From the NCBI GenBank assembly GCA_030833205.1, contig JAURHS010000005.1, positions 1 through 64,000 of the forward strand: 64,000 bases of DNA, in the 5' to 3' direction. Below the pieces are notes generated by a model. The model was given only the letters and a program-made list of their open reading frames with translations. It searched no databases and was not told where the DNA came from. A program made the position numbers and the translations under genes. Numbering within the stretch: the stretch's first letter is position 1; each line of letters opens with the position of its first letter. Below are positions 1 through 64,000 of this stretch, in pieces. The DNA is from Prosthecobacter sp. (GTDB lineage Bacteria > Verrucomicrobiota > Verrucomicrobiia > Verrucomicrobiales > Verrucomicrobiaceae).

Positions 1-3000
1 GACCAACGTGGTGGGTGACGACACCAACCCAATCATCAGTGGCCTGTACAGCCGCGGCAACAACAGCACCAGCTACCAACTCTTCGCCACGGTCAACCCC
101 AATGGCGTGGCCACCACCGCCACCTTCCAGTACTCCACCGACCCCACCTTCGCCACAGGCGTAACCACCTCCACCTCCTACGACATCGGCAGTGGCAGCA
201 GCGGCGTGGAATTCTCCACCCCGGTCAGTGGCCTGAGTTCAACCAGTACCTACTACTGGCGCGTGGTGGCCACCCGCACGGGACCCACCAACTTCACCAG
301 CGGTGTGCAGCGGATCTTCCGCGTGTCGGTGATGCCCAGCTACACCCAAAGCGTAAACTACGGCAAGGTCCTGCTCAATACTGCGCGCAATGTCTGGGGC
401 CGAACCTGGGATGGCGTTGCCCCCTACAGCGCCACCTTCGATTTCGGCGATGGCACCCCTACTGAGACCCAGACCGGACTGAGCACCACCGCCCAGACCG
501 ATTACATTGACACCACGCACGCCTACAACTCCACGGGCACCAAGAACTGGTCATTGACAGTGACCGATGCCACAGGCTCCACGGTGCAGCGCACGGGTGC
601 CATCCGTGTGTTGCTCTCTCAGACCGTGTCGGATCGTGTGCACATGGCCATGGAAAAGGGCTTGGAATACCTCTACCTCAACCCCACCGAAATCAACTCG
701 ACCAGTGTCTACTATCCATGGGTTGGGAGGGGCATGTACGACTGCTACACCTTCGGTACCGGGGCCTCGGTCCTGCTGTCCTTCGAGGAAAACGAGCACT
801 TGCCCGGCGAGGACTGGGTCGAAGAAATCTACGCGCCGCTGACGATCAAGATCCGCAATTACATCCTCGACTACGCCGCACAGGCCAACATCAGCGACCA
901 CAGCGACGGGGTGGCAGCGCGCAATCAGGACCGCAATGACAACGGCAAGGGCGTTTATTGGCCAACCACGGCAGGTCACCAAACCTACTCCAACGGACTG
1001 GCGGCCATGGCGCTGATTCTCTCGGTGCGCAACAAGGCCGAGGCAGAAGCCTTAAGCCCCCTGCCCGCGGGAAGCGTGGCGATCAAGGCCGCTTACTCCA
1101 ACCTCTACCTGCTGATCCAGGATTTCGTCGACCAAATGCTTTACTCGCAGGGCGATGGGGGCAATCGCGGGGGCTACATTTACAGTGTGACCACGCCAAC
1201 GGAGGGTCGTGACGCCTCCACCATGCAGTGGCCGGCCCTGGCCCTTGGCGCGGCGATGGACCGCCTTGAGGAAACCATTCCGGCCTGGTACTGGGAAAAT
1301 GCCATCGTTGGCTTCAACGCCTTGAAGAACCCCAGCACTGGTGGCGTGGGCTACCGCGACCCCACAAGCTGGAACAACCTCGCCAAGACCGGCGGTGCCC
1401 TGGCTGCTCTGAGTTTTGCCGGCGCCCAGATCGGCAGCCACCCCGACGCCACGGATTATTACAACTACATCCGCACTTATTGGACTGCCGCCCCAAGTTG
1501 GAGCGGGTCTAATGCGGGTTGGACGGGTCAGTGGTACGCGATGTACGGCCTGAAGAAGGGCTTGGGCCTGCAGGGTGTCACCAACATGAGCATTGGTGCC
1601 ACCACCCGCTCCTGGAAACAGGACTTCAACGCCTGGCTGCTGGGAGACGCCACTCTGCTGGACACGCCCAATGCAAGCTTGGGCAATGGCTATCGCAGCA
1701 CCAATTCGATGTTCGGTCAACTCGCCAACGGCAGTTGGAAATCAAACATTGAACCAGCCTCCTTCAACAATTCCACCAACATGGACACCGCCAAGGCCAT
1801 CCTGATTCTCTCCGATGCGGTGACCCGCCCCGTTCCTGTGGCCGTGATCTCTCCCATTCCCGAGCAGACCAACAAACCAGCGGGACGCTCCTTCACCCTG
1901 GATGGCTCCGACTCCTATCACCTCGACGCCAACAGCGCCATCGCCACCTACCAATGGGACTTCAACTCCGCAGACGGCATCAACTGGAACAACCCCGATG
2001 CCACCGGCCCCATCGTCACCAACCCCGGCTATGCCAATGTGGGCACCTACACCATCACCCTGCGCGTCTCCGACAACAAATCGCCCACCGGCTACGCCAC
2101 CACCACGGCCGATGTCACCGTCACCAGCGCGGATGTGGCCCCCATCGCCGTGGCCAAGCCAGTTGGCGGCTTTGGCGGCTACGCTGGACGCGTCGGCCAA
2201 CCCATCACCCTGGACGGCTCGGCCTCCTATGACCCTGACGGCGATGCGATCACCCTCTACTCCTGGGACTTGAATGGAGACGGCGTCTACGGAGACGCGA
2301 CGGGCGTGACCACCACCGTGACCTTCAGTTCACCCTACCAAGGCAGCATCGGCCTGCGGGTGACGGCCAACGGCAAGACCAGCAACAACATCGCCACCAT
2401 CGACATTCAAGCCGGTGACAGTGATCTGGTGGCCAACAGCCTTACCCTGACCAATGTGGTGCGCAGAACCAGCGCGGACGCCGTGATCGTGGTCACCAAT
2501 GACCCCGCCTCAGGCAAGCCCTTCAGCAATGTGAAACTCCGTCTCTACAACGGCGACCCCTACGCGGGTGGCGGCCCCGTGGGCCCCATTCAGACACTCA
2601 ACTTCACCGCCGGCGAGACCAAGACCATCACCCTGACCAATGTGCCCTTGGGAGGTGCCGGCACCATCTGGGTCTTCCTGGACACGGAGAACAGCGTGGT
2701 GGAAGTCAACGAGACCAACAACATTCTCGGCCCCTACCGCTACGATCCTGAAATTGATGTCAGCACCTCGGCCTACAGCAACATCATCCACAACTTCACC
2801 GTCGAGACCTTCGAGACCCTGATTCAGGGGCAGACCAGCGTCACCCGCACCTACCGCTTCTTCAACACCGGCACCATGGACCTCACCGGCATCAGCGTGA
2901 GCAAGGCCGGCAGCTTCCCCGGCGACTACAGCATCACCCAGCCCTCGGTCAGCACCCTGCCCAAGGCAGTTGAACTCAGCTCCTGCACCACGACCAGTGG

Positions 3001-6000
3001 AAGCACCACGGTCACCTGCGCCAGCACTGCCGGGCTGTCGGCGGGACTGCGCGTGACAGGGCCAGGAATTCCCGATGGCACCACCGTGGCCAGCGTCACC
3101 GACGCGGGAACCTTTGAATTGAGCCAAAACGCCAGCTCCAGCGGCAGCGGCCGCAGCCTGGTGGCCGCCGCAGGCTCAACCTTCACCGTGACCTTCAGCC
3201 CGCAGGGCCCAGACGACCGCAATGCCACGATTCAGGTCAACAGCAACGACTGGGATGAGGCGCCCTTCAACCTTTTGGTCACCGGTTTTGGTCGCGTTTA
3301 CCCCACCGACATCACCCTGACCCCGCCCACAATCGCCGAAAACAACGCCGCCAACGCCACCGTGGGAACCCTGAGCACCACCGACGGCAATGTGGCCGAC
3401 ACCTTCACCTACACCTTGGTCAGCGGCACTGGTGACACGGACAACGCCAGCTTCACCATCGTTGGCAACAGCCTGAGCATTGTGCCGAGCGCCGACTACG
3501 AGACCAAGAACAGCTACAGCCTGCGAGTTCGCACCACGGACCAGACCGGCCTATCCTTCGAGGAGGCGCTCACGGTGACCATCCTGCAGCGCAACGAGGC
3601 TCCCGTACTCGCCGCCACCAAGGCCAACCCCACCACAACGGAGAACAGCGGCGACGGCACCGGCAGCAGTGATGCCTTCCTCTTCACGGGAAGCGGCGTC
3701 ACCGACATTGACTTCGTGGGCGCCACCCTGGGAACCGGAAAAATCACGGTCACCCTCGCCGCCTATCAAACCGGCGATGTGCTCACCCTTCCCACCAGCG
3801 TGGCTCATGCGGCCAACGCAGTTCAGCGCAGCGGCAACAGCGTTCAGATTAGCAACGGCAGTGCCTGGACCACCATCGGCACCGTGGACGCCACCTCCAC
3901 GGGATTGGCCACGGGGTTGGTCATCAACCTGAACTCCAGCGCCACCGAAAACAACATTGGCTATGTCCTCGATAAGATCCTCTTCCGCAGCACGGCAGAC
4001 AACCCCACGCTCAACAACCAATACACCACTCGCACCTACAGCTTGGTGGTCAACGACGGCAACAACAACGCCACGGCCGGTGGCCCTGCGGCACTGGACT
4101 CCAACACCATTTCCGGCGGCACCATCACCATTGCGCCGGTCAATGACAACCCCATCGTTGACCTCAACGGCAGCGGCAGCGCCGGTCTCAACCACAGCGT
4201 CACCTGGACAGAAAGCGCCAACAGCGCCCACACCACCATCGCCACCGTGACCGCCGCAAGCGCCACGGACAGTGACAACACGCGCTGGTCCAAGGTCACC
4301 CTCACCTTTGATGTGGTGCCCAACGGCAGCAGCGAAGTGCTCAACATCGGCGGCAGCGACTTCAGCCCGGGCACTTCGGCCACCAACACGGACATCGGCT
4401 CATGGCTGGTGAGCAGCAACGGCAGCAACCGCATCACCATTGCCCCGGATGGCGCCAACTCCGCCCTGATGAGCGAGTTTGTGACCCTGCTGCAGGGCAT
4501 CACCTACATCAACAACACCGACAACGCCACGGCAGGCAACCGCGTCGTCACCATCGAGGCCAGCGACGCAGGCCACGACAACGCCGGCACGGCGCCCTTC
4601 AGCACCGGCAGCGCCACGCTCACCATCACCGTGGTGCCCACCAATGACCAGCCCACCTTCGACACGCTGGCCGGACCCACCTATTTTGAAAATGCCATCA
4701 ATGCCACCCCTGCCCTGTTGGATGGCAGCATCACCATCACCGACATTGACAGCCCCGACTACAACGGCGGAACCCTGGCCATCAGCGGCCTGGTGGCCAA
4801 TGATATCGTCTCCCTGCCCTCCTCACCGGCCGCCGCTGCAGGCGCCGTGCGCCTGAGCGCTGGCAATGTGGACTATCACAACGGCACCACCTGGGTGACC
4901 GTGGGAACAGCGACGGGAGGATCGGCGGCGACCTTCACCATCACCTTCAATGCCTCCTCCACGGTGGCGATCGTCGAAGCTGTGACCGAGGCGCTGACCT
5001 TTGCCACCACCTCCGACAACCCCATCCTCACCCGCACGCTGACCTACACCCTCAACGACAACGATGGCAACACCACGCAGCCCAGTTCGCATCTCGTCAC
5101 CATCAAGTTGGACAACGATGCCCCCGTGCTGGCAGGCACCACCGGGCTGACCTTCGTTGAAAACGGAAGCGCGGCAGCCTTTGTCAGTTCGGCCAGCTCC
5201 TCGGACAGCGACGCCCAGGACAGCTTCTACTCCGCTGGAGCCGTTGGCAGCCTCACGGTGAGCCTGGACACCTATGTGACCGGTGACACCCTCAGCATCA
5301 ACAACCAGGGCACGGGAGTTGGTCAGATTGGTGTCGCTGGAGCCAACCTCAGCTACAGCAACACGGTCATTGGCACCATCTCCGGGGGCAGCGCCTCCAA
5401 TCTTGTGGTCACCTTCACCAATGCTGCAGCCAACAACGCTGCGGTTGCCGCCATCATCAACAATCTGCGCTTTGTGACCGCCAGCGAAGACCCCACGGTC
5501 AACAACACTGACCCCAGCCGCGTCTTCACCATTTCCCTCAATGACGGCGGCAACCGCCGCGACGCCACCTCATCAACGGGGGCCCTCACCGGTACCCTGA
5601 CCGGCACCATCACCATCACGGCGGTCAATGACCAGCTCGCGCTCACCGTGGCCAACCCTGCCCTGAGCTATGTTGAAAACGGCAGCGCCCTGAGCCTCGA
5701 CACCGCGGCCACCCTCAGCGACGCAGACGACAGTCAGATGGCCTCGGCCACCATCAGCGTCAGTGCCAACTTCCGCGTGGGTGATCTGCTGGAGGTGACC
5801 ACGACGGGCACCAGCATCACCGCCAACTACGATGCCAACACGGGCGTGCTGAGCCTGACGGGAGCCGACAGCCTGGCCAATTACCAGACCGTCCTGCGCA
5901 GCCTCACCTACCGCAACGGCACCGAGGACCCTCAGGACAAGCTGGCGCGCAGCAGCCTCACGGTGGCCTACAGCGTGGTGGACGCCAACAGTGATGCCGT

Positions 6001-9000
6001 CGGAGCCACCACGGCCACCGACAGCCGCGTGATCAACCTCGACAGCGTCAACGACGCGCCGACCCTGGCCGCCACCAAGAGCGACCCGACCTACACGGAG
6101 AACGGCAATGCCGTTCAGCTCTTCAGCGCCTCCACGGTCAGTGATGTTGATGCCGAGCCCGCCAGCTTTGGCGGCGGCAATATCCGGGTCACCTTTGCCG
6201 CCTACCACACCGGCGATGTCATCCGTCTGCCCTCCAGCGTGCCTCATGCCAACAACGCCATCCAGGTCAGCGGCAGCAATGTCCAGATCAGCGATGGCAC
6301 CAGCTGGACCACCATTGGCACCGTTGACGGTACGGCCAATGGCCAGGCCACAGGTCTCACCCTCAATCTCAACGCCAGTGCCACGGAGGCCATGTTGGGC
6401 GCCGTGATCAACTCGATTGAATTCATCACCGCCAACGAAAACCCTGCGGCCAACCAGACCAAGCTCACTCGCACCTACAGCATTGTGGTCAACGACGGTG
6501 ACAACAATGCCAAGTCCGGCACCCCAGGCGCCGACTCCAATGCCATCACGGCGGGCACCCTCACCATCGCCCCCGTCAACGACGCTCCCCTGGCCGACCT
6601 CAACGGCGGCACTGCCGGCAACGACAACGCAGTCACCTGGACGGAAGTGGCCAACGGCAGTCACACCGCAGTGAACCTCGCCTCCGCAGCAGCCTTTACC
6701 GACCCGGCCGACAACCTCAACCTCAGCGCAATGACCCTGACCCTCACGGGTCTGGCGGACGGCGACTCTGAGTCTCTGACCATCGCCGGCACCAACTTCC
6801 CGCTCAACACCGCAGCCACCAGCGTGGATGTGGGCAGCTTCCTGGTGAGCTACAACGCCACCACGAAGGTGGTGACCATCGTTCCCGATGGCAGCCTCTA
6901 CACAACTCTGGCCAACTTCCAGGCCCTGATGCGCGGCGTCACCTACAACAACAGCACCAACAACCCCACCGCAGGCAATCGGAACATCGCCGTGGTGATC
7001 ACCGATGCCGGCCTCAACGACACCTCCGCAACGGACACGGCCAGCAGCATCAGCCGCAACATCACGCTGACCGTCACCCCGACCAATGACCAACCCACCT
7101 TTGCTGGAGTGACCGCCATCAGTTACTTCGAGAATGCACTCAACACGGCAGCGGCGGCCCTCAACGGCAACCTCACCCTCACCGACATCGACAGCCCCGA
7201 CTACAACGGCGGCAGTCTCGCCATCAGCGGACTGGTTACCGGCGATGTGGTATCCCTGCCAACCACGGCAGCAGCAGCCCTGGGCTCCGTCAAACTGGAG
7301 TCAAACGATGTGAAGTACCACGACGGCAGCGCCTGGGTCACCGTTGGCACCTCCAGCGGCGGCACAGCCACCACCCTGACCCTCACCTTCAATGCTACGG
7401 CCACAGTCGCCATCGTGGAGGCCGTTGCTGAGGCACTGACCTTCGCCACCACATCGGATGCTCCAGCAACCAGCCGGACCCTGACCTACACTCTGGACGA
7501 CAACGACGGCAATAGCACGCAGCCCGTCACGCAGGTGGTCACCATCAAGTTGGACAACGACGCCCCAGCGCTTGCCGCCACCAGCAGCAGCGCCTCCTAC
7601 AACGAAAACGCAGTTGCCGTGGCGTTGACCACCTCAGCCACCTTCAGCGACCCGGATGCCTCCGCCAACTTCTACAACGCTGGCGCCAATGCCGCGACGC
7701 TCACCGTCAGCTTCGCCGAGTACGTCACCGGAGATGTGCTCAGCGTGGCCAATCTGGGCGGCGGCGCCGGCCAGATCGGGTTCAACACCGGAACGATCAG
7801 TTATGCAGGCAACAACTTTGCCACCGCCAGCGGAGGAGTTGCTGGCGCCCTGACGATCACCATGAACAGCGCCAGTGCCACCCGTGCTGCCATCGAGGCC
7901 CTCATCAATGCCCTGCGCTTCCACAGCACCAGCGACAACCCCACGATGGAAGGCAGCAAGCCCACACGCGCGCTCACCATCACCCTCAACGATGCGGCCA
8001 ACACCAAAGACGCCACCTCAACGACCACGGCCCTGACCGCCACGCTGACCGGCACCATCACCATCACACCCAGCAATGATGTGCCCACTCTGGACCTCGA
8101 CGCCAACAACTCCTCGCTGGCCACAGTCAATGACTACAAGACCATCTTCTCACGCGGCGGCAGCCCAGTGGCCATCGCCGACAGCGATGCCACCCTCGCT
8201 GATCTGGACAACGCACAGTTGCAGTCCATGACCATCGTCATCACCAACCTGCAGGACAGCGGCAGCGAGACCATCAGTGCCACGGGAACCCTGCCAGGGG
8301 GCATTAGCGGCAACTTCGACGCGGGCACTGGCACCTACACCCTGACCGGGCCCGCGAGCCCGGCCGACTTCCAAGCGGCGCTTCTGATGCTGCGCTACAA
8401 CAACAGTTCAGCCACCCCCAGCTTCAATGACCGCATCCTGCAGATCAAGGCCAATGACGGTACGGGCGACAGCCTGGTGGCCACCAGCACCGTGCGGGTG
8501 GCCGACCTGTTGGTCACCGCAGGCACTCCGGTCAGCGAAAACAACACCTACGCCTTCTTCACCGTGCGAAGCAATGTGGGAGAAGTCCTCAACCTGGTCC
8601 TGAGCAACACCGCCGACCTCACCGATCGCGATGCCACCATCGGCGGCTTCAGCATTCAATACAAGGTCAGTGGGGGCTCCTGGACCAACTACACCTGGAA
8701 TGGCAGCAGCGGCAACCGCCCCACCATTGCTGGCACCGCTGGCGACAGCGGCACCGTGCTGGTGCGCGTGCCCATCATCTCAGAGGCGGACAACACCTTC
8801 GAGGATCTCGAGACCTTCGTGCTCACCGCCACGGCCACCAGTGCTTCGCTGAGCACCGGAGACATCTGCAGCATCAGCGACAAGGGCACGGGAAATAGAT
8901 ACACCGACGAGGGCGTTCTGGACAACAGCGGCACCCCTGATGACGACAACATCATCATCGCCAACAACATCTCCGTCAACGAGCGCTCCCCCTACGCAGT

Positions 9001-12000
9001 CTTCACGCTTCAAGGTCTCGAAGGTGAGAAATTCACCCTCGCGACGAGCAACGGCCTGACCAACAGCACCACAGGCATCACGGGTATCGCCAACATTGAG
9101 GTCCTGGTGGCGGGAAGCTGGGTGAGCTACAGCGCGCCGGCCACCTTCCCCGATGACGGTGACGCCACCCCAAGTGAAAGCACCACCATGCTGGCCCGCG
9201 TGGACATCAGCGTGGAGCAGGACAGCCTCGTGGACAATGCCGAGAAATTCCGCCTGACACCAACCACCCGCTCGGGCACCGTGGGCACTGCGGGCACCGC
9301 GACGATCTACGACGACGGCAACGGTTCGATCTGGATTGCCGGCAACACGACCAGCAACGCCGACGATCCCTTCGCCGGCGGCTACAGCGGCCCGCTGCTC
9401 GACGATGATCGCAGCATGAGCCTCAACACCGGCCTGAGCTTCAATGAGAACTCCCCCTACGCGGTCTTCAGGTTGACTGGTTTTGAGGGCCAGCGCGCCA
9501 TCCTTGGCGTCAGCAATGGCGGCGCAGGCCAGACCACGGGTCTGAGCACCGTCGAGTGGCTTGATGGCAGCACCTGGAAGGCGGCAGGAGCCTATACCAC
9601 ACTGCCCGATGACCTCGATGGTACCCCGGCGGAAAGCAGCAGCATCCTCATCCGTGTGGACCTCACGCCCGAACGCGATGATGTCTCGGATAACGCGGAA
9701 ACCTTCAACGCCACAGCCACCACCACCAGCGGCGTGGCAGCCAGCGGCGGCCTGGGCACGGTTTATGACCAATTCAGCGGCTCAATCTTCCTGGCCAGCA
9801 ATACCAGCCAGAATGCCGACGACCCCACAGCTGGCGGCTACAGCGGACCACTGCTGGATGACGACCGCGTCCTGACCGTCACCAGCGTGACCATCAATGA
9901 AAACAGCCCCTACGCCAATTTTGAAATCACCGGCATCGAGGGCCAAATCACCCGTCTGTCCATCGAGAACACCCAGACCACCGGCTTGGTGACTCTCGAG
10001 ATTCTCGTCGCTGGCGTATGGGTGGTGCCTGGTGCCACCTACACCATGCCGACGGTGGGCGGGGCACTTGACGGAGAAGTCAGCAAGATCATGGCCCGCA
10101 TCGGTGCCATCCCTGAACGCGACATGATCTATGAAGCGGCGGAAACCTTCAAGCTGGTCGCCGGCACCAACAGCAACACCCCAAGCAGTGGCGGTGTGGG
10201 AACGATCAAGGATGACAACACCGGCAGCATCTTCCTGGTCACCAACAATACCCTGACCCCGAACGATCCGACTGCTGGCGGTTATGTTGGCCCCGGCATG
10301 GACGATGACCGCGCCGAGATCGCCGTGTACAACAGCACCAGCACCCTTGATGGCACCACGGAACTCTTCGATGGCCTCTCGTTGATTGCCATGGGCAACG
10401 CCAGCGAGTGCTTTGATGCTCCCAAGACCATCACGGTGAAGAACATCGGGGTGGTCAATCTTGAGATCTACGAGATCAAGTTCGCCGGTGGCAACGCCAC
10501 CTGCTTCGTGGACGGCACCAACCCTGCCCCCACGCTCGCCAACCCGCTCATCGTGCCGCCCAACGGGGGCACCGTGCAAGTCACGGCCATCTTTAAAACC
10601 ACGGTGGAAGGCCCGCACACCACGACCATGACCATCGTCAACAACGACGGCAACGAGGCCAACTTTGACATCACCCTCAATGGCAACGGCGTGGTCTTCC
10701 GCGCCGCAGAAACCGGCCCTGTGCCAGAGGGCGGCGTCGCTCTTACCGTCTCAGGCCGCGACTACGACGCAGATGGCCAGTACCTCACACCAGTGATTGA
10801 TCCCAACGCAGTCATTGAGCCGGGCGACACCATCACAGCCTTGGAAATCGCCGGCCCCACCAACGAAATCCTCAACCAGTTCAATGGTCTGCCTGATGGA
10901 GGCATCATCGCCGTTCCCCAGGGCGACAAGATCCTCTACTTCCGTGCCAACTACAATGGCGGCAGTGGCAACGACCTCGTGCTGACCAATGTTGCTGCAG
11001 GCGGCACGGGCACTCCGGTCTGGGTTTGGATGGCTGGTCCGAAGGCCCGCAACAATGTTGGCGTCTTCACAGGATCTGCCGCCACCAGGCAGCCTGGAGC
11101 TCGCCAAGGCTCCATGAGCTTCCAAGCCATGGACGGAAACCTCTGGGTTTTCGGCGGCTACGGCTATGGCAGTGAGACAAGAATCACCCCCCGTTACCTC
11201 AGTGACCTCTGGCGCTACAACCGTTCCCTTGGCACTTGGACCTACATCAATGGTGGCACCACTGTGGACGGCCTCGGCAGCTACCCGGCGACAGTTCCAA
11301 ACGCGGGCCAACCCATGTCTCGACACACCGGCGCTTCCTACGCTGCTTGTGATGGCAAGTTCTACCTCTTCGGCGGGAGAACAACCTCTGGGCGCCTCAA
11401 TGACTTCTGGAAATTCGACCCGGATTTGGGCACTTGGACGCTGCTGGCTGGCAGTGACAACCCCAATGGGCTTGGCAGCTACGGCACGAAGGAGGTGCCC
11501 TCCACCAGCAATCTGCCCCGCGCCCGCGCCAACTCCGTGGCCTGCACCTACAAATGCGAACTGCTGGTCTTCGGTGGTTCGGCGGGTGACGGATCCAGCT
11601 ACCTCAACGATCTCTGGCTGTACCATGTCTACACCGGAGAATGGGAGTGGGTGTCTGGCAGCAACGGCAGCCTCGCTGGCAACGCAGGGCTCAACGCCAC
11701 TGGTGTCTATGGCACCAAAGGAACACCTGCCGCAGCCAATGTGCCAGGAGCACGCCGCGATGCGACGGGCTGGGTGGTTGGAGACAAATTCTATGTCTTC
11801 GGCGGCATTGGCTATGCCACCGCGGCGGGAACTGCGGGCGACCTCAATGACCTGTGGTGCTTCGACCTCATCACCAAGCAATGGACTTGGCTGAGCGGCA
11901 GCAACGCCCTCAATGACGCTGGCGTCTACCCCGCCAACACCAGTGCCGACGAGTCGGATGCCATCTACCCCGCGGCACGCTCCGCTTCAACGGGTTGGGC

Positions 12001-13072
12001 AACCGTTGACAAACGCATCTGGATGACTGGTGGCTTCATCACCTCCAGAGCGCCTCTCAATGACATCTGGCTCTACAACACGACCAACAACAAGTGGACC
12101 TGGCGCAGTGGCTCGAAGGTCTCGGGAAGCAGCGGCAGATTTGGCAACAAAGGCGTTGCGGAAGACCTCAACCACCCTGCCGCACGATGGACGGGCAACA
12201 CCTTCGTTGGTGTGGACGGCTCGCAATGGTTCTTTGGCGGTGGCGGCAAGGACGGCATGGGCGGCAACGGGCGCTGTTCGGACATGTGGCGCCTGCACAT
12301 CCTTCCGCCGGCAGGCTCCAGCGATCCGGATGCGCCTCAGGCAGATCTCACTGGGCTTACCATCCTCAACTACAACCCCACCAGTAACAATGTGAGCACC
12401 AGCACTCAGAGCACAACCCCAATCAGTGGCACATTGACGGGTAGCGATCTGGACGGTGACCCGCTGCAGTTCCTGCTGGCTGGAGGAAACACGGTGACCA
12501 CTCAGGGTACCTTCAATCTGCAGAGCGGGGGCAAGTGGACCTACACCCCCAACCCCTACTACAGCGGCAATGCCAGCTTCAGCTTCACCGCCAATGACGC
12601 CTACGGCGGCTCCAGCCCCGTGTACAGTCTGCGCGTCACCGTGGCCACCAACCTCGCCGATGGCGACGGAGACGGAATTCCCGATGCTTACGAGGCCCTG
12701 AAATGGGGCAGCGCCCTGCAGGGCAACGCGGCAGACGACAGTGACGGTGACGGTCAAAACAACCTGATGGAATACTTGGCTGGCACAGACCCCATGGACG
12801 GATCGAGCTTCATGATGCAGCAACTCAGCATCAGCCCATCGGCTGGCGGACAATCTCAATTCAGCTTCCAGCTGGATCCCGTGCGCTCGGGGATTCGCTA
12901 TCATCTCGAAACCACCACCGATCTGCTTCAGTGGCAGCGCCTTGGAACCTTTGAATTTGCCACCCCAGGTAAGGCGGTCATTGACACCCTCGACCCGGTC
13001 TCCGAACAACTGCGGCTCTACCGCATCCGTCTGGAGTCAACACTTGCACCAGCGCCGGCCCCCGCCCCGTAG
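1..13072 (+). CDS. Giant multidomain surface/secreted repeat protein, 5' truncated by window edge (PKD-like, alpha-toroid-like, CARDB/choice-of-anchor-D-like, cadherin/Ig-like, Calx-beta-like, Kelch-like and Ca-binding-type C-terminal segments)
   Basis: Frame is open to the left edge (ORF track begins at an internal GTG at 8). PKD-like DGSDSYHLDAN..YQWDF and DGSASYDPDGDAITLYSWDLNGDG; repeated VNDAP..ENG modules; FGG-type Kelch motifs; DGDGDGIPDAYE..DSDGDGQNNLMEYLAGTDP near the C-terminus. Confidence 0.93.
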   Translation, partial: TNVVGDDTNPIISGLYSRGNNSTSYQLFATVNPNGVATTATFQYSTDPTFATGVTTSTSYDIGSGSSGVEFSTPVSGLSSTSTYYWRVVATRTGPTNFTSGVQRIFRVSVMPSYTQSVNYGKVLLNTARNVWGRTWDGVAPYSATFDFGDGTPTETQTGLSTTAQTDYIDTTHAYNSTGTKNWSLTVTDATGSTVQRTGAIRVLLSQTVSDRVHMAMEKGLEYLYLNPTEINSTSVYYPWVGRGMYDCYTFGTGASVLLSFEENEHLPGEDWVEEIYAPLTIKIRNYILDYAAQANISDHSDGVAARNQDRNDNGKGVYWPTTAGHQTYSNGLAAMALILSVRNKAEAEALSPLPAGSVAIKAAYSNLYLLIQDFVDQMLYSQGDGGNRGGYIYSVTTPTEGRDASTMQWPALALGAAMDRLEETIPAWYWENAIVGFNALKNPSTGGVGYRDPTSWNNLAKTGGALAALSFAGAQIGSHPDATDYYNYIRTYWTAAPSWSGSNAGWTGQWYAMYGLKKGLGLQGVTNMSIGATTRSWKQDFNAWLLGDATLLDTPNASLGNGYRSTNSMFGQLANGSWKSNIEPASFNNSTNMDTAKAILILSDAVTRPVPVAVISPIPEQTNKPAGRSFTLDGSDSYHLDANSAIATYQWDFNSADGINWNNPDATGPIVTNPGYANVGTYTITLRVSDNKSPTGYATTTADVTVTSADVAPIAVAKPVGGFGGYAGRVGQPITLDGSASYDPDGDAITLYSWDLNGDGVYGDATGVTTTVTFSSPYQGSIGLRVTANGKTSNNIATIDIQAGDSDLVANSLTLTNVVRRTSADAVIVVTNDPASGKPFSNVKLRLYNGDPYAGGGPVGPIQTLNFTAGETKTITLTNVPLGGAGTIWVFLDTENSVVEVNETNNILGPYRYDPEIDVSTSAYSNIIHNFTVETFETLIQGQTSVTRTYRFFNTGTMDLTGISVSKAGSFPGDYSITQPSVSTLPKAVELSSCTTTSGSTTVTCASTAGLSAGLRVTGPGIPDGTTVASVTDAGTFELSQNASSSGSGRSLVAAAGSTFTVTFSPQGPDDRNATIQVNSNDWDEAPFNLLVTGFGRVYPTDITLTPPTIAENNAANATVGTLSTTDGNVADTFTYTLVSGTGDTDNASFTIVGNSLSIVPSADYETKNSYSLRVRTTDQTGLSFEEALTVTILQRNEAPVLAATKANPTTTENSGDGTGSSDAFLFTGSGVTDIDFVGATLGTGKITVTLAAYQTGDVLTLPTSVAHAANAVQRSGNSVQISNGSAWTTIGTVDATSTGLATGLVINLNSSATENNIGYVLDKILFRSTADNPTLNNQYTTRTYSLVVNDGNNNATAGGPAALDSNTISGGTITIAPVNDNPIVDLNGSGSAGLNHSVTWTESANSAHTTIATVTAASATDSDNTRWSKVTLTFDVVPNGSSEVLNIGGSDFSPGTSATNTDIGSWLVSSNGSNRITIAPDGANSALMSEFVTLLQGITYINNTDNATAGNRVVTIEASDAGHDNAGTAPFSTGSATLTITVVPTNDQPTFDTLAGPTYFENAINATPALLDGSITITDIDSPDYNGGTLAISGLVANDIVSLPSSPAAAAGAVRLSAGNVDYHNGTTWVTVGTATGGSAATFTITFNASSTVAIVEAVTEALTFATTSDNPILTRTLTYTLNDNDGNTTQPSSHLVTIKLDNDAPVLAGTTGLTFVENGSAAAFVSSASSSDSDAQDSFYSAGAVGSLTVSLDTYVTGDTLSINNQGTGVGQIGVAGANLSYSNTVIGTISGGSASNLVVTFTNAAANNAAVAAIINNLRFVTASEDPTVNNTDPSRVFTISLNDGGNRRDATSSTGALTGTLTGTITITAVNDQLALTVANPALSYVENGSALSLDTAATLSDADDSQMASATISVSANFRVGDLLEVTTTGTSITANYDANTGVLSLTGADSLANYQTVLRSLTYRNGTEDPQDKLARSSLTVAYSVVDANSDAVGATTATDSRVINLDSVNDAPTLAATKSDPTYTENGNAVQLFSASTVSDVDAEPASFGGGNIRVTFAAYHTGDVIRLPSSVPHANNAIQVSGSNVQISDGTSWTTIGTVDGTANGQATGLTLNLNASATEAMLGAVINSIEFITANENPAANQTKLTRTYSIVVNDGDNNAKSGTPGADSNAITAGTLTIAPVNDAPLADLNGGTAGNDNAVTWTEVANGSHTAVNLASAAAFTDPADNLNLSAMTLTLTGLADGDSESLTIAGTNFPLNTAATSVDVGSFLVSYNATTKVVTIVPDGSLYTTLANFQALMRGVTYNNSTNNPTAGNRNIAVVITDAGLNDTSATDTASSISRNITLTVTPTNDQPTFAGVTAISYFENALNTAAAALNGNLTLTDIDSPDYNGGSLAISGLVTGDVVSLPTTAAAALGSVKLESNDVKYHDGSAWVTVGTSSGGTATTLTLTFNATATVAIVEAVAEALTFATTSDAPATSRTLTYTLDDNDGNSTQPVTQVVTIKLDNDAPALAATSSSASYNENAVAVALTTSATFSDPDASANFYNAGANAATLTVSFAEYVTGDVLSVANLGGGAGQIGFNTGTISYAGNNFATASGGVAGALTITMNSASATRAAIEALINALRFHSTSDNPTMEGSKPTRALTITLNDAANTKDATSTTTALTATLTGTITITPSNDVPTLDLDANNSSLATVNDYKTIFSRGGSPVAIADSDATLADLDNAQLQSMTIVITNLQDSGSETISATGTLPGGISGNFDAGTGTYTLTGPASPADFQAALLMLRYNNSSATPSFNDRILQIKANDGTGDSLVATSTVRVADLLVTAGTPVSENNTYAFFTVRSNVGEVLNLVLSNTADLTDRDATIGGFSIQYKVSGGSWTNYTWNGSSGNRPTIAGTAGDSGTVLVRVPIISEADNTFEDLETFVLTATATSASLSTGDICSISDKGTGNRYTDEGVLDNSGTPDDDNIIIANNISVNERSPYAVFTLQGLEGEKFTLATSNGLTNSTTGITGIANIEVLVAGSWVSYSAPATFPDDGDATPSESTTMLARVDISVEQDSLVDNAEKFRLTPTTRSGTVGTAGTATIYDDGNGSIWIAGNTTSNADDPFAGGYSGPLLDDDRSMSLNTGLSFNENSPYAVFRLTGFEGQRAILGVSNGGAGQTTGLSTVEWLDGSTWKAAGAYTTLPDDLDGTPAESSSILIRVDLTPERDDVSDNAETFNATATTTSGVAASGGLGTVYDQFSGSIFLASNTSQNADDPTAGGYSGPLLDDDRVLTVTSVTINENSPYANFEITGIEGQITRLSIENTQTTGLVTLEILVAGVWVVPGATYTMPTVGGALDGEVSKIMARIGAIPERDMIYEAAETFKLVAGTNSNTPSSGGVGTIKDDNTGSIFLVTNNTLTPNDPTAGGYVGPGMDDDRAEIAVYNSTSTLDGTTELFDGLSLIAMGNASECFDAPKTITVKNIGVVNLEIYEIKFAGGNATCFVDGTNPAPTLANPLIVPPNGGTVQVTAIFKTTVEGPHTTTMTIVNNDGNEANFDITLNGNGVVFRAAETGPVPEGGVALTVSGRDYDADGQYLTPVIDPNAVIEPGDTITALEIAGPTNEILNQFNGLPDGGIIAVPQGDKILYFRANYNGGSGNDLVLTNVAAGGTGTPVWVWMAGPKARNNVGVFTGSAATRQPGARQGSMSFQAMDGNLWVFGGYGYGSETRITPRYLSDLWRYNRSLGTWTYINGGTTVDGLGSYPATVPNAGQPMSRHTGASYAACDGKFYLFGGRTTSGRLNDFWKFDPDLGTWTLLAGSDNPNGLGSYGTKEVPSTSNLPRARANSVACTYKCELLVFGGSAGDGSSYLNDLWLYHVYTGEWEWVSGSNGSLAGNAGLNATGVYGTKGTPAAANVPGARRDATGWVVGDKFYVFGGIGYATAAGTAGDLNDLWCFDLITKQWTWLSGSNALNDAGVYPANTSADESDAIYPAARSASTGWATVDKRIWMTGGFITSRAPLNDIWLYNTTNNKWTWRSGSKVSGSSGRFGNKGVAEDLNHPAARWTGNTFVGVDGSQWFFGGGGKDGMGGNGRCSDMWRLHILPPAGSSDPDAPQADLTGLTILNYNPTSNNVSTSTQSTTPISGTLTGSDLDGDPLQFLLAGGNTVTTQGTFNLQSGGKWTYTPNPYYSGNASFSFTANDAYGGSSPVYSLRVTVATNLADGDGDGIPDAYEALKWGSALQGNAADDSDGDGQNNLMEYLAGTDPMDGSSFMMQQLSISPSAGGQSQFSFQLDPVRSGIRYHLETTTDLLQWQRLGTFEFATPGKAVIDTLDPVSEQLRLYRIRLESTLAPAPAPAP
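3595..8505 (+). repeat. Two tandem copies of a ~2.45 kb five-module (A-B-C-D-E) block inside the giant ORF
   Basis: Copy 1 ~3595-6050, copy 2 ~6051-8505. Matching translated blocks: EAPVLAATKANPTTTEN / DAPTLAATKSDPTYTEN; VNDNPIVDLNGSGSAGLNHSVTWTES / VNDAPLADLNGGTAGNDNAVTWTEV; PTNDQPTFDTLAGPTYFENA / PTNDQPTFAGVTAISYFENA. Confidence 0.8.
8508..10312 (+). repeat. Four ~450-bp tandem Calx-beta-like protein modules
   Basis: Units around 8508, 8956, 9413 and 9869. Recurrent NENSPYA.F.., ERD...AETF, NADDP.AGGYSGPLLDDDR. Confidence 0.75.
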
Positions 13073-13092
13073 CGCCTCGACACGGCCCCATG

Positions 13093-13115
13093 TCCCGTCC
13101 GCGAACCGGGCGGGA
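13093..13115 (+). terminator. Hairpin downstream of the giant ORF, possible terminator (no U-tract)
   Basis: TCCCGTCCG-cgaac-CGGGCGGGA, 9-bp stem with one G-T wobble. Confidence 0.4.
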
Positions 13116-13173
13116 TTGGGGGTAGGTTGCCCAACCCTGAAAAGACTGGGGGCGTCAGGAGCGTAGAAAGGGG

Positions 13174-15381
13174 ATGCAACGCCCCCTTTGCTTCGGCCTG
13201 ATGACGGCCGCCCTCCTGACCGGCAGCGCCCTTGCCCAACAAGTCACCCTGCCCCTGCCCCGCTTGCTGACCATCAACCCGATGGGCGCACAGGCCGGCA
13301 AGACCCTGGAAGTCAGCATCACCGGCGAGAACCTCGAAGACATCCAGAGCCTGCAATTCTCCGAGCCGCGCATCACCGCCAAGGCTCTGGGCAACAACAA
13401 ATTCGAAGTCCAAGTCCCTGCTGACCTTGCGCCTGCCGTGCACGATGCGCGCATCGTCTGCCGCCTCGGGCTCTCCTCGCCGCGCGCCTTCTGCGTGGGC
13501 AATCTTCCCGAGCTGCAACGCAGCAAACCCAACACCAGCCTGGCCACCGCCATGGACCTGCCCATCGGCAGTCTGGTCAATGCCAGCATGAGCAAGCGCA
13601 GTGTGGACTACTACCGCATCGAGGCCAAGAGCGGACAGCGACTGCTCATCGAGTGTCAGGCCACCGGCATTGACTCCCGCCTCATGCCCGTGCTGGCCCT
13701 GGCCGATGCCCGTGGCGCGGACATCAAGGTCAACCGCACCACCGGCTTGATGGAGCATGTGGTGGACAAGGACGGCCCGCTGGTCCTCAAGCTCAATGAC
13801 CTCACCTTCCAGGGCGGAGAGCGCCACTACTACCGCTTGGCGGTGCGCGAAATCGCCAAGGACGCCATCGTCTCGCACCTGCCGCGCACCCGCCGCGTCA
13901 GCGCCATGTCCTGGCCTCCCGTGGGTCTGGCCGCAGAGCCTGCCATGCAGGAAAAGGAACCCAACAACCAAGCGGCGCAGATTCAGAAGATCAGCCTGCC
14001 CTGCGACATTGGCGGCAGCTTCTTCCCCGCCGCCGATCAGGATCTCTTCGAGTTCCAGGCCCGCAAGGGTGAAGTCTGGTGGGTGGAGGTGGCCTCAGAG
14101 CGCCTTGGCCTCAACACCGACCCCTTTGTGTTGGTGCAACAAGTCAGCATGAAGGACGGCAAGCGCGTGCTCAGCGATGTGGCCGAACTCTACGACATCG
14201 CGCCTCCGCTCAAGCCCACCAGCAATGGCTACAGCTACGATGGGCCGGTGTATGATGCCGGCTCCGCCGACATCAACGGCAAGTTTGAGATCAAGGCCGA
14301 TGGCACCTATCAGCTGCAGATCCGCGATCTGTTTGGAGGCACCCGCAACGAGCCAGGCAACCGCTACCGCCTGATCGTGCGCAAGGCCCAGCCGGATTTC
14401 TCCCTGGCCGCTTGGGGCCTGCACATGACCCTGCGCAATGGCGATCGCAGCGCCCTGTCCAAACCCATGACACTGCGTGCTGGTGACAGCCGCGCCTTTG
14501 AAGTGGCCGTGGTGCGTCGCGATGGCTTTGACGGCGAGATCGAAATCCTCATGGACAACCTGCCCGCCGGCGTGCAGGCCAAGGGCCTGAAGATCGGCAA
14601 GGGCAAGAGCGTTGGCCACCTCATCCTCAGCTCCGCCAAGGACGCCAAACCCGGCTGGACGCTGGCCAACCTGCGCGGCCGCGCGGTCATTGACGGCAAG
14701 CCCATTGAGCGCCGCGTGGCCATGGCCGGCGTGCAGTGGCCGGTGCGCGATGCCAAGGGCGAGCTGCCCGCGCCGCGCCTGCTGGCCGATGTGCCAGTCT
14801 CGGTGAGCAACTCCGAGCCCGCGCCTGTGACCCTTGCCACGGCACAGCCCAGCTTCGAAGCCAAGGTCGGAGGCAAGGTGGACATTCCCCTGCAATTGAC
14901 CTGGAACAACGAGTTCAACGGCAGCTCCCTGCGCGTCAAAGCGTACGGAGAAGGCGTCAGCGCGTTGAAGGAATTTGAAATTCCCCTCAATGCCAAGGAG
15001 CACAAACTCAGCCTCAACCTCGCTGAATTGAAGCTGCCGGCCGGGGTCTACACCTTTGCCCTGCAGACCATTGGCATCAGCCGCTACCGTTACAATCCCG
15101 CCGCGGTTCCCTTGGCGGAGGCCGAGCAGAAAAAGGCGCAGGAGCAGGCTGCCCTGGCCGCTGCCGAAGCCAAGAAGATTGCCGCCACCGACGCTGCCGC
15201 CGCCAAGCGCGCCGCAGAAAAACAAAAGCAGGCTGAGGCCGCCATGGCCGCTGCATCCAGCCGCATGAAGGCCGTGAGCAGCGCCGCCAACCCCACGGAC
15301 ACCGTGGACATCTTCTTCTCCCAGCCCATCGAACTGCGCGTGATTGCCGATGGCAGCACCGCCAGCACCAAGGCCCCATGA
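13174..15381 (+). CDS. Secreted PPC (pre-peptidase C-terminal)-like protein with Ala/Lys-rich C-terminal coiled coil
   Basis: Signal peptide MQRPLCFGLMTAALLTGSALAQ; VDYYRIEAKSGQRLLIECQATGIDSRLMPVLALADARG is PPC-like; ATGA overlap with next gene. Confidence 0.75.
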   Translation: MQRPLCFGLMTAALLTGSALAQQVTLPLPRLLTINPMGAQAGKTLEVSITGENLEDIQSLQFSEPRITAKALGNNKFEVQVPADLAPAVHDARIVCRLGLSSPRAFCVGNLPELQRSKPNTSLATAMDLPIGSLVNASMSKRSVDYYRIEAKSGQRLLIECQATGIDSRLMPVLALADARGADIKVNRTTGLMEHVVDKDGPLVLKLNDLTFQGGERHYYRLAVREIAKDAIVSHLPRTRRVSAMSWPPVGLAAEPAMQEKEPNNQAAQIQKISLPCDIGGSFFPAADQDLFEFQARKGEVWWVEVASERLGLNTDPFVLVQQVSMKDGKRVLSDVAELYDIAPPLKPTSNGYSYDGPVYDAGSADINGKFEIKADGTYQLQIRDLFGGTRNEPGNRYRLIVRKAQPDFSLAAWGLHMTLRNGDRSALSKPMTLRAGDSRAFEVAVVRRDGFDGEIEILMDNLPAGVQAKGLKIGKGKSVGHLILSSAKDAKPGWTLANLRGRAVIDGKPIERRVAMAGVQWPVRDAKGELPAPRLLADVPVSVSNSEPAPVTLATAQPSFEAKVGGKVDIPLQLTWNNEFNGSSLRVKAYGEGVSALKEFEIPLNAKEHKLSLNLAELKLPAGVYTFALQTIGISRYRYNPAAVPLAEAEQKKAQEQAALAAAEAKKIAATDAAAAKRAAEKQKQAEAAMAAASSRMKAVSSAANPTDTVDIFFSQPIELRVIADGSTASTKAP

Positions 15382-17579
15382 TTGACTTCCCCTGCTTCCC
15401 CCGGAGCAGCACTCTTGCCCTCAGCCTTGGCGCCGCCACGGCGCTGAGTGCTGCGCCGCTTGAGTTCTACCGCGACATCGAGCCCTTCCTGCGCGACAAC
15501 TGCATCAGTTGCCACAACAAGACCACCACCAAGGCGGGCTTGAACATGGAGACTCCGCAGTTCATGGAAAAGGGCGGTGACAGCGGCACATCCCTGATTC
15601 GCGGGAAGGGCGCACAAAGCCTGGTCGTGCTGGCAGCCAGGCACGAAAAGGACTTGGAGATGCCCCCGGCCAACAACAAGTCCGGCGCGCAGAATCTCAG
15701 CGCCGAGCAGATCGCCAAACTCACCCAATGGATTGATCAGGGCGCACTGGCCGGCAGCCCGCAGCAGCGCGAGGTCAAGATCAGTGCCTTTGCCGCCAGC
15801 GTTGATCCCATCTACAGCGTGGCCCTGAGTCCCGACGGTCAACTCGCCGCCAGCGGACGCGCCAACCGCATTGACCTTCACGACTTGAGCACGCGCCGCC
15901 AGGTCAGCAGCCTTGTCGCCCACGAGGGCATGGTGCAAACCCTCGCCTTCAGCCCCGATGGCAGGCAACTGGCCAGCGGCAGCTTCCGCGAAATCAAACT
16001 CTGGGATGTCATCGCGCAACCGATGCAAGCCGCCGCCGCCAAGCCCGCCGACGCCGCTTTGCTGGCACAGGCGATGACGGCGCTCAAACTCAAGGGCGAG
16101 GTCAAACACAGCCTCAGCGCCGATGGCCAATGGCTCTGCCTCACTGAGCCCAGCGGCAATCTGCATCTGCTGCAGACCAAGCCCCTCAAGGCGCAAGCCG
16201 CCCTGCGCGGCAGCCTCAATCAGCAACAGCAGCGCAGTCAACTGCAGCGGCAAATCGCCGCCCAAACCCTTGAGGCCGCGTTTCAGGGCAGCGTGCTCGA
16301 CCGCATTGCCGCACAGGACAAGGCCTTGGATGTGCTGTTGGGCAAGGCCAACGAGGCCATCACGGCCATGACCAAGGCCCTGCCAGAAAAACAAAAGCTG
16401 GTGGCTCCAGCCACGGAGGCCGCGCAGAAGGCCAAGGCCGATGCGGAAGCCGCCCAGCAAAAGCTGGCGGCAAAGCCCATGGACGCCGCGCTCAAGGCCC
16501 AACTCAAAACCGCGCAGGAAAAGGTGCTGAGCACGCGCATGGCCGAGACCTCGGCCAAGGCCGCTGCCCAATCCACTCAAAGCAACATCGACGATGCCAA
16601 GGCCGAGCAGCAGCGCATCGCCAAGGCCAAGGCCGAAAACAAGCTGGCCAGCCAAGCCGCCGACAGCGCCAAAAAGGCCGCCCTGGCCGCAAGCAGCAAG
16701 GCACAGGAACAACTCAAGGCGCTGGACAAGGCCCTGCCCTCCTCCCTGCCCGCCTTTGAGCCTGCGATCTTCAGCGCCGACGGCAGCCGCGTCGCCGCCG
16801 TGCTCAAGGACGGCAGTGTGCGCGTTTGGGGGCTGGCCAGCGGCCGCGTGGTGGCCGAGACCAAGGACCGCAACAAGCCCATGGGTGAAACCGCCGCACT
16901 CAAACTGCAGCGGCACATCAAGGGCACGGATTTTTTTGTCGACCGCGTCAATGCCCTGCGCTTCAGCCCCGATGGCAAGACGCTGGCCTGTGCCGGCGGC
17001 GAGCCTTCGCGCAGTGGCGAGATCACCTTGATTGAAACCGCCAGCGGCAAACTGCTCAAGCGCTGGCGCGAGCATCACAGCGACAGCGTGCTGTGTCTGG
17101 ATTTCTCACCCGATGGCCGCCGACTGGCCAGTGGCGCCGCCGACAAAATCGCCCGCATCACGGACATGGCCAGTGGCAAAATTGTGCTCAGCCTTGAAGG
17201 CCACACCCACCATGTCAACGCCATCGCCTTTCGCAGCGATGCGCGCGTGCTGGCCACTGCCGGTGCAGATGGCACGGTGGTCACCTGGGACCTGCTGATT
17301 GGCGAACGCAAAAAGAAGATCGAGGGCTGGAGCAAGGAAGTCACCTCGCTGCAGTTCATCGGCGCCAGCGACCAGATCGCAGCGGCCTCCGGCGACAACC
17401 GCCTGCGCCTGGTCACCGACAGCGGCAGCGAGGTGCGCAACATCAGCGATGTGCCCGACTACCTGCAAAGCGCCGCCGTCAGCCCCGATGGCAGCCTGCT
17501 GCTGGCCGGCGGCGAAGACAGCATTTTGCGCCTCTGGGACGCAACAAACGGCAGCCCCTTGGCCGTATTTAAACCCTAG
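15378..17579 (+). CDS. Planctomycete-type cytochrome c domain / WD40 repeat protein with internal coiled coil
   Basis: CISCH heme motif at 15501-15515; WD40-like motifs (SPDGQLAASG, SPDGRQLASGSFREIKLWD, SPDGRRLASGAADKIARITD); ATGA start overlap. Confidence 0.85.
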   Translation: MIDFPCFPRSSTLALSLGAATALSAAPLEFYRDIEPFLRDNCISCHNKTTTKAGLNMETPQFMEKGGDSGTSLIRGKGAQSLVVLAARHEKDLEMPPANNKSGAQNLSAEQIAKLTQWIDQGALAGSPQQREVKISAFAASVDPIYSVALSPDGQLAASGRANRIDLHDLSTRRQVSSLVAHEGMVQTLAFSPDGRQLASGSFREIKLWDVIAQPMQAAAAKPADAALLAQAMTALKLKGEVKHSLSADGQWLCLTEPSGNLHLLQTKPLKAQAALRGSLNQQQQRSQLQRQIAAQTLEAAFQGSVLDRIAAQDKALDVLLGKANEAITAMTKALPEKQKLVAPATEAAQKAKADAEAAQQKLAAKPMDAALKAQLKTAQEKVLSTRMAETSAKAAAQSTQSNIDDAKAEQQRIAKAKAENKLASQAADSAKKAALAASSKAQEQLKALDKALPSSLPAFEPAIFSADGSRVAAVLKDGSVRVWGLASGRVVAETKDRNKPMGETAALKLQRHIKGTDFFVDRVNALRFSPDGKTLACAGGEPSRSGEITLIETASGKLLKRWREHHSDSVLCLDFSPDGRRLASGAADKIARITDMASGKIVLSLEGHTHHVNAIAFRSDARVLATAGADGTVVTWDLLIGERKKKIEGWSKEVTSLQFIGASDQIAAASGDNRLRLVTDSGSEVRNISDVPDYLQSAAVSPDGSLLLAGGEDSILRLWDATNGSPLAVFKP

Positions 17580-17592
17580 CTCCACCACGCTC

Positions 17593-19017
17593 ATGGCCTC
17601 CCCCCTGCAAGATCCCAACACGCCGATGCGCTGCGCCGGTCCCCTGTCGCGACGCGGCTTCATGCAATTTGGCTTGGCCGGTCTCGGCACGCTGAGTTGG
17701 CCAGGGCTGCTCAAACTGCGCGCCGACAACGCCAAACTGCCGGCCTCCCAGCGCAAGAGCATCATCATGGTCTGGCTGCCCGGTGGCCAATCGCACATCG
17801 ACACCTACGATCCAAAGCCCGACGCCAGCAGCGAATACCGGGGCCCCTTCAAGACCATTGCCACCAAGGTGCCTGGCACCCGCTTCACCGAGTTGCTGCC
17901 CCTCAACGCCAAGATCGCCGACAAGTTCACGGTGCTGCGCTCGATGCACCAAACCGCCGGCGGCCACCCGGCCGGCACCATGCAGATGTTCTCCGGCGAC
18001 AGCGACACCCGCGACAAGCCCAAGCCACGCCTGCCAGACTGGATGGCCGTGGCCCACTACCTGCGCTCCCGTGAAGGCAAGCGCAGCAACCCGCTGCCCA
18101 ACTACATCGGCGTGCCAGCCGCATCCCCAGAATACTCAAGCCCTGCCTACCTCGGCGATGCCTTTGCGCCCTTCGCCGTCAGCGACGATCCCAGCCGCCC
18201 CAGTTTTCAGGTGCCCAACATCGGTTTGGAAGACAGCGCGGAATCACGTCGCCTGAGCGATCGCCTGGCCCTGCGCAAGAGCCTCGACCGCATGGAGCGC
18301 GCCTTTGACCGCGCCGGCGAACTCGGCGCCCTCGACGCCTTTGAAGGCCAGGCCGCCACCCTGCTCACCAATCCCAACACCCGCGACGCCTTTGACCTGG
18401 CCAAGGAACCACAGGCTGTGCGCGAGCGCTACGGCATGAATCGCTGGGGTCAGCAGTTGCTGCTGGCGCGGCGCCTGGTGGAAGCTGGCGTGGAAATCAT
18501 CACCAGCAGCCTCAGCGGCCCGCTCTGCGGACGCGTCAACAACTGGGACGATCACGCCGTCAACCAGCACCAATTCGAGGCCCTGCGCTTCCGCATGCCC
18601 ACCTACGATCGCGCGGTGTCCGCCCTCATCGAGGACATCTACGCCCGTGGCTTGGACAAGCGCGTGCTGGTGGTGGTGACCGGCGAATTCGGTCGCACCC
18701 CCAAGATCAGCTTTGATCGCAGCACCGGCGCCGGTGACGCCAGCGCCCCGGCAGGAACCCTGCAACCAGGCCGCGATCACTGGCCACGCGCCTTCACCAA
18801 CATCTGGGCCGGTGGCGGCATTCAGACCGGCGCCGTCGTCGGCGCCAGCGACAAGCGCGGCGAGGATGTCGTGGAGCGTCCCTGCAACGCCAGCGACTTT
18901 TTGGCCACGATTTACCACCATCTCGGCATTGACTATCAAAAGGTCACCCTCAATGACCTCAACGGTCGTCCAGTGCACATTGTGGACAACGGCCGCGCCA
19001 TTCCTGAACTGATCTGA
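17593..19017 (+). CDS. DUF1501 domain-containing protein
   Basis: MVWLPGGQSHIDTYDPKPDA; VVVTGEFGRTPKI; twin-arginine-like SRRGFMQFGLAG. In-frame ATG at 17593 preferred over the longer ORF start. Confidence 0.85.
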   Translation: MASPLQDPNTPMRCAGPLSRRGFMQFGLAGLGTLSWPGLLKLRADNAKLPASQRKSIIMVWLPGGQSHIDTYDPKPDASSEYRGPFKTIATKVPGTRFTELLPLNAKIADKFTVLRSMHQTAGGHPAGTMQMFSGDSDTRDKPKPRLPDWMAVAHYLRSREGKRSNPLPNYIGVPAASPEYSSPAYLGDAFAPFAVSDDPSRPSFQVPNIGLEDSAESRRLSDRLALRKSLDRMERAFDRAGELGALDAFEGQAATLLTNPNTRDAFDLAKEPQAVRERYGMNRWGQQLLLARRLVEAGVEIITSSLSGPLCGRVNNWDDHAVNQHQFEALRFRMPTYDRAVSALIEDIYARGLDKRVLVVVTGEFGRTPKISFDRSTGAGDASAPAGTLQPGRDHWPRAFTNIWAGGGIQTGAVVGASDKRGEDVVERPCNASDFLATIYHHLGIDYQKVTLNDLNGRPVHIVDNGRAIPELI

Positions 19018-19053
19018 TCACGCCATTGGCGTCCCAGTTGCCGGCCCTGCCGC

Positions 19054-20277
19054 CTACAGCCTGCTGCAGCGTGGCTGATTGGCGGGGTCCGCAAAGAGAC
19101 CATCCTGCAGATTGCAGCCCAGACCTGGCTGCGTGGGGATGAGGGCCTGACCATCCTGGATCTGCGGCAGGTTGTCCACCAACCTGCTGTAGAAGGAGCG
19201 GATGTGAGCGCGCACGGTTTCCTGAAACACCACCTGCGTGCTTGCCCCTGCCAACTGCAGACCGGCAAACAAAGTCAGAGGACCGGTGCAGTCGTGAATG
19301 GTGGCCGGGATGTTGTAGGCCTGCGCCAGATCAATGACGCGCTTGGATTCGCTGATGCCCCCGTTCCAGGTTGGGTCCACCATGCAATAGTCACAGGCCT
19401 GAGCCTGCAAGACCGCCAGATACTCCTTGCGCCCAAGCAGCATTTCACTGGCCGCCACTGGCAACTGCGCACGCTCGCGGAAGGTGGCCAGCGTGCCGAC
19501 ATGATCCACACGCAGCACATCCTCGAGCCACAGCGGCTTGATCTCGCGCAGAGCCTCGGCAATGCGCAGGGCCGCAGGCAATTGGAAGAAGGCATGGCCC
19601 TCGATGGCGATATCCATCTTCATGCCAACGCGGTTGCGAATGTCCTCCAGGGGTTTCATCGCCTCGCGCAAATCCGCCCAGGAAATGTGCAAGCCACCGC
19701 GTTGATGCGCGGCGCGATCAAAGGGCCAGAGCTTCATCACCGAGATGCCCTCGGCCAACAACTCCTCAGCGAGGCGGCCTGCATCATGCAATGAGGACCA
19801 ATGATCCTGCAGCGGCCCGGGGCTGCCCACATCGCCATAACCCGGCCAACCAGGATGACGGGCCTGCACGCTCTGCCCGGTGAGCGCGCCGTAACTCGGG
19901 CCGCCGCTGGTGTTGTAGATGGGGATGCTGCCGCGCACCGGACCGCCAAGCAGACGATGCACCGGCAGATTCACGCTCTTGCCGAGGATGTCCCACAAGC
20001 AAAGGTCCAGCGCGCTGAGGGCGCGCATCTCCGCCCCGGGGTGGCCAAAGGGCGTGCAGCGCTCATACAGAAAGCGCCAGTGCGCCTCAATGGCCGTGGC
20101 CTCGGCCCCCAGCAGTCGCTCGGCCATCCAATCGTGGATCAACGCAGCCACCGCATGAGGCGTGTAGTAGGTCTCGCCATTGCCCACCAAACCATCGTCA
20201 GTGTGCACCCGCACCAGCAGCAGGTTGGGCATGACGGCGGAGGCAATGGCAGTCTCAATGGCGACGATCTTGGGCAT
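19054..20277 (-). CDS. Enolase superfamily (mandelate racemase/muconate lactonizing enzyme-like, sugar acid dehydratase type)
   Basis: RVHTDDGLVGNGETYYTP, ALDLCLWDILGK, KPLWLEDVL, ASEMLLGR, PTWNGGISESKRVIDLAQAY. Confidence 0.88.
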   Translation of the reverse strand: MPKIVAIETAIASAVMPNLLLVRVHTDDGLVGNGETYYTPHAVAALIHDWMAERLLGAEATAIEAHWRFLYERCTPFGHPGAEMRALSALDLCLWDILGKSVNLPVHRLLGGPVRGSIPIYNTSGGPSYGALTGQSVQARHPGWPGYGDVGSPGPLQDHWSSLHDAGRLAEELLAEGISVMKLWPFDRAAHQRGGLHISWADLREAMKPLEDIRNRVGMKMDIAIEGHAFFQLPAALRIAEALREIKPLWLEDVLRVDHVGTLATFRERAQLPVAASEMLLGRKEYLAVLQAQACDYCMVDPTWNGGISESKRVIDLAQAYNIPATIHDCTGPLTLFAGLQLAGASTQVVFQETVRAHIRSFYSRLVDNLPQIQDGQALIPTQPGLGCNLQDGLFADPANQPRCSRL

Positions 20278-20423
20278 AAAAGGTCTAGGGTACTGCCAGC
20301 AAACGCCCGAGGAAAGCCGGATCGCGCAGGACCGATCGCATTTCAGTCCACAGAAACCAGCGTTCGCCTGAGCATTTCAAAGCCCGACGGATAGCCGCCG
20401 CCGCCCGGAGCGTTTGCTTACCC

Positions 20424-21764
20424 ATGGTTTCACCATTCCTCAGTCATGCCCTTCTGCTTGGCTGCGCCCTGGCCTTGGGCAGCGCGCTGTCGGCTCAAGC
20501 CCCGGCCGGAGCCACGCCATTGTCACCGCCCAAACCTCCCGTCTCCGTGGCGCCCCACCTCGAGGTCCGATGGAAGGCAGGCTTGGCCACGCAGAAGGTC
20601 ACCCCGCCCCAGTTCATGTGGATGGCTGGCTACGGCGGCCGCAACAAACCCGCTGAGGGCAAGGTGCAGGATCTCTTCGCCAAGGCCATGGCCCTGGAGG
20701 ACGAAGCGGGCAACCGCGTGGTCATCGTCACTCTGGACTTGATCGGCGTGCCGCAGGCCCTGCGCCGCGAGATTGGCGCCAAGGCGCAGGAGCGCTTCAA
20801 ACTGCCGCCAAGTCATCTGCTGCTCAACGCCTCACACACTCACAGCGGCCCCATCCTGCGAACCACGCCCATCAGCGCTGAGGAGGAAAAAAACCCGCGC
20901 CTGCGACACAGTTGGCAATACACCCAGGACCTGCAGCGCAGTCTGGTGGAATTGATTGGCAGGGCCCTGCAAAACCTCACCCCGGCACGCCTGACCTGGA
21001 ACAAGGCGCGCTGCGGCTTTGCGATGAACCGCCGCCGCGACTACAGCCTGCCGCCCGATCATCCCAATGCCAATCGCGTGCCCAATCCCGACGGCCCAGT
21101 GGACCATGAGGTGCCGACGCTGCGCATCGAAGAACCCAATGGCCGTCCGCGCGCCTGCCTCTTTGGCTACGCCTGTCACAACACCAGCCTGGGCTTTTAC
21201 AACTGGTGCGGCGACTACGCCGGCTTTGCGCAGCAATTCCTGCAGGAGCATCGCCCCGATTTCACCGCCATGTTTCTCACCGGCTGCGGCGCGGATCAAA
21301 ACCCCTACCCCAGACGCAGCGATGTGGTGCCTGGCATCACTGATCTTGAGCTGTGCATGCAACACGGCCGCAGCCTCTCCAACGCCGTGGAGATGGCCAT
21401 GGTCGTCAATCCCAGGCCCATCATTGGCCGCCTGCGCGCTGCCATGCAGGAAGTCAAACTCAGTTACGCCAACTCCAAAAGACCCGATCACGACTACCCC
21501 GTGCAGGTCATCGCCCTGGGCGACGGCCTCAGCCTGATCACGCTGGGCAGCGAGGTGGTGGTGGATTATTCCCTGCGCTTCAAACGCGAACTGGGAAATC
21601 AATCAGGCATCTGGGTGGCGGGCTACAGCAATGATTACAACGGCTACATCCCCAGCCTGCGCGTGCTCAAGGAAGGCGGCTACGAAGCCGCTGCCGGATG
21701 GGCGCAAAGCGTTGAGGAACGAATCGCCGCCAAGGTGCATGAACTCTTCAAGGCCACCCGTTGA
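20424..21764 (+). CDS. Neutral/alkaline non-lysosomal ceramidase N-terminal-like protein
   Basis: N-terminal signal peptide; LLLNASHTHSGP, GYACHNTSLGFYNWCGDYAGFAQ, FLTGCGADQNPYPR. Confidence 0.8.
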   Translation: MVSPFLSHALLLGCALALGSALSAQAPAGATPLSPPKPPVSVAPHLEVRWKAGLATQKVTPPQFMWMAGYGGRNKPAEGKVQDLFAKAMALEDEAGNRVVIVTLDLIGVPQALRREIGAKAQERFKLPPSHLLLNASHTHSGPILRTTPISAEEEKNPRLRHSWQYTQDLQRSLVELIGRALQNLTPARLTWNKARCGFAMNRRRDYSLPPDHPNANRVPNPDGPVDHEVPTLRIEEPNGRPRACLFGYACHNTSLGFYNWCGDYAGFAQQFLQEHRPDFTAMFLTGCGADQNPYPRRSDVVPGITDLELCMQHGRSLSNAVEMAMVVNPRPIIGRLRAAMQEVKLSYANSKRPDHDYPVQVIALGDGLSLITLGSEVVVDYSLRFKRELGNQSGIWVAGYSNDYNGYIPSLRVLKEGGYEAAAGWAQSVEERIAAKVHELFKATR

Positions 21765-21801
21765 CGCGCCGCCGCCAGCCCCCTTCAACCTCACCCCTCT
21801 C

Positions 21802-23460
21802 ATGACCTCACTCCACACCCTCACCCTTCTCGCCGCGCTGATCTGCCTTGGCCTGAGCGCCGCTGAACCCGCCAAGCCCGCAGCAACGCCGGCACTGCTG
21901 AAACTGCAATTGCGGCAGCGTGACGCCCATGGCCGCGACAGCCTGCTCAACCAGAATTGGCTGCCATCACAAACGGCCCTGATCCTTTGTGACATGTGGG
22001 ACCTGCACCACTGCCAAAACGCAGTGATCCGCGAGAAGGAAATGGCGCCGCGACTCAATGCGGTGGCCGCCACCTTGCGCGAGCAGGGCGTGCTCATCAT
22101 TCACGCCCCAAGCAGCTGCATGGCCGCCTATGCCGAGCATCCCGCACGCAAGCGCGCGCAGGCTGCACCAAGCTCGCCGGATCTTCCCACGGAAATCAGC
22201 CAATGGTGCAAACAGTTGCCCAGTGAGCGCGGCGTCATTTACCCACTGGATCAAAGCGACGGCGGCGAGGACGATGATCCCAAGGCCCATGCGGAATGGG
22301 CGGCAAGTCTGCGCCAGCGCGGCCTCAACGAAAAGGCCCCTTGGACCCGGCAGATTGACCTCCTGAAGATTGACGCCCAACGCGACGCCATCAGCGACAG
22401 CGGCGTGGAAATCTGGAACCTGCTGGCCCAGCGCGGCATTCAGCGGGTGATCCTCGCCGGCGTGCACCTCAACATGTGCGTGGCTGGCCGGCCCTTTGGC
22501 CTGCGGCAGATGGCTCGTCATGGAAAGCAGGTGGTGCTTCTGCGCGACCTCACCGACACCATGTACAACCCCGCGCGCTGGCCCTTTGTCAGCCATCGCG
22601 AAGGCACCAAGCGCTTCATTTCGTATGTTGAGCAAACCCTCTGCCCCACGATCAGCAGCGAGCAGATTCTCGGCGGACAGCCCTTCACCTTCAGCGCGGC
22701 CACCGAGGGGCCCAAGCGCCTTCGCATCCTCCTGCTTGGCGACAGCACCACCGAGGCCAGCTTCCCCAAGCGCTTCGCCGCCAATGAGCCTCAGTTCGAG
22801 GACAGCCTGCGCATCCGTCTGGCCTGCGAACCCGGCCTGCCGCCCTGTGATGTGATCAACGAGGGCGTCAGCGGCGAGACCATTCGACGCCTGCTGGACA
22901 CGCGCTACGCCAAGGCCGTTGAAAAGCAGCCCAAGGCCGATTGGATCTTCATCCGCTATGGCATCAACGACCGCAGCAAACTGAAGCACTTTCCCACCGA
23001 TTACCCGCGCGATTTCAAGGAACTCGTCAGCCGCCTGCACCGCGATCATCCCGGCGCCAAATTGGTGCCCATGACCGCCATTCCCTATGCGGTGAACAAC
23101 CTGCATGAGGACATCAACAAAGTGGTGCGCGAAGCCGCCGCTGCTGAAAAGCTCGAGGTCTTCGACATCGTGCCGCGCTACCTTGCGGAGCTGAAGAAAC
23201 AGCCCGATGGCCTCAACTACCGCCGCTTTGCCTTGAGCCGAGTGCCCGAGGCCCTGCGCCCCCTGGCCACCGCCTACCTTGACCCAAGCGCCAAGGACCC
23301 CAGCGTGGTGGTGCTCGATGCCCGCCTCGATCCCCTGCTTGGCCATCTGCCCGGCTGGGCCGGTGATCGCCACCCCAGCCTTGCCGGCTACAACGCCATC
23401 GCCGATGAAACCGCGCGCTGGTTGAGCCCGCGCTTGAAACCCGACGCCGCCAAGCCCTGA
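21802..23460 (+). CDS. Isochorismatase-like cysteine hydrolase fused to SGNH/GDSL hydrolase
   Basis: N-terminal ALILCDMWDLHH..VILAGVHLNMCVAGR; C-terminal ILLLGDSTTEAS, GVSGET, YGINDRS, DRHPSLAGYNAIA. In-frame ATG at 21802 precedes a signal peptide. Confidence 0.85.
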   Translation: MTSLHTLTLLAALICLGLSAAEPAKPAATPALLKLQLRQRDAHGRDSLLNQNWLPSQTALILCDMWDLHHCQNAVIREKEMAPRLNAVAATLREQGVLIIHAPSSCMAAYAEHPARKRAQAAPSSPDLPTEISQWCKQLPSERGVIYPLDQSDGGEDDDPKAHAEWAASLRQRGLNEKAPWTRQIDLLKIDAQRDAISDSGVEIWNLLAQRGIQRVILAGVHLNMCVAGRPFGLRQMARHGKQVVLLRDLTDTMYNPARWPFVSHREGTKRFISYVEQTLCPTISSEQILGGQPFTFSAATEGPKRLRILLLGDSTTEASFPKRFAANEPQFEDSLRIRLACEPGLPPCDVINEGVSGETIRRLLDTRYAKAVEKQPKADWIFIRYGINDRSKLKHFPTDYPRDFKELVSRLHRDHPGAKLVPMTAIPYAVNNLHEDINKVVREAAAAEKLEVFDIVPRYLAELKKQPDGLNYRRFALSRVPEALRPLATAYLDPSAKDPSVVVLDARLDPLLGHLPGWAGDRHPSLAGYNAIADETARWLSPRLKPDAAKP

Positions 23461-23469
23461 CACACTGCC

Positions 23470-24879
23470 ATGCTGCGTTGCCTCGTTTTCTGCCTGCTGG
23501 CCCTGAGCCTGCAGGCTGCCCCCAAGCCCAACATTCTTTGGCTCATTGCCGAGGACTTTGGACCGCATCTGGGCTGCTATGGCGAAGCGCAGGTGCAGAC
23601 ACCACACCTCGATGGCCTGGCCGCGCGAGGCATGCGCCATGAGCGCTTCTACACCACGGCCCCAGTCTGTTCGCCGAGCCGCAGCGCACTGAACACCGGC
23701 ATGTACCAAACACGCATCGGCGCGCACAATCATCGCAGTCACCGAGACGACGGCTTCACACTGCCCGCCGGCGTGCAGTTGCTCAGTCAGCGTCTGCGCG
23801 CCGCAGGCTACTTCACGGCCAACTTGAAGCAACTGCCCAAGCCCGCGGATTTCGGCGGCAGCGGCAAAACGGATTGGAACTTCAGCCATGACCCCAAGCC
23901 CTTTGACGGCGAGAACTGGGAAGATCTGCGCAGCCATCAACCCTTCTACGCACAACTCAATTTCCAGGAGACGCATCGCAGCTTCCACGCCCCGGCCAAG
24001 GTGGATCCGGCCAAGGTCAAACTCCCGCCCTACTACCCGGACCACGAGATCACCCGCCGGGATTGGGCGCAGTATTTGGACAGCGCGATGGAACTGGACC
24101 GCAAGGTGGGTCTGGTGTTGGAACTGCTCAAACGCGATGGCCTGGCTGACAACACCATCGTCTGCTTCTTTGCCGACAATGGCGCCGCGCATGTGCGCGC
24201 CAAACAGTTCTGTTACGAGGAAGGCCTGCAGGTGCCCTTCATTTTGTACTGGCCAGCCGCGCTCAACCCTCCCGCAGATTATCAAGCCGGACAGGTCAGC
24301 AGGCGCCTGCTGCTCAGTCTGGATCTGCACGCCGCTGCGCTGGATTGGGCCGGTGCAGCGCTGCCCGCAAATCTCGATGGGCAGGTGTTTTTGGGCCCAC
24401 AGGCTCAACCACCAAGGCAGGTGGTCTTTGGTGCCCGCGATCGCTGCGATGAAACCGTGCTGCGCCTGCGCAGCGCGCGCGATGAGCGCCACCGCTACAT
24501 CCTCAATCTTGATCCCGGCAAGCCGCTGCTGCTGCCCAACGCCTACAAGGCGCAACAGTACCCGGTGTGGAATCTGATCGGCGAACTCAAGGCCAGCGGC
24601 CAGCTCAGCCCCGAAGCCCAGACCCTGGCCATTGAAGCCCTGCCCGAGGAGGAACTCTACGACCTTGAGGCCGACCCTCATCAACTGCATAACCTCGCCC
24701 AAAGTCCGCAACATCAGGAGATCCGTCGCCGTCTGCGCGCCGAGGTCGAGGCCTGGATGCAACAAACCCAGGATCAGGGCCGCCAACCCGAGCCTGAGGC
24801 CCTGGTCAGGAATCAAGGCTACCGCAAGGGCATGCCCGCCAAGAAACGCGCCAAGGCCGCCAAACCCAAGAGCCCCTGA
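23470..24879 (+). CDS. Sulfatase (type I, formylglycine-dependent)
   Basis: NILWLIAEDFGPHLGCYGE; CSPSR sulfatase signature in APVCSPSRSALNTGMY; FFADNGA. Confidence 0.93.
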   Translation: MLRCLVFCLLALSLQAAPKPNILWLIAEDFGPHLGCYGEAQVQTPHLDGLAARGMRHERFYTTAPVCSPSRSALNTGMYQTRIGAHNHRSHRDDGFTLPAGVQLLSQRLRAAGYFTANLKQLPKPADFGGSGKTDWNFSHDPKPFDGENWEDLRSHQPFYAQLNFQETHRSFHAPAKVDPAKVKLPPYYPDHEITRRDWAQYLDSAMELDRKVGLVLELLKRDGLADNTIVCFFADNGAAHVRAKQFCYEEGLQVPFILYWPAALNPPADYQAGQVSRRLLLSLDLHAAALDWAGAALPANLDGQVFLGPQAQPPRQVVFGARDRCDETVLRLRSARDERHRYILNLDPGKPLLLPNAYKAQQYPVWNLIGELKASGQLSPEAQTLAIEALPEEELYDLEADPHQLHNLAQSPQHQEIRRRLRAEVEAWMQQTQDQGRQPEPEALVRNQGYRKGMPAKKRAKAAKPKSP

Positions 24880-24932
24880 AAAGGGCACATCGGCATTGAC
24901 GGCAGGCAGGCTTGGCCTTGGATTGGAGCCAC

Positions 24933-27335
24933 ATGACCGACGCCAGCACCCCCACGGAGCAAGTCCCGCCCTGTCGCCGCTCCTGGCGCCTGGTGTTGGC
25001 CATTCAGGCGCTCAACGCCTTCAACGACAACTTCGTGAAGATGCTGCTGGTGACCTTCGCGGGCGCCGTGGCCACCGAGAGCGACCTTGGCCGCAGCATG
25101 CAGGTGTATTTGGGCGCCATCTTTGCCCTGCCCTACATTCTGTTTGCCCCGCTGGCTGGATGGCTCAGCGATCGCTTCTGCAAGCAACGGGTGATTCTGG
25201 CCATGCAACTGCTGCAGGTGCTCATCTTTGTTGGCTTCATCGCCGCGCTGGGTCTGCATGAGGCCAATCTGACTCTTGCCCTGAGCCTTGGCATTTTCTT
25301 TGCCTTGGCCACGCAGGCCGCAATCTTCGGCCCGGCCAAGCTGGGCGTCCTGCGCGATCTTCTCCCCGCCTCCGAACTGCAGCGCGCCAACAGCCTCATG
25401 CAGATGACCATGTTCATCGGCATTCTCGGCGGCATTGGCGCTGGCGGCAGCGTCTTTGGCCTTCGCCTCAAAAGCCTTGGCGATCCCTGGCAGGCGGCAA
25501 TGCTGCCCCTGCAAATCATCACTGCCCTGGCCTGCCTGCAAATTCTTGGCGCTTGGCTGGTTCGCCGCGGCAGGGGCAATCCGGATCTGCGCTTCCGCAT
25601 CAGCACTGCCTTTGAGCATTTCCATCATCTGCGCCTGACCTTTGCGCAGCCCCAACTGCGTGCCCCCATCATTGGCATCAGTTTGTTTTGGCTGTTTTGC
25701 TCAGCGATTGGTTCGATGGCCGTCATCATGTCGCAGGAGCGCCACCCGCAGGATGCGGCGGCGCGAGCCTTGGATCAGTCGCTGCTCTGCAGTCTGCCCG
25801 GCCTTGGGTTTATTTTGGGTGCCGCTCTCTGTGCGATTGCGGCCCGCCGCCAGGCCGAGCGCAGCGTGGTTCCACTCAGCGCCCTGGGCCTGGTGGGCGG
25901 CCTGCTGTGGATTGGATTGGGGCCGCTGCAAGGCAACATGGCCTTTGTCTCGATGGCCTTTGCCGGCACCTGCGCCAGCGCCTTCATGACGCCCTTGTAT
26001 GGCATTGTCCAACAACAGGCCAAGGGCGATCAACTCGCCCGCGTGCTCTCCAGCATGAATCTGCTGGACTGCGCCGCCAGCATCGTGGCCAACCTGCTTT
26101 GGGTGAAGGGCCTGCAGAGTCAGGGCGTGGGCGCCCAACCGCAGATTCTCTCCCTGCTGCCGCTGGCCTTCATCATGCTCTGGGCCGGCCTGCATCTGCT
26201 GACTCAACCGCCTCTGGCCAATCTGATTCTGGGATGGTTGCGCCTGTTTTATCACCTGCGCGCGCGGCACACCGGGCAACTGCCCAAGCGCGGCGGCGTG
26301 CTGATGCTGGCCAATCACCTCTCCTATGTGGATGCCTTGCTGATGGCCGCCTCAAGTCCGCGCCTGCTGCGCTTTGTGATGTGGGATGCCATCTACCACA
26401 AGCCTTGGCTGCGCTGGTTGTTCAAGCTGGCTGGAACCGTGCCCATCTCGCCCACACGCGCCAAGGAGGCCGTGCGCAGTGTCGCTGAGGCCCTGCAAAA
26501 CGAGCAAGTCGTGGCCCTCTTCCCCGAAGGTCAGATCAGTCGTCATGGGCTGCTCAACGGCATTCGCCCTGGCTACGCGTTGATGGCTCGCAAGGCCAAG
26601 GCCCCAGTGTTGCCGATCTGGCTCGATGGTCTCTATGGCTCCATCTTTTCCCATGCTGGCAACGCCTGCATGCGGCGCCTGCCCAGACGCCTGCGTTATC
26701 CAGTCACGGTGCATTACGGCCAAGCCATTGAGGCCGATCAAGCCAGCCCACAGGCCCTCATTGAGGCCTGGTTGGATCTGGCTGCCCAGGCCAATGCCGA
26801 ACGCGGCACAAGCAGCGCGCAGCGCAATGCGCAGGCCCTGCTGCATGTCGAGTGGCTTGGCCCCAAGGATCAGGTGCTCTGTCTGGCACCGTCCTCGAGC
26901 CTGATTTTTCAGACCCTTCAGGAATGGTCACAACTCTGCGGATGCCGCATCCTCAGCCAAGCCGATGCGGTGCCCGAGCAAGCGTTGGTGTTGGTGGGCA
27001 ACCACAGTCAATTGGCCGCCTGCAGTCTGCAGGCCAAACTGCGCTACTGCTGGGAGGATGAGTTCTCCTCGATGCCTGCGAATGCCCTGCCCGTCTTGAT
27101 CGGCGCGGAGAGCGGGTTGTTGCAGACCTTGAGCCTGCCGCATCCCCAGGATCAACCCCGCAGCGGTGAAAGCCAAATTGGCCATCGCCCCGGTTCCCCC
27201 GGCCGTCCCATGCTAGGCACCTTGAACGCTGCAGGCCTGCGCGCCTTGATGCAGCGGCACGATTGGCAACTCGACGATCAAGGTCTGCTGGTGCCGCGCA
27301 GCGCCGTGCAGGCCGCAACTTCCCCAACGGCGTGA
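24933..27335 (+). CDS. MFS transporter-PlsC acyltransferase fusion (LplT/Aas-like) with short residual C-terminal region
   Basis: N-terminal MFS helices (NAFNDNFVKMLLVTFAG, FAPLAGWLSDRFCK); PlsC motifs NHLSYVDALL and FPEGQIS; C-terminal HRPGSPGRPMLG. ATG at 24933 chosen. Confidence 0.85.
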   Translation: MTDASTPTEQVPPCRRSWRLVLAIQALNAFNDNFVKMLLVTFAGAVATESDLGRSMQVYLGAIFALPYILFAPLAGWLSDRFCKQRVILAMQLLQVLIFVGFIAALGLHEANLTLALSLGIFFALATQAAIFGPAKLGVLRDLLPASELQRANSLMQMTMFIGILGGIGAGGSVFGLRLKSLGDPWQAAMLPLQIITALACLQILGAWLVRRGRGNPDLRFRISTAFEHFHHLRLTFAQPQLRAPIIGISLFWLFCSAIGSMAVIMSQERHPQDAAARALDQSLLCSLPGLGFILGAALCAIAARRQAERSVVPLSALGLVGGLLWIGLGPLQGNMAFVSMAFAGTCASAFMTPLYGIVQQQAKGDQLARVLSSMNLLDCAASIVANLLWVKGLQSQGVGAQPQILSLLPLAFIMLWAGLHLLTQPPLANLILGWLRLFYHLRARHTGQLPKRGGVLMLANHLSYVDALLMAASSPRLLRFVMWDAIYHKPWLRWLFKLAGTVPISPTRAKEAVRSVAEALQNEQVVALFPEGQISRHGLLNGIRPGYALMARKAKAPVLPIWLDGLYGSIFSHAGNACMRRLPRRLRYPVTVHYGQAIEADQASPQALIEAWLDLAAQANAERGTSSAQRNAQALLHVEWLGPKDQVLCLAPSSSLIFQTLQEWSQLCGCRILSQADAVPEQALVLVGNHSQLAACSLQAKLRYCWEDEFSSMPANALPVLIGAESGLLQTLSLPHPQDQPRSGESQIGHRPGSPGRPMLGTLNAAGLRALMQRHDWQLDDQGLLVPRSAVQAATSPTA

Positions 27336-28219
27336 AGATCCTCTCTGGCCTGTTGGCATCTGCCGCTCTGGCGCTGCACCTGCCAGCCGCGCCGGGCGCA
27401 AGCCAGCCCTCGGCAGCGCCACCACTGCGCCTTGCCGAGGTGCCCAGAGATCTGAGCGAGGCCGCCGTGCAGTGGGCCGATCCGGCTCCAGGCAAACGCG
27501 TGCCACAGGTCAGCATGGGTTGGGAATGCAGCGAGGTGCATCACCTGCTGCAACTGCCCAGGGACTGGCGACCTGGCAGGCTCTATCCGGTCTTGGTTGA
27601 GTACCCTGGCAACCTTTATGACGATGGCCATGGCAATGTCTGCAGCGGCCTGCCAGCCTCCTGCACGCTGGGCCAGGGCTTGAGTGCAGGCGAGGGTCTG
27701 ATCTGGGTCAGCCTGCCCTTCATCGAGGAGCGCGCAGGCCAATGGGTCAATGCCCCGCGTTGGTGGGGCGATGAGACGCAGACCCGCAACTACTGCATGG
27801 CCACGGTGCGCGAGGTCTGCGCCCGCTATGGCGGCGACCCCAAGCGCCTCTTCATCGGCGGATTCTCGCGCGGCAGCATTGCCGCCAATCGCATCGGCCT
27901 GATGGACGAGGAAATCGCTTCCCTTTGGCGCGGCTTCATCTGTCATAGCCACTACGACGGCTCAAGGCGCTGGCCACAGGACGGAGGGGCGCCGGCCATT
28001 GCCGCAAGGCTGGCCCGCCTGCGCGGCAGGGCGCAGTGGATCAGCCACGAGATTGACCCCAAGGCCACGGCATTTTGGGAGCGTCTCGATCCCCGCGCCG
28101 GAAGATTCACCAAGGTGGCCCTGCCCTTTGCCGAACACAGCGCCGCATGGGTGCTTTGCGATCTGCCCCAGCGCCAACAACTGCGGCATTGGTTTGCCAG
28201 ACTCTGCGCCGAACCCTGA
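27332..28219 (+). CDS. Alpha/beta hydrolase, secreted esterase/depolymerase-like
   Basis: GTG start overlapping upstream TGA (GTGA); signal peptide VKILSGLLASAALALHLPAAPG; nucleophile elbow GGFSRGS. Confidence 0.7.
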   Translation: MKILSGLLASAALALHLPAAPGASQPSAAPPLRLAEVPRDLSEAAVQWADPAPGKRVPQVSMGWECSEVHHLLQLPRDWRPGRLYPVLVEYPGNLYDDGHGNVCSGLPASCTLGQGLSAGEGLIWVSLPFIEERAGQWVNAPRWWGDETQTRNYCMATVREVCARYGGDPKRLFIGGFSRGSIAANRIGLMDEEIASLWRGFICHSHYDGSRRWPQDGGAPAIAARLARLRGRAQWISHEIDPKATAFWERLDPRAGRFTKVALPFAEHSAAWVLCDLPQRQQLRHWFARLCAEP

Positions 28220-28282
28220 AGCGCGTCAGGCCGTTCATCAGCCACGGCAATCTGCTTGCCCTGTGGCCCGTAAAGTCCTTGG

Positions 28283-29599
28283 ATGGAAGCCATGTTGCCG
28301 CCTGCGCCCCATGCTCCTGCCAGACACTGGCTTCTGGCCCCTTATGCCCTGGTGCTTTGGGCCGTGCTCATCGGTGTGCTGTTGGGCCACTTCGCGCCGG
28401 AGGTTGCGGTGCAACTCAAGCCGTTGGGCGATGCCTTCATCAAGGCCGTTCGCCTGCTGATTGCCCCCATTGTCTTCTGCACTTTGGTGCACGGCATTGC
28501 CTCCCTGCATGCCCCGGGAAAGCTTGGGCGCATCGGCACCAAGGCCATCGTGTATTTTGAAGTGGTGTCCACCTTCGCCCTGCTTTTGGGCATGCTGGTG
28601 GCCAATCAGCTCAAACCCGGAGCGGGCATGCACAGCAAGGCCGGCGATTGGGAGGGAGCCGCCGCCAAGGTCGCCGCCTACTCCTCACAGGCGCAGCAAC
28701 AAAGCAGCAGCGGCATGTTGCTGGACATCATCCCCGAGAGCCTGCCCGGAGCCTTTGGCAGCGGCAACCTGCTGCAGGTGCTCTTCCTCTCACTGCTTGC
28801 TGCGCTGGCGCTGCGGCGCATGGGTTCAGGCGCAACGCCCATCCTCGCTGGCATTGAACGCGCCAGCCAAGTCCTCTTCACGGTGCTGGGCATGATCGTG
28901 CGCCTGGCGCCGTTGGGCGCCTTGGGCGCCATGAGCCACACCATTGGCCAATACGGCCTCAAGAGCCTTGGCAACCTTGGCCTGCTCATGGCCGGCTTTT
29001 ACCTCACGGCCCTGCTCTTTGTGGCGCTGGTGCTCGGCGGCATTGCCAGGGCCTGCGGCTTTTCGCTTTGGCGGCTGCTCAGGCATCTGCGCGAGGAGTT
29101 GCTGTTGGTCTTGGGCACCTCCTCCTCGGAAACCGCCCTGCCCGGCCTGATGCAGAAGCTGCGCGGACTGGGCTGTGCACCAGCCACGGTTGGCCTGGTG
29201 GTGCCCACGGGCTACAGCCTCAATCTGGACGGCACCAACATCTACATGAGCATGGCCGCCATCTTCTTGGCGCAGGCTACCGACACGGCGATGAGCTGGC
29301 AGGATCAGCTCTGGCTGCTGGCCGTGGCCATGCTCACCTCCAAGGGGGCCAGCGGTGTCACTGGAGCGGGCTTCATCACTTTGGCGGCCACTCTCAGCGC
29401 CGCGCCAGGCATCCCCCTGGCCTCGATGGCGCTGCTGTTGGGCATTGACCGCTTCATGAGCGAGTGCCGCGCGATCACCAATCTGATTGGCAACGCGGTG
29501 GCCACCGTAGTCGTCAGCCGTTGGGAGGGTGAGTTGGACGCAAAAACCTTGCGCGAGGCCTTAAATTCTCAGGCCCCACCGCCCCCGACCCACCCTTGA
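28283..29599 (+). CDS. Dicarboxylate/amino acid:cation symporter (DctA/GltP family)
   Basis: LGTSSSETALPGLMQKLRGLG, PTGYSLNLDGTNIYMSMAAIFLAQA, FMSECRAITNLIGNAVATVVVSRWEG. Confidence 0.95.
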   Translation: MEAMLPPAPHAPARHWLLAPYALVLWAVLIGVLLGHFAPEVAVQLKPLGDAFIKAVRLLIAPIVFCTLVHGIASLHAPGKLGRIGTKAIVYFEVVSTFALLLGMLVANQLKPGAGMHSKAGDWEGAAAKVAAYSSQAQQQSSSGMLLDIIPESLPGAFGSGNLLQVLFLSLLAALALRRMGSGATPILAGIERASQVLFTVLGMIVRLAPLGALGAMSHTIGQYGLKSLGNLGLLMAGFYLTALLFVALVLGGIARACGFSLWRLLRHLREELLLVLGTSSSETALPGLMQKLRGLGCAPATVGLVVPTGYSLNLDGTNIYMSMAAIFLAQATDTAMSWQDQLWLLAVAMLTSKGASGVTGAGFITLAATLSAAPGIPLASMALLLGIDRFMSECRAITNLIGNAVATVVVSRWEGELDAKTLREALNSQAPPPPTHP

Positions 29600-29630
29600 C
29601 GCCGCGCCCAAGCCCCTGCATGGGAGAACC

Positions 29631-30374
29631 ATGGAAGATAAGGACCCGGTTCCGCCTCAGGCCAAGCCCCTCAACCCTCTGTCCATTTGGGTGCCCATCA
29701 TCCTCATCGCCCTGGGCTCGGTGGTGCTCTACAATTACCTGATCTTTCGCTCCATGCAGAGCGTGGACGAGCGCATCGAGCTGCCCAATGGCCACAGCAT
29801 CAAGCGCCCACCCTTTCTGGGTCGCCTGGAGAAGGACATGGAGTTCACCGAACGCAGCGGCAAGAAGGTACATCTCGCCGACATCAAGGGCAAGGTGCTC
29901 ATCGCCTCCTGGGTCTTCACCCGCTGCCCACGCGGCTGCGCCGGTGTCTTGGCCAAGTTGAAGAAACTGCACGAGGAATTCAAAAACCACCCCGGCGTGC
30001 ATTTCCTCTCCTTCACCCTCGACCCCGAAGACACTCCGGAGCTGATGCGCAAGTTTGCCGAAGGCATCGGCATCAAGGACTCCGATCCCTGGTGGTTTCT
30101 CAATGGCGAGCGCGATGTGGTGCGTCAGTTCATGACCCTGCAGATGAAGTTCCGTCCCGTGCAGGACCTGCCCTTGGAAGATCGCCTCACGCCAGATGAC
30201 AAGTACATCCACGACCTGCGCGTCGCCGTGATTGATCATCAAGGCCACCTGCGCGGCCTTTACGACATCATGAACGCCGACAGCCAGACCTCATCCTTCT
30301 ACGACGAGGCCCTGCGCGATGAACTGACCTACTTCCTGCAACAGCGCGACGCAGGCAGCACGACCAAGCCATGA
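29631..30374 (+). CDS. SCO1/SenC family copper-binding thioredoxin-like protein
   Basis: N-terminal TM; CPRGC (CxxxC) in WVFTRCPRGCAG; distal His in YIHDLRVAVIDHQG. Confidence 0.88.
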   Translation: MEDKDPVPPQAKPLNPLSIWVPIILIALGSVVLYNYLIFRSMQSVDERIELPNGHSIKRPPFLGRLEKDMEFTERSGKKVHLADIKGKVLIASWVFTRCPRGCAGVLAKLKKLHEEFKNHPGVHFLSFTLDPEDTPELMRKFAEGIGIKDSDPWWFLNGERDVVRQFMTLQMKFRPVQDLPLEDRLTPDDKYIHDLRVAVIDHQGHLRGLYDIMNADSQTSSFYDEALRDELTYFLQQRDAGSTTKP

Positions 30375-30805
30375 CCGCTGAACAACTTCCGGGCCTTTAC
30401 ACCATTTTCAACGCCTGTGCCTTTTTGCACATCGTGCTGGGCATTGTGCTCATCAAGCGAGGCCAGCGTCAGGCCCACATGGCCAGCATGATGGTGGCCT
30501 TGCTGTTCTCCGCCGCCTTCCTGGCCTGCTACCTCTACTACCACTTCACCGTGGGCCATGTGCGCTTCGCGGGCACCGGTTTGAGCCGACCGATTTACTT
30601 CGCCCTGCTCATCACCCACATTCCACTGGCGGTGATCAACCTGCCCTTCATCATTTTCACCGTGCTGGCCGCCGTGCGGGGCAACTTTGCCAAGCATCGC
30701 CGCTGGGCCAAGCTCAGCCTGCCGATCTGGATTTATGTCAGCATCACCGGCATCATCATCTACCTGATGTGCTATGTCTGGTACGGGCCGCCCCTTCGCA
30801 GCTGA
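30371..30805 (+). CDS. DUF420 family membrane protein
   Basis: Four predicted TMs with conserved His; ATGA overlap with the SCO1 gene. Confidence 0.85.
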   Translation: MTAEQLPGLYTIFNACAFLHIVLGIVLIKRGQRQAHMASMMVALLFSAAFLACYLYYHFTVGHVRFAGTGLSRPIYFALLITHIPLAVINLPFIIFTVLAAVRGNFAKHRRWAKLSLPIWIYVSITGIIIYLMCYVWYGPPLRS

Positions 30806-31056
30806 GGAAAAGCTCACTGTTGAGCGCCGCCCACCAAGACCATGCCTTCAGCAGCGCCCACCCAGGCCTGGGCAGCCTGCGGTCAAAACCAAGATTCTCC
30901 GTCTGGGACATTGTCCTTGCCAGCCAAAAGCCACGGAATTGATGACAGGAGCGCAGCAGGGTTGAACCGTCTGCCCAAAGCCGAAACACAGCACGAGTCG
31001 GGATTGATTGGAGGATTGAGCTGGCAATCAACGAGTTAAAAAGTATTGATCCCTTA

Positions 31057-31110
31057 ATGAGATTTCTTCGCATTTTCTTGTTGCGCATGAATCTCAACTG
31101 CTCCATGTAG
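31057..31110 (+). other. Possible 17-aa upstream/leader ORF (MRFLRIFLLRMNLNCSM)
   Basis: ATG AGA TTT CTT CGC ATT TTC TTG TTG CGC ATG AAT CTC AAC TGC TCC ATG TAG, ending 8 nt before the TonB-dependent receptor start. Confidence 0.3.
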
Positions 31111-31134
31111 GCATCCTAATGAGAAACAGTCTCA
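31058..31134 (+). promoter_or_regulatory. Three Fur-box-like 7-1-7 sites upstream of and over the TonB-dependent receptor start
   Basis: TGAGATT-T-CTTCGCA (31058-31072), TGCGCAT-G-AATCTCA (31082-31096), TGAGAAA-C-AGTCTCA (31120-31134); 11, 11 and 12 of 14 matches to TGAGAAT-n-ATTCTCA. Confidence 0.5.
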
Positions 31135-33284
31135 TCCTAAACGGCCTTCTTGTTCTTTTGAGCCTTCCTTCGCTGCGGGCACAGGCTCCGGCTTCTGCCG
31201 CGGCATCCAAGCCCGCCGCGGCCGCCAGCACTGCACCGGCACAACAACTCAATCGCATTGAGGTCTACGGCGAATCGGAAAGCGAGAATCTCGTGCATGA
31301 TCCCTTTCCCATGCCGGTGGAGGGGACCAAGATTTTCGCTGGCAAGCGGGCCTCAGTGATTGACCTCGATGCCTTGCCCAAGGTGCAGGCCAACAACTAC
31401 CGTCAGGCCCTGGCCTTGACGGCAGGCCTGCAGGTTTCGGAGGAAACCACGCCGCTGGTGAGCATCGGCTACCGCGGCATTGGCACGCCGGCACGGACAC
31501 AGTTCATGCAGGTGTTGCAGGACGGCATCCCCATCCACGCCGATCCCTTTGGCTATCCTGAGGCCTATTACACGCCTCCACTTGATGTGGTTGACCGCAT
31601 CGAATTCATTCGCGGGGGCGGCGCGCTGATGTATGGGCCGCAGCCCGGCGGCGTGCTCAACTACATCACGCACACCCCCCTGCGCGATGCCCCCTTTGGG
31701 TTCCGCACCCAAAACATCTATGGCAGTGATCAGCTCTTCTCCAGCTACTCGGCCATCACAGGCACCTTGGGGCCCGTGGGCTACTATGGCTACTACAACC
31801 ACCGCCAGTCCGAGGGTTTTCGCCGCAATCGCAGTGCCTATCAACTCGATGGCGGCCACTTCAAAACGGTGACTCAACTCGATGCCGACACGCGCTTCAT
31901 TCTCGCCTTTGACGCCTACGAGCAGAGCAATGAGGAACCCGGTGGCCTCACCCTGCGCGAGTATGTCCGCGACCGGCAGCAGAACACCCGCGATCACGAT
32001 TTCTTCAAGCTGCAGCGCTATGTGGCGTCGGCGGAGTTGCAGAAGAAAATTTCCAGCCGTGCGGAATTTCAACTCAAGACCTGGGCCGGTTACTACGACC
32101 GCTACAGCCATCGTCAACGCTTGGACTCCTCCCAGGGCAGCAATGCCTTTGGCGTGCGCCCGCTCTCCAACAGTTCCTCCATTGAGAAGCAGACCTTCTA
32201 CTCGCTGGGCATTGAGCCCCGAGGCCGTGTGGATTGGAAGGGTTTGGGCGGCGACCACACGCTGGCCGCCGGCATGCAGCTCTACTTCATGGACTCGCCA
32301 CGCCGCGACAAGCTCGGTGCCAGTGCCGATGCAGCCGATGGCATTCTTACCGGGGCGACCCAGCGCTATGTCACCAGCCTCTCCACCTTCATTGAAAATA
32401 AATTCACCTGGGGCGATTTCAGCATCACTCCAGGGTTCCGCCTCGAGAGCATTCACCAAGGCGTGCACAGCAAGAAGTATGATGCAGCAACAAGGGCCCT
32501 GACCCAGGAGCGCGATGTGGGCCGGCAGGACATCCAACCTTTGTTTGGTCTTGGCCTTGCCTATGATCTGGCAGCCCAGACTCAGGTCTACGCCAATGTC
32601 TCCCAGAGCTACCGCCCGGCACTCTTCACTGAATCCGTGGTGGTCACGCCAGGCAGCAGCGCCATGGACGCCACACCGGGCCTGAACTGGAGCTATGAGC
32701 TTGGTTACCGTGGCAAGCCCAGGGACTTCTTTACCTTCGACACCAGCGCCTTTGTGGTGGATCAGGACAACCGCTATGCCCTGAGCAAGGATGTCCTGGG
32801 CAGTGCAGGCCGCAGCATCAATAGCGGCCTGGACGCTGCGATGCAGTTGGATCTGGTTGGTGCCTGGGATGAGCTCAAGGGCAGCCAGTGGCGCAAGCAG
32901 TTTGGCAGCCTCAGTCTCTATGGCAACATCACCGTTCTCGACGCCTCACTGCATGGTGGCCCCAACGATGGTGGCCGACCGCAGTACGCGCCGCAGTACC
33001 TGCTGCGCACTGGGTTCATCTACTCCCTGCGCGGCCTCAAGCTCTCCCTGCTTTCCACCTTCGTGGATGATCAAAAAGCTCAGGATGGAGATGAGGCCAA
33101 ATACAATATCCCCGCCTATTCCACCTGGGACCTCACCGCCGAGATTCCCATCTCCAAAAACTTCAGCCTGATGGCCGGGGTCAACAATCTCTTCAACGAA
33201 GACTATTTCTCGCGTGTGACAAGCAACGGAATTGATCCGGCCTACCCACGCAACTTTTATGTGGGCGGCAGTTTGCAGTTCTGA
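31119..33284 (+). CDS. TonB-dependent receptor (siderophore/FecA-like)
   Basis: Plug-like RASVIDLDALPKVQANNYRQALALTAGLQVSEE..SIGYRGIG; barrel end GVNNLFNEDYFSRVTSNGIDPAYPRNFYVGGSLQF. Confidence 0.92.
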   Translation: MRNSLILNGLLVLLSLPSLRAQAPASAAASKPAAAASTAPAQQLNRIEVYGESESENLVHDPFPMPVEGTKIFAGKRASVIDLDALPKVQANNYRQALALTAGLQVSEETTPLVSIGYRGIGTPARTQFMQVLQDGIPIHADPFGYPEAYYTPPLDVVDRIEFIRGGGALMYGPQPGGVLNYITHTPLRDAPFGFRTQNIYGSDQLFSSYSAITGTLGPVGYYGYYNHRQSEGFRRNRSAYQLDGGHFKTVTQLDADTRFILAFDAYEQSNEEPGGLTLREYVRDRQQNTRDHDFFKLQRYVASAELQKKISSRAEFQLKTWAGYYDRYSHRQRLDSSQGSNAFGVRPLSNSSSIEKQTFYSLGIEPRGRVDWKGLGGDHTLAAGMQLYFMDSPRRDKLGASADAADGILTGATQRYVTSLSTFIENKFTWGDFSITPGFRLESIHQGVHSKKYDAATRALTQERDVGRQDIQPLFGLGLAYDLAAQTQVYANVSQSYRPALFTESVVVTPGSSAMDATPGLNWSYELGYRGKPRDFFTFDTSAFVVDQDNRYALSKDVLGSAGRSINSGLDAAMQLDLVGAWDELKGSQWRKQFGSLSLYGNITVLDASLHGGPNDGGRPQYAPQYLLRTGFIYSLRGLKLSLLSTFVDDQKAQDGDEAKYNIPAYSTWDLTAEIPISKNFSLMAGVNNLFNEDYFSRVTSNGIDPAYPRNFYVGGSLQF

Positions 33285-33307
33285 TCAATCAACAACGGCG
33301 GCTGGCG

Positions 33308-33336
33308 TTGACAAGCCATGGGGCGGTCCCTAGCCT
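33308..33336 (+). promoter_or_regulatory. Putative sigma70-type promoter
   Basis: TTGACA-N17-TAGCCT, ATG at 33357. Confidence 0.45.
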
Positions 33337-33356
33337 GAGGCTCCACCCAAGACACC

Positions 33357-34523
33357 ATGAGCAGCGCCGCCACTCCGGGCAAACCGGTCTACAATGTCAA
33401 AAATCCATGCCCTGCCCGCGTGGCCGTGGCGCATGACATTTCAGCGGCGGATGCGCCGAAGCAAACCCGGCACTACGAGCTCGATCTTGGCGACAGTGGC
33501 TTGGAGTACCTGCCCGGTGATTCCCTGGCCGTGCAACCGCAGAACGACCCTGAGTTGGTGGCGCAAGTCCTGCAAGCGCAGGGTTGGAGCGGAGAGGAAG
33601 TGGTGACTCATCCCAAAACCGCGGCACCTGCCCCGCTGGCCCAGGCCCTGCTCGAAGGTTGCCTGATCACTTCAGCAGAGCCCAAACTGCTGGAGGCCAT
33701 CGTGCGCAAAAGCGGCGAGGGACATCCGCATGCCGCCCTGCTGCTGCCCGAAAACAAGGCAGCCCTGCAACAGCATCTCTACGGGCGCGACGCCCTGGAC
33801 CTGCTGCAGGAAAATCCAGCGCTGCGCTTCGAGCCGCAGGAGTTCATCAGCCTGCTGAAGAAACTCAACATTCGCCTGTATTCCATCAGCAGCAGCCAGC
33901 GCGAGAACCCGCGCAGTGTGCATCTCACCATTGCCACGGTGCGCTACCAAAGCCATGGCCGCAGTCGCAGTGGGGTGTGCTCCACCTTTCTCGCCGAACG
34001 GATTGAGGTCGGGCGCAGTGTGGTGCCCGTGTTTGTGAATTCAGGCAAGGGCTTCCGCCTGCCAGAGCCAGACGAGGAAACGCCCATCATCATGGTCGGC
34101 CCAGGCACGGGCATTGCCCCCTTCCGCGCCTTTTTGCAGGAGCGCCGAGCCACCGCAGCTCGGGGCAGGGCCTGGCTGTTTTTTGGCGAGGTCAGCGAGC
34201 GAAGCTGCTTTTTCTATCGCGAGGAATTCGAGCAGCATCTGCGCGATGGCAGCCTGCATCAGTTGACCACGGCCTGGAGCCGCGATCAGGCGCAGAAGAT
34301 CTATGTGCAACATCGCATGCTTGAGCAGGGGGCGCAGCTCTGGCAGTGGCTGCAGCAGGGCGCCATCGTCTATGTCTGTGGCGACGCGTCGCGCATGGCC
34401 GCCGATGTGGATGCAGCACTGCACCAGATTGTTGCACAGCACGGCGGCATGGACGCCGAGTCGGCCGCGGCCTGGATGCAGAATCTGCGCGATGCCAAGC
34501 GCTACCGCCGCGATGTGTACTGA
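33357..34523 (+). CDS. Sulfite reductase flavoprotein (CysJ)-like FAD/NAD(P)H reductase lacking a flavodoxin domain
   Basis: YLPGDSLAVQPQND, RLYSISSSQ, GVCSTFLAER, MVGPGTGIAPFRAFLQER, FFGE, YVCGDASRMAADVDAAL. Confidence 0.88.
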   Translation: MSSAATPGKPVYNVKNPCPARVAVAHDISAADAPKQTRHYELDLGDSGLEYLPGDSLAVQPQNDPELVAQVLQAQGWSGEEVVTHPKTAAPAPLAQALLEGCLITSAEPKLLEAIVRKSGEGHPHAALLLPENKAALQQHLYGRDALDLLQENPALRFEPQEFISLLKKLNIRLYSISSSQRENPRSVHLTIATVRYQSHGRSRSGVCSTFLAERIEVGRSVVPVFVNSGKGFRLPEPDEETPIIMVGPGTGIAPFRAFLQERRATAARGRAWLFFGEVSERSCFFYREEFEQHLRDGSLHQLTTAWSRDQAQKIYVQHRMLEQGAQLWQWLQQGAIVYVCGDASRMAADVDAALHQIVAQHGGMDAESAAAWMQNLRDAKRYRRDVY

Positions 34524-34529
34524 GGCGGC

Positions 34530-34544
34530 AAGGCCCCAGGCCTT
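34530..34544. terminator. Short inverted repeat between convergent genes, possible bidirectional terminator
   Basis: AAGGCC-cca-GGCCTT. Confidence 0.35.
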
Positions 34545-34956
34545 ACTCCATCCACAGGAAATTCACCGGCTTGTTGATGCCAGGATGAAGGCTGTTGAGC
34601 ACCGGGCAGGAGAGCGCGGCTGATTCAAGAATCTGGCGGTCGGGATGGCTGGCCGGCAACCCCACCTCAACGGTGACCGGCAGACGCACGATGCGTCTTG
34701 GCAGGTCCTGGCTCATTTCCTTTTCAATCGTCACCTTGAGCTGAGGGATGTCGTAGCCCTGCATCCTGGCCTTGATGCCCATGACCGTGGCCATGCAGGA
34801 GGCCAGGGCCGTGGCCACCAAATCCGTGGGCGAGAAATTTTCACCCTTGCCGTGGTTGTCCACCGGGGCGTCGGTGTGCAGGCGGCTGGAGGACGGGCCG
34901 TGAGTGGCCTCGCAACGCAGGTTGCCTTGGTACTGGATTTCAATGCGAACGCTCAT
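34543..34956 (-). CDS. OsmC family protein
   Basis: GENFSPTDLVATALASCMATVMGIKA and SCPVLNSLHPGI. Internal Met (MSVRIEIQ) preferred as start. Confidence 0.9.
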   Translation of the reverse strand: MSVRIEIQYQGNLRCEATHGPSSSRLHTDAPVDNHGKGENFSPTDLVATALASCMATVMGIKARMQGYDIPQLKVTIEKEMSQDLPRRIVRLPVTVEVGLPASHPDRQILESAALSCPVLNSLHPGINKPVNFLWME

Positions 34957-35057
34957 GGTGGGTTGTTGAGATAAACGCGCCAGAGGCAAGGCCGCAAGCA
35001 TGCATTTGTCGGTGCGCGGTCAAAAAAAGAAAGGATGGGGCAGCCATGATGGCGCGC

Positions 35058-36545
35058 TCAGAAGCCAATCGCGTAGTAGCCATCCAAGGAGATCTGTGCC
35101 GCTTCGGCAAAGGAGATCCAACGCTCGACAAATCGTTCACCCCAGCTGTCGCTGAAGGCCATCTCTCCAGTGTCCTTGTTGTAGCCGATGATGAGCACCA
35201 CATGGTTGGTCTCCTTGTCCTTGGGCAGCTTGGCCTGGGCGGACTCGCTTTCAATGCGGGTTTTCCACGAGGCCCAATCACTGACATTGCGTCGTTCTTC
35301 GCTGCGGCGATTGGCGATCTTGTTGAACTCTTCCGTGCTCTGCAGCAGCCACATGACGGGAATACCGCGGTCAATCCAGCGTGCCACATCCTTGAGTTCC
35401 AGTTTGCCCTGCCAGCTGTCAAAGGAGCGGCTCTTGGAGCGAATCAAGCGACCCACGCTGTCGAACAAGCGCACCAGACTGGTGCCTCCGCCGTACCCGG
35501 AACTGCCGGCATTGGCCAACACGTACATGTCGGCAGGCATGCCCATGAAGCGCATGGCGCGCTCCACGGTGGCAGGGGCGCAGTAGCCCTTGGGCCCCTG
35601 GTCCACCATCGGGATGTTCTTGAGCACCACATCGCCATTGGGGCGGCGTTCAAGGCTGGAGCGCGCAAACTCGCGCACCTGCGCGTCGGAGACCTTGGCG
35701 GCCTTGCCTCCCGCATCGGCAAAGGCCGAGGGCACAATCTGCAGTCCGACATACTCCGGTTCCTTGTCCTCACTTTGCGCATCGGCAAGCAGAAGGGCAT
35801 GACCGCGCCAGTCCCAGCGTTGCATGTTCATGCGCCCCGCGCCGCGCTCGCCAAAGCGTTCCTTGCGCGGTTCGCCCAGCAGCTTGGTCAAGGATGCGGC
35901 AATGGCCTGCAGATCCTTGTCCATCGCCTCGCGCACAATCTTGCCGGCCTGCTCTGGTGGCGTGTCCTTGTCGAAGTGCATTTCACCACTGCCCTTGGCC
36001 CCAAACAAATCGCCCTTGTTGGCAAAGACCAGCGATAGCGAGGTGACCTTGTCCTTCTGGGCGTAGAGGGCCACGGAGTAGGGATGGGCCCCCATCCACT
36101 TGAGGTCAGGTTTTGGGTAGAGACGATAACTGGACTGGTCCTGGGTCTTGGACTCCTGAGGCAACTGCAGCCTCTGAGCCACGGCAGCGGCGTCGCTTTG
36201 CCACAGAGCCTCGTCGGCAAACAAGGCCGCGCCAATGGCCTCATTGAGCGCGCTAGGCTCAACCTTGTCCTGCGGTCCGGAGCTTGCAGGGACCGCGCTC
36301 AACGAGTTGGCTGCAGCCTTGATGTAGGCCTGATCCGCAGGACTCAGCGATGAGAGAGGCAGGACAAAATTCTGACCGTCCTCGCGCTGGATGGTAACCT
36401 GATCGCCTTTGACCCCGACCAGCCTTGCCTTGATGCTGGCACCGCGTGCATTGGTGAAGGTGCGCAGCTCGGTGGTTGCCGCCTGCGCCTCCCCGAGGCA
36501 AATCATGACCAAGGGCAGCAAAAGGCGAAGGAAGGGCAGTTTCAT
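35058..36545 (-). CDS. SHD1-like domain + C39-like/papain-fold cysteine peptidase
   Basis: N-terminal signal peptide; NARGASIKARLVGVKGDQVTIQREDGQNFVLPLSSLSPADQAYI; VDQGPKGYCAPATVERAMRFMG, NHVVLIIGYN, FSDSWGERF. Confidence 0.8.
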   Translation of the reverse strand: MKLPFLRLLLPLVMICLGEAQAATTELRTFTNARGASIKARLVGVKGDQVTIQREDGQNFVLPLSSLSPADQAYIKAAANSLSAVPASSGPQDKVEPSALNEAIGAALFADEALWQSDAAAVAQRLQLPQESKTQDQSSYRLYPKPDLKWMGAHPYSVALYAQKDKVTSLSLVFANKGDLFGAKGSGEMHFDKDTPPEQAGKIVREAMDKDLQAIAASLTKLLGEPRKERFGERGAGRMNMQRWDWRGHALLLADAQSEDKEPEYVGLQIVPSAFADAGGKAAKVSDAQVREFARSSLERRPNGDVVLKNIPMVDQGPKGYCAPATVERAMRFMGMPADMYVLANAGSSGYGGGTSLVRLFDSVGRLIRSKSRSFDSWQGKLELKDVARWIDRGIPVMWLLQSTEEFNKIANRRSEERRNVSDWASWKTRIESESAQAKLPKDKETNHVVLIIGYNKDTGEMAFSDSWGERFVERWISFAEAAQISLDGYYAIGF

Positions 36546-36573
36546 GGCAGGGATCCCAAGCGGAACGGTCAGG

Positions 36574-36603
36574 AAAGTACCAGTGCTGGCGGGCTTTTGT
36601 CAA
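36574..36603 (-). promoter_or_regulatory. Putative sigma70-type promoter for the C39-like peptidase gene
   Basis: Minus strand TTGACA-N18-TACTTT, ~29 nt upstream of the ATG at 36545. Confidence 0.4.
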
Positions 36604-36625
36604 ACTGACATCCCAGGCCACCGGC

Positions 36626-37636
36626 CTACAGGGGCAACTGTCCGGAGAGGCGGAAGTACTTCTCCGCAACGCGCAGGGCAATCCGACGCTCGAGACCGGG
36701 GTCAAGAAACTGATCCCAATGCCGTTTGCCCGCCTCGAGAATGGGCAGGGCTGCCTGGGGATTGCGGTTGTAGAAATCCATGACCTCGGGCAGGTCGCTG
36801 CCATCGGGGCGGATCTCCACATAGTGCACCCCGGCTTGCAGCCGACCCTCCATGAACCAGCTCTCCACGGTCGGCTTGGGCATCAGGCACAGGGAGTTGG
36901 AGGAGAGAATCCACTTGAGATTGGTGGCCACATCATTGCCCTCAAGGCTGATGATGTAGCGGTGGTCAAGCTGCCCCTGCTTCGACATGAAGGGCCGCCG
37001 GTGTGCGGCCTGTGCCTTGGGGCGAGTGTCTCCAATGTCGGTGTTGGGCAGGCCGCAGGCGGTGGCCAAAAAGGCCTGTCTTCTGGGCTGATGACAGGCA
37101 CCACGGAAGACCGCCAAGGGCTTCTTGTCCACGAAGGGCAGCTGGTCTTGGACACGCTGAAAATGCCGCAGACCATCGAGGTTGAGCAACACGCCGTGAT
37201 TGGGCAATGCACCGATGGGGCGGCTTTTGACAAAACTCGGTGCCGCCGGGTTGTGGCGATTATCGCCAAATTGATAGGCATAGCGCAGGGACTTCGGGAA
37301 GGAGCGGATGACCCGCTTGAAGTCCATGTAATAGCTGCTGTTGTAGGCCTTGTTCCAGTTCAGTCCAAAATGCCGCAGCGCCAGTCTGGCCACGCCACGA
37401 CGCAGCCAAAAGCCCTCCCAACTCATTTGGCGGTAGTTTTTTGCGGTCTCCGGCAGGGCAAAGGGTTGTTCGAGAGCCAGATAATAATCCACGCGGTCCC
37501 TGACCTGCCGCTCCTCCAACTCCGAGGCGCAGCGCAGTTCACCGGTCAAGCGCCGTTGCAGCAAGATGGCGGGAATCAACTGCCGAAGGGTGTGCGCAGA
37601 ATAGTACAGAAATTTGTCTGCATGCAGTCGCCTCAT
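36626..37636 (-). CDS. Glycosyltransferase family 90 (CAP10-like)
   Basis: KPLAVFRGACHQPRRQAF, HRYIISLEGNDVATNLKWILSSNSLCLMPKPTVESWFMEGRL. ATG at 37636 preferred over TTG at 37645. Confidence 0.82.
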   Translation of the reverse strand: MRRLHADKFLYYSAHTLRQLIPAILLQRRLTGELRCASELEERQVRDRVDYYLALEQPFALPETAKNYRQMSWEGFWLRRGVARLALRHFGLNWNKAYNSSYYMDFKRVIRSFPKSLRYAYQFGDNRHNPAAPSFVKSRPIGALPNHGVLLNLDGLRHFQRVQDQLPFVDKKPLAVFRGACHQPRRQAFLATACGLPNTDIGDTRPKAQAAHRRPFMSKQGQLDHRYIISLEGNDVATNLKWILSSNSLCLMPKPTVESWFMEGRLQAGVHYVEIRPDGSDLPEVMDFYNRNPQAALPILEAGKRHWDQFLDPGLERRIALRVAEKYFRLSGQLPL

Positions 37637-37704
37637 TGGAATCAAGCGTTAGCAGGCGCCGGCACGATCGCAAGGCCGGGTCGTTGCTGACCGTAATTTG
37701 GGGT

Positions 37705-40700
37705 ATGAATCGCTCCCTTCTTCTCGTCGGCATGGCGCTGGCTTTGGGCAGTATGCAGGCCCAACCTGTTTCCCAAAAGGTCAACCTCCTGGACAGCATC
37801 CGCGCCGGTGAGGTGGACTATCACATCAATCCCAAGGCCGATTTCCACGATGCGCCCAAGGATGTCTGGACCTTCAGCAAGGCCGGCGAGTTGGTGGTCA
37901 GTGGCCGTGGCTATGGCTATGTGGCCACCAAGAGGGATTACCGCGACTACCATCTGGTGCTCGAATTCAAATGGGGCGCGCGCACCTGGGGCAAGCGTGA
38001 GAAGGCGGCGCGCGACAACGGGATTTTGCTTCATGCCTATGGCCCACACGGCGCCTATGCCGACACCTGGATGGCCAGCATTGAGGCGCAGATCATCGAA
38101 GGCGGCGTGGGCGACATTCTGGTGCTCTCGCCGAAACTCGCCGATGGCAGCACCCTGACCACCTCACTGAGTGCCTCGTTTGTGTTGGACCGCGACAAGG
38201 AAAAAATCTGGAAGGAAGGCGCGCCAAGACAGACGGTGACCTCAGGCCGCATCAACTGGCGCGGCCGCGATGAGGACTGGAGCGATCGCGTGGGCTTCCG
38301 CGGCAGGCAGGATGTGGAGTCGCCGCCAGGAGATTGGAACCGTCTTGAGGTCATCGCCCGCGGTGATACGCTGGTGTATTATGTCAATGGAGCAAAGGTC
38401 AATGAAGCCTTTGATTGCAAGCCCTCACAGGGCAAGGTGCTGCTGCAGACCGAAGGCGCAGAGATGATCGTGCGCCGCTACGAGCTCTGGCCGCTGGACC
38501 AATTCAAGGAGAAGTGGTCAGCCATTGAGGCCAGTGGCGGCACCGACATCGACAGCGTGCGCGACGGTCAGGACAAACCCCTGACTCCCGAGCAATCGCT
38601 GGCCGCCATTGAACTCGATGGCGACTACGAGGCACAACTCGTCGCCGCTGAGCCACTGGTGGTGGACCCCGTGGAGTGCACCTGGGACGCCCAGGGCCGC
38701 ATGTATGTGGCTGACATGCGCGATTACCCCCTGGGACCGCCAGACCCCAATTTGCCTTGGCTCTCGCGCATTCAACTGCTGCGAGACAAGGACGGAGACG
38801 GCCGCATGGATGAGGCCGTCACCTTTGCTGATCATCTCGATCATGTGCAGGGTCTGCTGCCCTACGACGGCGGTCTGATCGCCACCACGCGCACCCAGAT
38901 TCTCTGGCTCAAGGACAACAATGGCGACGGCCGTGCCGATGTGCAACGCCCGCTGATTGGTGGCTTCAACCCGCGCCACAGCCAACTGCAGGTCAGCGCA
39001 CCGCGATGGGGCCCCGATGGCTGCGTGCACTTCAACAACGGTCTGGACGCCAAGGAAATCTACCCCTGGGACGCGCCGAAGGAAACCACCTCGGTGCCTG
39101 GCAGCAACTTCAAGTGGGACCCGCGCAGCGGCAAGATCACGCCCACCGGTGGCAAGGGGCAATACGGCGGCGGCTTCGACAGCTACGGACATCACTTCTA
39201 CTGCAGCAACCGCAACCCGCTGATGTTCACTGTCCTGCCCCATGAGGCCATGCTGCGCAACCCGCGCGCCGGCATCAGTGACAACAGCGAAAACATTGCC
39301 CCCTACGGTGCGGAAACCCGCGTGTACCCCCTGCAAATCACCCACACCACAGCCGACGCTCACGCTGGCACCAACACCGCCTGCTGTGGTCTGGGGGTTT
39401 ACCGGGGGCAACTCATGAAGGAACTGCACAACCAGGTCTTTGTGCCCGATCCCACCGGACAATTGATCACCCGCTACGAGGTCAAGCCCGAGGGCTCCTC
39501 GCTCAAGGCCCAGCGCATCGGCAAGCGCAGCGAGTTTTTCCGCAGCCGCGATGAATGGTGCCGCCCCGTGAACTTCACCACCGGCCCCGATGAAGCCATT
39601 TATGTCTGCGACATCTATCGCCGCTGGATTGACCACGCGCGCTTCTTCCCCGAGTCCTTCGTCAAGACCCACGACATTCGTCAGGGTGAGCGCCATGGCC
39701 GCATCTGGCGCATCGTGCCCAAGGGCTTCAAGGCCCGTGCCATTGCCGATGGCCGCTTCCACGCCGTGCCTGAAAGTGGCTGGGGCGAGCAACCCGCCGA
39801 GCATCCCCAGCGCGCCGCCATGCTCGCCGCAGCCAAGCTCAGCGAGCCCAAGGAAATCGCCGCCCTGCTGAGCCAATATCCCGAAGACCCCTGGATGGCC
39901 AAGATGGCGGCCAGTGTCAGCGCGGGCAGGATGGGTCAGGTGCTCGCCGCACTCAAGGCCGACTTCTTCGCCCAGGCCAGCAACAACCGCAGCTCCACCC
40001 TGAGACTCTTCGTTGCCGGGGCGCTGGCCGATGCCAAGGGCGATGCGGATGCGGATCTCCTTGCCGCCCTGAGCCTGTTGGACAAAAACCCAGGCAAGCT
40101 GACTTGGTGGAAGCCCTCAATCCTGCTTGGTTTGGGGCGCTGGTCCGCCGGGGCCAAGGGCGCGGTTGGCGAGGAATTGGCGAAACTCAACGCTGCGGTG
40201 GTCAAGGCCGCAGCTGATGCCAGCACGCCGTTGGATGAGAAGCTGGCCATCCTACCCATCTTGGCACAGCGCAGCTTTGCCCAGGTTGAGCCATTGCTGG
40301 AGGGTTGGCTTGAGGCACGCCAGCCCGCAGCCCTGCAACAGGGTGCCCTGGAGTTGTTGCGCAAGTATGCCGCCACCCAAAGCAGCGCCCTCATCTACCG
40401 GTTGTTGGAGCGCAGCGGCCCCAGCCTGCGCCGCGAACTGGTGCCCATCCTCACCGCCAATGCGAGCACGGCATTGGCCTTGTTCAAGCAGATGGAAACG
40501 GGTCGCTACCCCAAGGCCTGGGTGGATGTGGAAACGCGTTGGCGTTATCAGCGTGGCAGCGGTGAAATGACCGACCTGGCGCGACGCCTCTTCGGTCAGA
40601 GCAGCGCAGACCGTGCCGCGGTGCTCAAGACCTATGAATCTGCTGCCCTTGCCCGCGGCGATGCCGCGCGCGGCAAACAGGTGTTTTCCAGTGTCTGCAT

Positions 40701-41058
40701 CAGTTGCCACCGCAAGGATGAGCTGGGGGTGGATGTTGGCCCCTCACTGGCCGATGTGAAGGTCAAGCCCCGCGAGGCCCTGCTCACTGACATCCTCGAC
40801 CCCAACCGCATGTTTGAGGCGCGTTGGAGTGCCTATCAGGTCGAGACCAGGGATGGTCGCAGCTTGAGCGGTTTGATCGCCGAGGAAACGCCGGACCAAA
40901 TCGTCCTGGTGATGATGGGCGGCATTCGCGAGACCTTGCCACGCAGCGCCATCACCAGCATGAAGAGTCTGGATCGCTCGCTCATGCCCCTGGGTCTTGA
41001 GGCGGCGATCACCCCGGATCAAATGCGCGACCTGCTCAGCTTTCTGACCGCCTCCTGA
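37705..41058 (+). CDS. DUF1080 (3-keto-disaccharide hydrolase-like) fused to PVC-type membrane-bound dehydrogenase with C-terminal cytochrome c
   Basis: Signal peptide MNRSLLLVGMALALGSMQAQ; DUF1080-like YHLVLEFKWG..DNGILLH..EAQIIEGG; dehydrogenase EPLVVDPVECTWDAQGRMYVADMRDYP; heme CISCH at 40696-40710. Confidence 0.85.
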   Translation: MNRSLLLVGMALALGSMQAQPVSQKVNLLDSIRAGEVDYHINPKADFHDAPKDVWTFSKAGELVVSGRGYGYVATKRDYRDYHLVLEFKWGARTWGKREKAARDNGILLHAYGPHGAYADTWMASIEAQIIEGGVGDILVLSPKLADGSTLTTSLSASFVLDRDKEKIWKEGAPRQTVTSGRINWRGRDEDWSDRVGFRGRQDVESPPGDWNRLEVIARGDTLVYYVNGAKVNEAFDCKPSQGKVLLQTEGAEMIVRRYELWPLDQFKEKWSAIEASGGTDIDSVRDGQDKPLTPEQSLAAIELDGDYEAQLVAAEPLVVDPVECTWDAQGRMYVADMRDYPLGPPDPNLPWLSRIQLLRDKDGDGRMDEAVTFADHLDHVQGLLPYDGGLIATTRTQILWLKDNNGDGRADVQRPLIGGFNPRHSQLQVSAPRWGPDGCVHFNNGLDAKEIYPWDAPKETTSVPGSNFKWDPRSGKITPTGGKGQYGGGFDSYGHHFYCSNRNPLMFTVLPHEAMLRNPRAGISDNSENIAPYGAETRVYPLQITHTTADAHAGTNTACCGLGVYRGQLMKELHNQVFVPDPTGQLITRYEVKPEGSSLKAQRIGKRSEFFRSRDEWCRPVNFTTGPDEAIYVCDIYRRWIDHARFFPESFVKTHDIRQGERHGRIWRIVPKGFKARAIADGRFHAVPESGWGEQPAEHPQRAAMLAAAKLSEPKEIAALLSQYPEDPWMAKMAASVSAGRMGQVLAALKADFFAQASNNRSSTLRLFVAGALADAKGDADADLLAALSLLDKNPGKLTWWKPSILLGLGRWSAGAKGAVGEELAKLNAAVVKAAADASTPLDEKLAILPILAQRSFAQVEPLLEGWLEARQPAALQQGALELLRKYAATQSSALIYRLLERSGPSLRRELVPILTANASTALALFKQMETGRYPKAWVDVETRWRYQRGSGEMTDLARRLFGQSSADRAAVLKTYESAALARGDAARGKQVFSSVCISCHRKDELGVDVGPSLADVKVKPREALLTDILDPNRMFEARWSAYQVETRDGRSLSGLIAEETPDQIVLVMMGGIRETLPRSAITSMKSLDRSLMPLGLEAAITPDQMRDLLSFLTAS

Positions 41059-41062
41059 GGCG

Positions 41063-41078
41063 GGCTTGAGTCCAAGCC
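41063..41078. terminator. Short inverted repeat between convergent genes
   Basis: GGCTTG-agtc-CAAGCC. Confidence 0.35.
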
Positions 41079-41092
41079 ATGCGGCGAAGGCC

Positions 41093-42508
41093 TTAGGCCA
41101 TCACTTCCTTGACCACCTCACCGGCCACATCGGTGAGGCGGAAATCGCGACCGGCATACCGGAAGGTCAGGCGCTCGTGGTCCACCCCCAGCAGGTGCAG
41201 CATGGTGGCGTGCAGGTCGTGGATGTGAACCTTGTTTTCCTGGGCAAACCAACCGTAATCATCGGTGGAGCCATGGGCAAATCCTGGGCGTACACCGCCG
41301 CCGGCCATCCACATCGTGAACCCATGGGGGTTGTGGTCGCGACCGTCCTTGCCCTGCGCCGTGGGCGTGCGCCCAAACTCGCCGCCCCAGAGCACCAGCG
41401 TGTCCTCCAGCAAGCCTCGACTGCGCAAATCGCGCAGCAAGCCGGCAATGGGTTTGTCCACCTCGGCAGCGTTCTTGCTGTGTCCCTTGTAGAGATTGCC
41501 GTGCTGATCCCACTGCACCTCGCTGTCGCTGTGCGTCACCTGCACGAAGCGCACGCCGCGTTCCAAAAAGCGCCTGGCCATCAGACACTGGCGACCAAAG
41601 GGCGCGGTGACCGGATTGTCCAGGCCGTAGAGTCGGTGCGTGGCTGCGCTTTCACGCGAGATGTCCTGCGTCTCAGGCATGGTGCCCTGCATGCGAAAGG
41701 CCAACTCGAAGCTGCTGATGCGTCCTTCCAGCGCGGCATTGGCTCCGGCCTGCTCCAAATGCTGCGCATTGGCCTGCGCCAGAAAGTCGAGTTGCAGGCG
41801 CTGCTCCCGCGCACTCAAGCGCGGGTTGACGATGTGGCGAACCATGGCCTGGCTGGAGTCCACACTGGCATTGCCAATCGGGGTGCCCTGAGTCCAGGCG
41901 GGCAGGAAGGCTGCGCCCCAATTGTTGACGCCGCCATGGGCCAAGGTGGGGCAGATGGTGATGAAGCCTGGCAGGTTGTTGTTCTCGCTGCCCAAGCCGT
42001 AAACCACCCAGGAGCCCATGCTGGGGCGCACCTGCGTGTCGCTGCCGGTGTGCAATTTCAACAGCGCGCCACCATGCGCCGGATTGGTGCCATGCAGGGA
42101 GCGCACCACACAGAGCTCATCCACCATCTTGGCCACCTCGGGAAACAACTCGCTGACCGGCAGGCCGCTTTGCCCGTGTTGCTTGAAGCTCCAAGGCGAC
42201 TTGAGCAACTTGCCCGTGGCGGCAAAGGTCACGCGCGGGGTCTTGAATGGATAGGGCTTGCCATCATCGCGCTGCAACAAGGGCTTGGGGTCAAAGGTGT
42301 CCACCGCGGAGGGACCGCCCTTCATGAACAAAAAAATCACGCGCTTGGCGCGGGGAGCATGGCGCGCCGCCTTGGCCAGCACCGGATTATTGCCCTCGGC
42401 GGCAAGCAGACCCTGCAGGGCCAGCATGCCGAAGCCTGCCGCCCCCTGCCCCAACCACTGACGACGGCTGAAGGGCTGTCCTGATTGCAAGGAGGCGAAG
42501 GGGTTCAT
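41093..42508 (-). CDS. DUF1501 domain-containing protein
   Basis: SRRQWLGQGAAGFGMLALQGLL; IFLFMKGGPSAVDTFDPKP; LVLWGGEFGRTPTAQG. ATGA overlap with upstream gene fixes the start at 42508. Confidence 0.88.
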   Translation of the reverse strand: MNPFASLQSGQPFSRRQWLGQGAAGFGMLALQGLLAAEGNNPVLAKAARHAPRAKRVIFLFMKGGPSAVDTFDPKPLLQRDDGKPYPFKTPRVTFAATGKLLKSPWSFKQHGQSGLPVSELFPEVAKMVDELCVVRSLHGTNPAHGGALLKLHTGSDTQVRPSMGSWVVYGLGSENNNLPGFITICPTLAHGGVNNWGAAFLPAWTQGTPIGNASVDSSQAMVRHIVNPRLSAREQRLQLDFLAQANAQHLEQAGANAALEGRISSFELAFRMQGTMPETQDISRESAATHRLYGLDNPVTAPFGRQCLMARRFLERGVRFVQVTHSDSEVQWDQHGNLYKGHSKNAAEVDKPIAGLLRDLRSRGLLEDTLVLWGGEFGRTPTAQGKDGRDHNPHGFTMWMAGGGVRPGFAHGSTDDYGWFAQENKVHIHDLHATMLHLLGVDHERLTFRYAGRDFRLTDVAGEVVKEVMA

Positions 42509-45282
42509 GGCAGATAAATGAATTCGTTGCTGGCCATCAGACTTTGGCAAAGCAGCGCCAAGCCGCGCTGCCCACCCTGCGCGAGAATGTTCTTGGCTCG
42601 CTGCCACTCGGCCTCAGCGGGGCTGCGTCCATACGCAAGCTGCCAGGCCCGATCCACGCGTGCCCGGTCATCGGCTCCGGGGCGCTCGCGCATCAGCCTT
42701 GAGGCCATGGCCTCCGCGCTGTCCATCACCACCGGGGCGTTGAGCAAAATCAGGGCCTGTGGAGCGACCACCGTGGCGTTGCGACTGCCCGTGGGCATGG
42801 TGGGATCCGGGTAATCGAACTGCTCCAAGATGTCGTAAAGATGATTGCGGATGATGGGCAGATAAAGCGCGCGACGCGGGCTCTCGTAGCGGGTGTGATC
42901 ACGGGAGGTGTGATTGAAGACAAACTCGCGATTGCGCAGAGGGATGGTTTTGCCGCCGACTTCAAGACTGAGCGTGCCTGCCATCTGCAGCATGGCATCG
43001 CGCAACTGCTCGGCCTCCAAACGCTGCACCGGGAATCTCCAAAGCAGACGGTTTTCCGGGTCCAGCTCCGTGGGGTCTGTGGCACTGCTCGGGGCCTGGG
43101 CCGCAGGATGGCGTGAGGCCATCTGATAGACGCTGCTGTTCATGAGCAGGCGATGCATTTCCTTCCAGGACCAACCGCGCTCCACCAACTGCATGGCCAA
43201 CCAATCGAGAAGCTGCGGATGCGAGGGGCGATCGCCCAGCACTCCAAAATTCTCAGTGCTGCCCACCAACCCGCGACCAAAGTGCCAGCGCCAGAGACGA
43301 TTGGCCAACACCCGCGCGGTGAGGGGATGCTCGCCGCTGACCAGCCAGCGCGCCAATTGCAGGCGGCCACTTTGCTTCTGCGGAAAAACCGCAGGCACGC
43401 TGGTGGAGCGCATCACCACCGGGAAGGCCCGCTCCACTTCGCGGCCCAAGGTCAGGTAACTGCCGCGGATGTGAATCGGCATCTTGGGCACTGTCGGCCC
43501 CTCCGCCACGCCCATGAAGCCGGGCAGATCCGGTTGCCCGGACTCGCGCCTCATGGCCTCCTCTTGCATGGCCTCGAGCTGCGCCAACACCGGTGCATCC
43601 AAGGCATGGGCATCCTTGTCGGGAATGGTGAGGATGCCGGCCAAGTCCTCGAGTGCCGCCTTGGCCTGCTGCACTGCAGCCGGCAGGGATGGCGCTTTGT
43701 CCTTGACGGCGCGGGCCTTGAGGGCGGCAGCAAACAAGGGCGCGTAATGGGCGCGCAGGGCTTTTTCATCGCGCCTTTTGAAGGCCTCATGCCAGGGCAC
43801 GAAGAAGGGATTGCCGCGTTGTTTGACCAACACCAGGCGACACTGCAGCAGGTAGCGCGGACGCAGACCGCGCTGCTGAGCGAGAGCCTGCACGGCATCA
43901 AAGCCAGGATCATCCGGAAGTTGCAGGGCCGCTGCGAGATAATCCACGGCTCCCTCATCCAACTGTCGGCGCAGTTCGGCACGGGCCTTGGCGGCAAACT
44001 CCGTCACTGTTTTGCGCTGCGCAGCAAGCATGGCATCGCGCTGCGCCTTTTCCTTTGTCTGCTCAGGCGTGGCCAGGGAATGCTCAAAGGCAAACTTGAT
44101 GGCGCCCATTTTTTCATCGGCCAAGGAGCGCGTGCTGCGGAAGATTGCCGCCATGGAGTAATAGTCGGCTTGGCTGATGGGGTCGAACTTGTGGTCGTGG
44201 CAGCGCGCGCAGCCAAAGGTCATGCCGAGGAAGGCCTTGCCCAGGGTGTCGAGCTGCTCGTCAATGATGTCCAATTGCATCTTCTGCACATCGGGCTCAG
44301 CCAGCACTCGTCCGCCCAAGGCCAGAAAACCCAGGGCCGCCAAGCTCTCGTGGCGCGAGGCCTCATCGCGGTTGGGGAGAAGATCGCCGGCCAACTGCTC
44401 AATGACGAATTCGTCATAGGGCTTGTCTTGGTTGAAGGCGCGCACCACATAATCGCGGTAGCGCCAGGCATGACCGAAGGCGATGTTCTCGTCCATGCCG
44501 TTGGAGTCGGCGTAACGCGCCACATCCAGCCAATGTCGGCCCCAGCGCTCCCCATAAGCCGGTGAGGACAGCAGCCGCTCCACCAGGCGAGAGAAGGCAT
44601 CGGGGCGCTCATCGGCCACAAAGGCAGCCACCTCCTCGGGGCTTGGCATCAAGCCGGTGAGGTCCTGGGTGGCACGGCGGATCAACTCCTGCTTCTCCGC
44701 CATCGGCGCCGGCGTCAGGCCCTTGGCCTCCAACTCGGCGAGCACGAAGGCATCCACGGGGGAGCGCACCCACTCGCTGCGCTGCACCCGCGGCAGGGCT
44801 ACGGGCTGCACCGGCTTGAAGGACCAGAAATCGCGCCCCCTCTCCGCGCTCATGCCCATGCCGCCCTCGGCCTTGGCCACTGCGGGAGCCTCGACACGGG
44901 GGTCAGGAGCGCCCATGGCCACCCAGCGCTCCAGCGCAGCGATTTCGGCCTTGGGCAACTGCCCCTTGGGAGGCATCTTGAGATCATCGTGCTGGTAACG
45001 CACGGCCTCGATGATCCGGCTCTCCTCCGGCTTGCCGGCCACCAAGGCCGGGCCGCTGTCTCCGCCGCTGAGCAGTCCCGCGCGGCTGTCCATCACCAAG
45101 CCACCCTTCTTCTTGCCCTTGCTGTTGTGGCACTCAATGCACTTGGCCTCGAACAGGGGGCGAATGCTCTTTTCAAAAAACTCCAGTCCCTGAGGCTGCG
45201 GCACTGCAGCGCGCAGACCCATGGCGGGCAAGGCCAGCAGGGCCAGCCAGCCCAGACGGGGCAATGGGCGTTCGGTCTTCAT
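42505..45282 (-). CDS. PSD1 and planctomycete-type cytochrome c domain protein (DUF1549/DUF1553)
   Basis: Heme CIECH; WVRSPVDAFVLAELEAKGLTP; GCARCHDHKFDPISQADYY; MNSSVYQMASRH; NPLAR-like LTARVLANRLWRWHFG. Confidence 0.92.
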   Translation of the reverse strand: MKTERPLPRLGWLALLALPAMGLRAAVPQPQGLEFFEKSIRPLFEAKCIECHNSKGKKKGGLVMDSRAGLLSGGDSGPALVAGKPEESRIIEAVRYQHDDLKMPPKGQLPKAEIAALERWVAMGAPDPRVEAPAVAKAEGGMGMSAERGRDFWSFKPVQPVALPRVQRSEWVRSPVDAFVLAELEAKGLTPAPMAEKQELIRRATQDLTGLMPSPEEVAAFVADERPDAFSRLVERLLSSPAYGERWGRHWLDVARYADSNGMDENIAFGHAWRYRDYVVRAFNQDKPYDEFVIEQLAGDLLPNRDEASRHESLAALGFLALGGRVLAEPDVQKMQLDIIDEQLDTLGKAFLGMTFGCARCHDHKFDPISQADYYSMAAIFRSTRSLADEKMGAIKFAFEHSLATPEQTKEKAQRDAMLAAQRKTVTEFAAKARAELRRQLDEGAVDYLAAALQLPDDPGFDAVQALAQQRGLRPRYLLQCRLVLVKQRGNPFFVPWHEAFKRRDEKALRAHYAPLFAAALKARAVKDKAPSLPAAVQQAKAALEDLAGILTIPDKDAHALDAPVLAQLEAMQEEAMRRESGQPDLPGFMGVAEGPTVPKMPIHIRGSYLTLGREVERAFPVVMRSTSVPAVFPQKQSGRLQLARWLVSGEHPLTARVLANRLWRWHFGRGLVGSTENFGVLGDRPSHPQLLDWLAMQLVERGWSWKEMHRLLMNSSVYQMASRHPAAQAPSSATDPTELDPENRLLWRFPVQRLEAEQLRDAMLQMAGTLSLEVGGKTIPLRNREFVFNHTSRDHTRYESPRRALYLPIIRNHLYDILEQFDYPDPTMPTGSRNATVVAPQALILLNAPVVMDSAEAMASRLMRERPGADDRARVDRAWQLAYGRSPAEAEWQRAKNILAQGGQRGLALLCQSLMASNEFIYLP

Positions 45283-45362
45283 GGGGGGTCTGGAGAACTA
45301 CGGCCAGCCGCCAGCACTTTTGTCACGGCTGGGGCAGGTTGCGGCAGAGTGCAGAAAATCCG

Positions 45363-45390
45363 TGGACAGCCCCACTGGCAATCGTAGCAT
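45363..45390 (+). promoter_or_regulatory. Putative sigma70-type promoter for the small zinc-ribbon gene
   Basis: TGGACA-N16-TAGCAT; ATG at 45409. Confidence 0.3.
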
Positions 45391-45408
45391 GGTCAACAGC
45401 ATTCCCCC

Positions 45409-45645
45409 ATGAGCGAGTCACCCACGCCTGCCAATGACCGTGCCAAGCAAGCCGAAAAAATTGCGCGTAACCCGCAGCAATACAAGGTCTGTGAGGCCTG
45501 CGGCAGCATCGTGACCCTGCGCGCGGTGACCTGCCCAAGTTGCCACGGTTACCGCTTCGACGGTAGCCTGCCCAGAGTGGTGGCCCAAGCGCGGGAGCTT
45601 GCCCTGCGCGCTGCAAACTCCGTGCTCTCCTCAGACCTTCAATGA
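45409..45645 (+). CDS. Small zinc-ribbon-like protein
   Basis: YKVCEACGSIVTLRAVTCPSCHGYRF (two CxxC pairs). Confidence 0.65.
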   Translation: MSESPTPANDRAKQAEKIARNPQQYKVCEACGSIVTLRAVTCPSCHGYRFDGSLPRVVAQARELALRAANSVLSSDLQ

Positions 45646-45669
45646 GCCTGGCTCAAGGCCCCCAGCGTC

Positions 45670-46566
45670 ATGTGTCCTGAAGCACCCTGCGGCCAATCGG
45701 GCACAGCCTCCAGCGCAAGGTCTCTGGCCTGTCTGGGGCCCGAGGGCAGTTTTTCCCATCTGCTGGCGGGCAAGCTCAAGGCCGGGGAGGGCGAACGCAT
45801 CGGCCCCATTGTGCCGCTGCCCTCGATTGGCGAGGTGTTCGATTATCTCGCCACTCAGCCTGATGCGCTGGGCTTGGTGCCCATCGAGAACAGCTCTGGC
45901 GGGTTCATCATTGATACCGTGGATCGGCTTCTTGATGAGCGCTGCCAGCTGCAGATTCAGGAGGAACTGACTCTCGAAGTGCGCTTGGCACTGATGGGAA
46001 AGGCCAGCAATCAGCAGGTGCTGCAAATCCACTCCCATGCCATGCCCTTCTTTCATTGCGATGAGTGGCTGCAACAGCACTACCCGAAGGTGCAGCGGGT
46101 GACCGCGTCGAGCACGGCGGCAGCGGCCATGGCCGTGCAGGCCTCAACGATCACCCAAGGCCTCAGCGCCATTGGCCCAGGGCCTACAGCCGCGGCCTAT
46201 GGCCTGCAGATCCTCTGTGAGCACATCGCACCAGAGGTTCTCAACCTGACTCAGTTCTATCTCATCGGCCATGGGGCTGGGGCCTGCAGCAACCCGGCGC
46301 AGCGCACTGCTCTGGCCGTGGATCTTCCCGATCGCCCAGGCAGCCTCTGCCGTTTCCTTACCCCCCTGAGCCAGGCCGGCATCAACCTCAAGCGCCTGGA
46401 ATCACGCCCCCTGCGCGGCAAGCCCAATCAGTACCGTTTCTTCCTCGAGCTCGAAGGCGAGCCCGCGCAGGACTGCTTCCTCGAGGCCTTGGAGCAAACC
46501 CGACGCGACGGCGCGCAACTCCGGGTCCTCGGCAGCTTCGCCGCCCATCGTCGTTTTCGAAGCTGA
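45670..46566 (+). CDS. pheA: Prephenate dehydratase with ACT domain
   Basis: CLGPEGSFSHLLAG, GLVPIENSSGG, VTASSTAAAA, ACT-type LDRPGSL-like DLPDRPGSLCRFLTPL and LKRLESRP. Confidence 0.9.
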   Translation: MCPEAPCGQSGTASSARSLACLGPEGSFSHLLAGKLKAGEGERIGPIVPLPSIGEVFDYLATQPDALGLVPIENSSGGFIIDTVDRLLDERCQLQIQEELTLEVRLALMGKASNQQVLQIHSHAMPFFHCDEWLQQHYPKVQRVTASSTAAAAMAVQASTITQGLSAIGPGPTAAAYGLQILCEHIAPEVLNLTQFYLIGHGAGACSNPAQRTALAVDLPDRPGSLCRFLTPLSQAGINLKRLESRPLRGKPNQYRFFLELEGEPAQDCFLEALEQTRRDGAQLRVLGSFAAHRRFRS

Positions 46567-46632
46567 GCGCCTGCGCCAAGAGGCCATGCATCCCTGGCGC
46601 GTAATACCTCCCCAAAACCCCCTCTTCAGTCC

Positions 46633-46932
46633 ATGCCCACCTACGATTACCAGTGCGAAACCTGTGGCCACCGCTTTGAGGCCCGCCAGTCCATGAAAGA
46701 CCCACATCTCACCGACTGCCCTCAGGACTCATGCCAGGGCCCGGTCAAGCGCTTGATTGGCGCGGGCTCAGGCTTCATTTTCAAGGGCAACGGGTTTTAC
46801 ATCACCGACTACCGCAGCGAGTCCTACAAGGCCGCCGCCAAGAAGGACGCTGCCGCAGGCTCAGGCAGTGCGCCTGCCTCGAGTCCGCCCCCTAGCTCAG
46901 GCTCGTCGAGTGCTGGCAGCAGCGCGAGCTGA
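46633..46932 (+). CDS. FmdB family zinc ribbon protein
   Basis: MPTYDYQCETCGHRFEARQSMKDPHLTDCPQDSCQGPVKRLIGAGSGFIFKGNGFYITDY. Confidence 0.93.
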   Translation: MPTYDYQCETCGHRFEARQSMKDPHLTDCPQDSCQGPVKRLIGAGSGFIFKGNGFYITDYRSESYKAAAKKDAAAGSGSAPASSPPPSSGSSSAGSSAS

Positions 46933-46976
46933 CAGCCCTGCCTCAATCCACTGCCTGAAGCCGAGGGGTTTTCCTG

Positions 46977-47858
46977 TTGTCAGCGCTGAAGCGCGGACCT
47001 ACCCTCGCGGCGGCGGCAACTTGGTCCGCCAGCAAGGCCTTGACTTCCCCCGCCTCAACTCCAGCACCAGACAGCCGTGAGCCAACTCTCTCGGTGGTCA
47101 TCATCGCGCACAACGAGGAGGGCAACATCGCCGAGTGCCTGCGCAGTGTGGCCTTTGCCGATGAGTGCATCGTGGTGGATCACGCCAGCACGGATCGCAC
47201 GGTGGCAATCGCAACCGCCATGGGTGCCCATGTGCTGCAGACCTCGGACTGGCCTGGGTTTGGTCCGCAAAAAAACCGTGGCCTTGAGCAGGCCAAGGGG
47301 CGCTGGGTGCTCTCGCTGGACGCCGATGAACGCGTCAGCCCTTCCCTTGCCGCTGAGATTCTGAGCGTCATCAGGCCCGATTCTCAAGGCATCTACGCCA
47401 TGCCGCGCAGAACTCAATTCTGCGGACGCTGGATTGACCACTGCGGTTGGACACCGGATTTTGTGGCTCGCCTATTTCCTCGCGGGCTGGCCCGGTTTTC
47501 CGATGCTCTGGTGCATGAGTGCCTCGAATTTGAAGGCCCTTGCGGACGGCTCAAAGCTCCCCTGCTGCACTTCAGCTACCCTCATCCTCAGGCCTATTGG
47601 GACAAGCTGCAGCGCTACAGCGTTGCCTGGGCCGAGCAACGATTCTCCCAGGGCGAGACCAGCTCGATGAGTCGCGCCTGTTTTTCCGGCCTGTTTGCCT
47701 TCCTCAAAAGCTATCTCCTGCGGCTTGGATTCCTCGATGGTGCACTCGGGCTGGCCGTCTGCCTGATGCAGGCGCAGGCGGCCTTCGGGAAACACTTCCA
47801 CCTCTACTGCCTTCACTTGCCCCAGACCTCGGAGCAAGCTCCTGGCCCGCACTCCTGA
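46977..47858 (+). CDS. Glycosyltransferase family 2 (WaaE/KdtX-like)
   Basis: LSVVIIAHNEEGNIAECLRSVAFADECIVVDHASTDRT, LSLDADERVS, GRWIDHCGWTPDFVARLFPRG. Listed start is TTG; true start uncertain. Confidence 0.83.
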   Translation: MSALKRGPTLAAAATWSASKALTSPASTPAPDSREPTLSVVIIAHNEEGNIAECLRSVAFADECIVVDHASTDRTVAIATAMGAHVLQTSDWPGFGPQKNRGLEQAKGRWVLSLDADERVSPSLAAEILSVIRPDSQGIYAMPRRTQFCGRWIDHCGWTPDFVARLFPRGLARFSDALVHECLEFEGPCGRLKAPLLHFSYPHPQAYWDKLQRYSVAWAEQRFSQGETSSMSRACFSGLFAFLKSYLLRLGFLDGALGLAVCLMQAQAAFGKHFHLYCLHLPQTSEQAPGPHS

Positions 47859-47859
47859 A

Positions 47860-49620
47860 ATGGCTCCGGATGATTCAGCCCCGCAGATGCTGTCATGGCT
47901 AGCGCCGCTTGCGCTGCTGCTGCTTGCAACGGTGACAGGGCGAAGCGCACCACCAGCCACCCCGACGAACTCCGACCGCAGACGCGCCATCGCTTCATTC
48001 GGTCTGGCCACGATGATGGCGTCGCTACTGCCGTTCTTGCTGCAGCAAATCAGTTGGGTTCAACAGGCATTGCCGCAGGCCCTCACTGGGAAGGCGGTGG
48101 CCATGGCCCAGCTTTGCCTTCTCCTGACGCTGCTGCTGACCTGCGGCGCACTGCGGCTTGTGGTTGACGGCATCGGGCTCTGGCGTGGCCTTGCCATGTC
48201 CCCCACAAAGCACGCGGCCCAAGCCTGCTCCCTGTTTGAGTTCTGGCAGCGCCTTCTGCCTGCGATGATGCAACCGGGCCGCGCCAATTTCATTCAAGCC
48301 ATGCCGGCAATGGCCCTGATTGCCGCCGCGGCGGCACTCTGGAAAGGAAGCCTGATTTCCAGCGCCGTGTGGATCACGCTGCAATGTCTGGCCCTGAGCC
48401 TTGAGCAAGCCTTGCAGCGAAGATCGCGCCACAATGTCCACCCCTTCCTGCGGTGGCTTTTGACCATGCTTTGGTTGGGCCTATGCAGCCTGCTTTGGAT
48501 CGCGCCGGACACCCAAACTGCCTGGAACACGCTCGGCCTCCTGGCCACAGAGACGCCGATCAACAACTTCAATCTCCTGCTCAACAAACGCCTCACGCTA
48601 CAGGTTCATCAAATCCAGCTCATCGCCGCGCTGATCCTCGCTGCCAGCCAAGGACCGTTGCAGCGGATTCTGATCCTTGGCGCCACCCCCAAGGGCCACA
48701 CCTGCCTCTGGCTGGGCAGCCTGTGCATGCTCATCGCCTCGCGCGACCTGCTGCCATGGCCGGCGGCGGTGAAACAGGCCATTCAACAGCCTCTCTGTTC
48801 CTGGCTGGAGCACGGCAACAGCGCGGTTCACCAAGGCTATGAGGGGTGGCTATTCGACCAGCGCGAATGGGATCGCCGCACCCTCAGACGGCAGGAACCC
48901 GGGCTGCTTGAGGGATGCATTGAGCTCAGCAAGCAACTCAAAGCCAAAGGGGCTGAGCTCGTCATCGTTGCTGCTCCCGCCAAACTTGCCATGGTTCCCG
49001 AAATGGCATTGCGAGCCCAGTACCCGGGGCCCGTGCAACCCCCGGATTGGGCGCAGACCCTTGAGCGCTTGGAACAGGCCAAAGTCCGTCTGCTGGACCC
49101 AGCTCCCGCGCTTTGGAACCGCATTGAGTTTGAGCCCTCGCATTATGCCAGCGCGAGCCATTGGACCTTTGAAAGCATGAAGGCCGTGGCCTCCGCGTTG
49201 GCACGCGACCTTCGGGCACGAAGGCCTGATCTGGTCTCGCAAGAGACACCTGCCATTCAGGCGAGCATCGCCGAGCACAACGGACCCGGCGACCTCGCCA
49301 GTCTGCTGCTTCCCCTGAGCCCCCTCGCCTGCTTTGACGCGGAACAGGAGGAGGTGCTCACCATTGACGGCTTGCCCGATGATCCTGCTGCTGCCATCGC
49401 GGTGGCCAGCGGAGCGCTGGGCCAATGGTTTGGATCCCAACAACCGCTCTTTGACAGCGCCCCAGCCGCCACCGCTGGAAGCGGCGACTTTGCCACCCAA
49501 GTCTCTGCGCTGGTCGGCAAGCCTGTCCACCGCCTTGAGGCTCTACCCATCAACGCTCTGGCTCAACGCCTCGGCAAATCCCGTTTGCTAATTCTCCTGC
49601 TGCCTGCCGACGAACTCTAG
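47860..49620 (+). CDS. Divergent MBOAT (AlgI-like, partial) fused to AlgJ/AlgX-like SGNH-type domain
   Basis: N-terminal half multi-TM with VDGIGLWRGLAMSPTKHAAQACSLFEFWQRL..AALWKGSLISSAVWITLQCLALSLEQAL..FLRWLLTMLWLGLCSLLWIAPDTQTAWNTLGLL, colinear with AlgI-type MBOATs; C-terminal YEGWLFDQREW..LKAKGAELVIVAAPAKLAMVPE..YASASHWTFESMKAVASAL, colinear with AlgJ/X. Confidence 0.6.
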   Translation: MAPDDSAPQMLSWLAPLALLLLATVTGRSAPPATPTNSDRRRAIASFGLATMMASLLPFLLQQISWVQQALPQALTGKAVAMAQLCLLLTLLLTCGALRLVVDGIGLWRGLAMSPTKHAAQACSLFEFWQRLLPAMMQPGRANFIQAMPAMALIAAAAALWKGSLISSAVWITLQCLALSLEQALQRRSRHNVHPFLRWLLTMLWLGLCSLLWIAPDTQTAWNTLGLLATETPINNFNLLLNKRLTLQVHQIQLIAALILAASQGPLQRILILGATPKGHTCLWLGSLCMLIASRDLLPWPAAVKQAIQQPLCSWLEHGNSAVHQGYEGWLFDQREWDRRTLRRQEPGLLEGCIELSKQLKAKGAELVIVAAPAKLAMVPEMALRAQYPGPVQPPDWAQTLERLEQAKVRLLDPAPALWNRIEFEPSHYASASHWTFESMKAVASALARDLRARRPDLVSQETPAIQASIAEHNGPGDLASLLLPLSPLACFDAEQEEVLTIDGLPDDPAAAIAVASGALGQWFGSQQPLFDSAPAATAGSGDFATQVSALVGKPVHRLEALPINALAQRLGKSRLLILLLPADEL

Positions 49621-49640
49621 GGGACGAAGCGGGCTTTCGC

Positions 49641-49673
49641 GATTTCAGCGCGATTTCAGCGCGGTTTCAGCGC
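49641..49673. repeat. Three tandem 11-bp repeats GATTTCAGCGC/GATTTCAGCGC/GGTTTCAGCGC
   Basis: Read directly; overlaps the stop codon of the minus-strand gene ending at 49667. Confidence 0.9.
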
Positions 49674-50470
49674 TTGGATTCCGCATCGAGAATGCGGCGA
49701 TCCACCCAGCCGCGGTTCGGAATGTAAAGCCTGCCCAAAGATTCTCGGGTGGCGCCATGCGGCAGGACACTGCCTGCCGCAGGAAGGGACTTGGAAGCAG
49801 GGCGGGGCGAATCTTCATTGCTGGCTCTACCCACGCCGCTGGAGATCCCGGCATTGACGAGGCGATCACTTGTTGAGGTGGCAGAGGGCCGAGAAGCCCC
49901 GAAAGAACCCAATGAAGCAGCACCAGCCGACGACGAAGGTGAGCCCGTTGAGCCGCTCACCGTTGCTCCTGGATGCAACTGGTAAAGCAACATTTCAGTG
50001 ATGCTCTCAGGCAGGTCCTCAACGGTGGTTTTCATGATGCCGCCGTCATGGCTGAGCACCACCTCAAAGTCATTGATGGACTGGACCTTGACGCGACGCA
50101 GGCGCATGCCGTTTTTAAGAACGAGTTCCAGGATCTCCCTGCCCACGAGACGCTCCCTTGCCTTGGCGATCGCGGAGCGGAAGGAGAAACCAATGTTGCG
50201 GCTGGCGTCGCGCAGAGTCTCGATTTCATCCCTGAGACGACGGTTGACTGCCTCTTGTTGACTCAACTCAGACAGCAACGAAGCGACCTCCCGACGCATG
50301 GTGATCTGGCTTTTGATTTGATCGGCATCACCGACGATGGCATTGGCATCTGCCCTCGCCTGCAACAGCTCATGGTTGAGTTCGTCCAGTGACATGGTGT
50401 GAAACCAAAAAGCCAATGCTGCAATGACCAAGGCCATGCAGATTCCGTAAACAACAATCTTGGAGTCCAT
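49667..50470 (-). CDS. Hypothetical protein, N-terminal TM and coiled coil
   Basis: MDSKIVVYGICMALVIAALAFWFHT followed by heptad-like ELNHELLQARADANAIVGDADQIKSQ..ELSQQEAVNRRLRDEIETLRDA. Confidence 0.7.
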   Translation of the reverse strand: MDSKIVVYGICMALVIAALAFWFHTMSLDELNHELLQARADANAIVGDADQIKSQITMRREVASLLSELSQQEAVNRRLRDEIETLRDASRNIGFSFRSAIAKARERLVGREILELVLKNGMRLRRVKVQSINDFEVVLSHDGGIMKTTVEDLPESITEMLLYQLHPGATVSGSTGSPSSSAGAASLGSFGASRPSATSTSDRLVNAGISSGVGRASNEDSPRPASKSLPAAGSVLPHGATRESLGRLYIPNRGWVDRRILDAESKR

Positions 50471-50502
50471 GGTGATGGGGTGAGGGCTTGGAGGTTGGGG
50501 GC

Positions 50503-50853
50503 TTATTCGAGGTAACGCCTGCGGTAGGCGCTCAACTGAGACTTGGAGCGCTCGAACTGAATGATCTCAGCGGCCTTGGAGGCCTCCAGGTTTTTGGTCT
50601 CAACCTTGAGCTGTTCGATCTTGGCACGCAGGATTTGAAGCTGCTCGGCTTTGGGGTTCTGGTATTCCCCGAGATTGCCAACCGCAGCGGACTGGGCGTT
50701 GAGTTCCCGAACTTGATTTCGGTGCTCTTCCAGCGAGGCGTTGATTTGGTTGATCTCTGCCTGCATGACCGCCTTTTCACCGCATGAGGTAACCATGGCT
50801 AAGGAAATAAAAATGAGAATTTTGAGGCAATTTTTAGGGCTCCAAGCAAACAT
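50503..50853 (-). CDS. Putative lipoprotein with coiled coil
   Basis: MFAWSPKNCLKILIFISLAMVTSCGEK (lipobox VTSC) followed by coiled-coil sequence. ATG at 50853 preferred. Confidence 0.65.
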   Translation of the reverse strand: MFAWSPKNCLKILIFISLAMVTSCGEKAVMQAEINQINASLEEHRNQVRELNAQSAAVGNLGEYQNPKAEQLQILRAKIEQLKVETKNLEASKAAEIIQFERSKSQLSAYRRRYLE

Positions 50854-51011
50854 CAATTCACTCAATAGGTTAACCTGTCATGAGTTCAATCGAAAACTTT
50901 CTTCGCGGCCCCTCTTTTGTCTCTGCGCCGAACGCTTCCGTTTCCCGATTTTCCAACAATGACCGAAACTTGTTCCCCTCGCCCTCGTTTCATCGCCGTT
51001 CGCTGACCTCC

Positions 51012-53132
51012 ATGCACTCCTCATTTCTTACCCGCCTGCTTGTTGCCCTTCCTGCCCTTGCACTGGCGGCGCTGGCCACGGCGGTGCCCCTGGACCAGCC
51101 TGTGATTGCTCCCTCGGGAGTCCTGCGGCTTTGGACCGACACCACGGGGCGTCAGGTTGAGGCCACCTTCCGTGGCATTGAAAACGGCGAAATTTACCTG
51201 CAAACCCGCAATGGCTTTGTCTACCGCCTTCCCCTCTCACGACTCAGCCCCGAAGACCAGAAGATGGCGGCCCAGCTCAAACCCGAGGGCCTGGGCATCC
51301 CGCGCGATCCCAGCCTGGCCCAAGCCGCTGCCGTGATTGACAAGGGCGTGCTGCTTGGCCTGGAAAAGGCCAAACAACAGCCCAACCCCCTGGCCAGCGA
51401 CGAGCAGTTCATTCGCCGCGTTTACCTCGATCTCAATGGCCGCATTCCTACCCGCGAGGAAACCATTGCCTTCCTGGAGGACAAAAGCGATTCCAAGCGA
51501 GCCAAGGTCATTGACAAGTTGATCCAAAGCGAAGGCTTCAGCTCGCACCTGTTCAATTATTTCAGCGACATGCTGCGCCTGGCTCACGATGCCCAAAAGG
51601 CAAAATTCTACACCTATGAGGAGTGGTTCAAGAATCAACTCGCGGCCAATCGCCCTTACAACGAAATCGTGCGCGAACTGCTCAGCGCGGATGGAAAATT
51701 GTTGGAGAACGGTGCCACTGGCTACCTGCTGCGTGACCGCGGCATGCGACTGGACAACCTCAGCCTGACCCTGAGCAGCTTCCTTGGGGCCAATGTGGCC
51801 TGCGCGCAATGCCACGACCATCCGTTTGCCGACTGGACCCAAAAGCAATTCTTCCAGATGGCTGCCTTCTTTGGTGCCTCAGAGGTGGGGGTCAAGGCCC
51901 GCACCCCTGCCCTGCGTGGCCTGCGCGAGGAATTGGGCAACGCGGCCTTCCAGCAGGCGCGGCGCCTCATGGATGTCAACTCCCTGCTCATCCGCGATGG
52001 CAGTGCCAATGACCTGACGCTACCCAATGACTACAAATACAAGGATGGCAAGCCTGGTGACCCCGTGGCTCCTGCCTTGGTGACCTGGGGCCCCAACGAC
52101 CACCGTCTGCGCTGCTATCAGGATGCCGAAGCCGGGCTGAAAAAACTCGGCAAGGACGAGGGCGCGCTACGCGACATCTTCGCGCGCTGGATGACCAGCC
52201 CGGACAATCCTCGCTTTGCGATGACCATCGCCAACCGCCTTTGGAAGTTGGTCTTCGGTGTCGGCCTCAAGGAACCAGTCACTGACCTTGACGACCCCAA
52301 CGCCGCCAGCAACCCGGCCCTGTTGCACCACCTGGGCAATGAAATGGTGCGTCTGAAGTTTGATCTGCGCGCCTTCATGCGTCTGCTCTGCAATACCCAG
52401 ACTTATCAGCGCGAGGCGGTGACCCGCGAACTGGAACTGGGCGAGGCTTTCCTTTTCCCTGGACCCATTCTGCGCCGCATGACCGCGGAGCAGGCCTGGG
52501 ACAGCTGCGTGACTCTGGCCATTGGCGAGAAGATCGATGCGTTCAAGGCCAAGCGCGGCGAGGCCTACGCACAAGTCATGAACATGAATGTCGCGGAGGC
52601 CGATGTGGAGGCCATCAAGGAGAAACTCACTGCCATGCAGTCGCTGCGCAAAAAGGGCATGCTCGAAACCAAGGGCAAGGCCAAGGCCAAGGCCAAGAGA
52701 AAGGCGGCGCCAACCATGGCTGAGGACGAGACGGATGCGCAGTCACCGGAAACCCTCGATGGTCTGGTCCTGGCCCGAGCCAGCGAGTTGCGCCAACCCG
52801 AACGCGACAATCATTTCCTGCGCATGTTTGGCCAGAGTGACCGTCAGATTTGCGACAGCAATTCCCTGGAGGGCAGCGTGCCACAGGTGCTCATGCTGAT
52901 GAATGGGGAAGCACAGTCGGTGCTGGGAAGCTCCAGCGCTCGCGTCACCGCCACCGCCATGGGCATGACCAAGCCTGAGGAAAAAGTGGAGGCCCTCTAC
53001 CTGAGCTTCTTCAGCCGCCGCCCTTCCGCGGGAGAGCTTGGTGAGGCTGTGGCAGCGCTCAACGGCGGCCTGCAATCTGCAGACCTGGCCTGGGTGCTCT
53101 TCAACGCCCGCGAATTTGTGTTTGTGCAGTAA
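51012..53132 (+). CDS. DUF1549/DUF1553 protein with N-terminal SHD1-like domain
   Basis: LWTDTTGRQVEATFRGIENGEIYLQTRNGFVYRLPLSRLSPEDQKM; FIRRVYLDLNGRIPT; VACAQCHDHPF; MTIANRLWKLVFG. ATG at 51012 precedes a signal peptide. Confidence 0.87.
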   Translation: MHSSFLTRLLVALPALALAALATAVPLDQPVIAPSGVLRLWTDTTGRQVEATFRGIENGEIYLQTRNGFVYRLPLSRLSPEDQKMAAQLKPEGLGIPRDPSLAQAAAVIDKGVLLGLEKAKQQPNPLASDEQFIRRVYLDLNGRIPTREETIAFLEDKSDSKRAKVIDKLIQSEGFSSHLFNYFSDMLRLAHDAQKAKFYTYEEWFKNQLAANRPYNEIVRELLSADGKLLENGATGYLLRDRGMRLDNLSLTLSSFLGANVACAQCHDHPFADWTQKQFFQMAAFFGASEVGVKARTPALRGLREELGNAAFQQARRLMDVNSLLIRDGSANDLTLPNDYKYKDGKPGDPVAPALVTWGPNDHRLRCYQDAEAGLKKLGKDEGALRDIFARWMTSPDNPRFAMTIANRLWKLVFGVGLKEPVTDLDDPNAASNPALLHHLGNEMVRLKFDLRAFMRLLCNTQTYQREAVTRELELGEAFLFPGPILRRMTAEQAWDSCVTLAIGEKIDAFKAKRGEAYAQVMNMNVAEADVEAIKEKLTAMQSLRKKGMLETKGKAKAKAKRKAAPTMAEDETDAQSPETLDGLVLARASELRQPERDNHFLRMFGQSDRQICDSNSLEGSVPQVLMLMNGEAQSVLGSSSARVTATAMGMTKPEEKVEALYLSFFSRRPSAGELGEAVAALNGGLQSADLAWVLFNAREFVFVQ

Positions 53133-53154
53133 GTCTCCATCCCCACAAGATCCC

Positions 53155-54441
53155 ATGAATCAACCCTTCAACAGTCTCAATCCCGTGGGGCGCCGCCTCT
53201 TTGCTGAGCGCCTGGCGCAAAGCGTGCTGGGCGTCAGCCTACTGCCTCACCTCAGCGCATTGGCCCAGGAGGCGCCAGCCCCCGCTGCCAAGGCGCCTGG
53301 CTTTGGCAAGGCCAAGGCGGTGATCTGGCTTCAGATGACCGGAGGCATGTCTCACATTGACACCCTCGACCCCAAGCGTGGCGAGAGCAAGGGTGCGCGC
53401 GATCCCATCGCCACCAAGGCCGGTTACGAACTTGGCGGCTATCTGCCCAAGCTGGCCGCATCGCACAGCGAAAAGATGGCCATTATTCGCAGCATGAGCT
53501 CCAAGACCGGGGTGCATGCCTCGGGTCAGTACCTCATGCGCACCGGCTATGAGCAGCGCGGGACGATTCAACACCCAAGTCTCGGTGCATGGGCGCAGGA
53601 ATTGCTGGGCAAGAGCCACAAAACGCTACCCTCCTCGGTTTGCGTCAACCGCAATCCTGATCACGGCAACGGCTTTTTCAGCGCGGCGTACAGCCCGCTG
53701 CCCATTCACGACCCCGATGCGGGCCTGCAATACTCCACCTTCGCAGCGAGCTCCGAGGTCATGGACAAGCGGCTCGCCCTTCTCAACAAAATAGATGGTG
53801 GCTTCCGCGCCAAGTTCAAGGACAGCAACCTGAAGGCCTACAGCGATTTCTACGACGACACCCTCAAACTTCTCTCCAGCGAAGACCTGGCAGCCTTCAA
53901 ACTCACCGACGAACAAGACGAGCAACGCGAAGCCTACGGCCGCAACAAGTTCGGGCAGGGCTGCATGCTGGCGCGGCGATTGGTGGAGCGCGGCGTGCGC
54001 TTCGTGGAAGTCACCCAGGGTGGATGGGACATGCACAACGACATTGACGATGAGATGCAGGAAAATGGCGGCATCATTGATGTGGCGATCTCCGCCCTGC
54101 TGGAAGATCTTCACAACCGTGGCCTTCTTCAGAGCACCATGATTGTGCTGTGTTCGGAGTTTGGCCGTGGCCCGCGCATCAACAGCCGCAGTGGGCGCGA
54201 TCATCACCCCAAAGTATTCTCCACCATGCTGGCCGGCGCCGGTGTGCGCGGCGGCACCATTTACGGCAGCAGCGACAAGGACGGCAACAGTGTCGCCGAC
54301 AAGCAGTCCACCATTCAGGATTTCCACAGCACCGTTGGCCACGCCATGGGCATGGATGTGGACCATGTGACCATGTCCCCGAGCAACCGCCCCTTCACAG
54401 TTGGCGACAAGGGCAAGGTCATCGCCGATGTGCTGGCATGA
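53155..54441 (+). CDS. DUF1501 domain-containing protein
   Basis: VIWLQMTGGMSHIDTLDPKRGESKG; IVLCSEFGRGPRINSRSGRDHHP. Confidence 0.88.
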   Translation: MNQPFNSLNPVGRRLFAERLAQSVLGVSLLPHLSALAQEAPAPAAKAPGFGKAKAVIWLQMTGGMSHIDTLDPKRGESKGARDPIATKAGYELGGYLPKLAASHSEKMAIIRSMSSKTGVHASGQYLMRTGYEQRGTIQHPSLGAWAQELLGKSHKTLPSSVCVNRNPDHGNGFFSAAYSPLPIHDPDAGLQYSTFAASSEVMDKRLALLNKIDGGFRAKFKDSNLKAYSDFYDDTLKLLSSEDLAAFKLTDEQDEQREAYGRNKFGQGCMLARRLVERGVRFVEVTQGGWDMHNDIDDEMQENGGIIDVAISALLEDLHNRGLLQSTMIVLCSEFGRGPRINSRSGRDHHPKVFSTMLAGAGVRGGTIYGSSDKDGNSVADKQSTIQDFHSTVGHAMGMDVDHVTMSPSNRPFTVGDKGKVIADVLA

Positions 54442-55301
54442 CCCGCGCCAACGCCACAAGATTCCTCGTCCTTGCCCTCTGCCTCAGCGGCGGGGGTGGG
54501 GCCTGTGCCTTGGAAACCAGCGGGGCCAGTCGTCTGTTCCCAGGCGATGGGCCCGTGGTGATTTGTGCGCCACACGGGGGCAGGCTCAAGCCCTCTGAAG
54601 TTGCCGATCGACGCCAAGGCGTGCTCGGCGAGGACGCCAACACCGCTGATCTGGGCCTGCGCCTGCAGCAGGCAATCGCGGCCCGAAGTGGCCTCAAGCC
54701 CGCGCTGCTGACCTGCCTCTGGCACCGCAGCAAGGTGGACATGAACCGCGAGGAGCAGGAGGCGGCCCAGGGCGATCCCCTGGCCATTGCCGCCTGGAGG
54801 CACTATCATCAACTCGCCGACCAAAGTGTCAGGGCTGCGGTGGCCAGACACGGTCGGATTCTGCTGATTGATCTCCACGGACAAAGCCATCCACAAAATC
54901 GGGTGGAGCTTGGCTATCTCCACGATGCGGCGGATTATGCGCAAGCGTCACGGCTGAAGATCACTGATGGCAGTGCGGCGCTGCTCGCCTCGCTGCACCA
55001 GGATTTGGACTACCCCGCCTTTCTGCGCGGGCCTCAGAGCCTTGGCGCACTGCTGGAGCGCGCGGGCTTTCCGGCCACGCCCAGCCCCCGCGAGCCCATT
55101 CCCTCCGAACCCTACTTTCGAGGGGGTTACACCCTGCGCAGGTTGACTTCGGGCAATCCCGGCGTTGTCGGGGTTCAGATTGAGGCCAATCGCAACCGAC
55201 TGCGGGACAGCGCCGAGGGGCGTCAACGCTTTGCCGAGGCCTTGGCCGAGGCGATGCTCGACTACTTGCCGCGCTGGTTGCTGCTCAAGCCTGGCTCCTG
55301 A
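54438..55301 (+). CDS. N-formylglutamate amidohydrolase-like protein
   Basis: ATGA overlap with upstream gene; VVICAPHGGRLKPSEVADR, DMNREEQEA, LLIDLHGQSH, VQIEANRNRLRD. Confidence 0.75.
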   Translation: MTRANATRFLVLALCLSGGGGACALETSGASRLFPGDGPVVICAPHGGRLKPSEVADRRQGVLGEDANTADLGLRLQQAIAARSGLKPALLTCLWHRSKVDMNREEQEAAQGDPLAIAAWRHYHQLADQSVRAAVARHGRILLIDLHGQSHPQNRVELGYLHDAADYAQASRLKITDGSAALLASLHQDLDYPAFLRGPQSLGALLERAGFPATPSPREPIPSEPYFRGGYTLRRLTSGNPGVVGVQIEANRNRLRDSAEGRQRFAEALAEAMLDYLPRWLLLKPGS

Positions 55302-55932
55302 GCCCAGGCAGCGATTCCTGCAGGTAAGGATTGACCTGCCATTCCCTCTTCAGAGTTGTCTGCGGCCCGTGACCAGGCAGGACGCGCGTTGCCTCAGGCA
55401 GTGGACGCAACTCGCGCAGGATTCCTTCAAGCAACTGCGTCATGGAGCCTCCAGGCAGATCGGTGCGTCCCACCGAGCCGGCAAAGAGCACATCCCCCCC
55501 AAAAAGAATCTCCCTGGCCGCCCAGTGAAAGGCGAGACTATCGGGACTATGGCCAGGGAGATGAAGGCATTGCAACCGCTCGCCACAGAGCTGCAAAGTC
55601 TCCCCCGCCTTGAGCAGGCGCGACACTTGAAAGGCAGGAATGGAGAGCTCGACACCCGCCGACGCCGCGTACAACAGTTCCAGGGTCAAGGCCTTCGAGT
55701 GCTGGGCAAAACCCAGAATCGGACAGCCGTACTCAGCAGCAACCTCTGCCGCGTCACCGACATGGTCGAAATGCTGATGGGTCAGTAGCAGGGCCTCAAT
55801 CTTGGCGCCTTGGCCGCGCAACCACTGCGCCATGCCCTCTGGGGCATCCACCACGAACTGGCCCTGCGCCGCACGGACCCAATATCCATGGGTCTGGGCT
55901 GGCCCCCCCGTGAAAAAAGTAAAATCTGCCAT
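55285..55932 (-). CDS. MBL-fold metallo-hydrolase (glyoxalase II-like)
   Basis: LLTHQHFDHVGDAAEVA, HLPGHSPDSLAFH, LFGGDVLFAGSVGRTDLPGG, VLPGHGPQTT. Internal Met start MADFTFF chosen. Confidence 0.88.
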   Translation of the reverse strand: MADFTFFTGGPAQTHGYWVRAAQGQFVVDAPEGMAQWLRGQGAKIEALLLTHQHFDHVGDAAEVAAEYGCPILGFAQHSKALTLELLYAASAGVELSIPAFQVSRLLKAGETLQLCGERLQCLHLPGHSPDSLAFHWAAREILFGGDVLFAGSVGRTDLPGGSMTQLLEGILRELRPLPEATRVLPGHGPQTTLKREWQVNPYLQESLPGLRSQA

Positions 55933-56029
55933 GCCCTTGCCAACGCCGAAAGCGTTGGACATTTCAAGCCTCAAACCGCACAATCCCGAGTTTGCGACAG
56001 TTTTGAGTCTTCATCCCCCCTCTGACGCC

Positions 56030-58366
56030 ATGCTCCGCCGCCTCACCCGTCTCGTCCCGGCCCTCTTCGTCGCCTTGAGTTTGAGCCTGGCGCCAGCCGG
56101 GCGGGCCGACACCAATTTCGGGCAAGTCGCCATGTATGTGGCCTACATGCTGCAGAGCCAGCACTACAGCCACCGCGATGTTGACGATGAACTCTCAGCC
56201 AAGCTGCTGGAGAACTACCTCAACCTCCTCGACTTCCGCCATGTGTTCTTCACCCAGCAGGATGTGGACCGTCTGCGCGAGCAGTACAAGACCACGCTCG
56301 ATGATGCCATTCTGATGCGCAACATCAGCCCTGCGATTGAAATCTACGACATTTACAAGCAGCGCGTCGAAGAACGGTTGGCCTTCACCCGCAAGGTTCT
56401 CGCCGACGAAACATTCACCTTCGACAGCAAGCGCAGCATTGAACTCAAGCGCGACAAGGCTCCCTACCCCAAGGACAAAGCAGACCAGGATCAGCTCTGG
56501 CGCAACCTGATCGAGGAAAATTTGCTCCAGGAGAAACTCACCGACATCAACAAACAGGAGGAAGCCAAGCGCAAGGCCGCCAAGGCCGCCGCCAAGCCTC
56601 AACCCAAGTCGCCAGCTCCCGCCAAGAAGCCCGAAGTCAAGGTCGCGGAGAAGAAGAAGGACGAGGAAACACCGCAGCAGCGGGTGCTTCGTGACTACGA
56701 GCGACTGCTGGAAAGCATCAACGAAAACGACCAGGAGGACATTGTGGATTTCTTCCTCTCCAGCCTCTCCGTGGCCTACGACCCGCATACCGAGTACATG
56801 AGTCAGGCAGAGACCGACAGCTTCAACATCTCCATGAAGCACAAGCTGGTGGGCATCGGTGCACTGCTTGGCTTGGAGGACGATGTTGCTCAGATTCAGG
56901 GAATCGTGGTTGGCGGACCAGCTGACAAGCAGGGCGAACTCAGGCTCAATGACAAGATCCTCGCCGTGGCCCAGGGCGAGGCGGATTTCGTGGACACCAA
57001 ATTCATGAAACTCAACAAGATCGTGGAGATGATTCGCGGCGACGAGGGCAGCACGGTACGGCTGCGCATCGCCCCCGCCGACGACCCCGACAACCTGCGC
57101 GTGATCTCCATTGTCCGCGCTCAGGTGGAGCTGAAGGAAAAGCTGGCCAATGCCGAATTGCTGGTCACTCCCCCCTCACAGGGCCCGCAACTCAAGCTGG
57201 GATGGATCAACCTATCCTCCTTTTACGCCGACATGGAGGCCGGCACCGTCTCCACCACAGACGATGTGCAGCGTTTGCTCAAACGGCTGATTCAGGAGAA
57301 GATTGATGGTCTCGTGCTTGATCTGCGCGGCAACGGAGGCGGCTCCCTCGAGGAAGCCATTCGCCTCACGGGCTTGTTTGTGCCGGCAGGGCCGGTGGTA
57401 CAGGCCAAGGATTGGCAGGGCCGCATCAGCATGCGCGAATGTGAAACGCCAGACGCCCTTTACTCCGGGCCCATGATTGTCCTCACCGACAAAACCAGCG
57501 CCTCTGCCAGTGAAATCCTTGCCGCAGCACTGCAGGACTATCGCCGCGCCCTGATCGTCGGGGACAAGTCCACCTTCGGCAAGGGCACCGTCCAGACCAT
57601 CCTGCCCGTGGGCCGCTACATGCGCAACCCCACGCTGCGCGATGAGGACCGCGACCGCGCCGGCAATCTCAAGGTCACCATCCAAAAATTCTACCGGATT
57701 GCCGGTGGCTCCACCCAGCTCAAGGGCGTCGAACCCGATCTGGTGCTGCCCTCCATTCGCGATGTGCTCGACATTGGTGAAGCCTCGGCTGACAACCCCC
57801 TGCCATACGACACCATCCCCGCGGTGCCCTACAAGTTGGTCAACCCGCAACCTTGGCCATTGGCGGAACTCAACCGACGCCTTGGCGCTCGCATCGGAGC
57901 CGACCCCGAATTCAAAACCATTCGCGAAGAAAGCAAGCGCTTGCAGGACCGAATCGAACGCAACCGCGTCTCGCTCAATCTTGCTGAGCGTCAGAGCGAA
58001 AACGACGAAACCCGCATCCGCCGCGAAAGGCAGGAGCAAGACCGTGAGGCACGCGTGAAGGCCGCGGCAGGCAAGGAGGCCTTCAAGGCCTACCGTCTCA
58101 CCCTCGACAATGTGGACAAGCCAGAGTTGATGCCCGAGTCGGACTTCACCCGTGAGAAGAGCACCGGAATGCGCATGGCAAAAAACAACGAGGATGACGA
58201 GGCCGAAGGCGCAGCTGAGAAATTTCCCCTTGGCCTTGAGCCTGTGAAGGCTGAGGCAGTGCACATCATGCGCGACTTGCTTGAGCTTACCGGCAAACTG
58301 CCAGCCACCGCCAACGCTCCGACCAAGCCCGCAGCCGCGCCGGCCAATCCAAGGGCCACGCGTTAA
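56030..58366 (+). CDS. Carboxy-terminal processing peptidase (S41 family, Prc/Tsp-like)
   Basis: YDPHTEYMSQAETDSFNISMKHKLVGIGALLG (PDZ region), LVLDLRGNGGGSLEEAIRLTGLF, TDKTSASASEILAAALQDYRRALIVGDKSTFGKGTVQ. Confidence 0.93.
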   Translation: MLRRLTRLVPALFVALSLSLAPAGRADTNFGQVAMYVAYMLQSQHYSHRDVDDELSAKLLENYLNLLDFRHVFFTQQDVDRLREQYKTTLDDAILMRNISPAIEIYDIYKQRVEERLAFTRKVLADETFTFDSKRSIELKRDKAPYPKDKADQDQLWRNLIEENLLQEKLTDINKQEEAKRKAAKAAAKPQPKSPAPAKKPEVKVAEKKKDEETPQQRVLRDYERLLESINENDQEDIVDFFLSSLSVAYDPHTEYMSQAETDSFNISMKHKLVGIGALLGLEDDVAQIQGIVVGGPADKQGELRLNDKILAVAQGEADFVDTKFMKLNKIVEMIRGDEGSTVRLRIAPADDPDNLRVISIVRAQVELKEKLANAELLVTPPSQGPQLKLGWINLSSFYADMEAGTVSTTDDVQRLLKRLIQEKIDGLVLDLRGNGGGSLEEAIRLTGLFVPAGPVVQAKDWQGRISMRECETPDALYSGPMIVLTDKTSASASEILAAALQDYRRALIVGDKSTFGKGTVQTILPVGRYMRNPTLRDEDRDRAGNLKVTIQKFYRIAGGSTQLKGVEPDLVLPSIRDVLDIGEASADNPLPYDTIPAVPYKLVNPQPWPLAELNRRLGARIGADPEFKTIREESKRLQDRIERNRVSLNLAERQSENDETRIRRERQEQDREARVKAAAGKEAFKAYRLTLDNVDKPELMPESDFTREKSTGMRMAKNNEDDEAEGAAEKFPLGLEPVKAEAVHIMRDLLELTGKLPATANAPTKPAAAPANPRATR

Positions 58367-58510
58367 AGGGCAACCGTTCAGCCAAAAGCCTTTGGGGGAT
58401 GGGTTGAACTGTCCAACCTGCGTGCCACTCCAGATGCAGCGCGCACCGCAGAGGCCCGCCGCGGCACTACGGGGGCGCAGAACCGACTTTCAAGCGGGCT
58501 GCTGGGCGCC

Positions 58511-59884
58511 CTACCAAAGTTCAATCGGCTGATGGCCCGAGGGGATGATGATCTCGCTGACTCCAGCCAAGGTCTGGGCCCAGCGCTCCTGAAACCAGGC
58601 CTGTGCCGCCTCATCGCCGTGCACCAGAATGATCTTTTTGGGCCGCAGAGCCTCAGCGTAAGCTGCAAGATGCTCGCGACTGGAATGCGCGCTGAGGTCA
58701 AAGCTCGCAATGCGCGCATTCACCTCAACCGCTGGAAGATCCGGGGCCAACTTGAGCTTTTGCCCCGCTTTGGCGTTGCGCAGGGCAAAGCCTGGAGAAT
58801 CGGGATCCGTGTAGCCGACAAAGGCCACAGCGTGCCGGGGGTTTTCAATCAGCTTCCAGGCAAATTGGTTGGAGAGCGTGCCCTCGGTCATCATGCCGCT
58901 GCTCAGGCAGTAAATGTGCCGGGGCTCCAACGGGATGTGGCGCGGCGCTCCGCGCCTCGGCGCCCGCGAGGGCTTGACCAGGCTGGGAATGTCCTCCAGC
59001 AACCTCAGGCCAGGATAGCTGCGGCGTGAACGATCGGCGTACTCGTCATAGAGGGTGGTGATTTTGGTGCCCAGACCGCCCATGTGCAGGGGCATGTCGG
59101 GAATCAACCCCTCTTGGCGCAGCTCGTGCAGCATCAACACCACCTCCTGCGTCTTGCCCAGCGCAAAGACGGGAATCAGCACGGCCCCATGAGCCTCGTA
59201 GGTGTCGCGGATCAGGGCGGCAAGCCTCTCCTTCTCCGCCCGGCGGCTGTAGTCGGCGGGGCGCTGATGAGTGCCACGGGTGGTCTCCATGACCAGCACA
59301 TCGACGCCCTCGCGCGGGAAGTCCGCCGCCATGCAGATCGTCTGGGCCTCAAAGTGCACATCCCCCGTGTAAAAGAGGCGATGATTGCCCTCGCGGACCA
59401 TCACCCCAGCCGAGCCAAGGATATGCCCAGCATCATAAAACGAGAGCTCCCATGGCGTGCCAGGAACCCCAAAGGGCCTCTTGAGATCGTGATAGACAAA
59501 GCGGGCCCGATTCTCCTCCAGTTCGCGGTGGGTGAACAGAGGATACTCGGCAATGCCCTTCTCGGTGCGCTGTGAGGTCATGACATTGACCGAGTTGTGC
59601 AGCATCGCTGAGGTCAGCTCACCAGTGATCTCGGTCATGTAGATCGGAGCCTGCGTCTGGCGCCGCATCAGCACCGGAAGCCCGCCGATGTGATCATGGT
59701 GCGCATGGGTGATCACAATGCCCTGCGCGCTGTCATGGGGCAGCGGCCCGAAGTCTGGCAGGGCATCGAAGCCAACCTCCTTGGGGTGCATTCCACAGTC
59801 CAGCACCAGACGGGCATCGCCGCTTCCCAGCACATAACAATTGGCTCCAATCTCGCGTCGCCCAGTCAGGTTCCTAAATTCCAT
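58511..59884 (-). CDS. MBL-fold / beta-CASP RNA-processing-type metallohydrolase
   Basis: ITHAHHDHIGGLPVLMRR, FYDAGHILGSAGVMV, LFYTGDVHFEAQTI, LSSGMMTEGTLS, FDLSAHSSREHLAAYAEALRPKKIILVHGDE. Confidence 0.93.
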   Translation of the reverse strand: MEFRNLTGRREIGANCYVLGSGDARLVLDCGMHPKEVGFDALPDFGPLPHDSAQGIVITHAHHDHIGGLPVLMRRQTQAPIYMTEITGELTSAMLHNSVNVMTSQRTEKGIAEYPLFTHRELEENRARFVYHDLKRPFGVPGTPWELSFYDAGHILGSAGVMVREGNHRLFYTGDVHFEAQTICMAADFPREGVDVLVMETTRGTHQRPADYSRRAEKERLAALIRDTYEAHGAVLIPVFALGKTQEVVLMLHELRQEGLIPDMPLHMGGLGTKITTLYDEYADRSRRSYPGLRLLEDIPSLVKPSRAPRRGAPRHIPLEPRHIYCLSSGMMTEGTLSNQFAWKLIENPRHAVAFVGYTDPDSPGFALRNAKAGQKLKLAPDLPAVEVNARIASFDLSAHSSREHLAAYAEALRPKKIILVHGDEAAQAWFQERWAQTLAGVSEIIIPSGHQPIELW

Positions 59885-59940
59885 GTGATCAAACCCTCCA
59901 GACTACGCTCGGTGAGACTGACTGGCAAGCGCACAAAGGA

Positions 59941-59969
59941 TTGACAAGTTTTGGAGGGCCCGACAGCCT
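59941..59969 (+). promoter_or_regulatory. Putative sigma70-type promoter
   Basis: TTGACA-N17-CAGCCT, ending 14 nt before the preferred GTG start at 59984. Confidence 0.4.
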
Positions 59970-59983
59970 CACGGGATCATCGC

Positions 59984-62038
59984 GTGATCTCCTCTGCGCT
60001 GCGTTACCTTTGCCCGCCCCCCCCGCGGCGTTGGTTTCTCGGCGTGCTCTGCATGCTTGGCCACATGTCCTTGTCCAGCGCGAGCACGCTGCAGAAGCTT
60101 CTCCAGCAGAGCAATGAGGCGGTACTCCGCGCAGAGTCAATCGGGCTCAAGGGCGTCTTTTATGAAAACCGCGACGGCGGGCATTCCACCCTGTCCCTGC
60201 AGCAATGGTCGCATTTGCAGGCCCTGCCCGGGGCAGCGCAGCGCGGTCCGGCTCAGGAAGTGCGGCGCCAAGTCGTTCTGGGCAACTGTTCCATGGCTGC
60301 CGCGCCACTGCAGGGAGGGTGTCTGCCGCGCTTTTACGCCATGGACCCGCTGGGCATGCGCTTTCTCGCCGCGCAGTACCATGCCAACAACCTCTTCGTT
60401 TATCCTGCCCATCTCGATTATCGTCCAGGTGAGTTGGGCGATCTGATGCCACTTCACAGTCCGGCCTTGATGATGAGCCGAGGCTCCTCCGGCAGCGATC
60501 AACCCCTCTTGCAGGCCCTGCTGCTTGCCCTGGCTTCGCTGCCAGGAGAGAGCCGCCAACTCCTTGAGGCCCGGGGCCTGATCTCTCCCGTGCTGTCTTG
60601 GCTGGTGCGCCGCAGCCTCAAGCAGGCACCACATTCACCTCAATGGATTTCTCCCGCCTCCTGCACTCAAGTGCTTGATGGCAACCAGATCAACCTGCCC
60701 AGGCTGCATGAGTTGGCAGCGGCCCTGCGGCCGGAAACTCTGCCGGCAGTACCACGATTGGTGGTGCTTCGCGAGACTCCCATCACCCCCACCACGCCTG
60801 GCTGCTTTGATGGCACTGTCAACGGTCACGCCCTGGCCAGCACCGACTGCTGCGTGGCGCGGGTTTTTCGGGGATGGCTCGATGCCTTTGACATGGAGCT
60901 GCAGCTCAATGCCACCTTTGCCAACGCCAAGACAGCGGTGAAATGGACGCTGCAGGTGGTCAACGGTCCCGCTGATGCGGTGGAGATTCGGCTTGATCCC
61001 CTGACGCAACGCGCTCGTCTGCGCATGAAGTGGTGCAGGCCCTGGCTTGATCAGCAGGGCGTTGTCAGCTCAAGGCTCGATGTGGCGGTTGCCGCAGATG
61101 CGGGAATGGGGGCAGGACCCGCCGCCATCGTAAGTCTCTACCTCCCCCCTCAGGAATGGCGACTGCACGATGACAAGGGCCGGTTGCTTGAGGTGTGGGC
61201 CGCGGCACCGCATTTCGGTGTCGGCCTGCCGGATGACGATGAAATCGAGCCCTGGCTGCGGCTGCTGTTTGCCGCTGCGCACAGCCACCAGCCAAGGCAC
61301 CTTCGGCATGAGCTTCTCGGCCTCGTGCTCAAGGAGTCCACCGCCCGGCAGATTGCCACAATTCACGAACCTCTGGAACTGGAGCGACGAGCCCTGGAAC
61401 AACTGCGGCAACAAGGAAAGCCAGCTGCAGAGATTGAGGCCGCTGCCAAGGCGCTGACTCAACACCTGCGCGAGGCGTTGCAGCAACCACTGACTCCAGG
61501 CGGGCCAGAGCTCAGGCAAGTGGTGCATCATGCACTCCATGATTTGGCTGACGACCCTCTCTGGCTTGAGCGGCGTCATGAGGAGGTGATGAAGCTGGCT
61601 GGCGAAGGCGATGGTCTGGACTTGCTGCAACAGGAAGAGCGGCGAATGTTCGGCTTGGGTCTGATCCATGAGGGGCCGGCAACGCGCAGGAAGTCCGGAG
61701 CGAAGCCGACAAGTGACGCCCTACAGACCAAACGCAGCCAGATTGCCGTCGAAGCGATCAACCGCTGCGCCCTTGCCCATGTGGTCTTCGCCGACATTTT
61801 GCGGCGCCCTCGGACAGTGGCCTGGTGCGATCCACGACTGGCGCCGCGTCAGGACTGGCGCGATGTGATTGAGCGCGACGCCTCCTCGGGAAGAATCATC
61901 GGTTGGCAGCGCCATCAGGAGGGGCGACTGCAGCGCTTCGACGCCCAAGGGCGATGGATCAAGGCAGCATCAGCAGAGCCAGTGGCCGTGCATTACCAAC
62001 GAGGCGTTGAGAGCCTGCAGTGGTCGGCTGCCCCCTGA
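59984..62038 (+). CDS. Secreted protein of unknown function
   Basis: In-frame GTG at 59984 followed by a signal-peptide-like region (RRWFLGVLCMLGHMSLSSAS); long ORF; YHANNLFVYPAHLDYRPGELGDL..SRGSSGSDQPLLQALLLALASL. Confidence 0.75.
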   Translation: MISSALRYLCPPPPRRWFLGVLCMLGHMSLSSASTLQKLLQQSNEAVLRAESIGLKGVFYENRDGGHSTLSLQQWSHLQALPGAAQRGPAQEVRRQVVLGNCSMAAAPLQGGCLPRFYAMDPLGMRFLAAQYHANNLFVYPAHLDYRPGELGDLMPLHSPALMMSRGSSGSDQPLLQALLLALASLPGESRQLLEARGLISPVLSWLVRRSLKQAPHSPQWISPASCTQVLDGNQINLPRLHELAAALRPETLPAVPRLVVLRETPITPTTPGCFDGTVNGHALASTDCCVARVFRGWLDAFDMELQLNATFANAKTAVKWTLQVVNGPADAVEIRLDPLTQRARLRMKWCRPWLDQQGVVSSRLDVAVAADAGMGAGPAAIVSLYLPPQEWRLHDDKGRLLEVWAAAPHFGVGLPDDDEIEPWLRLLFAAAHSHQPRHLRHELLGLVLKESTARQIATIHEPLELERRALEQLRQQGKPAAEIEAAAKALTQHLREALQQPLTPGGPELRQVVHHALHDLADDPLWLERRHEEVMKLAGEGDGLDLLQQEERRMFGLGLIHEGPATRRKSGAKPTSDALQTKRSQIAVEAINRCALAHVVFADILRRPRTVAWCDPRLAPRQDWRDVIERDASSGRIIGWQRHQEGRLQRFDAQGRWIKAASAEPVAVHYQRGVESLQWSAAP

Positions 62039-62054
62039 GCCCTTCCTCACCCCA

Positions 62055-62861
62055 TCAGGGTAGCACGGTGGCACTGGACAGCAGTTGGCTCACCGTGACA
62101 AAGCGGTAACCCTGAGCCAGCAGCGCATCCAGAGCCTGCGGCATGGCGTCAATGGTGCCGGCGTGGATGTCATGGGCCAAGAGGATGCCACCGGGATGCG
62201 CGCCGGCAACAAGTCGTGAAGCCACCACTGAGGGGCCCGGTCGGCGCCAATCCTCAGGATCCACCGACCACAGAATGGTCTGGTAGCCAAATTGCGAGAA
62301 TGCCTGCCGATTGACCCGCTCGTTGGTAGCGCCGTAAGGTGGACGCAGAAGCACTGGCTTGATCTGGGCTGCAGCAACGATGGCCTCTTCAGTGCGCTCA
62401 AGCTCCTGCCGAATGCCGGCCTCACTGAGTTTGGTGAGACTGGGGTGGGTGTCCGTGTGCGAAGCCACTTCGTGGCCCTCGGCGATCATGCGCCGCACCA
62501 AGGCTGGGTAGGTACGCACATTGCGTCCGACGACGAAGAAAGTGGCCTTCACCCCGCGCTGCGCCAAGAGATCCAACAGGCGCGCGGTGAGCTTGGGGTG
62601 CGGCCCATCATCAAAAGTCATTGCCAACAGCTTCTCACTGGTGGGCACCGAAGAATGACTGATGCGCCGCGCGAAACCCGCCGCTGAAATCGGAGGCGCA
62701 GAGCGCTTGGAGCGAGGCTTTGCTGGGGCCTGAGAACGCGCCTCAGGCATGGCCACCGCACGGCCCTGAGTCTGCGGCGTCACGCTGACGCAACCCACCA
62801 ATGACAGCGCACTCAAGCTGAGCAGGGGGCGGATCCAAAGCGAAGAAAGCAACAAGCGCAT
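62055..62861 (-). CDS. Polysaccharide deacetylase family protein, putative lipoprotein
   Basis: Lipobox LVGC after MRLLLSSLWIRPLLSLSALS; MTFDDGPHPKLTARLLDLLAQRGVKATFFVVG, HTDTHPSLTKL, LRPPYGATN, ILLAHDIHAGT. Confidence 0.93.
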   Translation of the reverse strand: MRLLLSSLWIRPLLSLSALSLVGCVSVTPQTQGRAVAMPEARSQAPAKPRSKRSAPPISAAGFARRISHSSVPTSEKLLAMTFDDGPHPKLTARLLDLLAQRGVKATFFVVGRNVRTYPALVRRMIAEGHEVASHTDTHPSLTKLSEAGIRQELERTEEAIVAAAQIKPVLLRPPYGATNERVNRQAFSQFGYQTILWSVDPEDWRRPGPSVVASRLVAGAHPGGILLAHDIHAGTIDAMPQALDALLAQGYRFVTVSQLLSSATVLP

Positions 62862-62977
62862 GAGTGAAGGATACCCAAGGAAACGGCCGACTCCAATGCC
62901 AAATCGGGGCACCCCAGCCCAGGGCTGCCGAGTTGGCGCCCGGGGGATCTGGCAAGTCGGGCCTTCAGAGCATGGCA

Positions 62978-63006
62978 TTGCACTTCCCTCGGCCCGAGGT
63001 CATGAT
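62978..63006 (+). promoter_or_regulatory. Putative promoter of the thymidine phosphorylase gene, near-leaderless
   Basis: TTGCAC-N17-CATGAT; ATG at 63013. Confidence 0.3.
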
Positions 63007-63012
63007 CCCGTC

Positions 63013-64000
63013 ATGCACCTCCCTGCCTTGATCGAACGCAAACGCGACGGCGGCCGCCTCGAAGGCGGGGAGATCCATGAACTCATCACACGATTCACCG
63101 CTGGCGCCATGCCCGATTACCAAATGAGCGCCCTGGCCATGGCCATCCTCTGGCAGGGCATGGACGCCGAGGAGACCCGCGACCTGACCTTGGCCATGCT
63201 GCAAAGCGGACAGCAACTTCGGTGGCCTGCGCAAAGCCCTGAGCGCGTAGACAAGCACAGCACCGGCGGCATCGGTGACAAGACCAGCCTCGTGCTGGCC
63301 CCCCTGCTGGCCTGCGAAGGCCGATGGGTGCCCATGATCTCAGGACGCGGACTGGGCATCACCGGGGGAACTCTCGACAAACTCGAGTCCATCCCTGGAT
63401 TTCAGACAGGCCTGGAAATCGGAGTGATCGAAAGCCAGGTGCAGCGCCTTGGCTGCGCCATGGTGGGTCAATCTTCAACCATCTGCCCCGCAGACCGCAA
63501 ACTCTACGCCCTGCGCGATGTCACCGGCACCGTGCCCAGTCTGGCCTTGATCACCGCCAGCATCCTGAGCAAAAAACTCGCCGAGGGCCTCAACCGCCTG
63601 GTGCTTGATGTCAAATTTGGCGAGGCCGCGTTCATGCAGGATCGCCCACGAGCTGAAGCCCTCGCCCAGTCCCTGCTGAACACTGCAGCAGCCTTGGGCC
63701 TGAAGGCCAGCGCACGACTCAACCCCATGGACGAGCCCACAGGCTGCGCCGCCGGCAATGCCTTGGAGGTGATGGAAGCCTGCACATGCCTGAAAGGAGA
63801 GGGCCCGCTGGATTTGCGCACCTTGGTTCTGGATTTGGCTGAGGAGCTCTGTCCAGGCCGACGGCAAGCCCTGCAGGAGCACCTCTCCACGGGCCGGGCC
63901 TGGGAGAAGTTCGCCGCCATGGTGGAAGCTCAGGGCGGCAGGGCTGCCGACCTCGAACGACTTGGTGAAATCCACCGCGCGCCGGCCATTTTGGCGGTTC
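63013..64000 (+). CDS. deoA: Thymidine/pyrimidine-nucleoside phosphorylase, 3' truncated by window edge
   Basis: Open frame from ATG 63013 to the edge (absent from the ORF track): IERKRDGGRLEGGEIHELI, VDKHSTGGIGDKTSLVLAPLLA, ISGRGLGITGGTLDKLESIPGF, LDVKFGEAAFM. Confidence 0.93.
   Translation, partial: MHLPALIERKRDGGRLEGGEIHELITRFTAGAMPDYQMSALAMAILWQGMDAEETRDLTLAMLQSGQQLRWPAQSPERVDKHSTGGIGDKTSLVLAPLLACEGRWVPMISGRGLGITGGTLDKLESIPGFQTGLEIGVIESQVQRLGCAMVGQSSTICPADRKLYALRDVTGTVPSLALITASILSKKLAEGLNRLVLDVKFGEAAFMQDRPRAEALAQSLLNTAAALGLKASARLNPMDEPTGCAAGNALEVMEACTCLKGEGPLDLRTLVLDLAEELCPGRRQALQEHLSTGRAWEKFAAMVEAQGGRAADLERLGEIHRAPAILAV

Follow-up and report, generated by a model that had tools for sequence, protein, structure and literature searches.

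A retained single-chain fusion of degenerate MBOAT and AlgX/AlgJ-like domains in Prosthecobacter and its relatives

A 64,000-nucleotide stretch of Prosthecobacter sp. DNA (hereafter the window) encodes a protein in which the degenerate remnant of an AlgI-type MBOAT is joined, in one chain, to a degenerate AlgX/AlgJ SGNH-like domain. We consider it likely that this protein has been neofunctionalised as a pseudoenzyme, its periplasmic SGNH-fold domain, anchored in the membrane, now serving to bind and no longer to acetylate. Two routes to polysaccharide O-acetylation are described for bacteria, one pairing an MBOAT with a separate SGNH protein and the other relying on an AT3–SGNH fusion (PMC12148441). 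The family to which the window protein belongs represents a third outcome, in which both partners lack their catalytic parts, are joined, and are still retained nearly genus-wide. We found no description of an MBOAT–SGNH single chain or pseudoenzyme in the open-access literature.

Architecture of the fused protein

The fused gene, recognized from its ORF, its fused homologues and a Pfam ALGX match, occupies positions 47860–49620 of the window (like all features of this gene given below, on the + strand), where an ATG opens a reading frame of 586 codons, all of them open. An initial annotation of this DNA had placed the ORF and its FWQRLLPA, LWKG and ASH motifs correctly, and its proposal of a single-chain protein made of an MBOAT remnant and an AlgJ/X domain is borne out by profile–profile comparison, by Pfam, and by a match to the AlgJ fold. 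It had named the absence of an MBOAT or an AlgJ/X match as grounds for abandoning that proposal; when the searches were run, both halves matched.

Hhalign and our family HMM identify residues 38–294 (47971–48741) as what remains of an AlgI-type MBOAT, namely its C-terminal ~55%. When we compared 13 N-terminal halves with 16 canonical AlgI-type MBOATs using hhalign, the two profiles matched with a probability of 99.6% (E = 3.8e-24) over 255 columns; the match covers columns 230–496 of the 508 in the canonical MBOAT profile and places FWRRWH and LWHG in register. An unrelated 12-TM transporter, included as a negative control, gave a probability of 0.1%. The homology to MBOATs (PF03062) is thus visible to profile–profile comparison but not to Pfam hmmscan: Pfam and NCBIfam scans of the N-terminal half gave no significant match in the window protein, and of 12 fused homologues a single one matched the Pfam MBOAT model, at E = 0.57. 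The N-terminal profile also found no match among PDB sequences with HMMER, and the model of this half alone had no significant Foldseek match among PDB structures, a plausible result for an incomplete fold; the MBOAT PORCN was among the weak matches (probability 0.66, E = 0.76). The ~190 residues with which the MBOAT begins are missing from the fused form, which does not constitute a full-length MBOAT fold.

The C-terminal half, residues 323–586 (48826–49617), is an AlgX/AlgJ-type SGNH-fold domain. Pfam ALGX (PF16822) matches residues 323–488 with an E-value of 1.5e-17 and a score of 64.6 bits (cut-off 26.5). In an AlphaFold model of the fused protein (16 sequences; mean pLDDT 78, pTM 0.77), this half matches AlgJ (4o8v, E = 1.1e-9), AlgX (4knc, E = 6.8e-7) and also the PatB1 structure when searched with Foldseek. 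The domain's C-terminus is shorter than that of separate AlgX proteins. Alignments of the fused, split and paired forms (described below) locate the junction to residues 276–320 (48685–48819), where the final MBOAT transmembrane helix passes straight into the AlgX ectodomain, with neither the C-terminal FxYxxF acyl-shuttle motif of the MBOAT nor the N-terminal TM helix of AlgX.

Loss of catalytic residues

For acetyl transfer, MBOAT–SGNH systems require the MBOAT His and the acetyl-carrying Tyr of the C-terminal FxYxxF motif (PMC12148441). They also need a Ser-His-Asp triad, and in AlgX D174, H176 and S269 are required (PMC4148444). The canonical MBOATs that we compared retain RRWH (QRWH in one case), LWHG and FxYFxF, and all three triad residues are present in 54 of 54 canonical ALGX sequences. 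In the window protein, alignments show FWQRLLPA (residues 128–135; 48241–48264) in place of FWRRWHIS, with Leu133 at the position of the WHIS His and the YIPLGGNR loop that follows deleted. They also show LWKG (residues 160–163; 48337–48348), in which Lys162 (codon 48343–48345) takes the place of the catalytic LWHG His; reading QRLL and LWKG, the protein thus has neither that His nor a conserved RRWH. In the SGNH half, ASH (residues 432–434; 49153–49161) replaces the DxH of AlgX/AlgJ, so that Asp becomes Ala432 and His434 is retained, and SGA (residues 517–519; 49408–49416) replaces the canonical GDS, with Ala519 at the position of the nucleophilic Ser. His434 is therefore all that is left of the triad. 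A protein with this set of replacements should be incapable of the canonical O-acetylation reaction.

The substitutions that the initial annotation had reported at WHIS, LWHG and DxH are real when set against the canonical MBOAT and ALGX sequences compared. Three other losses had been overlooked: the C-terminal acyl-shuttle hexapeptide, the nucleophilic Ser of the SGNH domain, and the loop after the WH motif. It had also named canonical His and Asp residues elsewhere in the chain as grounds for abandoning its reading; our alignments bear on this as far as the aligned positions go, and those are without them.

Catalytic loss is family-wide and not peculiar to the window copy. The WHIS/RRWH His, the YIPLGGNR loop and FxYxxF are each retained in 0 of 26 fused proteins, and FxYxxF, present in canonical MBOATs, is absent from every split member as well. 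The SGNH Ser is lost almost throughout the genus and is absent in at least 22 of the 26; it is clearly present only in L192 and L196, which come from other genera, and ambiguous in L193 and L203. Among the split ALGX proteins that cover the site, all but one have lost it. The initial annotation's pseudoenzyme reading gains support from this family-wide loss of catalytic parts. The two exceptions from other genera (L192:3863–5617 and L196:2497–4368) have a degenerate MBOAT half together with intact DxH and GDS motifs, and are possible intermediates of decay.

Asp loss, on the other hand, is rare: 24 of 26 fused proteins retain the Asp of DxH, and outside the window we saw it missing only from one other fused protein and one split protein. 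With Ser loss general, the change at DxH is the least telling of the losses, and the earlier view of the D-to-A replacement as the key event does not stand, the family having lost the Ser and the acyl-shuttle Tyr instead. The LWHG position varies freely across the fused family, being H, K, R, N, A, Q or L, with the His retained in eight of 26 members, so the LWKG of the window is one of many tolerated states. For this reason we rejected Lys162 as a new catalytic residue, and the earlier suggestion of a divergent chemistry, taken as one using Lys, is not supported.

A broader version of that suggestion would have the protein be an active enzyme that uses its remaining His (with Asp in the relatives), and perhaps Lys162, for some other acyl or hydrolytic reaction. 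The DxH motif of most fused relatives, the LWHG His where it persists, and the strong purifying selection described below are all in its favor. We nevertheless think it very improbable, as neither catalytic position has a conserved substitute residue, and there is no longer a nucleophile or an acyl-carrier Tyr (nor, in the window, the Asp). Some residual or altered activity is possible in the family, given that eight members keep the LWHG His and most keep the D–H pair.

Retention and new conserved positions

The family is under purifying selection and is not a dying pseudogene: of 48 genomes sampled from the Prosthecobacter/Brevifollis genus, 45 carry it in fused or split form, and its dN/dS is 0.06–0.19 in the nine closest pairs and 0.17–0.35 in the next five, with similar values for the MBOAT and AlgX halves. 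The alignment also reveals conserved positions that are specific to it. Trp419 (49114–49116) and Lys441 (49180–49182) never vary within the degenerate family, whereas canonical ALGX are not invariant there, and the same distinction holds for Thr463-Pro464 (49246–49251), which is 98% conserved in the family; Ala468 and Phe531 are further examples. The window copy retains every one of these.

Retention combined with these new invariants suggests that the protein serves for binding or as a scaffold in the periplasm. That the new positions form a site serving a function other than O-acetylation, and that one-chain forms arose several times in Verrucomicrobiaceae after MBOAT catalysis had been lost, is a joint proposal that we put forward tentatively, with more doubt than belief.

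Even with functional relatives, the copy in the window's own genome might be a decaying pseudogene. It breaks 27 of 81 family-conserved columns, whereas its relatives break 2–11, and it is one of only two sampled fused proteins that lack both the Asp and the Ser. However, its frame is fully open, its position-specific G+C resembles that of the neighboring genes, and the new family invariants are all in place. In addition, the relative end branch of the fused gene is 3.1 times the mean of the others, while for control genes from the same genome (a prephenate dehydratase and the protease-like protein at 55949–58363 of the window) it is 4.8 times. Gene-specific relaxation of the window copy is not supported, since the control genes have the longer relative end branches. 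With the window lineage fast-evolving as a whole, the broken columns are not evidence of gene decay, and we see little chance that this copy is dying. The control-gene end branches also mark the window genome (G000) as belonging to a lineage that is fast-evolving or distant within its genus.

Origin from an adjacent gene pair

The nearest relatives of the fused protein are from the same genus, in records named Prosthecobacter and Brevifollis; the cultured relative Brevifollis gellanilyticus has a fused orthologue. We built a family HMM from 12 fused proteins and searched 290 genomes of the order with it. In many of these it matched two separate genes, one encoding a full-length MBOAT (model positions 22–290) and the other an adjacent ALGX (295–580). 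Gene maps of sister genera show the same arrangement, with an MBOAT of about 478 aa adjoining an ALGX of about 555 aa. In about half of the genus we found a second, split form, in which an MBOAT remnant of 221–229 aa, its central catalytic region deleted, is overlapped by an ALGX gene of ~370 aa. The split ALGX has its own N-terminal TM segment, which is missing in the fused form; because it keeps this segment, it was probably never fused, and the split genes are unlikely to be fission products of the fused form. It takes three changes to account for the fused state on the ALGX tree, which raises the possibility of more than one fusion event. Several of the split loci (L042:6228–7936 and similar ones) have what we read from the sequence as a threonine aldolase-like gene nearby.

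The family thus descends from an adjacent pair comprising an AlgI-type MBOAT and an AlgX/AlgJ-type SGNH O-acetyltransferase. Gone from the MBOAT are its N-terminal ~190 residues, the WHIS/YIPLGGNR catalytic segment and the C-terminal FxYxxF acyl-shuttle motif; the AlgX ectodomain now continues from its last transmembrane helix. The SGNH domain has lost its nucleophilic Ser, and the window copy the DxH Asp in addition; what is left is an SGNH-fold protein whose most likely role is that of a scaffold or accessory binding to a glycan or to some partner in the envelope. Active pairs, dead MBOATs with an intact SGNH triad, and proteins with both halves dead make up a natural series in which to study how an enzyme pair becomes a pseudoenzyme.

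Comparison with known O-acetylation systems

Both fused halves are homologous to the components of the AlgI/AlgJ/AlgX (alginate) and PatA/PatB (peptidoglycan) O-acetylation systems, and their order is that of the adjacent genes; as in those systems, the last MBOAT helix leads to the periplasm, the site of the SGNH domain. There, however, the SGNH protein is separate, whereas here there is one chain, from which the MBOAT N-terminal part, the WHIS His, the loop, the FxYxxF Tyr and the SGNH Ser (in the window, also the Asp) are gone. OatA and other AT3–SGNH proteins are similar in that a membrane acyltransferase-type domain is followed by an SGNH domain in a single polypeptide, but the membrane half here is MBOAT-derived and catalytically degenerate, not AT3; a Pfam search of the window protein gave no AT3 (PF01757) match at E ≤ 1. 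The likeness to Pseudomonas aeruginosa AlgX lies in the SGNH-fold periplasmic domain and in a role beyond catalysis: alginate production depends on AlgX by way of the complex it forms with AlgK, which provides a precedent for a non-catalytic need (PMC9734138). Unlike AlgX, the fused protein has lost the catalytic triad, has a trimmed C-terminal region, and is tethered by TM helices. A practical consequence is that, in Verrucomicrobiaceae, the annotation “AlgX acetyltransferase” can be mistaken.

Genomic context

A gene for a GT2 glycosyltransferase (46977–47858, + strand; Pfam PF00535, E = 9e-20) lies upstream and ends 1 nt ahead of the ATG of the fused gene, as the initial annotation had stated. 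The role in LPS or exopolysaccharide modification that it had drawn from this linkage finds no backing, since no GT2 homologue was found near the fused gene in 20 homologous neighborhoods and the GT2 orthologues are on other contigs or ~119 kb distant. We rejected the idea of an operon with GT2 because the linkage is not conserved. Other fused genes adjoin genes that, as read from sequence, are gamma-glutamyltransferase-like, PAP2/phosphatase-like or kinase-like, and the neighbors of the family differ between clades; being so variable, the context points to no glycan.

Elsewhere in the window genome, contig C211 carries an intact AlgI gene and two ALGX genes (L093:5033–11483), with RRWH, LWHG, FIYFNF and GDS motifs all intact. 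Their presence is what favors a role for the fused protein as a regulatory or dominant-negative pseudoenzyme, one that modulates O-acetylation by the canonical AlgI/AlgX of the same cell. We judge this unlikely, if somewhat less so than the decay or divergent-chemistry readings: the C211 ALGX falls on another of the deep branches in the ALGX tree, and the degenerate family occurs without any PF03062 MBOAT in 12 genomes of the genus with a completeness of at least 90%, so such a partner is not generally needed. The C211 genes are preceded by two SGNH/GDSL-looking ORFs and appear to be a complete polymer O-acetylation cassette. In the window itself, the region of the fused gene is flanked by two PSCyt2/PSD1 (DUF1549/DUF1553) plus DUF1501 pairs, at 41096–45282 on the − strand and 50880–54438 on the + strand.
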